Source: Clostridiales bacterium
Lineage (GTDB): Bacteria; Bacillota; Clostridia; Peptostreptococcales; Anaerovoracaceae
NCBI GenBank assembly: GCA_022775805.1
Contig: JALFKB010000058.1
Coordinates: forward strand, 1-40,120
Direction of reading: 5' to 3'
DNA: 40,120 bases
A program made the translations under genes and the position numbers. The notes beneath the pieces are model-generated. The model was not told where the DNA came from. It did not search any database and worked only from the letters and a program-made list of their open reading frames with translations. Of this stretch, positions 1-40,120 are shown piece after piece (positions within the stretch are counted from its first letter, which is position 1; the number at the start of each line of letters is the position of its first letter).

Positions 1-510
1 ATAGGTTTTTATCCGAAACAGCTTCAGTCCACCTTCACATATAACGGCAGGAATCAGGCGCCGAAGGTTACTGTAGCGAAACTGAACCTTGTGCCAATGA
101 CAGAGGGAAGGGACTACAGGGTGAATTACCCGGCGTCCAGCAAATACGTTGGAACATATGAAACATCCGTTGCAGGGCTGGGTGATTTTTCCGGGGTGAA
201 GAAGCTGAAATACAGGATTCTTCCTCAGAAGACAGGCATCACGAAGCTTTACAGAGGCAGCAGGAAATTTACTGCCAGGTGGTCGAAGCGGACAGCACAG
301 GTTACAGGTTATCAGCTTTCATATGCCACAAGGTCAAACTTCAGCAATGGTAAGACGGTTACTCTTACTCGGAATTACACCACGAAGAGAACTGTGAAGA
401 AGCTGAAGCGGAGGACGAGATACTATGTCAGGGTGAGAACCTACAAGACCGTGAAGGGAACACGGTACTACTCATCCTGGAGCAGCGTGAAATCCGTAAA
501 GACCAGATAG
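1..510 (+). CDS. C-terminal part of a fibronectin type III-like surface protein (5' end outside window)
   Basis: The frame is open from base 1, so the gene begins upstream of the window. The first 75 residues read as a surface repeat with the pattern TYNG...P.VTV...DYRVNYP...VGTYE.SVAGLGDFSG, common in large Firmicute cell-surface proteins. A fibronectin III-like domain follows (about 80-169), with the usual WSK...VTGYQLSYAT core and YYVRVRTYK / SSWSSVKSVKT ending. It probably lies outside the cell and binds a surface or polymer; the ligand cannot be read from this fragment. The C-terminus has no membrane segment or sorting motif, so any anchoring must come from the missing N-terminal part. 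A strong terminator follows 40 bp after the stop. Confidence 0.8.
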   Translation: MGFYPKQLQSTFTYNGRNQAPKVTVAKLNLVPMTEGRDYRVNYPASSKYVGTYETSVAGLGDFSGVKKLKYRILPQKTGITKLYRGSRKFTARWSKRTAQVTGYQLSYATRSNFSNGKTVTLTRNYTTKRTVKKLKRRTRYYVRVRTYKTVKGTRYYSSWSSVKSVKTR

Positions 511-549
511 AGTTTTTTTGTAATTAAATTTTTTTGAAAAAATGAAAAA

Positions 550-582
550 CACTGAGCCCTTTTAATGGACTCAGTGCTCTTT
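550..582 (+). terminator. Rho-independent terminator of the Fn3 protein gene
   Basis: Stem CACTGAGcCC (550-559) pairs with GGaCTCAGTG (567-576) with one mismatch and a 7-nt loop, followed by a T-rich run (577-585). Confidence 0.8.
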
Positions 583-607
583 TTTATGTAAGAATAATTT
601 TCATTGT

Positions 608-638
608 GCAAAGGATCGGCAAGTGCCGATCCTTTTGC
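608..638. terminator. Strong hairpin, possibly bidirectional terminator
   Basis: AAGGATCGGC (611-620) and GCCGATCCTT (625-634) form a perfect 10-bp stem with a 4-nt loop. It is flanked by GCA on the left and TTTTGC on the right, extending the pairing. The T-tract is short, so it may be a second terminator or only a structured element. Confidence 0.5.
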
Positions 639-743
639 CGTATTGCGCAGTGCCACCGGCAGTCAAGGGAAATCCAAATGAGGGGTAAATGTTTTTAATT
701 GGCGAGAACGGCAATGTTGTAAATATGGATAAAATACAATAAA

Positions 744-970
744 TGCTTCAACATGCCCCTAAAAAAGGGGTGTTTTATCGCCTAAATTTTTCCAATTGTT
801 GAAGCAATCTTCATCTATTCTTATTTGCTGCAACAATATTCGAATTTTGTTGAAGCAATTCTTCAGCAGGATGAAATACTTCAAATCCAACCCCTAAAAA
901 GGCCTTAATAACTGTCTGAATCCCATTAATGTTGAAGCAAATCCTTCTCAAAATAAAATGCTTCAACAAT
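744..970. repeat. Cluster of six inverted-repeat motifs, core TTGTTGAAGCAA
   Basis: Forward copies lie at 796-808, 847-859 and 930-940. Reverse copies (TGCTTCAACA) lie at 744-753 and 959-970, and a degenerate one (TTGCTGCAACAAT) at 825-837. Each forward copy is followed within a few bases by CTTC, so the conserved unit is longer than the core. The core is itself an imperfect palindrome. Such clustering in 230 bp suggests protein-binding sites or the remnant of a repetitive element; the sequence does not say which. Confidence 0.6.
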
Positions 971-1279
971 CGCATATTCCGCACATGTTTATTGTTGTCT
1001 TGCGCTGGTTATTTAGCAAAGCTCTTTCGAATAATCACGAAAAACTGGAAATAATATCCATGTGGTGTTGCGAGCCCTTACGCCCCAAGGGTTTCAGAAT
1101 ATGGAAAAAATCATTTTGTGAAAATAGAGTGAAAACAGCGGTAAGATCCGGCAAAAACAGAGGAATATCAAAGATTTTCATCGAAAAATGGCCTCATAGC
1201 GAGGAATTTTCACAATGTAAAAATATGGAAGGTTGGAATTTCAACGTTTTTCAAGGTAGCTGGAAAAAGTTCGTGATAA

Positions 1280-1327
1280 GTGGCTGGGGCGAATGTCGCT
1301 GACGTGGCCGGGGCGAATGTTGTTAAC
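1280..1327 (+). repeat. Two-copy 24-bp tandem repeat
   Basis: Unit 1 (1280-1303) and unit 2 (1304-1327) both read GTGGCYGGGGCGAATGTYGY followed by TRAC, and differ at four positions. They sit about 100 bp upstream of the surface-operon promoter. Confidence 0.8.
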
Positions 1328-1422
1328 GCAACAAAGGTGGAGAGAACGTGAATGAGTACAGCGGGCAGGTGGTGGATTCAGACGCGGGGATTAAGGAATC
1401 CGAGAAAAATGTAAAAAAATGG

Positions 1423-1451
1423 TTGACAATGGTAATAAATGGTAATACAAT
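1423..1451 (+). promoter_or_regulatory. Sigma-A promoter of the surface-fibre operon
   Basis: TTGACA (1423-1428), a 17-bp spacer and TACAAT (1446-1451) form a near-consensus vegetative promoter. Transcription should start near 1458, leaving a leader of about 50 nt before the first gene. Two copies of ATGGTAATA overlap the spacer. Confidence 0.8.
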
Positions 1452-1508
1452 GACGACAACAGGTTACTGGAAATATATACCAACAATAGTAAAAAAAGGA
1501 GAATTGAA

Positions 1509-2156
1509 ATGTTAGAGAAGAAAAGTACAAAAAAAGTGACGAAGAAAGCGCTGATTGCCTGCGCAGCAGCGGCAATAATGATGGTAGGTGGAGTATCAGC
1601 CTATTTCACGGCAACGGACACCGCGACGAATACCTGGACAATCGGAAATGTGGCCATTGATCTGCAGGAGCCTGAATATGATGCAAGCGATAAGGAGAAC
1701 ATTGTACCTAATCAGGTTCTGGCGAAGGACCCAATGGTGGAGAACACGGGAACAAACGACGCCTTTGTATTTATGAAAGTTTCCATTCCGAAGGCATCGG
1801 TTAAAATCGCTGAGGCGGATGGAACAGTGTCGGGGCCTGTACTTCAGGAACTGTTTGATTACAGCATAGACAGCGGATGGGTGCAGATAAGCAAGCAGGA
1901 GGGAACTGACAATAACACTTATGTTTACGCATATGCAGCAAATGGCAAATGTGTCTCGCTGGCGGCAGATGCATCAACACCTGTACTGTTTAAAAATGGA
2001 GAAATCAAATTCAGAAACGTTGTGGAGGGACAGCTTGGCAGCGATGTGACAATCCCTGTTACAGCATACGGAATTCAGACAGAAAACCTTGGAAGCAGCG
2101 GAAGCACAGCTCCTGCAGATGTATGGGCAGTTCTCTCAGGACAGATTTCGGAATAA
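1509..2156 (+). CDS. TasA/camelysin-like SipW-dependent surface protein
   Basis: A 215-residue secreted protein. The N-terminus has a lysine-rich stretch (4-13), a hydrophobic segment (14-30) and then AYFTATDTATNTWTIGNV, the pattern of SipW-dependent signal peptides in TasA and camelysin proteins. The mature part has the expected first beta strands (VAIDLQEPEYD) and the NTGTNDAFVFMKV strand of that fold. TasA-type proteins form extracellular fibres in Bacillus biofilms; the same role here is inference. The start is fixed by AAGGAG at 1496-1501, seven bases upstream. It is the first gene behind the promoter at 1423 and is followed 15 bp later by the next surface gene. The presumed processing enzyme is the SipW-type peptidase encoded two genes downstream. 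Confidence 0.85.
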   Translation: MLEKKSTKKVTKKALIACAAAAIMMVGGVSAYFTATDTATNTWTIGNVAIDLQEPEYDASDKENIVPNQVLAKDPMVENTGTNDAFVFMKVSIPKASVKIAEADGTVSGPVLQELFDYSIDSGWVQISKQEGTDNNTYVYAYAANGKCVSLAADASTPVLFKNGEIKFRNVVEGQLGSDVTIPVTAYGIQTENLGSSGSTAPADVWAVLSGQISE

Positions 2157-2171
2157 CAGGAGTTACCGGAC

Positions 2172-3389
2172 ATGAAGAGACGTATAGCGGGAGGATTGAT
2201 TGCCGGACTTCTGCTTGCGGCAACGGCTGTCTTTGCGACGGAAACCCTGCCCTTTACCGGAGAGCATGTCTTTAACAACGAGATTGAAACCTCAGGAGTT
2301 GATGTCAGGATCGAGCAGTTCAGGGAAACCGGAGACGGTGTTGTAAGTGCTGAAGGAGCAGTTCCTGTGCTGCCCGGGGAGACGGTGAGCTACATGCCAA
2401 AGGTTACGAACCTGAAGGAAGACAGCTATGTAAGGGTAAAGTTTGAATTGAGGGATGAGTCCGGAGCGAAAACAGTTGCCGGGGACAGCTGCATCAGGGG
2501 CCTGAACCCCGGGTGGGTTCACAGGGGAGACTATTACTACTTCACCGGGATAATGGGAAAGGCAGAGGAAGAATACGTTTTCAGCAGCATAGTGATTCCG
2601 GAGGAAATGTCCCGGCCGGGGGAACAGCTAAAAATCTACGGCACCGTAGATGGAATTCAGGCTGCAAATTTCACCCCTGATTTTGACAGCAGTCATCCCT
2701 GGGGGTCTGTGGAAATACAGCAGGCACGAGATGGAGAGAAGGGCAGGGCAGCAGTGAGAACAGCAAGAAGCATGAACAGTCCCGATTTCACATATGCCAG
2801 AGAAGGTACCTTCGAGTGTTCCACCGAGGACCTGTTTTCAAACTTTGACAGATTCAGGCCGGGGGATTCATGCAGTGAAACCCTCACAATGAAAAATGAT
2901 TCGCAGGATCAGATGGAGGTGTATTTCAGAACGGAGAACAGCAACAGCGAGGTTCTTCGGGAGATGGAACTGGCCATAGCCTTGGGCGGAACTCCCGTAT
3001 ATAACGGAAACCTCGCCTCACCTGAACTGGAGTCCTTTATGAAGATTGGAACTATAGATCGGGGAAAGGCAGGGAAGCTGCAGTTTGAAATCAAAATGCC
3101 GGCGTCGGCAGATAACCGATATTCCCTGCTGAAGGAAAACGTAACCTGGATAATCGCAGTCAGGGAAGGGGAAAAAGCTGCAGTGGACAATAAAGCTGCA
3201 GCGGATGCTAATGCGACGGGCAGCGATGGTGTCAGAACAGGGGATACTCTGCTGCCGGTGATAATTGCAGCATTGACAGCGGCAGCAGCTACAGCGGTTT
3301 CAGCGGCGGTAATCATCTCAGGAAGAAGGATGAAAAGCAAAAAGAATAAGAGCAGAAGGAAGAGCAAAGGAAAGAAGAATGGCAGGTAA
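2172..3389 (+). CDS. Membrane- or wall-anchored surface protein of the SipW operon
   Basis: A 405-residue protein with a signal peptide (MKRRIAGGLIAGLLLAATAVFA) followed by HVFNNEIETSGVDVRIEQF, which resembles the start of SipW-dependent mature proteins. The central part is extracellular and shows no family I can name. The C-terminus has VRTGD (354-358), a hydrophobic segment (about 360-383) and a strongly basic tail. This layout resembles a sortase signal with a degenerate motif, but it could equally be a plain membrane anchor; no sortase gene is in the window. Ribosome binding site CAGGAG lies at 2157-2162. The gene overlaps the SipW gene by 11 bp, implying translational coupling. It may anchor or nucleate the fibre, as TapA does for TasA; that is inference. 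Confidence 0.75.
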   Translation: MKRRIAGGLIAGLLLAATAVFATETLPFTGEHVFNNEIETSGVDVRIEQFRETGDGVVSAEGAVPVLPGETVSYMPKVTNLKEDSYVRVKFELRDESGAKTVAGDSCIRGLNPGWVHRGDYYYFTGIMGKAEEEYVFSSIVIPEEMSRPGEQLKIYGTVDGIQAANFTPDFDSSHPWGSVEIQQARDGEKGRAAVRTARSMNSPDFTYAREGTFECSTEDLFSNFDRFRPGDSCSETLTMKNDSQDQMEVYFRTENSNSEVLREMELAIALGGTPVYNGNLASPELESFMKIGTIDRGKAGKLQFEIKMPASADNRYSLLKENVTWIIAVREGEKAAVDNKAAADANATGSDGVRTGDTLLPVIIAALTAAAATAVSAAVIISGRRMKSKKNKSRRKSKGKKNGR

Positions 3390-3903
3390 GGCAGCAAGGC
3401 GTATAATTCGCATAATAACCGATACAGCGGGCATTCTGGCGCTGATGATACTCCTGGCGGGAGCAGGGTTAATGCTTGCAGATATTCGGCCGGCAATAGT
3501 GGTAAGCGGTTCCATGGAGCCGGTGATTCATACAGGCAGTATGGTATTTGTGGATACAAATGAAAGGGATATTGTGGAAAAAGATATAATTGCCTTTGAT
3601 GCCGGGGGAACAACGGTTACCCACAGAGTAGTGGGGATACGGGAGGATGGATTTGTCACAAAGGGAGATGCAAATGAAAGCAATGACCCGGGAATTGTGG
3701 GACAGTCCGATGTTGAGGGCAAGGTGGTAATGTGGATACCGAAAATCGGGTATGCCGCCGCAGCCCTCAGATCCCCGGCGGGGATAATGCTGCTGATTTC
3801 TTCAGGTATTGCACTTTTGCTTATGAATTATGCACTGGGCAAGGAGGCCGGAACAGATGGAAAGAATAAAAATACAGCTGGTTCTGACGGTGCTGCTGCT
3901 TAA
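3379..3903 (+). CDS. sipW: SipW-type signal peptidase I
   Basis: A 174-residue membrane protease of the ER/archaeal-type (SipW) branch of signal peptidase I. The nucleophile motif SGSMEP places the catalytic serine at 45. In the second motif, THRVVGI, histidine 82 replaces the lysine of the usual bacterial enzyme, which defines this branch. KGDANESNDP (95-104) is the third conserved box. There is one transmembrane segment before the active site (about 17-34) and one at the C-terminus (about 134-152). Its likely substrates are the TasA-like proteins encoded on both sides. It starts inside the previous gene (11-bp overlap) with AAAGGA at 3366-3371, and overlaps the next gene by 47 bp. Identification is firm; substrate assignment rests on context. 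Confidence 0.93.
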   Translation: MAGKAARRIIRIITDTAGILALMILLAGAGLMLADIRPAIVVSGSMEPVIHTGSMVFVDTNERDIVEKDIIAFDAGGTTVTHRVVGIREDGFVTKGDANESNDPGIVGQSDVEGKVVMWIPKIGYAAAALRSPAGIMLLISSGIALLLMNYALGKEAGTDGKNKNTAGSDGAAA

Positions 3904-4417
3904 CCTGACCTGTTTCATAGGTGTGTTTTTTGTGGGGGCATATCTTACCGATACAAAGCAGGCAGACAATATATATTCAGTTGGTAACAATGAAATTGAA
4001 ATAGTAGAGGTATACCGGGAGGTGGATGAGATAAAGCCCGGAATGCTGATAAACAAGGATGTGGCTGTGAAAAACACAGGAAAGAACGACTGCCGTGTCA
4101 GGGTGATGGTGCTCTATTCCGACTGTGAAGCCGAAGGTTACTCGACAATAGACTACAACCTGAAGGACTGGCAGCCGGGAGAAGGGGGCTACTATTACTA
4201 TTCATCGGTTCTGCCTGCAGGCGCAACCACAGAGAGTCTTTTCACAGAAGTCAAGGTGTCCGATGATGCGGATGCCGAAAGTATAAAGGGGTTTGAGATA
4301 TATGTTTACGCGGAAAGTATCAATGTGGAAGCGGGCGGTTTTGCTGGCAGCGGCGCTTATGACGGCGCTTGGGGCCTTTGCATGGGTTGTTACGGAGGAG
4401 TCGGAGGCAGCGGTTAA
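3857..4417 (+). CDS. Second small TasA/camelysin-like SipW-dependent protein
   Basis: A 186-residue protein. The chosen start has an ideal AAGGAGG at 3841-3847, nine bases upstream; an upstream in-frame ATG at 3830 lacks such a site. A short basic N-terminus and a hydrophobic segment (8-28) lead into GAYLTDTKQADNIYSVGNNEIEI, a typical SipW-dependent cleavage region. The body has the KPGMLINKDVAVKNTGKNDCRVRVMV strands of the family, and the end has GFEIYVYAESI...GGF, a usual final strand. The last 39 codons, after the YVYAESI strand, also encode the start of the next gene in another frame, which may explain the odd glycine-rich tail. It could be a minor fibre subunit or a capping protein. Confidence 0.82.
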   Translation: MERIKIQLVLTVLLLNLTCFIGVFFVGAYLTDTKQADNIYSVGNNEIEIVEVYREVDEIKPGMLINKDVAVKNTGKNDCRVRVMVLYSDCEAEGYSTIDYNLKDWQPGEGGYYYYSSVLPAGATTESLFTEVKVSDDADAESIKGFEIYVYAESINVEAGGFAGSGAYDGAWGLCMGCYGGVGGSG

Positions 4418-6152
4418 TCCTTCACTGCTGACTTCTCTTCAGCAGTATCCGGGAGTGAAAAAATTTGATTATGCAGCTGAACCTGTACGCGAGAACGTGT
4501 CTCCGGATGTGATGGTGGATCCGGAATATGCCATCACCTTCAACAAGACTGAACCGGATGAATACTTCGGAGCTTCAACTGTAACAGCAACAAACAGCGT
4601 AACCGGTGAAACGGTCACCGGGCTAAAGCCCAACCAGGGATGTGTAAAGGGTGAATGCGGGTGCATATACCGAAAAATGTTCAGGTACAGGGGAATGGAT
4701 ATTGATGTCAGAACAACCTATCTGGACTGGAACATACAGGCCTCCAGAACCTGCTTTATTGCAGGGGGATTTGCCAGCTACAGATGGAGAAACATGTGGC
4801 GTGTTGAAATGAAGCACGAGTTTTTCAAGGCAGGCACAGATACCCCTGTAAATGTTAAGGGCTTTGTAACCTACAACGATCTGGATAATTCCCAGGGCAT
4901 GTGTTTAGACATTTCTGAGGTTGATGATATCTGGGTGAATTCAGGGGGGACTCAAATAGGCTACAAGAAGTTCAGCAAAGGGCAGGAGGTGCAGCAGAAC
5001 AACAGCATCACCTGGACGGCTACACGTGATATGGTCTGCATTCAGGCAATGACAAATGAAGATATCCCTTCAAATGCGGACGAGTCTGATTATTCTCCGG
5101 AGCTGGCGGCGGAAACGGATTTTTCCATGACCTTCAGTACGGATGTGCTTCACACATCTCTGATTGATGATGACACAAGCGGATTAAACATCCTCAGGGT
5201 AGCCTCAGTCAAGAAAATACCATCGGCATTTCCCGGGGACAGTTCGGCATGTGTATCAAAAACCGTTTCTGATGATAACAGCTCCGAGGGCGTTTCAAAC
5301 CGGGTTAGAAGCTGGGAGAACTGGATATACAGAATAAGGGTGAATGTGCCCCCTGAAACTGAAGCGGGCAACAAATATGATTATTTCGCAATCACAGACA
5401 GCTTAAATCAAGGTCTGGGAATAGAAGAGATTAAGATATTTTGTGACGGCAGTGATGCCGGCAGTAAGTTCAGGATAACGGAGAATGAAAACAGGGTGAC
5501 AGCTGCGGCAGTGGATACAGGCAGCAGTGATTTCTACGGTCATGAATACTGTCTTGAGATAAAGGTATCCATGAAATTATCCCGGGATGAGGCACTGGAT
5601 TCCGGTTTGCTTGGGGAAAACTATGAACTTACGGTTAAGAACAGAGCTGCAGCGGAATATGAAGACGGAAAGGGCAAAACCGATGCAGCCTCCAACGAAA
5701 CGGAAACAGAGGTGCTCTATGAGAAAGCAGCTGACATAATCATAACAAAGAAAGTCAGGGCGGCGGATTTGTATCCGGATCACGGCAGTGCTGTATTCCT
5801 CTTTAACATCAGCGGCAGGACGGTTACCGGAGAAAAGAAGGAATATAACTGCCGGATTGCAATTGACGACAGCTCAGAAACAGGCAGCAGCTCAGGGGCA
5901 AAGGACTATGTCACAGGAACAGTAACCCTCAAGGGAGTAAGAGAGGGGGTCTATACCTGCAGGGAGTACGATGTTCTGAGGTTTAAACCGGAAAGCATAA
6001 CAGAAATTTCCAAAGGAGAAAAAAAGGGAGATACGGTTGTTTTCACCATTGACAGCACTGAAAGCTGTAAGGCTACCTTCACCAACAGAAAGAAGTTCTG
6101 GAGCGATTATTCCCACAACAGCATAGCAGTCAACAGAATAGGGCTGAGATAA
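4302..6152 (+). CDS. Large secreted adhesin-like protein of the SipW operon
   Basis: A 616-residue exported protein. I chose the ATG at 4302 because AAAGGGG lies 10 bases upstream; TTG 4293 and ATG 4323 are alternatives. The signal peptide has a basic start (MFTRKVSMWKR), a long hydrophobic core and a likely cleavage after SEAA near residue 38. The N-terminal half is Cys- and Trp-containing and unfamiliar. Residues about 476-600 look like a Cna-B/prealbumin-like domain (ITKKVRAADLYPDHGSAVFLF ... EGVYTCREYDV ... ATFTNRK) as found in Gram-positive pilins. There is no C-terminal sorting motif or membrane segment, so attachment must be non-covalent or through a partner. The start lies inside the previous gene (116-bp overlap), and a terminator overlaps the stop. 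Confidence 0.8.
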   Translation: MFTRKVSMWKRAVLLAAALMTALGAFAWVVTEESEAAVNPSLLTSLQQYPGVKKFDYAAEPVRENVSPDVMVDPEYAITFNKTEPDEYFGASTVTATNSVTGETVTGLKPNQGCVKGECGCIYRKMFRYRGMDIDVRTTYLDWNIQASRTCFIAGGFASYRWRNMWRVEMKHEFFKAGTDTPVNVKGFVTYNDLDNSQGMCLDISEVDDIWVNSGGTQIGYKKFSKGQEVQQNNSITWTATRDMVCIQAMTNEDIPSNADESDYSPELAAETDFSMTFSTDVLHTSLIDDDTSGLNILRVASVKKIPSAFPGDSSACVSKTVSDDNSSEGVSNRVRSWENWIYRIRVNVPPETEAGNKYDYFAITDSLNQGLGIEEIKIFCDGSDAGSKFRITENENRVTAAAVDTGSSDFYGHEYCLEIKVSMKLSRDEALDSGLLGENYELTVKNRAAAEYEDGKGKTDAASNETETEVLYEKAADIIITKKVRAADLYPDHGSAVFLFNISGRTVTGEKKEYNCRIAIDDSSETGSSSGAKDYVTGTVTLKGVREGVYTCREYDVLRFKPESITEISKGEKKGDTVVFTIDSTESCKATFTNRKKFWSDYSHNSIAVNRIGLR

Positions 6153-6181
6153 AAAGGAACTTCACGCAAGTTCCTTTTTTA
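6151..6181 (+). terminator. Terminator of the surface-fibre operon
   Basis: AAAAAGGAACTT (6151-6162) and AAGTTCCTTTTT (6168-6179) form a perfect 12-bp stem with a 5-nt loop and T-run. The stem begins inside the stop codon of the last gene. Confidence 0.9.
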
Positions 6182-6202
6182 GTATTCCATGAACCGGCTA
6201 TG

Positions 6203-6211
6203 TGCTATAAT
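6203..6211 (+). promoter_or_regulatory. Extended -10 promoter for the M50 protease gene
   Basis: TGCTATAAT (6203-6211) is an extended -10 element. No good -35 box is visible at the expected distance, where the sequence runs into the preceding terminator. Confidence 0.55.
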
Positions 6212-6257
6212 GTACTGGTGAAAAAGCGCAAAAAAACAAATATCGGGAGGTAGAGAT

Positions 6258-6980
6258 TTGAGACGAAACAACATTGACATTACTTTTATCATTCTGGTAT
6301 TGCTTCTGGCAGGTAACTCAATAAGAAGCGGCGCGTTCAGCGATCCCAGGGAGTGGATCCTGGACAAGATACTGCTGCTTCCGGCAATAGTCATCGGGCT
6401 TTCCATGCATGAGTTTGCCCATGCTGCAGTGGCATACAAACTGGGGGATAACACACCGAAGCTCCAGGGAAGAGTGACCATAAACCCTATGGCTCATATT
6501 GACTGGGTAGGGCTGGTGGCGCTGTTTTTCTGTGGATTCGGCTGGGGTCAGCCGGTGCAGATAAACCCGTACAATTTCAAAAATAGACGCAGAGACGAAC
6601 TTCTGGTGGCGGTGGCGGGAGTTGCAATGAATCTTGTTATTGCGGCTTTGTTCACAGTTGTTGCCAAGCTGGTATTCGCGGCGACGGGCCCCGCCTGGCT
6701 GTCGGGGACAACTCTTGGAAGCGGCATATGGGAGATACTGATTTACATCGTTCAGATTAATATAGTTCTCATGATTTTCAATCTGATCCCTGTTCCGCCT
6801 CTTGACGGCTTCAACATTATCGCCAACATCTTCGGATTCGCTCAGACGGAAACATACTGGAGAATATACAGATACGGCAACTGGATTCTGGTGGCAATCA
6901 TCATATTCGGAGTAACGGGATATGTGATATCACCTTGCGTGCAGTTCTTCATGAGCATTTTCTGGAATATCATGCTGTAG
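6258..6980 (+). CDS. M50-family (site-2 protease type) membrane metalloprotease
   Basis: A 240-residue polytopic membrane protein. The zinc motif HEFAH (H51, E52, H55) lies in a membrane segment, and NLIPVPPLDGF (175-185, with D183 as third ligand) is the second signature of M50 proteases. NPMAHIDWVG (76-85) is also typical of this compact subgroup. Such proteases cut within membranes; the substrate is unknown. The start is TTG, supported by GGGAGG at 6245-6250 seven bases upstream; no ATG is better placed. It appears to be transcribed alone or ahead of pcrA, from which it is separated by about 100 bp without a terminator that I can see. Confidence 0.9.
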   Translation: MRRNNIDITFIILVLLLAGNSIRSGAFSDPREWILDKILLLPAIVIGLSMHEFAHAAVAYKLGDNTPKLQGRVTINPMAHIDWVGLVALFFCGFGWGQPVQINPYNFKNRRRDELLVAVAGVAMNLVIAALFTVVAKLVFAATGPAWLSGTTLGSGIWEILIYIVQINIVLMIFNLIPVPPLDGFNIIANIFGFAQTETYWRIYRYGNWILVAIIIFGVTGYVISPCVQFFMSIFWNIML

Positions 6981-7081
6981 CAGTGATTATTCCGGGAAAG
7001 GACTCAAGAAGAGCACACACATACACACATATAAAAAATAAGGTACTTTATCAGCAGCTTATTGCATAGACAGGACAATAA

Positions 7082-9310
7082 ATGGGAAGAACAGACTATT
7101 TGGACAGATTAAACGACAAACAGAGAGAAGCGGCAATGCACACTGAAGGACCACTTCTTATTCTTGCGGGGGCAGGCAGCGGCAAAACCAGCACAATGAC
7201 CTGCCGCATTGCATATCTCATAAGAGAGCTGGGGGTGCATCCCTACAACATTCTGGCTGTTACCTTCACAAACAAGGCAGCCAAGGAAATGAGAGACAGG
7301 GTGGCTGCACTTATTGGAGAAGGGGTGGATATGTGGCTTCTAACCTTTCATTCAGCCTGCCTGAGAATACTGAGATACCACGCTGAATCCATCGGCTACG
7401 GCAGGGACTTTGCAGTATATGACCCTACGGATCAGAAGGCAGTTGTTAAGAACATCTGCAAGGAACTGAACATCGACACGAAAAAATTCGCACCTTCATA
7501 TTTTCTCGGTATTATTTCAAAGTGCAAGGAGGCCAGAGTCAAGCCCGGTGATTTCTTCAGAGAATACGGCAGCGGCTACAAGGAGGAGATGATTCAGAAG
7601 GTTTATGAGAGGTACGAGGAAACACTGAAAAAGAACAACGCCATGGATTTTGACGACCTTCTGCTGAAAACCGTTGAGCTCTTCGAAAGGGACGAAGAGG
7701 TGCTGGAGAAATACAGAAACCGATTCAGATACATCATGGTGGACGAGTATCAGGACACCAACATGATTCAGTATGCCTTTGTAAAAATGCTGGCTGAGGG
7801 AAGAGACCGGGAGGGGAATCCCCGCAGAAACATCTGTGTGGTTGGCGACGACGACCAGTGCATCTACCAGTGGAGAGGAGCCGACATCAGAAACATTCTG
7901 GAGTTCGAGAAGGACTTTCCGGGTGCAAAGACAATAAAACTCGAACAGAACTACAGGTCAACGGCAAACATTCTGGCGGCGGCTCACTCTGTGATTGAAC
8001 GGAACAGAGGCAGGAAAGCCAAGAAGCTCTGGACCGATGCCGAGGACGGAAACAAGATAGTTTACCAAAGGCTGGATGACGAAAGAGACGAGGCGGGATA
8101 CATCGCAAGCGAGATAAACAGAATAGGTGGCAGCTACAATGATTTCGCTGTTCTCTACAGAACAAACGCCCAGTCCAGAACCTTCGAGGAAGCTCTCTCA
8201 AGAAGAGGCATACCTTACAGGGTACTGGGGGGACTCAGGTACTATGACAGAAAAGAAATAAAAGACATGATGAGCTACATGCGCCTTGTTCAGAACAGGG
8301 CGGATGATCTGTCTCTGGTTAGAATAATAAACGAGCCGAAGAGAGGAATCGGCGGCAAAACTCTGGAGAAGCTGCAGCAGCAGGCCAAGGCCGCAGGAAA
8401 GAGCCTGTTTGACACACTCCGGGATGAGGAAACCGCGGCAGCACTAAGCGCCAGGGCCTCTGAGGGAGTTAAGACTCTGACAACACTGATAGAATCCTGC
8501 AGCATGGAAAAGAACAACATGAAAATATCGGATCTATATGATCTGCTGCTTACAGGTTCAGGTTACATGAAGGCCCTTGAGGACCAGAACACCCTTGAAG
8601 CGGAAAGCCGCCTTGAAAACCTGATGGAATTCAAATCGGTAATATACGATTATGAAAAGGACGATCCTAACCTGACACTTGAGGATTTCATGGAGAGAAT
8701 TGCCCTTCTGTCGGATATAGACAACCACCAGCCTGAGGAAAACGCAGTTGTGCTCATGACTCTTCACAGTGCCAAGGGGCTTGAGTTCCCATATGTATTC
8801 ATGCCGGGAATGGAGGACGGACTGTTTCCGGGATGGAGAGCCTTCGACAGGGAAGACGGACTGGAGGAGGAGCGGCGCCTTTGCTATGTGGGCATCACAA
8901 GAGCCAAGCAAAGATTGTGGATGACAAGCGCTGAAACCAGAACCCTCTACGGCAAGACGGACTACACCAGAGAGTCCCAGTTCCTTAGGGAAATTGACAG
9001 GAAGCTTATGGAAGGCGACGGGGTGGTGGAAAAGAAAGACAAAACCCGGGCAGCCTTCAGAGACGGGGCGGCTTCCTCCACGGCCTTTAAACCCTTCGAT
9101 CAGCTCAAGTATGCCAGACAGGAAACAAAGAAAAAGGCCGCGGCAATCCAGAGGGCGGTCGGGGAAAGCTTCAGCCCGGGAGACAGGGTTTCGCACGATA
9201 AATTCGGCGAAGGAACGGTGGTTGAGGCTACGGATAAAACAGTACGGGTTGAATTTGCAGATGAAACGAGAAAGCTTGCTCTCGGGTTCGCACCAATCAA
9301 AAAGATATGA
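7082..9310 (+). CDS. pcrA: UvrD/PcrA-type ATP-dependent DNA helicase
   Basis: A 742-residue superfamily 1A helicase acting in repair and in removal of proteins from DNA. All motifs are present in order: Q motif LNDKQREA (10-17), Walker A AGAGSGKT (29-36), TFTNKAAKEM, TFHSACLRIL, Walker B DEYQDTN (221-227), VGDDDQCIYQWRGAD (from 254), LEQNYRS, TLHSAKGLEFPYVF and CYVGITRAKQRL. The C-terminal 45 residues form the Tudor-like domain of PcrA (GDRVSHDKFGEGTVV). Length matches the Firmicute family. The 3' end overlaps ligA by four bases (ATGA), so the two repair enzymes are translationally coupled. The ribosome binding site (AGGA near 7072) is modest. Confidence 0.95.
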   Translation: MGRTDYLDRLNDKQREAAMHTEGPLLILAGAGSGKTSTMTCRIAYLIRELGVHPYNILAVTFTNKAAKEMRDRVAALIGEGVDMWLLTFHSACLRILRYHAESIGYGRDFAVYDPTDQKAVVKNICKELNIDTKKFAPSYFLGIISKCKEARVKPGDFFREYGSGYKEEMIQKVYERYEETLKKNNAMDFDDLLLKTVELFERDEEVLEKYRNRFRYIMVDEYQDTNMIQYAFVKMLAEGRDREGNPRRNICVVGDDDQCIYQWRGADIRNILEFEKDFPGAKTIKLEQNYRSTANILAAAHSVIERNRGRKAKKLWTDAEDGNKIVYQRLDDERDEAGYIASEINRIGGSYNDFAVLYRTNAQSRTFEEALSRRGIPYRVLGGLRYYDRKEIKDMMSYMRLVQNRADDLSLVRIINEPKRGIGGKTLEKLQQQAKAAGKSLFDTLRDEETAAALSARASEGVKTLTTLIESCSMEKNNMKISDLYDLLLTGSGYMKALEDQNTLEAESRLENLMEFKSVIYDYEKDDPNLTLEDFMERIALLSDIDNHQPEENAVVLMTLHSAKGLEFPYVFMPGMEDGLFPGWRAFDREDGLEEERRLCYVGITRAKQRLWMTSAETRTLYGKTDYTRESQFLREIDRKLMEGDGVVEKKDKTRAAFRDGAASSTAFKPFDQLKYARQETKKKAAAIQRAVGESFSPGDRVSHDKFGEGTVVEATDKTVRVEFADETRKLALGFAPIKKI

Positions 9311-11247
9311 AAGAAAGAATAGAACAGCTTGTGAAACTGCTGAACGAGGCGTCAAAGGCCTACTACCAGCAGGACAAGGAAATAATGTCCAACCTGGAGT
9401 ACGATCGCCTCTATGACGAGCTTCTCCGGCTGGAGAAGGAAAGCGGAATAGTGCTGGCGTCAAGTCCGACGGTTAAGGTGGGCTACCGGGTGGCCGACTA
9501 TCTGCCGAAGGAAAAACACCCGGCACCCATGCTCTCCCTCGACAAGACTAAAGAAGTCAGCCGGCTGGAGTCGTGGCTGGGCAGCAGGGAGGGGATTCTT
9601 TCCTGGAAGCTTGACGGACTCACGGTAGTGCTCACATATGAGGATGGCGCTCTGGCAAAGGCAGTAACCCGCGGCGACGGGATAACAGGTGAAGTAATCA
9701 CAGCCAATGCGAGGACCTTTCTGAACATCCCCCTGTCCATACCTGAAAAGGGCAGGGTAGTTGTGAGAGGAGAGGCCGTAATTAGCTACAGTGATTTCGA
9801 AAGAATTAACAGCGACGGGACATACAAGAATCCCAGAAATCTCTGCAGCGGTTCGGTGCGCCAGCTGAACAGCGAGATAACAGCACAGCGGCAGGTGCGA
9901 TTCTACGGATTCTCCCTTGCGGAGGGTCCACAGATGGAATTCAGACATGAACAGCTGGAGTGGATGCAGTCCCAGGGGTTTGAAACCGTTGAAGCGGTAA
10001 TGGTAACAGGCGAGACCCTTGCAAAGGCAGTGGAGGCCTTTGCAGAAAAAATCGAGGACTTTGATATCCCGTCGGACGGACTGGTGCTGGCATTCGATGA
10101 CATAGAATACGGACGGTCTTTGGGAATGACCGCCAAGTACCCGAGGGATTCCATGGCCTTCAAGTGGGCCGATGAGCTGGCGGAAACGGAGCTTCTGGAG
10201 GTTCTGTGGAATGCATCGAGGACGGGGCTCATAAACCCGATTGCCCTGTTCAGTCCCGTTGAGCTTGAGGGGACTACCGTAAGCCGTGCATCTGTTCACA
10301 ACGTGAGCATCCTGGAGGAACTGGAGCTTGCAATAGGTGACAGAATCAGCGTTTATAAGGCAAACATGATAATACCTCAGATCGCAGAGAATCTCTCAAA
10401 GGGGAGCAGTGACGGCGGAAGACGACGCCCTGTAACACCTCCGGACAGATGTCCGGTATGCGGCGGTGAAACGGAGGTCCGCAGCGAAAAGGGCATTAAA
10501 ACCCTGCACTGCCCTAATCCGGAGTGTCCTGCCAAAATGGTGAAGTCCTTCACCCATTTCGTAAGCAGAAACGCCATGAACATAGAGGGACTGTCGGAGG
10601 CGACACTGGAGAAATTCATCGATGAGGCCATGATAGTGAACTTTGCGGATATTTTCAGAATGGAGAAGCACAGAGACAGGGTTGTTACCATGGATGGCTT
10701 CGGTGAGAAATCCTTTGATAACCTTCTGGAGGCAGCCGATAAGGCGAGCCGCACCACACCTCAAAGGCTTCTGTATGCCCTGGGAATTCCGAACATAGGC
10801 GTGGCAAATGCCAGGATGATTGCGGCAGCCTGCAGGAACAAATGGCAGGAGATTCAGAATCTGACCTTCGAACAGCTCACCGGGATTGACGGCATAGGCG
10901 ATGTCATGGCACGGGCCTATGTGGATTACTTTGAAAATCCTGAAAATGTGAAGAAGGTGGAGCAGCTCCTTGAGGTTCTGGAACTTGATGAGTCCTTTGA
11001 GGAGGCGGGGGGAAGGCTTCAGGGCAAGACCTTCGTAATAACCGGAAGCCTGAATCACTTCGATAACAGAGATGCCTGCAAGGCGGAAATCCTAAGGCTG
11101 GGAGGCAAAACAGCCGGTTCTGTAAGCTCCAGAACCAGCTATCTCATAAATAACGACATAAATTCAAATTCATCAAAGAACAAGAAAGCGAAAGAGCTTA
11201 ACGTACCGATAATAACTGAAGAACAATTCCTGGAGATGATAAAATGA
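9307..11247 (+). CDS. ligA: NAD-dependent DNA ligase
   Basis: A 646-residue ligase that seals nicks using NAD+. The N-terminal Ia domain is followed by the nucleotidyltransferase motif SWKLDG, with adenylated lysine K101. An OB fold comes next, then a four-cysteine zinc finger (C382, C385, C402, C407), a helix-hairpin-helix region (about 425-560) and a C-terminal BRCT domain (about 568-646) with GKTFVITGSL. No key residue is missing, and length is normal. ATGA overlaps at both ends tie it to pcrA upstream and to the AIR-synthase-related gene downstream. A gatCAB operon, often found after ligA in Clostridia, is not present here. Confidence 0.96.
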   Translation: MKERIEQLVKLLNEASKAYYQQDKEIMSNLEYDRLYDELLRLEKESGIVLASSPTVKVGYRVADYLPKEKHPAPMLSLDKTKEVSRLESWLGSREGILSWKLDGLTVVLTYEDGALAKAVTRGDGITGEVITANARTFLNIPLSIPEKGRVVVRGEAVISYSDFERINSDGTYKNPRNLCSGSVRQLNSEITAQRQVRFYGFSLAEGPQMEFRHEQLEWMQSQGFETVEAVMVTGETLAKAVEAFAEKIEDFDIPSDGLVLAFDDIEYGRSLGMTAKYPRDSMAFKWADELAETELLEVLWNASRTGLINPIALFSPVELEGTTVSRASVHNVSILEELELAIGDRISVYKANMIIPQIAENLSKGSSDGGRRRPVTPPDRCPVCGGETEVRSEKGIKTLHCPNPECPAKMVKSFTHFVSRNAMNIEGLSEATLEKFIDEAMIVNFADIFRMEKHRDRVVTMDGFGEKSFDNLLEAADKASRTTPQRLLYALGIPNIGVANARMIAAACRNKWQEIQNLTFEQLTGIDGIGDVMARAYVDYFENPENVKKVEQLLEVLELDESFEEAGGRLQGKTFVITGSLNHFDNRDACKAEILRLGGKTAGSVSSRTSYLINNDINSNSSKNKKAKELNVPIITEEQFLEMIK

Positions 11248-12281
11248 TACTTGAAACAGGCAAACTGGACAGCGAACTGCTGAAGAAAATCGTATTCGAG
11301 AAAATAACCTACAGAAACGATCAGGTGAAAATAAGACCGGGGATAGGTGAGGATTGCGCCGTAATGGATTTCGGCGAATATGACTGCATCATGTCAACGG
11401 ATCCCATTTCCTCTGCCGTCAGCGACATAGGAAAGCTGGCTATCCACATCACCTGCAACGACATAGCTTCAAACGGAGTGCAGCCCCTGGGGATAATGCT
11501 GGCATGCATGCTTCCTGAGGGAACAACGGATAAGGATATCGAGCACATCATGGGTCAGGCAGCGGAAACAGCTGCAGCTCTTCAGGTGGAAATAGTTGGG
11601 GGACACACGGAGATTACACCGGCGGTGAAACAGCCGGTAATAGTGTCCACTGCCATAGGCAAGTGTCCTGCCGGCGGTTCCCAGACAGGAGGAAACATGG
11701 CTCCCGGGGATTACATCATGGTGACCAAGTCGGTAGGTCTTGAGGGAACTGGAATAATCGCATGTGATTATGAGAACCGTCTGAAGGAAGCGGGCTTTGG
11801 TGAGGATGAAATAGAAGGGGCGAAGGCGCTCCTTAACTCCGTCAGCGTTGTGGCTGAAGGTGTTGCGGCAGGCAGGGTGGGAACCCACGGCATGCACGAC
11901 ATCACAGAAGGAGGAATTCTGGGGGCAGTCTGGGAAATGTGCCAGATTTCCCACGTGGGAGCAGAGGTCTGGGAGGACAGCATCCCGATTCTGCCTGAAA
12001 CGGAGAAGATATGCGCCCATTTCGACATTAACCCTCTGAGGCTGATATCCAGCGGTTCCATGGTAATAATCGTACCGAAGGAGAAGAAGGAGGAGATGGA
12101 AAAGGCCATGGAAGAGGCCGGTGTACCGGCTTCAGTAATAGGCATCATCCGGGAAGAAAAGGAGGACATATGCCTCATATCCCGTACCGAAACCTGCGGC
12201 GTGGAGGGCAAGGGCAGAATTAAGCGAAAGATAGATCCTCCATATGCCGACGAGCTGTACAAGGTTGTAGGAAAGGAATAA
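11244..12281 (+). CDS. AIR synthase-related protein (PurM/HypE/ThiL superfamily)
   Basis: A 345-residue protein with the two-domain PurM-like fold. The N-terminal part has PGIGEDCAVMDFGEYDCIMSTDP, the glycine-rich ATP-binding start of the superfamily, and ITCNDIASNGVQPLGIML and EIVGGHTEITP follow in the usual order. The second half has GMHDITEGGILGAVWEM and the LISSGSMVIIVP strand. Members use ATP to activate a substrate, but the one used here is unknown. It is not HypE: the C-terminus lacks the cysteine-ending tail that HypE needs to carry the cyano group. The four-base overlap with ligA and the 18-bp gap to the PrsW-type gene suggest one operon. Confidence 0.85.
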   Translation: MILETGKLDSELLKKIVFEKITYRNDQVKIRPGIGEDCAVMDFGEYDCIMSTDPISSAVSDIGKLAIHITCNDIASNGVQPLGIMLACMLPEGTTDKDIEHIMGQAAETAAALQVEIVGGHTEITPAVKQPVIVSTAIGKCPAGGSQTGGNMAPGDYIMVTKSVGLEGTGIIACDYENRLKEAGFGEDEIEGAKALLNSVSVVAEGVAAGRVGTHGMHDITEGGILGAVWEMCQISHVGAEVWEDSIPILPETEKICAHFDINPLRLISSGSMVIIVPKEKKEEMEKAMEEAGVPASVIGIIREEKEDICLISRTETCGVEGKGRIKRKIDPPYADELYKVVGKE

Positions 12282-12299
12282 TTCTGAAAGGAAGAATAA

Positions 12300-13043
12300 A
12301 TGTCCAACGGTTTAATGAACCTGGCGCTGCTGCCGGGTGTGATAATCATTATTTACATATTCAGAAAGGACAAGGTTGAGCACGAACCCATTGGTCTCAT
12401 ACTCAAGCTCCTTGCCCTTGGAGCGCTGTCATGCATTCCGGCAGTAATACTGGAAAACCTTGTTACGGCCTTTGGACCGGGATATTCCGAGGGAACTGTG
12501 GAATACGCCTTTTTTGAGGCCTTTTGCGTGGCAGCCCTCTGTGAGGAGCTCTGCAAGTACGGGCTTCTGAGGCTGGGCTCATGGAAGAGCAGGCACTTCG
12601 ACTTCAGATTTGACGCAATAGTGTACGGCGTTTCCGTTGCCGTGGGCTTTGCCCTCCTTGAGAACGTTCTGTATGTTATGGAGGGAGGCCTTCAGGTTGC
12701 ACTTGTAAGGGCAGTATTGTCGGTGCCTCTTCATGCATTCTGCGGAGTGTTCATGGGAATATTCTACGGAGCCGCCAAGAAATACAGCATCATGGGACAG
12801 AGAAAAAAGGTGAGGGCGGCCGCCTGGGGCGGACTGCTGGTTCCCATCCTGATTCACGGAATTTATGATGCTCTGGCATTCCTGGGAACTCTATATGCAG
12901 AAATTCTGCTGCTGGCATTTGTGGTTTTCATGTACATAATCGCCATCAGATATGTCAATAAATATGCCAGGGAAGACTGGAGAGCGGGATTTTATACTGC
13001 GCCTCTGTCAGATATGCCTCTTGACGGTGAAAATCAAAGATAA
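12300..13043 (+). CDS. PrsW-family intramembrane metalloprotease
   Basis: A 247-residue polytopic membrane protein. The family motifs are all present: EELCKYG (82-88), FALLEN (117-122), histidine 145 in PLHAFCGVFMG, and HGIYDAL (186-192). PrsW in Bacillus makes the first cut in an anti-sigma factor, but no sigma/anti-sigma pair is encoded in this window, so the target here is open. An AGGAAG-type ribosome binding site lies at about 12289. The last codons carry the -35 and part of the -10 element of the following SRP RNA promoter, so the gene end is constrained by two functions. Confidence 0.9.
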   Translation: MSNGLMNLALLPGVIIIIYIFRKDKVEHEPIGLILKLLALGALSCIPAVILENLVTAFGPGYSEGTVEYAFFEAFCVAALCEELCKYGLLRLGSWKSRHFDFRFDAIVYGVSVAVGFALLENVLYVMEGGLQVALVRAVLSVPLHAFCGVFMGIFYGAAKKYSIMGQRKKVRAAAWGGLLVPILIHGIYDALAFLGTLYAEILLLAFVVFMYIIAIRYVNKYAREDWRAGFYTAPLSDMPLDGENQR

Positions 13044-13049
13044 TATAAT
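13021..13049 (+). promoter_or_regulatory. Promoter of the SRP RNA gene, overlapping the end of the prsW-type gene
   Basis: TTGACG (13021-13026), a 17-bp spacer and TATAAT (13044-13049) form a strong sigma-A promoter. Transcription is predicted to start near 13056. Confidence 0.85.
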
Positions 13050-13055
13050 TGGAGG

Positions 13056-13218
13056 GCAACATTAAGATTGCCCTTTGATGATTCCGTATGCATGGTTTGG
13101 GTCCTGCGCAATAGGATGCCGTGAACCTTGTCAGGTCCGGAAGGAAGCAGCAATAAGCGGAAGTTTCTATGTGCCGCAGATTCGCCTTCTCCAACGCCTG
13201 CGGAATCATCAAAGGGCA
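13056..13218 (+). ncRNA. ffs: Signal recognition particle RNA (4.5S/scRNA type)
   Basis: The conserved SRP domain IV sequence is present at 13130-13151 (GTCAGGTCCGGAAGGAAGCA and following bases), which binds Ffh. The ends pair through an 18-bp perfect stem, 13069-13086 with 13201-13218. I see no clear Alu domain, so this looks like the shorter bacterial form of about 150 nt after processing. The 5' end is set from the promoter; the mature end may be near 13069. A competing hairpin, AGGGCAA (13053-13059) with TTGCCCT (13068-13074), could form at the 5' end before the 3' strand is made. The RNA lies directly upstream of dnaX, as in Bacillus. Confidence 0.95.
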
Positions 13219-13242
13219 GTATGTTTATTTGGGAGGATAGAT

Positions 13243-14847
13243 ATGTATCAGGCTCTTTACAGGGCGTACCGCCCGGAAACCTTTCAGGAGGTTCTGGGGC
13301 AGGAGCATATAGTAAGAATACTGAAGAATCAGATTGAAACAGACAGTACCAGCCATGCCTATCTTTTCTGCGGAACAAGAGGAACAGGCAAAACCACAAC
13401 TGCCCGTCTTCTTGCCAAGGGTCTCAACTGCCTCTCCGATGAGGGAAGACCCTGCGGCACCTGTGCAAACTGCCGTGCCATAAGAGACGGAAGTTTCATG
13501 GATGTTATTGAGATAGATGCTGCTTCAAACAACGGAGTCGACAATATCAGAGAGCTTCGTGAGAGTGTGAACTATCCCCCGGCGACGGGACGAAAAAAAG
13601 TATACATCATAGACGAGGTTCACATGCTTTCGGCGGGAGCCTTCAATGCCCTGCTGAAAACACTGGAGGAGCCACCTGAATATGTGACATTCATTCTGGC
13701 TACGACGGAGGTTCACAAGCTTCCCGCCACGATTCTGTCAAGATGCATGAGACTGGATTTCAAGAGAGTTCCGGAGAACACTCTGATTTCCGGCATGGCG
13801 GGGATATGCGGGAAGATAGGAATAGAGGTAACAGAGGATGCCCTCAGAATAATTGCCGCCAATGCCGACGGCTCAGTGAGAGACGGACTGAGCATTCTGG
13901 ATCAGTGCATCTCAGGAGGGGAAAAGTCAATTGACTCCAGAAATGTTCTGGAATTTCTGGGTGCCTCCGGGGATGAGGATTTTCTGGAGCTTACAGAACT
14001 GGTGAGAAAAAGGAAAACCTCTGATGCCATTGTATTTCTCGCAGGGGTTCTTTCGGACGGCAAGGATGTGAGGCAGTTCATGAAGGACTGGATCAATCAC
14101 TTTAGAAACCTGCTCATGGTGAAGTTCATGAGAGATCCCGGGGCCGTTGTGAACATGTCGGAAGAGAATATCGAGAGAATACGCCGCCAGGGGAATGTGA
14201 TGGAGCTGGAAGATATCAACAGGGGTATAATCGAGCTTTCCAGGACTCTGAACGAAGCCAGGTGGTCCACCCAGCCGAGGATTCTTCTGGAGCTGTCAAT
14301 TGTCAAGATGTGCCTTGGCGGGGGACAAATCAGGGAGCTTTCGGAACAGGAATTTCCCCAGGCAGCTTCTGCAGAAGAGCCTGCAGTTCACATAGTGGAA
14401 GACCATACAGCGCAAAAGCCGGAAGAGCCGGCGGCCCCGAAGCCTGAAGAGCCTGTGACCCGCAAGCCGGAAGAGCCGGCGGCCCCGAAGCCGGAGCCGA
14501 ACAGAATTTCGAAACCGGCGGTCACACAGGAGGAAATCGGAGATCCGGAGGAAATATGGGAAAGAGTATTCCGGGACGGACTGCAGATAGCGGGAAGCTT
14601 CAGCATCGTGGGAAGCGGCAGCACCCTGACGGAGATTGACGATAAGGACTTCACCCTGTCGGTAACGGCAGATGTGGTAAAGGACTATGCTGAAAGAAAC
14701 AGAAAGCTGATTGAGGACCTCATGGAGAAGCACACAGGCAGACGCCGGGTAATGAGAATCGCAGGATCGAAAAGATCGGAACCGGCGGTGGAGGAAGTTG
14801 CGGAGAACATATCAAATGTTATCGGAATTCATGTGGACATAGAATAA
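13243..14847 (+). CDS. dnaX: DNA polymerase III subunit tau/gamma
   Basis: A 534-residue clamp-loader ATPase. The start MYQALYRAYRP is universal for DnaX and is preceded by GGGAGG (13231-13236); a longer frame back to 13075 would run through the SRP RNA and is rejected. Walker A GTRGTGKT (44-51), zinc cysteines C63, C71, C74 and C77, Walker B IIDEVH (122-127) and the arginine-finger motif ILSRC (164-168) are all present. A Pro/Glu/Lys-rich linker (about 385-425) precedes the short C-terminal domain. No terminator separates it from the SRP RNA, so read-through from that promoter is likely. ybaB and recR follow in the common dnaX-ybaB-recR arrangement. Confidence 0.96.
   Translation: MYQALYRAYRPETFQEVLGQEHIVRILKNQIETDSTSHAYLFCGTRGTGKTTTARLLAKGLNCLSDEGRPCGTCANCRAIRDGSFMDVIEIDAASNNGVDNIRELRESVNYPPATGRKKVYIIDEVHMLSAGAFNALLKTLEEPPEYVTFILATTEVHKLPATILSRCMRLDFKRVPENTLISGMAGICGKIGIEVTEDALRIIAANADGSVRDGLSILDQCISGGEKSIDSRNVLEFLGASGDEDFLELTELVRKRKTSDAIVFLAGVLSDGKDVRQFMKDWINHFRNLLMVKFMRDPGAVVNMSEENIERIRRQGNVMELEDINRGIIELSRTLNEARWSTQPRILLELSIVKMCLGGGQIRELSEQEFPQAASAEEPAVHIVEDHTAQKPEEPAAPKPEEPVTRKPEEPAAPKPEPNRISKPAVTQEEIGDPEEIWERVFRDGLQIAGSFSIVGSGSTLTEIDDKDFTLSVTADVVKDYAERNRKLIEDLMEKHTGRRRVMRIAGSKRSEPAVEEVAENISNVIGIHVDIE
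14416..14492 (+). repeat. 48-bp-period repeat in the dnaX linker
   Basis: A 29-bp stretch at 14416-14444 recurs exactly at 14464-14492. It encodes KPEEPAAPKP-type units within the DnaX linker; the period of 16 codons keeps the frame. Confidence 0.85.
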
Positions 14848-14862
14848 TTACAGGAGGAAAAG

Positions 14863-15213
14863 ATGGGAAAAGGAATGAAGGCCGGCAAGAGGCCAAAGCA
14901 GCCGAAGATGGGCAATGCAGCTCAGATGGCGCAGATGCAGGCAATGCAGAGAGAGATGGACAAGGTCCAGGCTCAGATAGAAGAGATGGAGACGGAAGCA
15001 TCCGCAGGAGGCGGAGCCGTTACAATCAAGGTGTCCGGCAAGAAGGAAATCACTGATATCGTGATTCACCCGGATGTGGTGGATCCTGACGATGTTGAAA
15101 TGCTCCAGGATCTCATCATGGCAGCGGCAAACGAAGCTCTTCGTCAGATGGAAGATATTTCACAGCAGGAAATGGGCAAGTTCACACAGGGACTTGGAAT
15201 TCCGGGACTCTAA
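14863..15213 (+). CDS. ybaB: YbaB/EbfC-family nucleoid-associated protein
   Basis: A 116-residue DNA-binding protein. The N-terminus is basic and rich in lysine and glycine, followed by a Gln/Met-rich helix ([21 protein letters not shown]), the small sheet ([25 protein letters not shown]) and a C-terminal helix ([20 protein letters not shown]). This is the full YbaB fold. The protein forms dimers that coat DNA; a recombination link is suggested by its constant position next to recR. Ribosome binding site CAGGAGG lies a few bases upstream. Its stop overlaps the recR start by one base (TAATG). Confidence 0.95.
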
Positions 15214-15812
15214 TGAATTACTACGCGAAACCTCTGAACAAGTTGATAAACGAGCTGAGCCGGCTGCCGGGAATCGGAGGCAAAACTGCCCAGAGACTTG
15301 CTCTGCATATTCTATCCGTAGATGACAGGGAAGCCTTTGCGCTGGCAGACGCCATAAGAGAAGCCAAGGAGAAAATGACCTTCTGCAGCATATGCGGGAA
15401 TCTCACGGACAGGGACCCCTGCTCCATATGTGAGGATGCCGGCAGGGATCCAAGCACAATATGTGTTGTGGAAAGCCCCAAGGATGTTATTGCCATGGAG
15501 AAAATTCGGGAGTACCGGGGCTATTACCACGTGCTCCACGGGGTGATTTCCCCAATGGATGACAAGGGACCGGAGGACATCAATCTCAAAAGCCTCATAA
15601 CCCGGCTTCAGGACACCAGGGTCAAGGAGCTGATAATTGCGACAAATCCCACAATAGAGGGGGAAGCAACGGCGGTGTACATTGCTCGGCTGGTGAAGCC
15701 CAGCGGAATCAGAGTATCCAGAATTGCCCACGGAATTCCTGTGGGAGGGGATCTGGAGTACGCCGATGAGGTTACTCTTCTCAAGGCAATTGAGGGCAGA
15801 AGAGAACTGTAA
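15213..15812 (+). CDS. recR: Recombination mediator protein RecR
   Basis: A 199-residue protein of the RecFOR repair pathway. The helix-hairpin-helix region (about 8-30, [16 protein letters not shown]), four zinc-binding cysteines (C58, C61, C70, C73) and the Toprim domain ([16 protein letters not shown]87) are in order. The C-terminal Walker-like part ends with [11 protein letters not shown]. Length is standard. Translation is coupled to ybaB through the one-base overlap. A terminator follows 25 bp after the stop, ending the SRP RNA-dnaX-ybaB-recR unit. Confidence 0.97.
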
Positions 15813-15837
15813 AATGTAAAAAAATACTAGTTTGTAT

Positions 15838-15871
15838 AAAAAGAGGGGACAGATTTGCTGTCCTTCTTTTT
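15838..15871 (+). terminator. Terminator of the dnaX-ybaB-recR operon
   Basis: AAAAAGAGGGGACAG pairs with CTGTCCTTCTTTTT around a 5-nt loop with a small bulge, ending in a T-run. Confidence 0.8.
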
Positions 15872-15897
15872 ATGCAATAGTAATACAATTTGCTTTA

Positions 15898-15925
15898 TTG
15901 CAACGAAATAAACGGGTGATATAAT
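15898..15925 (+). promoter_or_regulatory. Promoter of the APC permease gene
   Basis: TTGCAA (15898-15903), a 16-bp spacer and TATAAT (15920-15925), with TGA directly before the -10 as an extended element. Confidence 0.7.
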
Positions 15926-15978
15926 GAGAGTGTATTTGTAAGTTTTTATTATCTTTTTTTTGTTTAGGAGGGAATATT

Positions 15979-17811
15979 ATGAGTCAGCAGCAAGCAGTTG
16001 CAGCAGCTGAGAAACCTGTTCTCGCAAAGGCGAATATCAAGGTTTCGACAGTTGTGTTCATGATTTTCTGCCTGGTAGCAGCAGGATGCTACGGAATCGA
16101 GGAAATGATTCCTGAGTGCGGTCCCGGACTTACAATCATCATGCTGTGTGTACTCCCGTTTGTATGGGGACTTCCTTTCGGAATGGTTGCTTCGGAACTT
16201 GGTTCCGTAAGACCTCAGGAAGGCGGATACTATAAATGGGTACAGGAAGCTCTGGGAGAATTCTGGGGATTCCAGGCAGGATGGTGGAGAACTATCTCCA
16301 TCTACATCGACAATACTTCATATGTAATCCTGGCAGGGGGCTATGCAGCCACAGTATGGGATATAGGTATTGGCGGTGAATTTGCACTGAAGTTTGCGAT
16401 GATAGCAATCTTCACACTTATTAACATCAGAGGCGTTAAGGAAGTTGGTTCAGTAAGTACGCTGCTTTCCATTCTGGTTATGGCTGCCTTTGCATTTGTT
16501 GCAATATGCGGTTTCATCAACTGGGGCGGAGATGCGGAAACGGCTTCCACAATCTCATTCAGAATTACACCTGAACCTGCAGAGGGAATCTCAGACTGGT
16601 TCTTCTACATTGCCGGCGGTATTTCAATCGGAATGTGGATGTATTCCGGCTATGAATCCATGTCAACTCTGGCGGGGGAAGTTGCAAACCCTCAGGTTAT
16701 TCCTAAGGGAACGCTGGTTACAATTCCTATTATCATGGCAACTTACATTCTGCCGACAGTGGCCGGTCTCGGTTCGCTGGGACAGTATGACAACTGGGGA
16801 ACAACTTCAGACTGCGTAGGATATGCAGATGTTCCTGCTCACTTCTTCAGCCCTGTATGGGGAATTGTATTTGTAGTCGTTGCAATACTGGCACAGTGCT
16901 CAATATACAACACCTATATCACTTCCGGCTCCAGAGGCTTCTTCGCTCTGGCTGATGACAACCTTACAGCTAAGGTAATGGTTAAGACAAGCGCACGCGG
17001 CGTTCCGTACGTTTCAGTATTGTCAGTTGGTATTTTCAACCTGATATTCTGCATGTTCCCGTTCGGATTCATCATCGTACTGGATGTTGCACTTCTGCTG
17101 GCATCATACATAATGGTATATATTTCATGCGTTCTGCTTAGACACAAGATTCCTAAGGAAGACTACCTCTGGAGAATTCCTGGAGGAAACGGATTCCTGA
17201 AGCTGGTATGCATAGTACCTTGCTGCGTTGCAATATTCGCATTCTTCGTTAACGGATCTGACTACTATGTAGGCGGAATGGTTGGTATTCTGACAGGCCC
17301 GATCATGTACCTGATCTGGAGAAGAAAGTACGGCGGACTGTCAGCAAAGAATCCTGAGGCATTCCCGATGAATCCGAAGACAAAGCTGGCAATCGGCGAC
17401 ACCAGGAGAATCGCATTCCTGCTGCTGGTTGTAACAGTAATGAACATTGTTGCACTTATCTTCGAGCCTTGGTATGAGGACTGGTTCGGTGCAGACTGCT
17501 GGGGATCCGGAGATTACTTTGACGGTATTCTGGAAGCGGCATCAGCCGGTGAGGAGGCTGCAAGATACGCTGCCATAGTTGGAACCATCAAGGTTATTCT
17601 CTGGGTAATGACGATAGTATGCGCTGCAGCATGCGTCATTATATATGCAGTTTCCAAGAAGGTTGAACCGTCACCTGCTGAATGCAAGGCATCTCTGAAG
17701 AAGAGCTGTGACTATATCAGCGAAAAGTTCAACAAGGAACTGGAGGAATCCAGAGAGCTGCAGGCAAAGCTTGAAGCCGAAGGGGCACCTACGGCCAAGA
17801 TTGAACTATAG
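15979..17811 (+). CDS. APC-family amino acid permease
   Basis: A 610-residue polytopic membrane transporter. The N-terminal half has the APC pattern: GCYGIEEMIPECGPG in the first membrane segment region, GGYYKWVQEALGEFWGFQAGWW in the second to third, and GYESMSTLAGEVANPQ further on. About 12 membrane segments are visible, with two more near the C-terminus (roughly 475-495 and 535-560). A charged, probably helical cytoplasmic tail of about 50 residues follows. Substrate cannot be told from sequence; amino acid or polyamine uptake is the family role. Ribosome binding site AGGAGGG lies upstream. It has its own promoter. Its codon choice resembles that of the ribosomal genes, suggesting high expression. 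Confidence 0.88.
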   Translation: MSQQQAVAAAEKPVLAKANIKVSTVVFMIFCLVAAGCYGIEEMIPECGPGLTIIMLCVLPFVWGLPFGMVASELGSVRPQEGGYYKWVQEALGEFWGFQAGWWRTISIYIDNTSYVILAGGYAATVWDIGIGGEFALKFAMIAIFTLINIRGVKEVGSVSTLLSILVMAAFAFVAICGFINWGGDAETASTISFRITPEPAEGISDWFFYIAGGISIGMWMYSGYESMSTLAGEVANPQVIPKGTLVTIPIIMATYILPTVAGLGSLGQYDNWGTTSDCVGYADVPAHFFSPVWGIVFVVVAILAQCSIYNTYITSGSRGFFALADDNLTAKVMVKTSARGVPYVSVLSVGIFNLIFCMFPFGFIIVLDVALLLASYIMVYISCVLLRHKIPKEDYLWRIPGGNGFLKLVCIVPCCVAIFAFFVNGSDYYVGGMVGILTGPIMYLIWRRKYGGLSAKNPEAFPMNPKTKLAIGDTRRIAFLLLVVTVMNIVALIFEPWYEDWFGADCWGSGDYFDGILEAASAGEEAARYAAIVGTIKVILWVMTIVCAAACVIIYAVSKKVEPSPAECKASLKKSCDYISEKFNKELEESRELQAKLEAEGAPTAKIEL

Positions 17812-17856
17812 CCGCAGCAGACGGACTTGATAGTATATAGTGTCAATGACATTAAG

Positions 17857-17884
17857 GAGACCGGGGCGCATATGCTCCGGTCTC
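17857..17884 (+). terminator. Hairpin after the permease gene
   Basis: GAGACCGGggcGCA pairs with TGCtCCGGTCTC in a strong stem. The following T-tract is weak (TGTT), so termination may be partial. Confidence 0.45.
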
Positions 17885-17949
17885 TGTTAAAAAACAGACC
17901 GGACACAGTTTATTTGCAATACAGTTGAGAGTAGCAAGGGGGAGAACGG

Positions 17950-18513
17950 ATGCAGTTTTTAACACCCGGGGAGAAATCGAATATCAAGGGCAGACCCTAC
18001 AGGCTGGCGATTATTCTGGCAATCGTTTTTTTTATTGTGATTGCGCCTGAGATACAGGAGGGAAACTACATGGATCCCACAATCAGGGACGGACAGGTGC
18101 TTCTGGGAAATAAATTCGCCCATTTCTCAGCCAAGAGAAAGGCTCCGGAAAGAGATACTCTTGTTATTCTCGACAAGGATATTTCCCTTGAAGCGGGGGC
18201 AGAAGACAATATTGTCACAAGAGTAATCGCCCTGCCGGGAGACACGGTTGAAGTCAAAGACGGAAAGGTGCTTGTGAACGATGAGGAATATGTCACCCGA
18301 AATGACATATCCGGGGCCAAGGGAACCTTTAAGAAAAAGACCCTGAAGGGCAATCAGGTTTTCGTTCTCTGCGACAACAGATCTGCTTCTGAATTCTGGA
18401 AATATGATAGCAGAAACCCTAAGCTGGGCACTGTGGACATGCGAAAAATACGGGGAACTGTGGTGGTGAAAATATGGCCGCTGAGTGCATTTTCATTCAT
18501 GGGAAGTAGATAG
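17950..18513 (+). CDS. Signal peptidase I homologue lacking both catalytic residues
   Basis: A 187-residue S26-family protein with one N-terminal membrane segment (about 19-34). The family boxes can be followed in order: GNYMDPTIRDGQVLLGNKF (38-56), IVTRVIALPGDTVEVKDGKVLVN (88-110), FVLCDNRSASEFW (138-150) and a DSRN box (153-156). In active enzymes the residue before the first Met is the nucleophilic serine; here it is Tyr40. The general-base lysine before R-V-I-x-LPGD is Thr90. GDNR is changed to CDNR. The rest of the fold appears intact, so it is probably a folded but inactive protein rather than a random ruin. It lies between the permease and the ech operon. Start supported by AGGGGGAG just upstream. 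Confidence 0.82.
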   Translation: MQFLTPGEKSNIKGRPYRLAIILAIVFFIVIAPEIQEGNYMDPTIRDGQVLLGNKFAHFSAKRKAPERDTLVILDKDISLEAGAEDNIVTRVIALPGDTVEVKDGKVLVNDEEYVTRNDISGAKGTFKKKTLKGNQVFVLCDNRSASEFWKYDSRNPKLGTVDMRKIRGTVVVKIWPLSAFSFMGSR

Positions 18514-18526
18514 AAAAAACTGAATA

Positions 18527-18597
18527 TTTCGCAAGTTAAGGTCCGCAGCGCAAGGCTGCGGACTCTTCTTATTTTTTTTGTTAATTATCTTGCGAAA
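18527..18597 (+). terminator. Terminator nested inside a longer inverted repeat
   Basis: GTCCGCAGC (18541-18549) and GCTGCGGAC (18555-18563) form a perfect stem, followed after ATTCTTA-like sequence by eight T (18572-18579). Outside it, TTTCGCAAG (18527-18535) and CTTGCGAAA (18589-18597) form a second perfect 9-bp inverted repeat enclosing the terminator and its T-run. Confidence 0.85.
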
Positions 18598-18632
18598 AAG
18601 GAAATATTTTTGCAATGTACGCCCTTTCGAAC

Positions 18633-18662
18633 TTGATTATTACCTGCAGTAGTAGTTATAAT
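18633..18662 (+). promoter_or_regulatory. Promoter of the ech operon
   Basis: TTGATT (18633-18638), an 18-bp spacer and TATAAT (18657-18662). The leader then contains a perfect hairpin TTTGAAAA (18665-18672) / TTTTCAAA (18678-18685) and the AGGAGG of echA. Confidence 0.7.
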
Positions 18663-18718
18663 AATTTGAAAAGTTATTTTTCAAAGAATAAGTTACATTT
18701 TATTATTAGGAGGATTAA

Positions 18719-20650
18719 ATGGGCACAATTCTTTTTCTAATCTTTTTCCCGATGATAATTGCCTTTATTCTTTTAGTAGTGAAAGCAGACAAGGGTAGAG
18801 ACGTAATCGTCATTGCCTCAGCAGCTATTATTGCAGCAATGTCGATTGTCGTAGCCATCCAGTTCTCAGCCGGAGGCGGAGAATTCTTCTCCTTCGACGG
18901 AGAAATTGTGAACTACATCATGATGGTTATAGAAGCACTGTTATGCATCTATATTATCATCACTGCATGCAAGCACAAGAAGTGGCTCGCTGCCATCTTT
19001 GCTATCATTCAGACACCACTGGTAATGTGGTTTGAACTTACTAAAGGACATGGTATTGAAGTTCACAGCAACATGTATGTTGACAGACTTTCAATCATCA
19101 TGATTCTTATCATAGGCATCATCGGAAGCTTAATCACAGTGTATGCATTAGGCTACATGAAAGACTTCCAGCATCACGAACCTAAGGATGCAAAGGACAG
19201 AAGACCTTGGTTCTTCTTCGTAATGTTCCTGTTCCTGGGAGCAATGGTGGGACTGGTATCATCCAATAACCTTATCTGGATGTATTTCTTCTGGGAAATC
19301 ACCAGCTTGTCATCATTCTGGCTCATCGGCTACACAAAGACCGAAGAAGCTACAAACAATGCGTTCAGAGCACTGATTATGAACCTGCTGGGCGGACTTG
19401 GATTCGCAGTAGGTATCGTTATCCTCGGAATGCTGTTCGGAACAGTAGAAATGAGCACAATGCTCACTTACGGTGCTGTATACGGTGACATCATCGCAAT
19501 CCCTGCTGCATTCTTCGCATTCGCAGGAATCACAAAGGCAGCTCAGATGCCGTTCAACAGCTGGCTGCTGGGCGCAATGGTTGCACCTACACCTACGTCA
19601 GCACTGCTCCACTCATCAACAATGGTTAAGGCCGGCGTATTCATGGTTATCAAGCTGGCTCCTGTTCTCGGAATGAGCAACTACACAGGAATCATGGTAA
19701 TGATGGTGGGCGGACTTACATTCCTCTTCGCATCATGTGCGGCAATTTCACAGGTAAATGCCAAGAGAGTACTTGCTTACTCAACAATTGCCAACCTTGG
19801 TCTGATCGTTGCCTGCGGCGGCGTAGGAACACCTGGGGCTGTATGGGCAGGAATCATGCTTATCATATTCCACGCAATCACAAAGTCACTCCTGTTCCTG
19901 TGCGTAGGTACTGCAGAGCACCACATCGGAAGCAGAATGATCGAGGATATGGACGGTCTGTTCAACAAGATGCCGAGACTTGCTATGTGCATGATTATCG
20001 GTATTGCAGGAATGTTCCTGGCACCTTTCGGAATGCTGATCTCCAAGTGGGGATGTATGGTATCCTTCATTGATTCAGGAAACATTCTTCTGGTAGCATT
20101 CATCTGCTTCGGCAGTGCTGTAACAGCATTCTACTGGCTCAAGTGGATGGGTAAGCTAACTGCAGTTGTTGCAGGTGAAGAAAGCATCGAAAATGACGTA
20201 CACAAAACAGAAATCTTCGTACACATCACTCTGGTTGTACTGGTTATTCTGGTATGTCTCATATTCCCGCTTCTTTCAACATACATGCTGGTTCCTTATC
20301 TTGAAGGAACATTCGGCGGACTGGCAGGCGGAATCATGTCATCCGGTAACATGATGATCATGGTTATCATGGTGGCAGTAATAGTTCTTCTGGCTCTCTT
20401 CTTCTTCGGAAAGTCAAAGAAGCCAAAAGTACCTATCTACCTTTCAGGTGTTAACGCCGGTGATGACAGAACTTACTACGGCTCAATGCAGAAGGAAGTT
20501 CAGTTCTCACTGAGAAACTGGCATATGGAAGAATACTTCGGCGAACACAAGATGAATCTCATCGGTGGCGTTCTCTGCGTAGTATCACTTGTAGCCGGAA
20601 TCGGACTTATGGTTGCTACGTTAATTAGTATGATGGGAGGTGTTGCATAA
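18719..20650 (+). CDS. echA: Ech hydrogenase subunit A, NuoL/Mrp-type ion-translocating subunit
   Basis: A 643-residue polytopic membrane protein of the proton-pumping antiporter-like family (NuoL/M/N, MrpA/D). The core is recognisable: MYFFWEITSLSSFWLIGY with the conserved TM5 glutamate, then AAQMPFNSWLLGAMVAPTPTSALLHSSTMVKAGVFMVIK, the most conserved stretch of the family, and the lysine in FHAITKSLLFLCVGTAEH. About 15-16 membrane segments are expected. It should carry out ion translocation driven by hydrogenase turnover. It is the first gene of the operon, with a strong AGGAGG site, and overlaps echB by one base (TAATG). Whether H+ or Na+ is moved cannot be read from the sequence. Confidence 0.92.
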   Translation: MGTILFLIFFPMIIAFILLVVKADKGRDVIVIASAAIIAAMSIVVAIQFSAGGGEFFSFDGEIVNYIMMVIEALLCIYIIITACKHKKWLAAIFAIIQTPLVMWFELTKGHGIEVHSNMYVDRLSIIMILIIGIIGSLITVYALGYMKDFQHHEPKDAKDRRPWFFFVMFLFLGAMVGLVSSNNLIWMYFFWEITSLSSFWLIGYTKTEEATNNAFRALIMNLLGGLGFAVGIVILGMLFGTVEMSTMLTYGAVYGDIIAIPAAFFAFAGITKAAQMPFNSWLLGAMVAPTPTSALLHSSTMVKAGVFMVIKLAPVLGMSNYTGIMVMMVGGLTFLFASCAAISQVNAKRVLAYSTIANLGLIVACGGVGTPGAVWAGIMLIIFHAITKSLLFLCVGTAEHHIGSRMIEDMDGLFNKMPRLAMCMIIGIAGMFLAPFGMLISKWGCMVSFIDSGNILLVAFICFGSAVTAFYWLKWMGKLTAVVAGEESIENDVHKTEIFVHITLVVLVILVCLIFPLLSTYMLVPYLEGTFGGLAGGIMSSGNMMIMVIMVAVIVLLALFFFGKSKKPKVPIYLSGVNAGDDRTYYGSMQKEVQFSLRNWHMEEYFGEHKMNLIGGVLCVVSLVAGIGLMVATLISMMGGVA

Positions 20651-21519
20651 TGTTCGTTAAGGCAATAATCTCAGTAATAGCCTTCCTCGTATTTGCACCG
20701 TTCGTAGGTGGAATTCTGGCAGGTCTCGACAGAAAGCTCTCAGCTAAGATGCAGAGAAGAGTAGGACCTCCGGTACTTCAGCCTTTCTACGATGTAGCAA
20801 AGCTTTTCCAGAAGGAAAAAATGACACCAACAGCGTTCCAGGACTTCTACGTACTCGTATTCGTAGTGTTCATCATCGCATCAGGTGTAATATTCTTCAT
20901 GGGCGGAGACCTGCTCCTGGTAATATTCACTCTGACTATTGGTGCAGCATTTCTTATCATTGCAGCTTACTCCTCAAACTCACCTTATGCTGAAGCAGGT
21001 GCAGAGAGAGAACTGCTGGCAATGATGGCATATGAACCTATGGTTCTTCTGACAGTTATCGGATTCTACCTCTATTCAGGCAGCTTCAAGGTAAGCGACA
21101 TTCTGGCAGGGGAGTCAATGCCGTTCCTGCCAATGATTGGCATCTTCGTTGGATGGCTGTTCATTCTGACAATGAAGTTCAGAAAGTCACCGTTCGACCT
21201 GTCAATGTCACATCACGCTCACCAGGAACTGGTAAGAGGTATGACAACAGAATTCGTTGGCAGAACAATGGGTTGGATCGAGATATCACACTGGTATGAA
21301 AACGTATTCCTTCTTGGATTCGTATTCCTCTTCTTCGCAAACGGAACATGGTACGGATGGATTATCGGTATCGTAGTTGCAATCCTTGCATACTTCCTGG
21401 AAGTACTGATTGATAACTGTTTCGCAAGAATGAAGTGGCAGTTCGCATTCAAGTCGGCATGGATTGTTGCCGTAGTACTCGGCGTTATCAATCTGTTCGT
21501 TCTCTACTTATGTTTCTAA
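20650..21519 (+). CDS. echB: Ech hydrogenase subunit B, NuoH-like membrane subunit
   Basis: A 289-residue membrane protein homologous to NuoH (complex I subunit 1). Typical stretches are AGLDRKLSAKMQRRVGPPVLQPFYDVAKLFQKE near the N-terminus, SPYAEAGAERELLAMMAYEP in the middle loop and KFRKSPFDLSMSHHAHQELVRGMTTEF, the charged loop that links the membrane arm to the soluble arm. About eight membrane segments are visible. It anchors the hydrogenase module (EchC-F) and passes conformational change to EchA. In Ech it does not bind a quinone. Twelve bases separate it from echC. Confidence 0.93.
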   Translation: MFVKAIISVIAFLVFAPFVGGILAGLDRKLSAKMQRRVGPPVLQPFYDVAKLFQKEKMTPTAFQDFYVLVFVVFIIASGVIFFMGGDLLLVIFTLTIGAAFLIIAAYSSNSPYAEAGAERELLAMMAYEPMVLLTVIGFYLYSGSFKVSDILAGESMPFLPMIGIFVGWLFILTMKFRKSPFDLSMSHHAHQELVRGMTTEFVGRTMGWIEISHWYENVFLLGFVFLFFANGTWYGWIIGIVVAILAYFLEVLIDNCFARMKWQFAFKSAWIVAVVLGVINLFVLYLCF

Positions 21520-21531
21520 GGAGGTGAAAGA

Positions 21532-22104
21532 ATGTCAGCATATGTAACAAAATCTCCTTGGGTCGTTCATTACGACGGATCAAGCTGTAACGGTTGCGAT
21601 ATCGAAGTACTGGCTTGTCTTATGCCGATGTACGACGTTGAAAGATTCGGTATCATCAACTGCGGTAACCCGAAGCATGCAGACGTGTTCCTGGTAACCG
21701 GTTCTGTAAACGAACAGAACAAAGACGTAATCAAGCAGATATATGACCAGATGCCTGAACCGAAGGTTGTAGTAGCGGTAGGTATCTGCGCATGCTCAGG
21801 CGGCGTATTCAAGGATTGCTATAACGTACTGGGCGGTGTTGATCAGGTTATTCCTGTTGACGCATACGTTCCGGGATGTGCAGCAAGACCTGAAGCTATT
21901 ATCGATGCAGTAGTTAAGGGACTGGATGTTCTCCAGGCTAAGAGAGATGCTATGGTAGGTGCTGTAGAAGCGCCTGCAGCAGCACCGGCTCCTGCAGCTC
22001 CGGCATCACCTGAAACAGCAGCTAAAACTGAAACTCCGGCCGTTCCACCTATTTTCACAATGGCTGAAATCAAGGTGAACGCACTGGATCATCTCAAGAA
22101 ATAA
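21532..22104 (+). CDS. echC: Ech hydrogenase small subunit C with Ala/Pro-rich C-terminal extension
   Basis: A 190-residue [NiFe]-hydrogenase small subunit of the NuoB type, carrying one [4Fe-4S] cluster near the active site. Cysteines for it are C19 and C22 (SSCNGCDIE), one of C86/C88 (GICACSGG) and C116 (PGCAARP). The core ends near residue 145. It is followed by an Ala/Pro-rich linker (about 146-172) and a short helical end (FTMAEIKVNALDHLKK). Such an extension is not part of the NuoB core; similar Ala/Pro linkers occur in EchF of this operon. AAGGAGGTG precedes the start. Confidence 0.93.
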   Translation: MSAYVTKSPWVVHYDGSSCNGCDIEVLACLMPMYDVERFGIINCGNPKHADVFLVTGSVNEQNKDVIKQIYDQMPEPKVVVAVGICACSGGVFKDCYNVLGGVDQVIPVDAYVPGCAARPEAIIDAVVKGLDVLQAKRDAMVGAVEAPAAAPAPAAPASPETAAKTETPAVPPIFTMAEIKVNALDHLKK

Positions 22105-22116
22105 GGAGGAAAGAAC

Positions 22117-22473
22117 ATGGGAAAAACTGCACAGCAGAATTTTGAAGCCGTTGAACTTTCAAACCTGATTTCGAGAGTTGGCGACTTAAAGGCAGACGGA
22201 TACAGATTAGTTCAGATTTGTGGTGTTAACCTTGACGATGACAATTATGAGATTCTCTATTCATTCGACAAGAACCACGAACTGCTCAGTCTGAGACTGG
22301 ACATCGCAATCGGTACAGAAGTTGAAAGTATTACAGGCATTTACTGGCCGGCTTTCATCTATGAAAACGAAATTCACGATCTGTTCGGTGTTCAGTTCAA
22401 TCACAGCGCATTAGATTACCAGGGAACTTTCTTCAGAATTGCTGAGGAAACTCCTTGGAAACCAAAGAAGTAA
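22117..22473 (+). CDS. echD: Ech hydrogenase subunit D, NuoC-like
   Basis: A 118-residue soluble subunit of the 30-kDa NuoC family. The family region is at the C-terminus: ESITGIYWPAFIYENEIHDLFGVQFN, with the E(R)EIxDLFG signature, followed by the FRIAEETPWKPK end. It lies at the interface of the large subunit and the membrane arm and carries no cofactor. AAGGAGG precedes the start; the stop is within the ribosome binding site of echE, 14 bp before that start, so the two are closely coupled. Confidence 0.9.
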   Translation: MGKTAQQNFEAVELSNLISRVGDLKADGYRLVQICGVNLDDDNYEILYSFDKNHELLSLRLDIAIGTEVESITGIYWPAFIYENEIHDLFGVQFNHSALDYQGTFFRIAEETPWKPKK

Positions 22474-22487
22474 AGGAGGCAAGAGTA

Positions 22488-23570
22488 ATGGGTAAAAGAA
22501 CAATAATGCCTTTTGGACCACAGCACCCGGTGCTTCCTGAACCTATTCATCTTGACCTGGTTCTCGAGGATGAAACAGTTGTTGATGTTATTCCATCAAT
22601 CGGCTACATCCACAGGGGTCTGGAAAAGCTGTGTGAAACAAAAGACTACAACCAGATGGTATATGTAATAGAACGTATCTGCGGTATCTGCAGCTTCGGA
22701 CACGGTTGGGGCGCATGTGCTTCAATGGAAGGAGCAATGGGTGTAACAATCCCTGAAAGAGCAGAATATCTGAGAACAATATTACATGAGCTGTCAAGAG
22801 TACACTCACATCTTCTGTGGCTGGGACTCATGGCAGACGCTTTCGGTTTCGAATCACTCTTCAACCACTGCTGGAGAGTAAGAGAATCCGTTCTCGACCT
22901 GTTCGAGAAGAACACAGGCGGCAGAGTTATCTTCTCAATCTGCAAGCCTGGCGGAATGAGAAAAGATATCAGCAATGAGAACCTTAAGGAAATGGTAGAC
23001 GTTCTGAATGGTCTGAAGGCTGAAATCAAGACAATAACTGACGTATTTGTTGAGGATGCATCAGTAAAGAACAGAATGACAGGTGTTGGTGTCCTGACTA
23101 AGGAAGAGGCAATTGAGCTCTGCGCAGTAGGTCCTACAGTAAGAGGATCAGGCGTTGTTCAGGATATCAGACTTACAGGAAATCACGGAGTATATCATCT
23201 CCTGGACTTCGAACCGGTTGTTGAGGAAGCAGGCGACTGCATGGCAAGAACAAAGGTAAGAATCAGAGAGGTATTCCAGGCAATCGAACTGATTGAAAAG
23301 GCAGTATCACAGATTCCTGACGGTCCTGTTGACTGCAAGGTTCCTAAGACTGTTGACGGCGAATTCGCAATTCGTCTTGAGCAGCCTAGAGGAGAAGGTT
23401 TCTACTATGCTAAGGGAGCCGGCACAAAGTTCCTGAAGAGAATGAGAGTAAGAACACCGACCAACATCAACATTCCTGCACTCGTTAAAGCTCTTAAAGG
23501 CGCCGATCTGGCAGATGTACCTATCCTGGTACTGACAATCGACCCTTGTATCAGCTGTACAGAAAGGTAG
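22488..23570 (+). CDS. echE: Ech [NiFe]-hydrogenase large subunit E
   Basis: A 360-residue catalytic subunit. The start at 22488 has AAGGAGG (22473-22479) eight bases upstream; a TTG at 22455 lacks a site and is rejected. Both nickel-binding motifs are complete: L1 RICGICSFGH (63-72) and L2 DPCISCTER (352-360). This marks a true hydrogenase rather than a complex I subunit, which has lost these cysteines. The chain stops directly after L2, so there is no C-terminal peptide to be removed by a maturation protease, as known for CooH. Reaction: 2 H+ + 2 e- to H2, with electrons from ferredoxin via EchF and EchC. Hyp maturation genes are not in this window. Confidence 0.95.
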   Translation: MGKRTIMPFGPQHPVLPEPIHLDLVLEDETVVDVIPSIGYIHRGLEKLCETKDYNQMVYVIERICGICSFGHGWGACASMEGAMGVTIPERAEYLRTILHELSRVHSHLLWLGLMADAFGFESLFNHCWRVRESVLDLFEKNTGGRVIFSICKPGGMRKDISNENLKEMVDVLNGLKAEIKTITDVFVEDASVKNRMTGVGVLTKEEAIELCAVGPTVRGSGVVQDIRLTGNHGVYHLLDFEPVVEEAGDCMARTKVRIREVFQAIELIEKAVSQIPDGPVDCKVPKTVDGEFAIRLEQPRGEGFYYAKGAGTKFLKRMRVRTPTNINIPALVKALKGADLADVPILVLTIDPCISCTER

Positions 23571-23579
23571 GTGTGACTA

Positions 23580-24620
23580 GTGGGAATTCTGATTAAAATT
23601 ATCGTAATAGTTGTGGCTTTACTGCTGAGTTCAGTAATCACAGCAAGACTTGGATTCTTCAAGTTCGCCGGTACCGTTATCGGCAGCATTTTCAAGAAGC
23701 CGGCTACTCTCATGTACCCGGTTAAGCCAAGAGAATGGCAGGAAAGAACAAGAGGTGCAGTAGGAATCGATGGAGACAACTGTATCGGTTGCGGAATCTG
23801 TGCCAATGTTTGTCCGACTGCAGCAATTGCAGTTGACAGAAAAGAAGGCAAGTGGACAATTGAGAGAATGCAGTGCGTACAGTGCAGCGCATGCGTTGAC
23901 AACTGCCCTAAGAAGTGCCTCACAATGGAAAATCAGTACACTATTCCTGACGTAGTCAAGGTAGTAGACACATATGATATTCCTGCAAAGGCAGCTAAGG
24001 CAGCAGGCGGCGCAGCTGACGCAGACGGCGACCTCACCTGTGCAGACACTTGCGTATTCTGTGGACTTTGTGTTAAGGCATGCCCTGCTGACGCAATCAA
24101 GGTTGACAGAAAAGCTAAATCATGGGAAGTTGACACTGATGCATGTGTTAAGTGCGGTGCCTGCATTGACAAGTGCCCTAAGAAGAGCCTGTCATTTGGC
24201 GGTGCAGCTGCAGCTCCTGCAGCAGACGAAGATGGCGATCTGACATGTGCAGACACTTGCGTATTCTGCGGACTCTGTGCGAAGGTATGTCCTGCTGATG
24301 CACTGGAAGTTGACAGAAAGGCAAAGTCATGGAAAGTTGACACTGATGCATGTGTTAAGTGCGGTGCCTGCATTGACAAGTGCCCTAAGAAGAGCCTGTC
24401 ATTCGGTGGAGCAGCAGCTCCGGCAGCTCCTGCAAAGAAGACCATTGCAGCAGTCGACGAAGAAAAATGCATTCACTGTGTAGCATGTGAAAACGAATGT
24501 GCAGCTGAAGCTATTAAAGTCGACACAGACAAGTGGGAACTTGATGAAGAAAAGTGCATAGGATGCGAAGCATGCGTAGGCATATGCCCTACAGAGGCAA
24601 TTTCTATGAAGGAAGCTTAA
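23580..24620 (+). CDS. echF: Ech subunit F expanded to a membrane-anchored octa-cluster polyferredoxin
   Basis: A 346-residue protein, far longer than a usual EchF with two clusters. GTG start at 23580, preceded by AGGTAGGTG. A hydrophobic N-terminal segment (about 3-22) and the EchF/NuoI-like KPATLMYPVKPREW (40-53) are followed by eight CxxCxxCxxxC motifs with first cysteines at 68, 99, 158, 189, 227, 258, 297 and 326. These form four ferredoxin-like pairs joined by Ala/Gly/Pro-rich linkers. Pairs 2 and 3 are near copies (see repeat). The predicted role is to pass electrons from soluble ferredoxin to EchC; extra clusters would form a wire, a store, or several docking sites. The seventh motif lacks the usual Pro after the last Cys. 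A terminator follows. Confidence 0.92.
   Translation: MGILIKIIVIVVALLLSSVITARLGFFKFAGTVIGSIFKKPATLMYPVKPREWQERTRGAVGIDGDNCIGCGICANVCPTAAIAVDRKEGKWTIERMQCVQCSACVDNCPKKCLTMENQYTIPDVVKVVDTYDIPAKAAKAAGGAADADGDLTCADTCVFCGLCVKACPADAIKVDRKAKSWEVDTDACVKCGACIDKCPKKSLSFGGAAAAPAADEDGDLTCADTCVFCGLCAKVCPADALEVDRKAKSWKVDTDACVKCGACIDKCPKKSLSFGGAAAPAAPAKKTIAAVDEEKCIHCVACENECAAEAIKVDTDKWELDEEKCIGCEACVGICPTEAISMKEA
24027..24416 (+). repeat. 207-bp tandem duplication inside echF
   Basis: Two copies at about 24027-24209 and 24234-24416, offset by exactly 207 bp (69 codons). A 70-bp stretch, 24127-24196 and 24334-24403, is identical, and most other differences are silent or conservative. Each copy encodes one 2[4Fe-4S] ferredoxin-like pair. 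Confidence 0.93.
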
Positions 24621-24642
24621 AAACTCCAAATAATAAAATTAG

Positions 24643-24673
24643 AAACAGAGTCGGTTTTCCGGCTCTGTTTTAT
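24643..24673 (+). terminator. Terminator of the ech operon
   Basis: AAACAGAGTCGG (24643-24654) pairs with CCGGCTCTGTTT (24659-24670), one G-U pair, TTTT loop, followed by further T. Confidence 0.88.
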
Positions 24674-24795
24674 TGTAATGAGACAGCGCATTGTCGTATA
24701 ATGTACAGGCGTGAAAGGGGCAAAAAAACGGTTAAAGAAAAATACAGGTTAATCACCGTTTCAGTATTGACGTTGACAGCAGTGTAAGATATAAT
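24673..24795 (+). promoter_or_regulatory. Two candidate promoters for the rpmG-secE-nusG operon
   Basis: The stronger one is TTGACG (24767-24772), 17-bp spacer, TATAAT (24790-24795). A second possible one is TTGTAA (24673-24678), 18-bp spacer, TATAAT (24697-24702). The leader before rpmG is about 90 nt from the stronger promoter. Confidence 0.7.
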
Positions 24796-24892
24796 TATTG
24801 AGCGACTTTATGAAAACATGAAAAGGCGTTACTTTTAATGTTGCGACATGCAGCATGAAAATTGACATAATGAATTATGGAGGATAATTGAA

Positions 24893-25042
24893 ATGAGAGT
24901 AAAGGTTACCCTGGCATGCACAGAATGCAAGCAGAGAAACTACAACACAATGAAGGACAAGAAGAACACTCCTGACAAGCTGGAGCTGAACAAGTACTGT
25001 CCGTTCTGCAAGAAGCACACTCTGCACAAGGAAACTAAGTAG
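24893..25042 (+). CDS. rpmG: 50S ribosomal protein L33
   Basis: A 49-residue protein, [17 protein letters not shown] to HTLHKETK, with the paired zinc-binding cysteines CTEC and CPFC of the zinc-containing form. It is a small structural protein of the large ribosomal subunit. GGAGG at 24879-24883 supports the start. It begins the usual rpmG-secE-nusG run; secE follows after 17 bp, so the tRNA-Trp gene often found here in other Firmicutes is absent. Confidence 0.95.
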
Positions 25043-25059
25043 GAAACGGGAGACGCAAT

Positions 25060-25410
25060 ATGGCAAAGTCCAAGAAGAGAAAGAACTCGGATTACAAGAC
25101 TTCTATTCTGACTGAAGAGACAAGCACTTCCAAGAACGGAAAGAAGGATGGCACCAGATGGGCCAAGGCACAGGAAAAGGCAAAGGAGAGACAGAGGAAG
25201 AAGAATCAGCCTGCCGCCAAGAAAGAGAAGGGCGGCGTGAGAGCTTACTTCAAAGGCGTTAAGCTTGAGATGAAGAAGGTGGTATGGCCTACTAGGTCAG
25301 AACTGGGATCCTTCACTGTTGTTGTGCTTGCAACATGTGCCGCTTTCGCATTGCTGTTCTGGGGCATCGATTCAGGAGTTCTGGCAGCGATCAGAGCAAT
25401 TTGTTTCTAG
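25060..25410 (+). CDS. secE: Preprotein translocase subunit SecE with long charged N-terminal extension
   Basis: A 116-residue subunit of the SecYEG channel. The conserved core begins near residue 60: RAYFKGVKLEMKKVVWPTRSELGSFTVVVLATCAAFALLFWGID, with the amphipathic helix, the WPTR motif (76-79) and a single membrane segment. Ahead of it is a lysine-rich, hydrophilic extension of about 58 residues, so the protein is nearly twice as long as the short Bacillus-type SecE. Context between rpmG and nusG confirms the call. Confidence 0.95.
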   Translation: MAKSKKRKNSDYKTSILTEETSTSKNGKKDGTRWAKAQEKAKERQRKKNQPAAKKEKGGVRAYFKGVKLEMKKVVWPTRSELGSFTVVVLATCAAFALLFWGIDSGVLAAIRAICF

Positions 25411-25439
25411 TGAATACATTATAATGGGAGCAGAATTCT

Positions 25440-26018
25440 ATGTGTGAAGAAAAAGAAACAAAAGCGCTTAATCTGGATGAACTGGAGGGCCTCAGAGGAG
25501 ACGGAGAGGCCAAGTGGTACGTGGTACACACTTATTCCGGACATGAAAACAAGGTTAAGGTCAATATCGAGAAACTCGTTGAGAGCAGAGGTATGCAGAA
25601 CCTGGTGCTCGATGTTATAGTGCCTACAGAGGAGCGAGTAGAGATAAGAAACGGCCAGAGAAAACTCAAGACAAAGAAGATGTTCCCGGGCTATGTTCTT
25701 GTGAAGATGATTGTAACCAATGAATCCTGGTATCTGGTTAGAAACACCCAGGGAGTTACCGGTTTCGTTGGTCATGGATCAGATCCTGTTCCTCTCACCC
25801 TTGAGGAAGTCAGAAGAATGGGCATAGAGAAGGTGTATATCGATCTGGATATCAACGTTGGAGACACCATCAAGGTCATCAACGGACCATTCGAAAACTT
25901 TATGGGCACCGTTGAGGAGGTAAACCCGGAGAAGCAGACTCTCAGGGCCAAGGTGTCAATGTTCGGAAGAGATACACCTGTTGAGCTTGACTTTGCACAG
26001 GTTGACAAACTCAATTAA
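25440..26018 (+). CDS. nusG: Transcription termination/antitermination factor NusG
   Basis: A 192-residue protein with the NGN domain ([23 protein letters not shown] ... PGYVLVKMI ... [12 protein letters not shown]) and the C-terminal KOW domain ([22 protein letters not shown] ... [11 protein letters not shown]). It binds RNA polymerase and links it to Rho or to the ribosome. About 20 residues precede the NGN domain. The position after secE and before rplK is standard. Confidence 0.97.
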
Positions 26019-26089
26019 TTTTTAGAATTGATATTCGAAACCGTTTTACGGGTTTTGCATATAATATTAGGAAGAAAGGAGGATACAAC

Positions 26090-26515
26090 GTGGCTAAGAA
26101 GATTGAAGGTTATATCAAGCTTCAGATCCCTGCAGGAAATGCTAATCCGGCACCACCGGTAGGACCGGCACTTGGTCAGCACGGCGTTAACATCATGGAC
26201 TTCTGTAAGCAGTTCAACGCTAAGACTCAGGATCAGCCGGGAATGATTATTCCGGTAGTAATTACTGTATACGCAGACCACAGTTTTTCATTCATTACGA
26301 AAACTCCGCCTGCAGCAGTACTGCTTAAGAAGGCAGCCGGTCTGGAAACAGCATCAGGCGAACCTAACAAGACAAAGGTTGCTACACTGACATATGCTCA
26401 GGCTGAGGAAATTGCCAAGACTAAGATGGCAGACCTTAACGCAGCAAGCCTGGAGGCAGCAACTGAGATGATCAGAGGAACTGCCAAGAGCATGGGAATC
26501 GTTATTGAAGACTAA
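26090..26515 (+). CDS. rplK: 50S ribosomal protein L11
   Basis: A 141-residue ribosomal protein with the full L11 pattern: [34 protein letters not shown] at the N-terminus and the rRNA-binding C-terminal domain ending in [10 protein letters not shown]. It forms part of the GTPase-associated centre. The start codon is GTG, supported by AAGGAGG just upstream. A TATAAT at 26060-26065 in the 71-bp gap may be an internal promoter, but no good -35 box goes with it. Confidence 0.97.
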
Positions 26516-26519
26516 GAGC

Positions 26520-26568
26520 GTGGAAGACTGAGAACCGCAGACCCGCTGCGGGGAGTCGTTTGTACCAC
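26520..26568 (+). promoter_or_regulatory. Structured rplK-rplA spacer, candidate L1-binding site
   Basis: Three nested stems can form: GTGG (26520-26523) with CCAC (26565-26568), GACT (26526-26529) with AGTC (26554-26557), and CCGCAG (26535-26540) with CTGCGG (26546-26551) around ACCCG. L1 is known to repress the L11-L1 operon by binding its mRNA; assigning this element to that role is inference. Confidence 0.5.
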
Positions 26569-26584
26569 AGAAAGGAATTTAGAA

Positions 26585-27280
26585 ATGCCTAAGAGAGGTA
26601 AGAAGTACAAGGCAGCTGTAGAGCTTTTTGACAAGCATGAGCTGTACGAAACAGAACAGGCAATGGAGATCGTTATCAAGACAGCCGGAGCCAAGTTCGA
26701 CGAAACAATTGAAGCCCACTACAGAATGGGTCTTGACGGAAGACATGCGGATCAGCAGATCAGAGGCGCAATCGTTCTTCCTCACGGAACAGGCAAAACC
26801 AAGAGAGTCCTGGTATTTGCAAAGGGACCGAAGGCAACTGAAGCTGAAGAAGCCGGTGCTGATTATGTAGGTGCTGAAGAAATGGCAGCAAAGATCCAGA
26901 AGGAAGGCTGGTTCGATTTCGACGCTGTTATCGCTACACCTGACATGATGGGCGTAGTTGGCCGTCTTGGTAAGATTCTGGGACCTAAGGGTCTCATGCC
27001 TAACCCTAAGTCAGGAACTGTAACAATGGACGTTGCCAAGGCAATTGCTGAGACAAAGGCAGGCAAGGTTGAATACAGACTTGACAAGACAAACATTGTC
27101 CACTGTCCTATTGGCAAGGCATCATTCGGACCTGAAAAACTGCAGGAAAACTTTGAAGCTCTTACAGCAGCTATCATCAAAGCTAAGCCGGCAGCAGCAA
27201 AGGGTCAGTATATCAAGAGTGCTACAGTTGCAGCAACAATGGGACCTGGAGTTAAACTCAATCCTCAGAAGCTTGGTTAA
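26585..27280 (+). CDS. rplA: 50S ribosomal protein L1
   Basis: A 231-residue ribosomal protein forming the mobile L1 stalk and, in many bacteria, repressing its own operon. Clear family stretches: [53 protein letters not shown] and the ending [17 protein letters not shown]. Length is normal. AAAGGA lies seven bases before the start, directly behind the structured spacer described at 26520-26568. Confidence 0.97.
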
Positions 27281-27320
27281 TCTGAAGGTTGGTTAATAAA
27301 ACGGAATTTGAATATAAACA

Positions 27321-27426
27321 AACCGTAGACAGTGAGGGCGCGGCAGCGCTTAAAAGGACACCTCACCGAGGTACAATGTAAATATACATGCCTCGCTGCG
27401 TTAATGAATGAAGCGAGGCTTTTTAC
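27321..27426 (+). ncRNA. Ribosomal protein L10 leader with transcription attenuator
   Basis: The leader upstream of rplJ has the L10-binding pattern: AACCGTAGACAGTGAGG...GCTTAA...CACCTCACCGAGGT, with GTGAGG (27332-27337) pairing to CCTCAC (27363-27368). An attenuator follows: GCCTCGCT (27392-27399) with AGCGAGGC (27414-27421) and five T. CGAGG (27369-27373) can pair with CCTCG (27393-27397) and would break the terminator. L10 or its complex with L7/L12 would stabilise the first fold and favour termination. Confidence 0.88.
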
Positions 27427-27463
27427 GGCGTACACAAAATCTATGAAAGGAGAAAGGCGCTAA

Positions 27464-27964
27464 ATGGCAGAAATGAAAAAAGCTTACATTGAGAAGCAGG
27501 CTATAATAGACGAAATCAAAGACAAGTTCGAAAGAGCTGAATCAGCTGTTGTTATTGACTACATGGGAATCACTGTAGCTCAGGCTGATGCGATGAGAAA
27601 AAAGCTTCGTGAAGCTAATGTTGATTACACTGTTTACAAGAACACTCTGGTAAAGAGAGCAATCGACGGAACTGATTACGCACCAATGGCAGAAGTTCTT
27701 GAAGGACCAAGCGCACTTGCATTCAGCTATGATGATGCAACTGCACCTGCAAGAGTTCTGAACGATGCTATTAAGGAATTCAAGAAGATGGAGTTCAAGG
27801 GCGGTTTCGTAGAAGGCGAGTACTATGACAAGGAAGCAATCGCTCAGATCGCATCAATTCCTTCAAGAGAAGTTCTCATCTCAAAGTTCATGGGCAGCAT
27901 TCAGTCACCTATTTCAAGCTTTGCAAGAGTTGTTTCTCAGATTGCAGAAGCAAAGGCAGAGTAA
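27464..27964 (+). CDS. rplJ: 50S ribosomal protein L10
   Basis: A 166-residue protein forming the base of the L7/L12 stalk. Family features are KQAIIDEIKDKFERAESAVVIDYMGITVAQADAMRKKLRE, VDYTVYKNTLVKRAI, the LEGPSALAF strand and the C-terminal helix that carries L7/L12 dimers. AAAGGAGAAAGG lies upstream. It is controlled by the leader at 27321-27426 and is followed by rplL after 40 bp. Confidence 0.97.
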   Translation: MAEMKKAYIEKQAIIDEIKDKFERAESAVVIDYMGITVAQADAMRKKLREANVDYTVYKNTLVKRAIDGTDYAPMAEVLEGPSALAFSYDDATAPARVLNDAIKEFKKMEFKGGFVEGEYYDKEAIAQIASIPSREVLISKFMGSIQSPISSFARVVSQIAEAKAE

Positions 27965-28004
27965 TTCATCATTAATGAAAATAAATTAAAAAGGAGAGAA
28001 TAAA

Positions 28005-28370
28005 ATGAACAAAGATCAGATTATTGAAGCAATAAAAGAAATGTCAGTACTGGAACTGAACGAGCTGGTAAAGGCTTGTGAGGAAGAATTCGGCGTATCA
28101 GCAGCAGCAGGCGTTGCAGTTGTAGCAGCTGGAGACGCAGCAGGCGGAGCAGAAGAACAGTCAGAATTCACAGTAGTTCTTAAGGAAGTTGGACCGGAAA
28201 AGATCAAGGTTATCAAGGCTGTAAGAGAGATCACAGGTCTGGGACTGAAGGAAGCTAAGGAAGTAGTTGACGGAGCTCCTTCAAACGTTAAGGAAGGCTG
28301 CGAAAAGGCCGAAGCTGAAGCACTGAAGGCTCAGCTGGAAGAAGTTGGCGCAGTAATCGAACTGAAATAG
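28005..28370 (+). CDS. rplL: 50S ribosomal protein L7/L12
   Basis: A 121-residue acidic stalk protein. The N-terminal dimerisation part ([31 protein letters not shown]), an Ala/Gly hinge (about 36-50) and the C-terminal factor-binding domain ([33 protein letters not shown]) are all present. It recruits translation GTPases such as EF-Tu and EF-G, which are encoded later in this window. AAGGAGAG precedes the start. A strong terminator follows 14 bp after the stop. Confidence 0.97.
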
Positions 28371-28384
28371 TTAAAAATGTGCGA

Positions 28385-28416
28385 AAAAAGCCGGTCATAA
28401 AAATGACCGGCTTTTT
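28385..28416 (+). terminator. Terminator after rplL
   Basis: AAAAAGCCGGTCAT (28385-28398) and ATGACCGGCTTTTT (28403-28416) form a perfect 14-bp stem with an AAAA loop. It separates rplJL from the Hpt gene and rpoBC. Confidence 0.93.
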
Positions 28417-28460
28417 GTTGGGAGTCCATCCTGAAGGCCGGTCAGGAGGTGTATTGGCAG

Positions 28461-28826
28461 ATGGATATCAGAGAATGCTACAGAATGCTGGGTGCCGACT
28501 ACGGGGAGGTACGGGCAAGACTCATTAAAGAGGAACGAATAGAGAAGTATCTGCACATCTTTTTTAACGGGGAATACTTCGAAACCATCGGGAGAAGCAT
28601 AAATGAGGGAAACTGGGGTGAAGCCTTCAGGGCTGTCCACAGCCTGAAGGGGGTAAGTCTAACTCTGGGATTTCAGAAGCTCTACCAGGCAAGCGATGCT
28701 CTTTGCGATATGTTGAGAGATTGCGTAACGCCTGAGGGTGACATATCCGGTCCGGTGCAGGAGCTGGGAACTGAATACGATAGGATAAAATACATCATAG
28801 GAAAATTTTACGGAGAAAAACAATAA
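28461..28826 (+). CDS. Orphan histidine phosphotransfer (Hpt) domain protein between rplL and rpoB
   Basis: A 121-residue protein that consists mainly of one Hpt domain. The phospho-acceptor motif HSLKG (60-64) lies in RAVHSLKGVSLTLGFQKLYQASDAL, matching the Hpt helix with the conserved H-x-x-K-G and the following helical pattern. Hpt proteins relay phosphate between a histidine kinase and response regulators; no kinase or receiver gene is nearby, so the partners are unknown. I chose ATG 28461 because AGGAGG (28444-28449) precedes it by 11 bases; a GTG at 28449 overlaps that site. The rplL terminator lies upstream and the rpoB promoter downstream, so it is probably expressed by read-through or from a weak promoter I cannot see. 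Confidence 0.82.
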   Translation: MDIRECYRMLGADYGEVRARLIKEERIEKYLHIFFNGEYFETIGRSINEGNWGEAFRAVHSLKGVSLTLGFQKLYQASDALCDMLRDCVTPEGDISGPVQELGTEYDRIKYIIGKFYGEKQ

Positions 28827-28840
28827 ATTATCTAAAACCC

Positions 28841-28869
28841 TTGACACCTTGACAACTTAGTGCTATATT
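28841..28869 (+). promoter_or_regulatory. Promoter of rpoBC
   Basis: TTGACA (28841-28846), 17-bp spacer, TATATT (28864-28869), with TGC before the -10 as an extended element. A second TTGACA (28849-28854) sits eight bases downstream of the first, within the spacer. Confidence 0.8.
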
Positions 28870-28920
28870 ATTAAATTGCCCTGCAACTGTAGTTTGTGAA
28901 GTATATAAGGAGTGATAATA

Positions 28921-31900
28921 ATGCCAAATCCTATCAAATTAGGTAGAAAAGAACGAATGACCTTTTCAAAAATCAACGAAGTGGCAGAAATGCCGAATCT
29001 GATCCAGATACAGACAGATTCATACAAGTGGTTTGTTGAAGAAGGTCTTCGTGAGGTTTTTGAGGACGTTTCACCAATAAAGGAATACTCAGACAATCTC
29101 GTTCTCGAATTCATTGACTATTCTCTTTCGGATCCTCCGAAGTACGGACAGGAAGAGTGCAAAGAGCGTGATGTTACTTACGCTGCTCCGCTTAAAGTAA
29201 AGGTTCGCCTTATCAACAAGGAGAACGGTGAAATCAAGGAAGTAAAGGACCAGGAAGTGTTCATGGGAGACTTCCCTCTCATGACAGAGAAGGGTACCTT
29301 CATATATAACGGTGCAGAAAGAGTTGTGGTTACCCAGCTCGTTCGTTCACCGGGACCATACTATGAAAAGGAAATTGACAAGTCAGGCAGATACCTGTTC
29401 TCAACACAGGTTATTCCTAACAGAGGCGCCTGGCTGGAATACGAAACAGATTCAAATGAAATAATCTCAGTAAGAGTTGACAGAACCCGTAAGCAGCCTG
29501 TTACCACTCTGCTGAGAGCTCTTGGCATGGGAACAGACGAGGAAATCATCGAGACCTTCGGACCTGAGCCAAGACTTCTAAAGACAATAGAGAAGGACAC
29601 CACAAAGAATTATGAGGACGGTCTCAAGGAAATATACAAGAAGCTGAGACCGGGAGAACCTCCTACAGTTGAGAGTGCAAACCAGCTGTTTACTTCAATG
29701 TTCTTCGACCCTAAGAGATACGATCTCGCCAAGGTGGGAAGATACAAGTACAACAAGAAGCTGGGGCTGTACAACAGACTCGTGGGCAATATCGTTGCAG
29801 AGGATGTAATTGATCCTAACACAGGAGAGATAATCGCCGAGGAAGGTCAGAAGGTTGACAAGGATCTGGCCAGACAGATTGAAAACTCAGGTATTCAGTA
29901 TGTTATGGTTCAGAGCAATATCAACGAGAAGGACTCAACCAAGGTAATAGGAAACCAGTTCGTGGATATCGATCAGTATGTTGAATTCGATCTTTCGGAC
30001 ATCAAGATTGCTGAGAAGGTATACTATCCTGTTCTCATGGAGATTCTCGAGGAAAACGCAGATGCAGGGGAAGAGGAGCTTAAGGAAGCCCTCAGACTGA
30101 GAAAGAACGATCTCTCACCTAAGCACATTCTGGTGGCAGACGTTGTGGCTTCAGTTTCATATCTGCTGAACCTGAACTACGGAATCGGCAACACCGACGA
30201 CATTGACCATCTGGGCAACAGAAGACTCAGAACAGTTGGAGAGCTTCTGCAGAACCAGATCAGAATAGGTCTTTCCAGAATGGAAAGAACAATCAAGGAA
30301 AGAATGAACACCCAGGATATCGCCGAGGTTACACCTCAGTCTCTGATGAATATCAGACCTGTAACCGCAGCGGTTAAGGAATTCTTCGGCAGTTCACAGC
30401 TTTCCCAGTTCATGGACCAGACAAATCCTCTGGCTGAACTGACCCACAAGAGAAGACTTTCAGCCCTGGGTCCAGGGGGCCTTTCAAGAGAAAGAGCCGG
30501 ATTCGAGGTTAGAGACGTACACCACTCACATTACGGCAGAATGTGTCCTATCGAGACTCCTGAAGGACCTAACATCGGTCTCATTGGATCACTGACAACA
30601 TACGGCGTTATAAACCAGTACGGTTTCATTGAGACTCCATACAGAGTTGTAAACAAGGAAACCGGCGTTGTAACAGACGAAATACACTATCTCTCTGCAG
30701 ACGATGAAGAGGATAAGATCGTTGCTCAGGCCAACGAGCCTCTGGACTCACAGGGCCACTTTGCAAACCTGAAGGTTGCAGCAAGGGGCAAAGGCGGCGA
30801 CATCGACCTGGTTCCGAGGGAAGTTGTTGACTACATGGACGTATCTCCTAAGCAGGTAGTATCCGTGGCAACAGCCATGATTCCGTTCCTGGAGAACGAC
30901 GACGCAAACCGTGCACTCATGGGTTCCAACATGCAGCGTCAGGCGGTTCCTCTTATGGTAACCGAAGCACCTGTTGTAGGAACAGGCATGGAATACAAGG
31001 CAGCGAGAGATTCCGGAGTTGCTCAGCTGGCAGTAAACTCAGGAACAGTAACATATGTTGATGCAGACAAGATCGTAATAACAAGAGATGACGGCGAAGG
31101 CAAGGAAGAGCACAAGCTTCTCAAGTTCAAGAGATCGAACCAGGGAACCTGCATTAACCAGAGACCTATCGTGTTCAAGGGAGAACACGTTGAGGCCGGG
31201 GAAGTCATTGCAGACGGACCTTCAACTTCAAACGGTGAAGTAGCCCTGGGCAAGAACCTTCTCATCGGCTTCATGACATGGGAAGGATACAACTACGAGG
31301 ACGCAATCATCCTCAACGAAAGACTGATTATGGAAGACGTACTCACGTCAATCCATATTGAGAAATACGAATCAGAAGCCAGAGACACCAAGCTGGGACC
31401 TGAAGAAATCACAAGAGACATCCCTAACGTGGGAGATGACGCTCTGAAGGATCTGGATGAGGACGGTATCGTAAGAATCGGTGCCGAGGTTAACTCCGGA
31501 GACATCCTCGTTGGTAAGGTTACCCCTAAGGGAGAGACTGAGCTTACTGCTGAAGAGAGACTCCTGAGGGCAATCTTCGGAGAAAAGGCAAGAGAGGTCA
31601 GAGATACTTCCCTTAAGGTTCCTCACGGAGAAACAGGAATAGTAGTTGACGTTAAGATCTTCTCAAGAGATAACGGCGATGAGCTTCCTCCGGGAGTAAA
31701 CAAGCTGGTTAGGGTTTACATAGCCACAAAGAGAAAAATCCAGGTGGGAGACAAGATGGCAGGAAGACACGGAAACAAGGGTGTTATTTCCAGAATTCTG
31801 CCGGAAGAAGACATGCCGTTCCTTGAAAACGGACAGCCTCTCCAGGTAATGCTGAACCCTCTGGGCGTTCCTTCCCGAATGAACGTTGGACAGGTTCTGG

Positions 31901-32715
31901 AGGTTCATCTGGGACTGGCTGCCAAGAGCAAGGACTGGTATATTGCAACGCCTGTATTTGACGGTGCAACTGAGAAGGACATCATAGAACTGCTTAAGGA
32001 TTCAGGATACAGCGAGACAGGAAAGCTGAGACTGAGAGACGGAAGAACAGGAGAGTACTTTGACAATCCTGTTACTGTGGGATACATGTACATGCTCAAG
32101 CTGCATCACCTTGTTGATGACAAGATTCATGCACGTTCAACAGGTCCGTACTCACTGGTTACCCAGCAGCCTCTGGGCGGTAAGGCTCAGTTCGGCGGCC
32201 AGCGTTTCGGAGAAATGGAAGTATGGGCACTGGAAGCTTACGGCGCAGCCTACACTCTCCAGGAAATACTTACTGTTAAATCCGACGATATCGTTGGCCG
32301 TGTCAAGACCTACGAAGCAATCGTTAAGGGCGAAAACATTCCTGAACCTGGAATTCCTGAGAGCTTCAAGGTGCTGATTAAGGAAATGCAGTCACTGTGT
32401 CTCGATGTCAAGGTGCTGGACGAAAACAGCGAGGAAATTGAAATCAGAGAGGACAGCGATGCTGACGGCTTCTCAGCCATAGAGAGAAAGCTTGATGCCA
32501 GAAGACTTGCAGAGGAAGCAGAGGAGGAATACGGAGAAAGGGAAGAAGAAGAAGACGAATTCGGAGACGAGCTTGCCGAGTTCGACGAGGACATGGAACC
32601 TGAATTCGATCCTGACTCTGAGGAGACTGAAGTGTTCGAAGACATCAACGAAGAAGAAATAGCTAAAATAGAACAGGTAGAAAACGCACCAGACGGTGAG
32701 CCGGTTGAAGACTAA
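28921..32715 (+). CDS. rpoB: DNA-directed RNA polymerase subunit beta
   Basis: A 1264-residue RNA polymerase subunit. Start at ATG 28921, with AAGGAG (28907-28912) eight bases upstream; a GTG at 28912 overlaps that site and is rejected. Diagnostic stretches are the rifampicin region ([45 protein letters not shown], in part), the SYNYEDAI-like [13 protein letters not shown], and the C-terminal [24 protein letters not shown]. The rifampicin-binding residues look like the sensitive type. From about residue 1180 the protein continues as a very acidic tail of about 80 residues. rpoC follows after 18 bp. Confidence 0.97.
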
Positions 32716-32733
32716 GGAAAGGGGTACTGAATA

Positions 32734-35700
32734 ATGAGTGAAAATACAAATTATGAAATGAACAATTTCGAAGCCCTGCAGATTGGACTGGCATCCCCTG
32801 ACAAAATCAGAAGCTGGTCACACGGCGAGGTAACAAAGCCTGAAACCATTAACTACAGAACCCTTAAGCCTGAAATGGACGGCCTTTACTGTGAGCGCAT
32901 CTTCGGACCGACAAAGGACTGGGAATGCCACTGCGGAAAGTACAAGAGAATCAGATACAAGGGCATCGTATGCGACAAGTGCGGCGTTGAAGTTACCAAG
33001 GCAAAGGTTAGAAGAGAGAGAATGGGTCACATAGAGCTGGCCTCACCGGTTTCTCATATCTGGTATTTCAAGGGAATACCAAGCAGAATGGGACTTGTTC
33101 TGGACATTTCTCCCAAGACGCTGGAGAAGGTTCTCTACTTTGCAAACTTCATAGTAATCGATCCGGGCAATACGGATTTCGCATACAAGGAAATCCTCAG
33201 CGAACAGCAGTGGAGGGAAGCAATGGACGACCCTTCAAAGAAGTTCAAGGCAGGAAGCGGCGCAGAGGCAATCAAGGAGCTCCTCTCACAGGTCAACCTT
33301 GAGGAACTCTCTGCAGAGCTTACCGAAAAGCTGAAGAAGGCAACGGGACAGAAGAGAATAAAAATCACAAGAAGACTGGAAGTCATTGAGGCTCTGAGAG
33401 TATCAGGTAACAGACCGGAATGGATGGTTCTGGATGTAATACCGGTTATTCCTCCGGATCTGCGTCCTATGGTTCAGCTGGACGGCGGAAGATTCGCCAC
33501 ATCCGACCTTAATGACCTTTACAGAAGAGTAATCAACAGAAACAACAGACTTAAGAGACTTCAGGAGCTCAACGCACCTGACATTATCGTGAGAAACGAG
33601 AAGAGAATGCTTCAGGAAGCTGTTGACGCACTCATCGACAACGGCAGAAGAGGCAAGCCTGTTACAGGCCCGGGACAGAGAGCGCTGAAGTCACTTTCCG
33701 ACATGCTTAAGGGAAAGCAGGGAAGATTCAGACAGAACCTCCTTGGTAAGCGTGTAGACTATTCGGGACGTTCGGTAATCGTAGTAGGACCGGAGCTGAA
33801 GTTCTACCAGTGCGGTCTTCCTAAGAAGATGGCTCTGGAGCTCTTCAAGCCGTTCATCATGAAGAAGCTTGTGGAGAACCAGAATGCTCACAACATCAAG
33901 AGCGCCAAGAGAATGGTAGAGAAGGTTAGCCCGGAAGTATGGGATGTTCTCGAAGATGTTATCAAGGAACACCCTGTAATGCTTAACCGTGCCCCGACCC
34001 TTCACAGACTTGGTATCCAGGCCTTTGAGCCTGTTCTGGTTGAAGGTAAGGCCATCAAGCTGCATCCGCTGGCATGTACAGCCTTCAATGCGGACTTTGA
34101 CGGTGACCAGATGGCGGTGCACGTACCACTTTCAGTTGAAGCCCAGGCAGAGGCCAGATTCCTTATGCTGTCAGTAAACAACATTCTGGCGCCAAAGGAC
34201 GGATCCCCGATCACAACTCCTACCCAGGACATGATTCTCGGATCATACTATCTCACCTTCGACCCTAAGGAAGAGGATGAAACACTGCCTCCTGAAATCG
34301 GTGACGGCAAGGTCTTCACCGACATGGACGAGATGCTCATGGCTTACCAGACAGGCAAGGTGAGCATTCACGCCAGAGTGAAGGTAAGACTCTACAGCGA
34401 TGATAACGATGAGAGAGGAAGACTGGTGGAATCAACTGTGGGAAGATTTATTTTCAACCAGCAGATTCCTCAGGATTTGGGATACATCAATAGAGAAGAG
34501 GATCCGTACTCACTGGAGGTTGACTTCCTCTGTACCAAGAAGACTCTGGGACAGATTATCGACAGATGCTACAGAACTCACGGCAATACCGATACTGTTC
34601 TCATGCTTGACTACATCAAGAATATGGGATATCACTATTCCACAAAGGCTGCAATCACCATAGGAATATCCGACATGGAAATTCCTGAGGAAAAGGCAAA
34701 GATCATTGCAGCTTCAGAGGAACAGGTAGATAGATACGATAAGGCATACAGAAGAGGTCTCGTTTCCGATAAGGAAAGATACGAGAAGGTTATCGAGATC
34801 TGGAACAAGACAACTGATGATGTTGCAGACGCTCTGATGGATTCCCTGGGAAGCCTTAACAACCTGTACATCATGGCCCACTCAGGAGCCAGAGGTTCCA
34901 AGAACCAGATCAGACAGATCGGCGGAATGCGTGGTCTGATGGCAAACGCAACAGGTAAGACAATAGAAATCCCTATCAAGGCAAACTTCCGTGAAGGACT
35001 TTCCGTTCTGGAGTACTTCCTTTCATCAAACGGAGCCCGTAAGGGACTTGCGGATACAGCTCTGAGAACTGCCGACTCGGGATACCTTACAAGAAGACTG
35101 GTTGACGTTTCTCACAACGTAATCGTCAGAGAAGACGACTGCGGCACAGAAGAGGGTATCATCGTCAAGGCCTTCACCGACGGCAAGGAAGTAATTGAGA
35201 AACTTAAGGACAGAATCGTAGGCAGAACAGCCCTTGATGATATCTGTCATCCTGAAACAGGCGAAGTAATCGTTGAAATGGATGAGGAAATCACAGAGGA
35301 AGCTGCAAAGGCAATAGAAGAGGCCGGAATCGAAGAGGTAGGCATCAGATCCGTCATGACCTGCAGAAGCAGAACAGGGGTATGTGCCAAGTGCTACGGC
35401 CGCAACCTGGCAACAGGCGAAAGCGTTAACATCGGTGAAGCTGTAGGAATCCAGGCTGCACAGTCAATCGGTGAGCCGGGTACTCAGCTTACAATGAGAA
35501 CATTCCACACAGGCGGTGTAGCCGGTTCAGACATCACTCAGGGTCTTCCTAGAGTAGAGGAGCTCTTCGAGGCCAGAAAGCCTAAGGGACTTGCTCAGAT
35601 AAGTGAAACAGAGGGTACGGTAGTATCGATTCAGTCCGTTGACAACAAGACTGAAGTTGTTGTCAGAGGCGAGGAAGAGAGAAAGTACATGATACCTTAC

Positions 35701-36426
35701 GGAGCCAGAATCGTAGTTGCAGAAGGCGATTACGTGGAAGCCGGAGAAAACATCACTCACGGTCCTCTGGATCCAAAGGATATTCTGAGACTCAAGGGTG
35801 TCGAAGGTGTTTACGAGTACCTGCTGAAGGAAGTTCAGAGAGTATACAAGAACCAGGGTGTAGATATCAACGACAAGCATATCGAGGTTATCGTAGGGCA
35901 GATGCTTTCAAAGATGAAGGTGAGCAATCCTGGAGATACGGGTCTGCTTCCTGGAGGACAGTACGGCAAATTCGAGGTTGAGGATGCCAACGAAAGAGCC
36001 CTCGAAGAGGGCAAGGAGCCGGCAGAGGTTGAGAGACTTCTTCTCGGTATAACGAAGGCTTCCCTGGCAACAAACTCATTCCTGTCCGCAGCATCATTCC
36101 AGGAGACAACAAGAGTGCTTACAGATGCGGCAATCAAAGGCAAGACAGATCATCTGGAGGGCCTCAAGGAGAACGTTATCATCGGTAAGCTGATTCCAGC
36201 AGGAACCGGAATGAGAATGTACAGGAACATCGAGCTGGATTACGGCGTAAACCAGGAGGTTATCGACAGCTACAGAGAATCCCTCAAGGCAGAGGAAGAG
36301 GATGACGAAGCCTATGAGGAAATAAACGAAGTAGCTCCTGAGATGGCAACTGCAGACGACATCCAGTCCGCAGAGGCATATGCCACCGAATCGGAATTTG
36401 TAAACGAAACGGACTTTGAGGAGTAA
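32734..36426 (+). CDS. rpoC: DNA-directed RNA polymerase subunit beta'
   Basis: A 1230-residue catalytic subunit. The active-site motif NADFDGD (452-458) carries the three magnesium-binding aspartates. The N-terminal zinc-binding region is present ([20 protein letters not shown]), and the second zinc site uses C803, C877, C884 and C887. The bridge helix and trigger loop regions look complete. The last 45 residues form an acidic tail, like the one on the beta subunit. A GGAAAGGGG site precedes the start, and a strong terminator ends the unit. Confidence 0.97.
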
Positions 36427-36469
36427 TCCCAGGATACTCTCGGATTGAGATTAGACAAATTAAATACAA

Positions 36470-36520
36470 GGGAGCTGCAGTGCCGGCATTGAAACAATGC
36501 CGGCAGCGGCTCCCTATTTT
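36470..36520 (+). terminator. Terminator of rpoBC
   Basis: Outer stem GGGAGC (36470-36475) with GCTCCC (36509-36514), and inner stem TGCCGGCATT (36481-36490) with AATGCCGGCA (36496-36505), followed by TATTTT. Confidence 0.88.
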
Positions 36521-36585
36521 ATGTATAAAGAAAAAATCCCAAGTCATCATGACATGTTTTTACCGGCTGTAAACGTTGAAAACAC

Positions 36586-36615
36586 TTGACATTTCAGCGT
36601 TTTTTATTGTAAAAT
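36586..36615 (+). promoter_or_regulatory. Promoter of the str operon
   Basis: TTGACA (36586-36591), 18-bp spacer, TAAAAT (36610-36615). It is the only strong promoter in the 255-bp gap between rpoC and rpsL. Confidence 0.72.
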
Positions 36616-36681
36616 ATTTTGCGGTTATGGGCTTAGTGCGCCTATTTTACCGAAATCAATTTTTAAGGAAAGGAGAAAAAG

Positions 36682-37098
36682 ATGCCTACAATTAACCAAT
36701 TAGTACGTCAGGGCAGAACCAGCAGTGAAAAGAAGTCAACTGCACCGGCTCTCAACAAGGGAATGAACTCACTGAGAAGAGTTGCTACAGATGTAAATTC
36801 ACCTCAGAAGCGTGGAGTTTGCACTTCAGTAAAAACTGTTACACCTAAGAAGCCTAATTCAGCTCTTAGAAAGGTTGCCAGAGTTCGTCTCACTAACGGT
36901 ATTGAAGTAACAGCATACATTCCTGGAATCGGTCACAACCTTCAGGAGCACAGTGTTGTTCTCATCAGAGGCGGCAGAGTTAAGGACCTCCCGGGTGTTA
37001 GATATCACATCGTAAGAGGTACTCTGGATACTGCAGGTGTTGCAGACAGAAAGCAGGCTCGTTCCAAGTACGGAGCTAAGAGACCTAAGCAGAAATAA
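36682..37098 (+). CDS. rpsL: 30S ribosomal protein S12
   Basis: A 138-residue ribosomal protein of the decoding centre. Start [12 protein letters not shown], core [60 protein letters not shown], and a normal basic end. The lysine in TPKKPNS, whose change gives streptomycin resistance, is the wild-type residue. AAGGAAAGGAG precedes the start. First gene of the rpsL-rpsG-fusA-tuf operon. Confidence 0.98.
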
Positions 37099-37760
<662 letters not shown>

Positions 37761-37802
37761 TGAGAATGAGGTTAGCAATAAAAGAGCAGAAAGGAGGAAG
37801 AA

Positions 37803-39869
37803 ATGCCAAAGAGAGAATTTTCCCTTGAAAAAACCAGAAATATCGGAATCATGGCTCACATCGATGCCGGTAAGACTACAACAACGGAAAGAATTCTGTT
37901 CTATACAGGCAGGACTCACAAGCTGGGTGAAACTCATGAAGGTGCAGCCGTTATGGACTGGATGGAACAGGAGCAGGAACGTGGTATTACGATAACCTCT
38001 GCTGCTACTACAGCCCAGTGGAAGGACACCAGAATAAATATCATCGATACACCGGGACACGTTGACTTCACTGTTGAAGTAGAAAGATCCCTGAGAGTTC
38101 TGGATGGAGCGGTAACCGTGCTTTGCGCCAAGGGCGGAGTTGAACCTCAGTCCGAGACAGTCTGGAGACAGGCTGAAAAGTACGGAGTTCCTAGAATGAT
38201 CTTCGTTAACAAGATGGATATCATGGGAGCAGACTTCTATAGAGTCGTTGACATGGTAAAGGATAGACTTAGAGCCAATGCGGTACCTATCCAGCTTCCA
38301 ATCGGCAAGGAAGAGTCATTTGTGGGAATCATCGACCTTATCGGAATGTTTGCCGAAATCTACAAGGATGATTTAGGCAAGGAATTCGAAAAGACCGAGA
38401 TTCCTGAAGAACTGAAGGCAGAAGCCGAACTCTGGAGAGAACAGCTGGTTGAAGCGGTATCTGAGCTTGATGAAGATCTGATGATGAAATACCTTGAGGG
38501 TGAGGAAATCACAGAGCAAGAAATTAAGAGAGTTATCAGAACGGCTACAATCGCCGGCAAGATGGTTCCTGTAACCTGCGGAAGCGCATACAAGAACAAG
38601 GGTGTACAGATGATGCTTGATGCAGTCGTTGATTATATGCCTTCACCGCTGGATATTCCGCCTATTACAGGTGTGAACCCTAAAACGGAGAAGGAAGAAG
38701 AACGACCTGCTGATGACAACGGCCCATTTGCAGCCCTTGCATTCAAGATTGTGGCTGATCCGTTTGTGGGCAAGCTGGCATACTTCAGAGTATATTCAGG
38801 AACACTGGCTTCCGGATCCTACGTTTACAACTCCGTTAAGGAGAAGAAGGAGAGAATCGGAAGAATACTCCAGATGCATGCCAACAAGCGAGAGGATATC
38901 GATATGGTATACTCTGGTGACATCGCAGCAGCAGTAGGACTCAAAGTTACTACTACAGGAGATACTCTCTGTGATGAGAAGAGAGCGATAGTTCTTGAAT
39001 CAATGGACTTCCCTGATCCTGTAATTGAAATCGCCATCGAGCCGAAGACAAAGGCAGGACAGGAAAAGATGGGAATTGCCCTGGCAAAGCTTGCAGAGGA
39101 AGACCCTACATTCAAGACCTATACAAACGAGGAAACCGGACAGACGATCATCGCCGGAATGGGAGAACTTCACCTGGAGATTATTGTTGACAGACTGCTT
39201 CGCGAATTCAAGGTTGAAGCAAATGTAGGCAGACCTCAGGTATCATATAAGGAAACCATTACCAAAGCTGTTGAAGTTGACCACAAGTACGCTAAGCAGA
39301 CAGGTGGTAAGGGTCAGTACGGTCACGTTAAAATCAGACTTTATCCGAGAGAAGCGGGTGAAGGATTTGAATTCAAAAATGCAATCGTGGGAGGCGCTAT
39401 TCCTAAGGAATACATTCCTAAGATTGAAGAAGGTATCAAGGAAGCTATGGAAACCGGTCCTGTTGCAGGATATCAGGTAGTGGATGCCGGAGTTGAGCTT
39501 TATGATGGTTCCTATCATGAAGTCGACTCATCTGAAATGGCATTCAAGATTGCAGCTTCCATGGCATTCAGAGAAGCCGCCAGAAAGGCCGAGCCTGTTC
39601 TTCTGGAGCCTATATTCAAGGTTGAGGTTACTGTTCCTGATGAATACATGGGAGACGTAATCGGCGACATGAGCTCAAGAAGAGGCAGAATCGAAGGCTC
39701 TGATATGAATAACGGAGTGGTAGCGGTAAGAGGATTTGTTCCCCTTGCTGAAATGTTCGGATATGCTACAGACCTGCGTTCAAAGACACAGGGCAGAGGC
39801 GTATACGTAATGCAGTTTGACCACTTCGAGAAACTACCGGATAGTTTGGTGGAGAAAATCAACAAGTAA
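37803..39869 (+). CDS. fusA: Elongation factor G
   Basis: A 688-residue translation GTPase that drives translocation. G1 [11 protein letters not shown], the G2 region near [12 protein letters not shown]3 DTPGHVDF and G4 NKMD are intact. Domains II-V follow, including the [17 protein letters not shown] region of domain IV and a normal C-terminus. AAAGGAGGAAG precedes the start. It follows rpsG by 42 bp and precedes tuf by 53 bp with no terminator, as in a standard str operon. Confidence 0.98.
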
Positions 39870-39922
39870 TGTTTACCCTTTTGAATAAAGGAAAAGTATT
39901 TGTTTCATAGGAGGAAACTGAA

Positions 39923-40120
39923 ATGGCAAAAGCAAAATTTGAAAGAAATAAGCCACATGTTAACATCGGTACAATCGGCCACGTTGACCATGGTAAGACA
40001 ACTCTGACTGCAGCAATCACAATCACACTGCAGAAGAAGTACGGTCTTGGCGAAGAAGTAAAGTTTGACGAAATCGACAAGGCACCTGAAGAAAAGGAAA
40101 GAGGAATCACAATTTCAACA
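39923..40120 (+). CDS. tuf: Elongation factor Tu, N-terminal part (cut by window end)
   Basis: The first 66 codons read [20 protein letters not shown], then [13 protein letters not shown] and the switch I region [11 protein letters not shown]. This is the start of EF-Tu, which delivers aminoacyl-tRNA to the ribosome. TAGGAGGAAA lies a few bases upstream. The frame is open to the last base of the window, so the remaining five-sixths of the gene lies beyond it. Confidence 0.97.

Follow-up and report, generated by a model that had tools for sequence, protein, structure and literature searches.

The window, by which we mean the whole stretch of 40,120 nucleotides analysed here, is an entire contig of a 1.49 Mb assembly that comprises 139 contigs and is 94% complete. 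It carries a complete echABCDEF operon, supported by open reading frames and Pfam matches, for a hydrogenase that we take to belong to the group 4e [NiFe] class, and echF is the last gene of this operon (Table 1). Both CxxC motifs of the large subunit EchE, presumably the Ni-ligand patterns, were read by eye in the translation (RICGICSFGH and DPCISCTER). The TTG start listed for echE overlaps echD, and relatives suggest that the true start is an internal ATG (MGKRT) at 22488. EchC has an Ala/Pro-rich C-terminal extension of about 60 residues past its Pfam match. A secE-like open reading frame (named by eye) lies about 440 bases 3' of echF and is followed by nusG and ribosomal-protein genes; this gene order toward nusG is kept in the ech loci of many relatives.

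Table 1. Genes of the ech operon and parts of EchF, with their positions in the window and the basis of each assignment.
Feature	Position	Strand	Basis
echA, NuoL/Mrp-type ion-pump subunit, 643 aa	18719..20650	+	ORF; Pfam Proton_antipo_M 1.1e-51
echB, NuoH-type membrane subunit, 289 aa	20650..21519	+	ORF; Pfam NADHdh 5.5e-43
echC, NuoB-type small subunit, 190 aa	21532..22104	+	ORF; Pfam Oxidored_q6 2.1e-31, residues 19-129 only
echD, NuoC-type subunit, 118 aa	22117..22473	+	ORF; Pfam Complex1_30kDa 5.9e-10
echE, [NiFe] large subunit, 371 aa from TTG	22455..23570	+	ORF; Pfam Complex1_49kDa and NiFeSe_Hases
echF, expanded, 346 aa, eight [4Fe-4S] motifs	23580..24620	+	ORF, GTG start; motif count; AlphaFold2
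Predicted transmembrane helix, EchF residues 2-23	23583..23648	+	Hydrophobicity; AlphaFold2 helix, pLDDT about 82-87 over residues 1-20; common to 17 relatives
Module M1, residues 60-116, canonical EchF/NuoI-type 2[4Fe-4S] head, charge 0, spacing 31	23757..23927	+	Motifs, profile scan
Linker 1, residues 117-149	23928..24026	+	pLDDT <50 at 138-148
Module M2, residues 150-206, middle copy, charge +1, spacing 31	24027..24197	+	Motifs, HMM comparison
Linker 2, residues 207-218	24198..24233	+	pLDDT <50 at 209-217
Module M3, residues 219-275, middle copy, 91% aa / 89% nt identity to M2	24234..24404	+	Motifs, alignment
Linker 3, residues 276-288	24405..24443	+	pLDDT <50 at 278-285
Module M4, residues 289-343, acidic ferredoxin-like tip, charge -10, spacing 29	24444..24608	+	Motifs, HMM comparison

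The product of echF contains eight CxxCxxCxxxC motifs, starting at residues 68, 99, 158, 189, 227, 258, 297 and 326 and thus arranged in four pairs, where 5000 composition-preserving shuffles of the protein gave a mean of 0.03 motifs and never more than two. Its N-terminus is hydrophobic, with a Kyte-Doolittle maximum over 19 residues of 2.89, compared to 1.53 anywhere past residue 40; the GTG start is a prediction, and a later in-frame GTG would give a shorter hydrophobic segment. The linkers between the pairs are rich in Ala, Glu, Lys, Pro, Asp and Gly, a composition established over 3285 linker residues of EchFs with at least four motifs. The initial annotation, which had described eight complete motifs in four pairs, an N-terminal hydrophobic segment and Ala/Gly/Pro linkers in a gene occupying the position of echF, is therefore borne out in its description of the protein. 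With eight motifs in 346 residues, this is a variant and not the canonical short, two-cluster EchF. The four pairs are not equal, however: the fourth is acidic with a spacing of 29 residues between its motifs, while the other three are approximately neutral with a spacing of 31, and a uniform repeat can be ruled out since the last module is of a different kind.

An AlphaFold2 model built with 27 sequences (mean pLDDT 74.9, pTM 0.40) has a helix at residues 2-23, a second helix at residues 27-38, four dicluster modules (ten-residue means of 79-87) and three linkers below 50. The modules are predicted to fold with fair confidence and their relative placement is undefined. This is the pattern expected of four beads on flexible strings, which a shallow alignment could also produce.

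EchF motif number among relatives

Because ferredoxin motifs are too common for searching, EchE was taken as the anchor for a survey of relatives. An EchE-like gene was present at E <= 1e-60 in 116 of the 349 genomes of the window's family, and the 118 loci fetched, together with the window, gave 119 loci, one of which (L149) belongs to another family of the order. EchF was read downstream of EchE at 103 of them; among the 16 others, the sequence stops at or inside EchE in five (L148, L150, L152-L154), EchE is distant (37-40% identity) in nine (L136-L144), and the remaining two are L095 and L135. The EchE tree retained 127 of 147 rows (match >300 aa, identity >45%), and four EchFs cut by a contig end (L064, L066, L098, L114) were excluded from the tree counts.

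The window falls in a clade of 90 EchE rows, in which 85 EchFs could be counted: 24 have two motifs, 31 have four, 14 have six, 14 have eight and two have ten, so that 61 of the 85 are expanded. The numbers rise in steps of two, nested within the EchE tree, and the one odd number (a single motif, in L114) belongs to an EchF cut by a contig end. Over the 127 rows, at least 23 changes are required across all motif-number states, and the two-motif state changes at least 13 times, 8 of which are forced by well-supported branches. Since short-read assemblies may collapse repeats, some of the lower counts may be underestimates.

Outside the family, exactly two motifs were found in 27 of 28 EchFs at the level of the class (L174-L201, from the best 30 places among 40 matched genomes) and in all 27 new EchFs at the level of the phylum (L238-L264, from the best 30 places among 117 matched genomes). 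Thus 54 of the 55 best-matching EchFs from outside the family have two motifs, as the initial annotation had assumed for the canonical protein, and the open frames of the two-motif EchFs measure 106-178 aa, compared to 346 aa in the window. The exception, L192, has six motifs; its extra modules carry the VDRASKTW stretch found in its own head, which makes it look like an independent expansion, and, of the 16 genomes of its family, its own alone has this EchE. Among the EchFs examined, expansion thus appears nearly restricted to one family. The reservation that came with the initial annotation, that close relatives might all have a two-cluster EchF and the repeat be an assembly artefact, is answered by these close relatives, which share the expansion.

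The N-terminal hydrophobic anchor has a narrower distribution. It was found in 18 of the 103 EchFs read (the window and 17 relatives), all in the window's genus, and EchFs lacking it begin at the usual EchF N-terminus. The pN/pS ratio of the anchor segment is 0.56, compared to 0.16 for the EchF head, as for a loosely but truly constrained segment. The description of EchF as an eight-cluster, membrane-anchored protein therefore stands for the window, with the refinement that eight is one value in a series running from two to ten and that the anchor belongs to a minority. In addition, three EchFs (L055:6225-7451, L056 and L057) have an extra C-terminal region ending in a common FPYL..KAA..MAERI-like stretch, which occurs even on the two-cluster EchF of L056; in L055, the only Pfam match beyond the ferredoxin domains was a weak one to CotO (E 0.15).

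Kinds of ferredoxin module

The modules of the EchFs read fall into 102 heads, 88 middle modules and 23 acidic modules when the acidic class is cut at a charge of -5 or lower, a threshold of our own choosing (no module lies at -4). All 23 acidic modules are terminal and all occur in the window's genus. Heads and middle modules are approximately neutral with a motif spacing of mostly 31, and the charge of the middle modules never falls below -3. A spacing of 29 or 30 was seen in 25 last modules, 23 of which are strongly acidic and two of which (L075 and L076) are not. The free ferredoxins of the family genomes (n = 30) have charges of -12 to -6 (mean -9.2) and a spacing of 28 or 29; M4 resembles them in both spacing and acidity.

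We compared the modules with two HMMs, one built from 39 two-cluster EchF heads and the other from the 30 free ferredoxins. All 88 middle modules are nearer to the EchF-head HMM (87.5 bits, versus 56.6 for the ferredoxin HMM) and, on these scores, most likely descend from the EchF head. Acidic modules are nearer to the ferredoxin HMM in 20 of 23 cases (66.9 versus 60.8 bits), with three the opposite way; this closeness of the tip to ferredoxin is modest (6 bits) and charge contributes to it. The training ferredoxins score 129.6 bits on their own HMM, which rules out M4 as a recent capture of the genome's own ferredoxin and suggests an old or convergent origin for the ferredoxin-like tip. In a tree of 112 modules, based on few alignment columns, the four kinds need three changes, the minimum possible.

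In profile searches of the window's EchF, the top matches to residues 1-122 are NuoI-like (PRK08348, 72.5 bits; NuoI, 66.6 bits), both under cut-off. For M4 alone, the best family is the free-ferredoxin model NF058577 (49.2 bits, under its cut-off of 65), which separates it weakly from M2 (45.6 bits) and M3 (44.5 bits). The free ferredoxin of the same genome scores 92.5 bits on this model, and the whole of EchF passes the cut-off with 138.4 bits by summed stretches. By these scores, M4 is ferredoxin-like and not a member of the soluble 2[4Fe-4S] ferredoxin family NF058577. The acidic tip is absent from 38 of the 61 expanded EchFs of the clade, including those of two very close relatives, L047 (whose gene contains two N) and L048.

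Candidate partners and a proposed role for the expanded EchF

In the usual account, Ech meets ferredoxin that arrives by diffusion. At 15 of the 119 loci, a gene for pyruvate:ferredoxin oxidoreductase (PFOR) is found no more than 3 kb downstream of echE, and the three of these tested by HMM all exceeded the cut-off; none was found at any of the 23 tip-bearing loci, over 1.3-3.5 kb of downstream sequence. When the comparison was limited to loci where 2 kb or more of downstream sequence was available and EchE identity exceeded 60%, PFOR neighboured 11 of 58 expanded and 2 of 26 two-cluster EchFs (Fisher p 0.33, kinship ignored), and the idea that a PFOR neighbourhood goes with expansion was dropped for want of a significant link. 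The window's own genome has two PFORs over cut-off. PFOR is the candidate partner best backed by gene neighbourhood in relatives, though not in tip-bearing genomes. The pairing of NifJ (PFOR) with Ech has been proposed for rumen butyrivibrios in an excerpt of an earlier report (PMC4478896). Two other loci of the window's genome may be mentioned here. On contig C55 (L237:1626-6600), an RnfB-like polyferredoxin with six CxxCxxCxxxC motifs in a 476-aa frame, under RnfB-type cut-offs, adjoins a PFOR gene and genes matching NfnA- and GltA/NfnB-type models. On contig C95 (L236:8626-12765), a NuoF-like frame of 586 aa (496 bits, under cut-off) precedes a frame of 793 aa that matches GltA/NfnB-type and NuoG-type models and runs off the end of the contig.

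Profile searches for RnfC and [FeFe] hydrogenase covered 80 selected genomes. RnfC was over cut-off in 21 of the 80, in none of the 18 anchor-bearing genomes, the window's own included, and in one (G033, L062) of the 23 genomes in the supported clade of 23 rows that surrounds the window. Some genomes scored as lacking RnfC give weaker matches to it of about 160-206 bits, against a cut-off of 246. The RnfB-like architecture occurs where Rnf appears to be missing, although this is a single lineage and could be coincidence. A simple link between Rnf loss and module number was rejected, since RnfC also occurs in sister lineages whose EchFs have 8 and 10 motifs (G009, G030, G233). At three loci, two in the family (L081, L082) and one in another family (L149), rnfC lies within 3 kb downstream of echE; the two of these that were tested by HMM exceed the cut-off. 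[FeFe] hydrogenase A was over cut-off in 51 of the 80 genomes, a distribution uninformative on EchF, and not in the window's incomplete genome, where Ech may therefore be the sole hydrogenase. A divergent Ech is found in three genomes of the same genus (L145, L146 and L147, in G027, G023 and G018), with an EchE of 39-43% identity, likewise upstream of nusG. The EchF of this Ech is a two-cluster protein with a strongly basic tail, whose last 30 residues carry a charge of +14 to +17. G027 carries this divergent Ech plus a second Ech near PFOR (L100).

We propose, with a probability of about one half, that EchF is a membrane-anchored electron-collecting arm and that its tip, which resembles ferredoxin, accepts electrons from enzymes that reduce ferredoxin, for example PFOR. 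Assuming that the motifs are occupied by clusters, the first dicluster module would keep the ordinary role of EchF and pass electrons on to EchC/EchE, and the copies of the head module, added in tandem on flexible Ala/Pro linkers, would serve as relay and spacer. The acidic 2[4Fe-4S] module, which would mimic free ferredoxin and is often found at the far end in the window's genus, would dock directly at the ferredoxin site of PFOR or of another ferredoxin-reducing enzyme, and then either swing to the hydrogenase or relay electrons to it through the neutral modules. Any energetic benefit would presumably lie in low-potential electrons reaching the ion pump by a route that relies only partly on diffusing ferredoxin. 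As the tip has the charge and cluster spacing of ferredoxin, it most likely docks where ferredoxin docks, and it would be drawn to ferredoxin sites on PFOR-like enzymes and repelled by free ferredoxin. Its acidity is informative because the C-terminus of RnfB is positive in the excerpt of PMC11889175 and the tail of the divergent EchF of the same genus is strongly basic. The initial annotation had offered a longer wire, a buffer or multiple docking points, with a possible link to soluble electron-bifurcating enzymes; the presence of modules of different kinds speaks for a wire that ends in a ferredoxin-like docking tip rather than for a wire or buffer of uniform make-up. More tentatively, it is possible to regard Ech in the window's genus as a 'tethered-ferredoxin' hydrogenase, in which the ferredoxin shuttle has been partly internalised as the acidic tip of an anchored arm of variable length, pyruvate oxidation or another ferredoxin-reducing reaction is connected straight to the formation of H2 and the pumping of ions, and donor range or reach is tuned by the gain and loss of modules.

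An alternative that we consider unlikely, though deserving of attention, is that EchF acts as an RnfB-like receiver, with soluble ferredoxin docking on a neutral module, the extra clusters lengthening the path and widening the target, and the acidic module acting as a regulatory or protective tail. RnfB indeed joins a transmembrane helix to ferredoxin modules whose fused number determines its variable size, with eight clusters in A. woodii (excerpts of PMC9588780 and PMC11889175), a separate ferredoxin over cut-off is kept in 33 of the 36 genomes tested, the window's included, and tipless proteins make up the majority of expanded EchFs. However, a tip of charge -10, like that of ferredoxin itself and the opposite of the RnfB C-terminus, should repel ferredoxin, and the basic-tail solution exists separately in the same genus, in the divergent two-cluster EchFs.

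That a tandem ferredoxin repeat simply grows and shrinks by recombination, with no selected function, is improbable. Such drift would account for the rapid change in module number in the EchE tree and for the tip being missing in close relatives. It would also fit the similarity of M2 to M3 in the window, which at the nucleotide level exceeds that of the window's M2 to the M2 of the 13 other eight-motif EchFs (69-87%) and indicates recent duplication or gene conversion. The cluster-ligand motifs are conserved, however, with 427 intact motifs in the 103 EchFs and no remnant retaining three of the four Cys. The low pN/pS of the head, the invariably terminal position of the acidic module and the near-confinement of expansion to one family argue in the same direction. 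Moreover, M2 and M3 differ by a reciprocal charge swap (K...E in M2 and E...K in M3, at the same two positions, window 24027-24404), a difference that outlasts homogenisation in 11 of the 14 eight-cluster proteins. An electron buffer, in which eight clusters store electrons and smooth the pulses of fermentation, is less probable still: as many as ten cluster motifs occur per subunit, but by our reasoning a store would need neither a distinct acidic terminal module nor floppy linkers, and the few extra electrons held per complex would be small beside the soluble ferredoxin pool. Finally, although the assembly is in 139 contigs and repeats can confuse assembly, an artefact of assembly or annotation can be ruled out with near certainty, given 14 eight-motif EchFs (the window's included) in separate assemblies with differing linkers and module sequences, the conserved gene order toward nusG, and the fact that repeat collapse would reduce counts rather than increase them.

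Judged from sequence, the expanded EchF is real and conserved, and defines an Ech with a modular polyferredoxin EchF that is notable for its graded series and its ferredoxin-like tip. The natural series of 2, 4, 6, 8 and 10 motifs, with or without tip and anchor, in close relatives would provide a ready-made experiment on whether a polyferredoxin serves as a wire, a buffer or a docking arm. The 18 named relatives in the public collection, under names such as UBA1191 and 'Clostridiales Family XIII bacterium' that are in keeping with the GTDB family Anaerovoracaceae, are all metagenome assemblies, some of them from goat, roe deer and horse gut, and those with RUG names are presumably rumen assemblies. 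In gut and rumen habitats, the H2 produced by fermentation feeds methanogens.

Comparison with known systems

None of the open-licence papers searched described an expanded EchF, which is in line with the initial annotation's suggestion of an undescribed variant and is not proof of absence in print. The EchF of T. kivui has two [4Fe-4S] clusters, and extra four-cluster HycB subunits accompany it (excerpt of PMC4320612). The window's EchF shares with the canonical protein its operon position, its head module and the largely common KPATLMYP and ERTRG stretches before the first motif, and differs from it in having six extra cluster motifs, a predicted transmembrane helix and an acidic ferredoxin-like tip. 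CooF and HycB, in excerpts of PMC5861303 and PMC4320612, likewise supply additional clusters on the way from a donor enzyme to an Ech-type hydrogenase, but do so as separate subunits, whereas the added clusters of the window would be fused to EchF. MvhB (PDB 9sw6) and FwdF (PDB 5t5i), the latter with four modules and eight clusters (excerpt of PMC12517254), are among the best sequence matches to EchF and share its tandem 2[4Fe-4S] modules, but they are subunits of methanogen enzymes without an Ech head. The Eha and Ehb operons of methanogens encode the polyferredoxins EhaP, EhaQ and EhbK, with 6, 10 and 14 clusters respectively (excerpt of PMC3087415); these are similarly tied to energy-converting [NiFe] hydrogenases, but as separate products of archaeal operons, not as a lengthened EchF.

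EchF bears a close likeness to RnfB. By hydrophobicity and AlphaFold2, EchF has the RnfB-like layout of an N-terminal transmembrane helix followed by ferredoxin modules, and the whole protein scores 102.3 bits on the RnfB model TIGR01944 (cut-off 68.7), but it does so through its repeated ferredoxin stretches: the best of these covers only profile positions 103-167 of 190, and single pieces of the protein score 41.1 and 38.1 bits. In spite of this, a misnamed RnfB is ruled out by the ech operon, by the type of the head and by the missing RnfB FdI motif, CxxCxxxxxCx17C (as given in the excerpt of PMC9588780), since EchF has no Cys triple at i, i+3 and i+9. As far as the excerpts describe RnfB, the two proteins have in common a membrane anchor, a variable number of fused ferredoxin modules with up to eight clusters, a mobile terminal region and a place at the electron entry of a ferredoxin-driven ion pump. 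They belong to different complexes, the head of the window's protein is of the NuoI/EchF type, and its tail is acidic, unlike the positively charged C-terminus of RnfB, a possible 'fishing hook' for ferredoxin (excerpt of PMC11889175). By this comparison, what is new would be the lengthened EchF itself, for which RnfB is a close and already known precedent.
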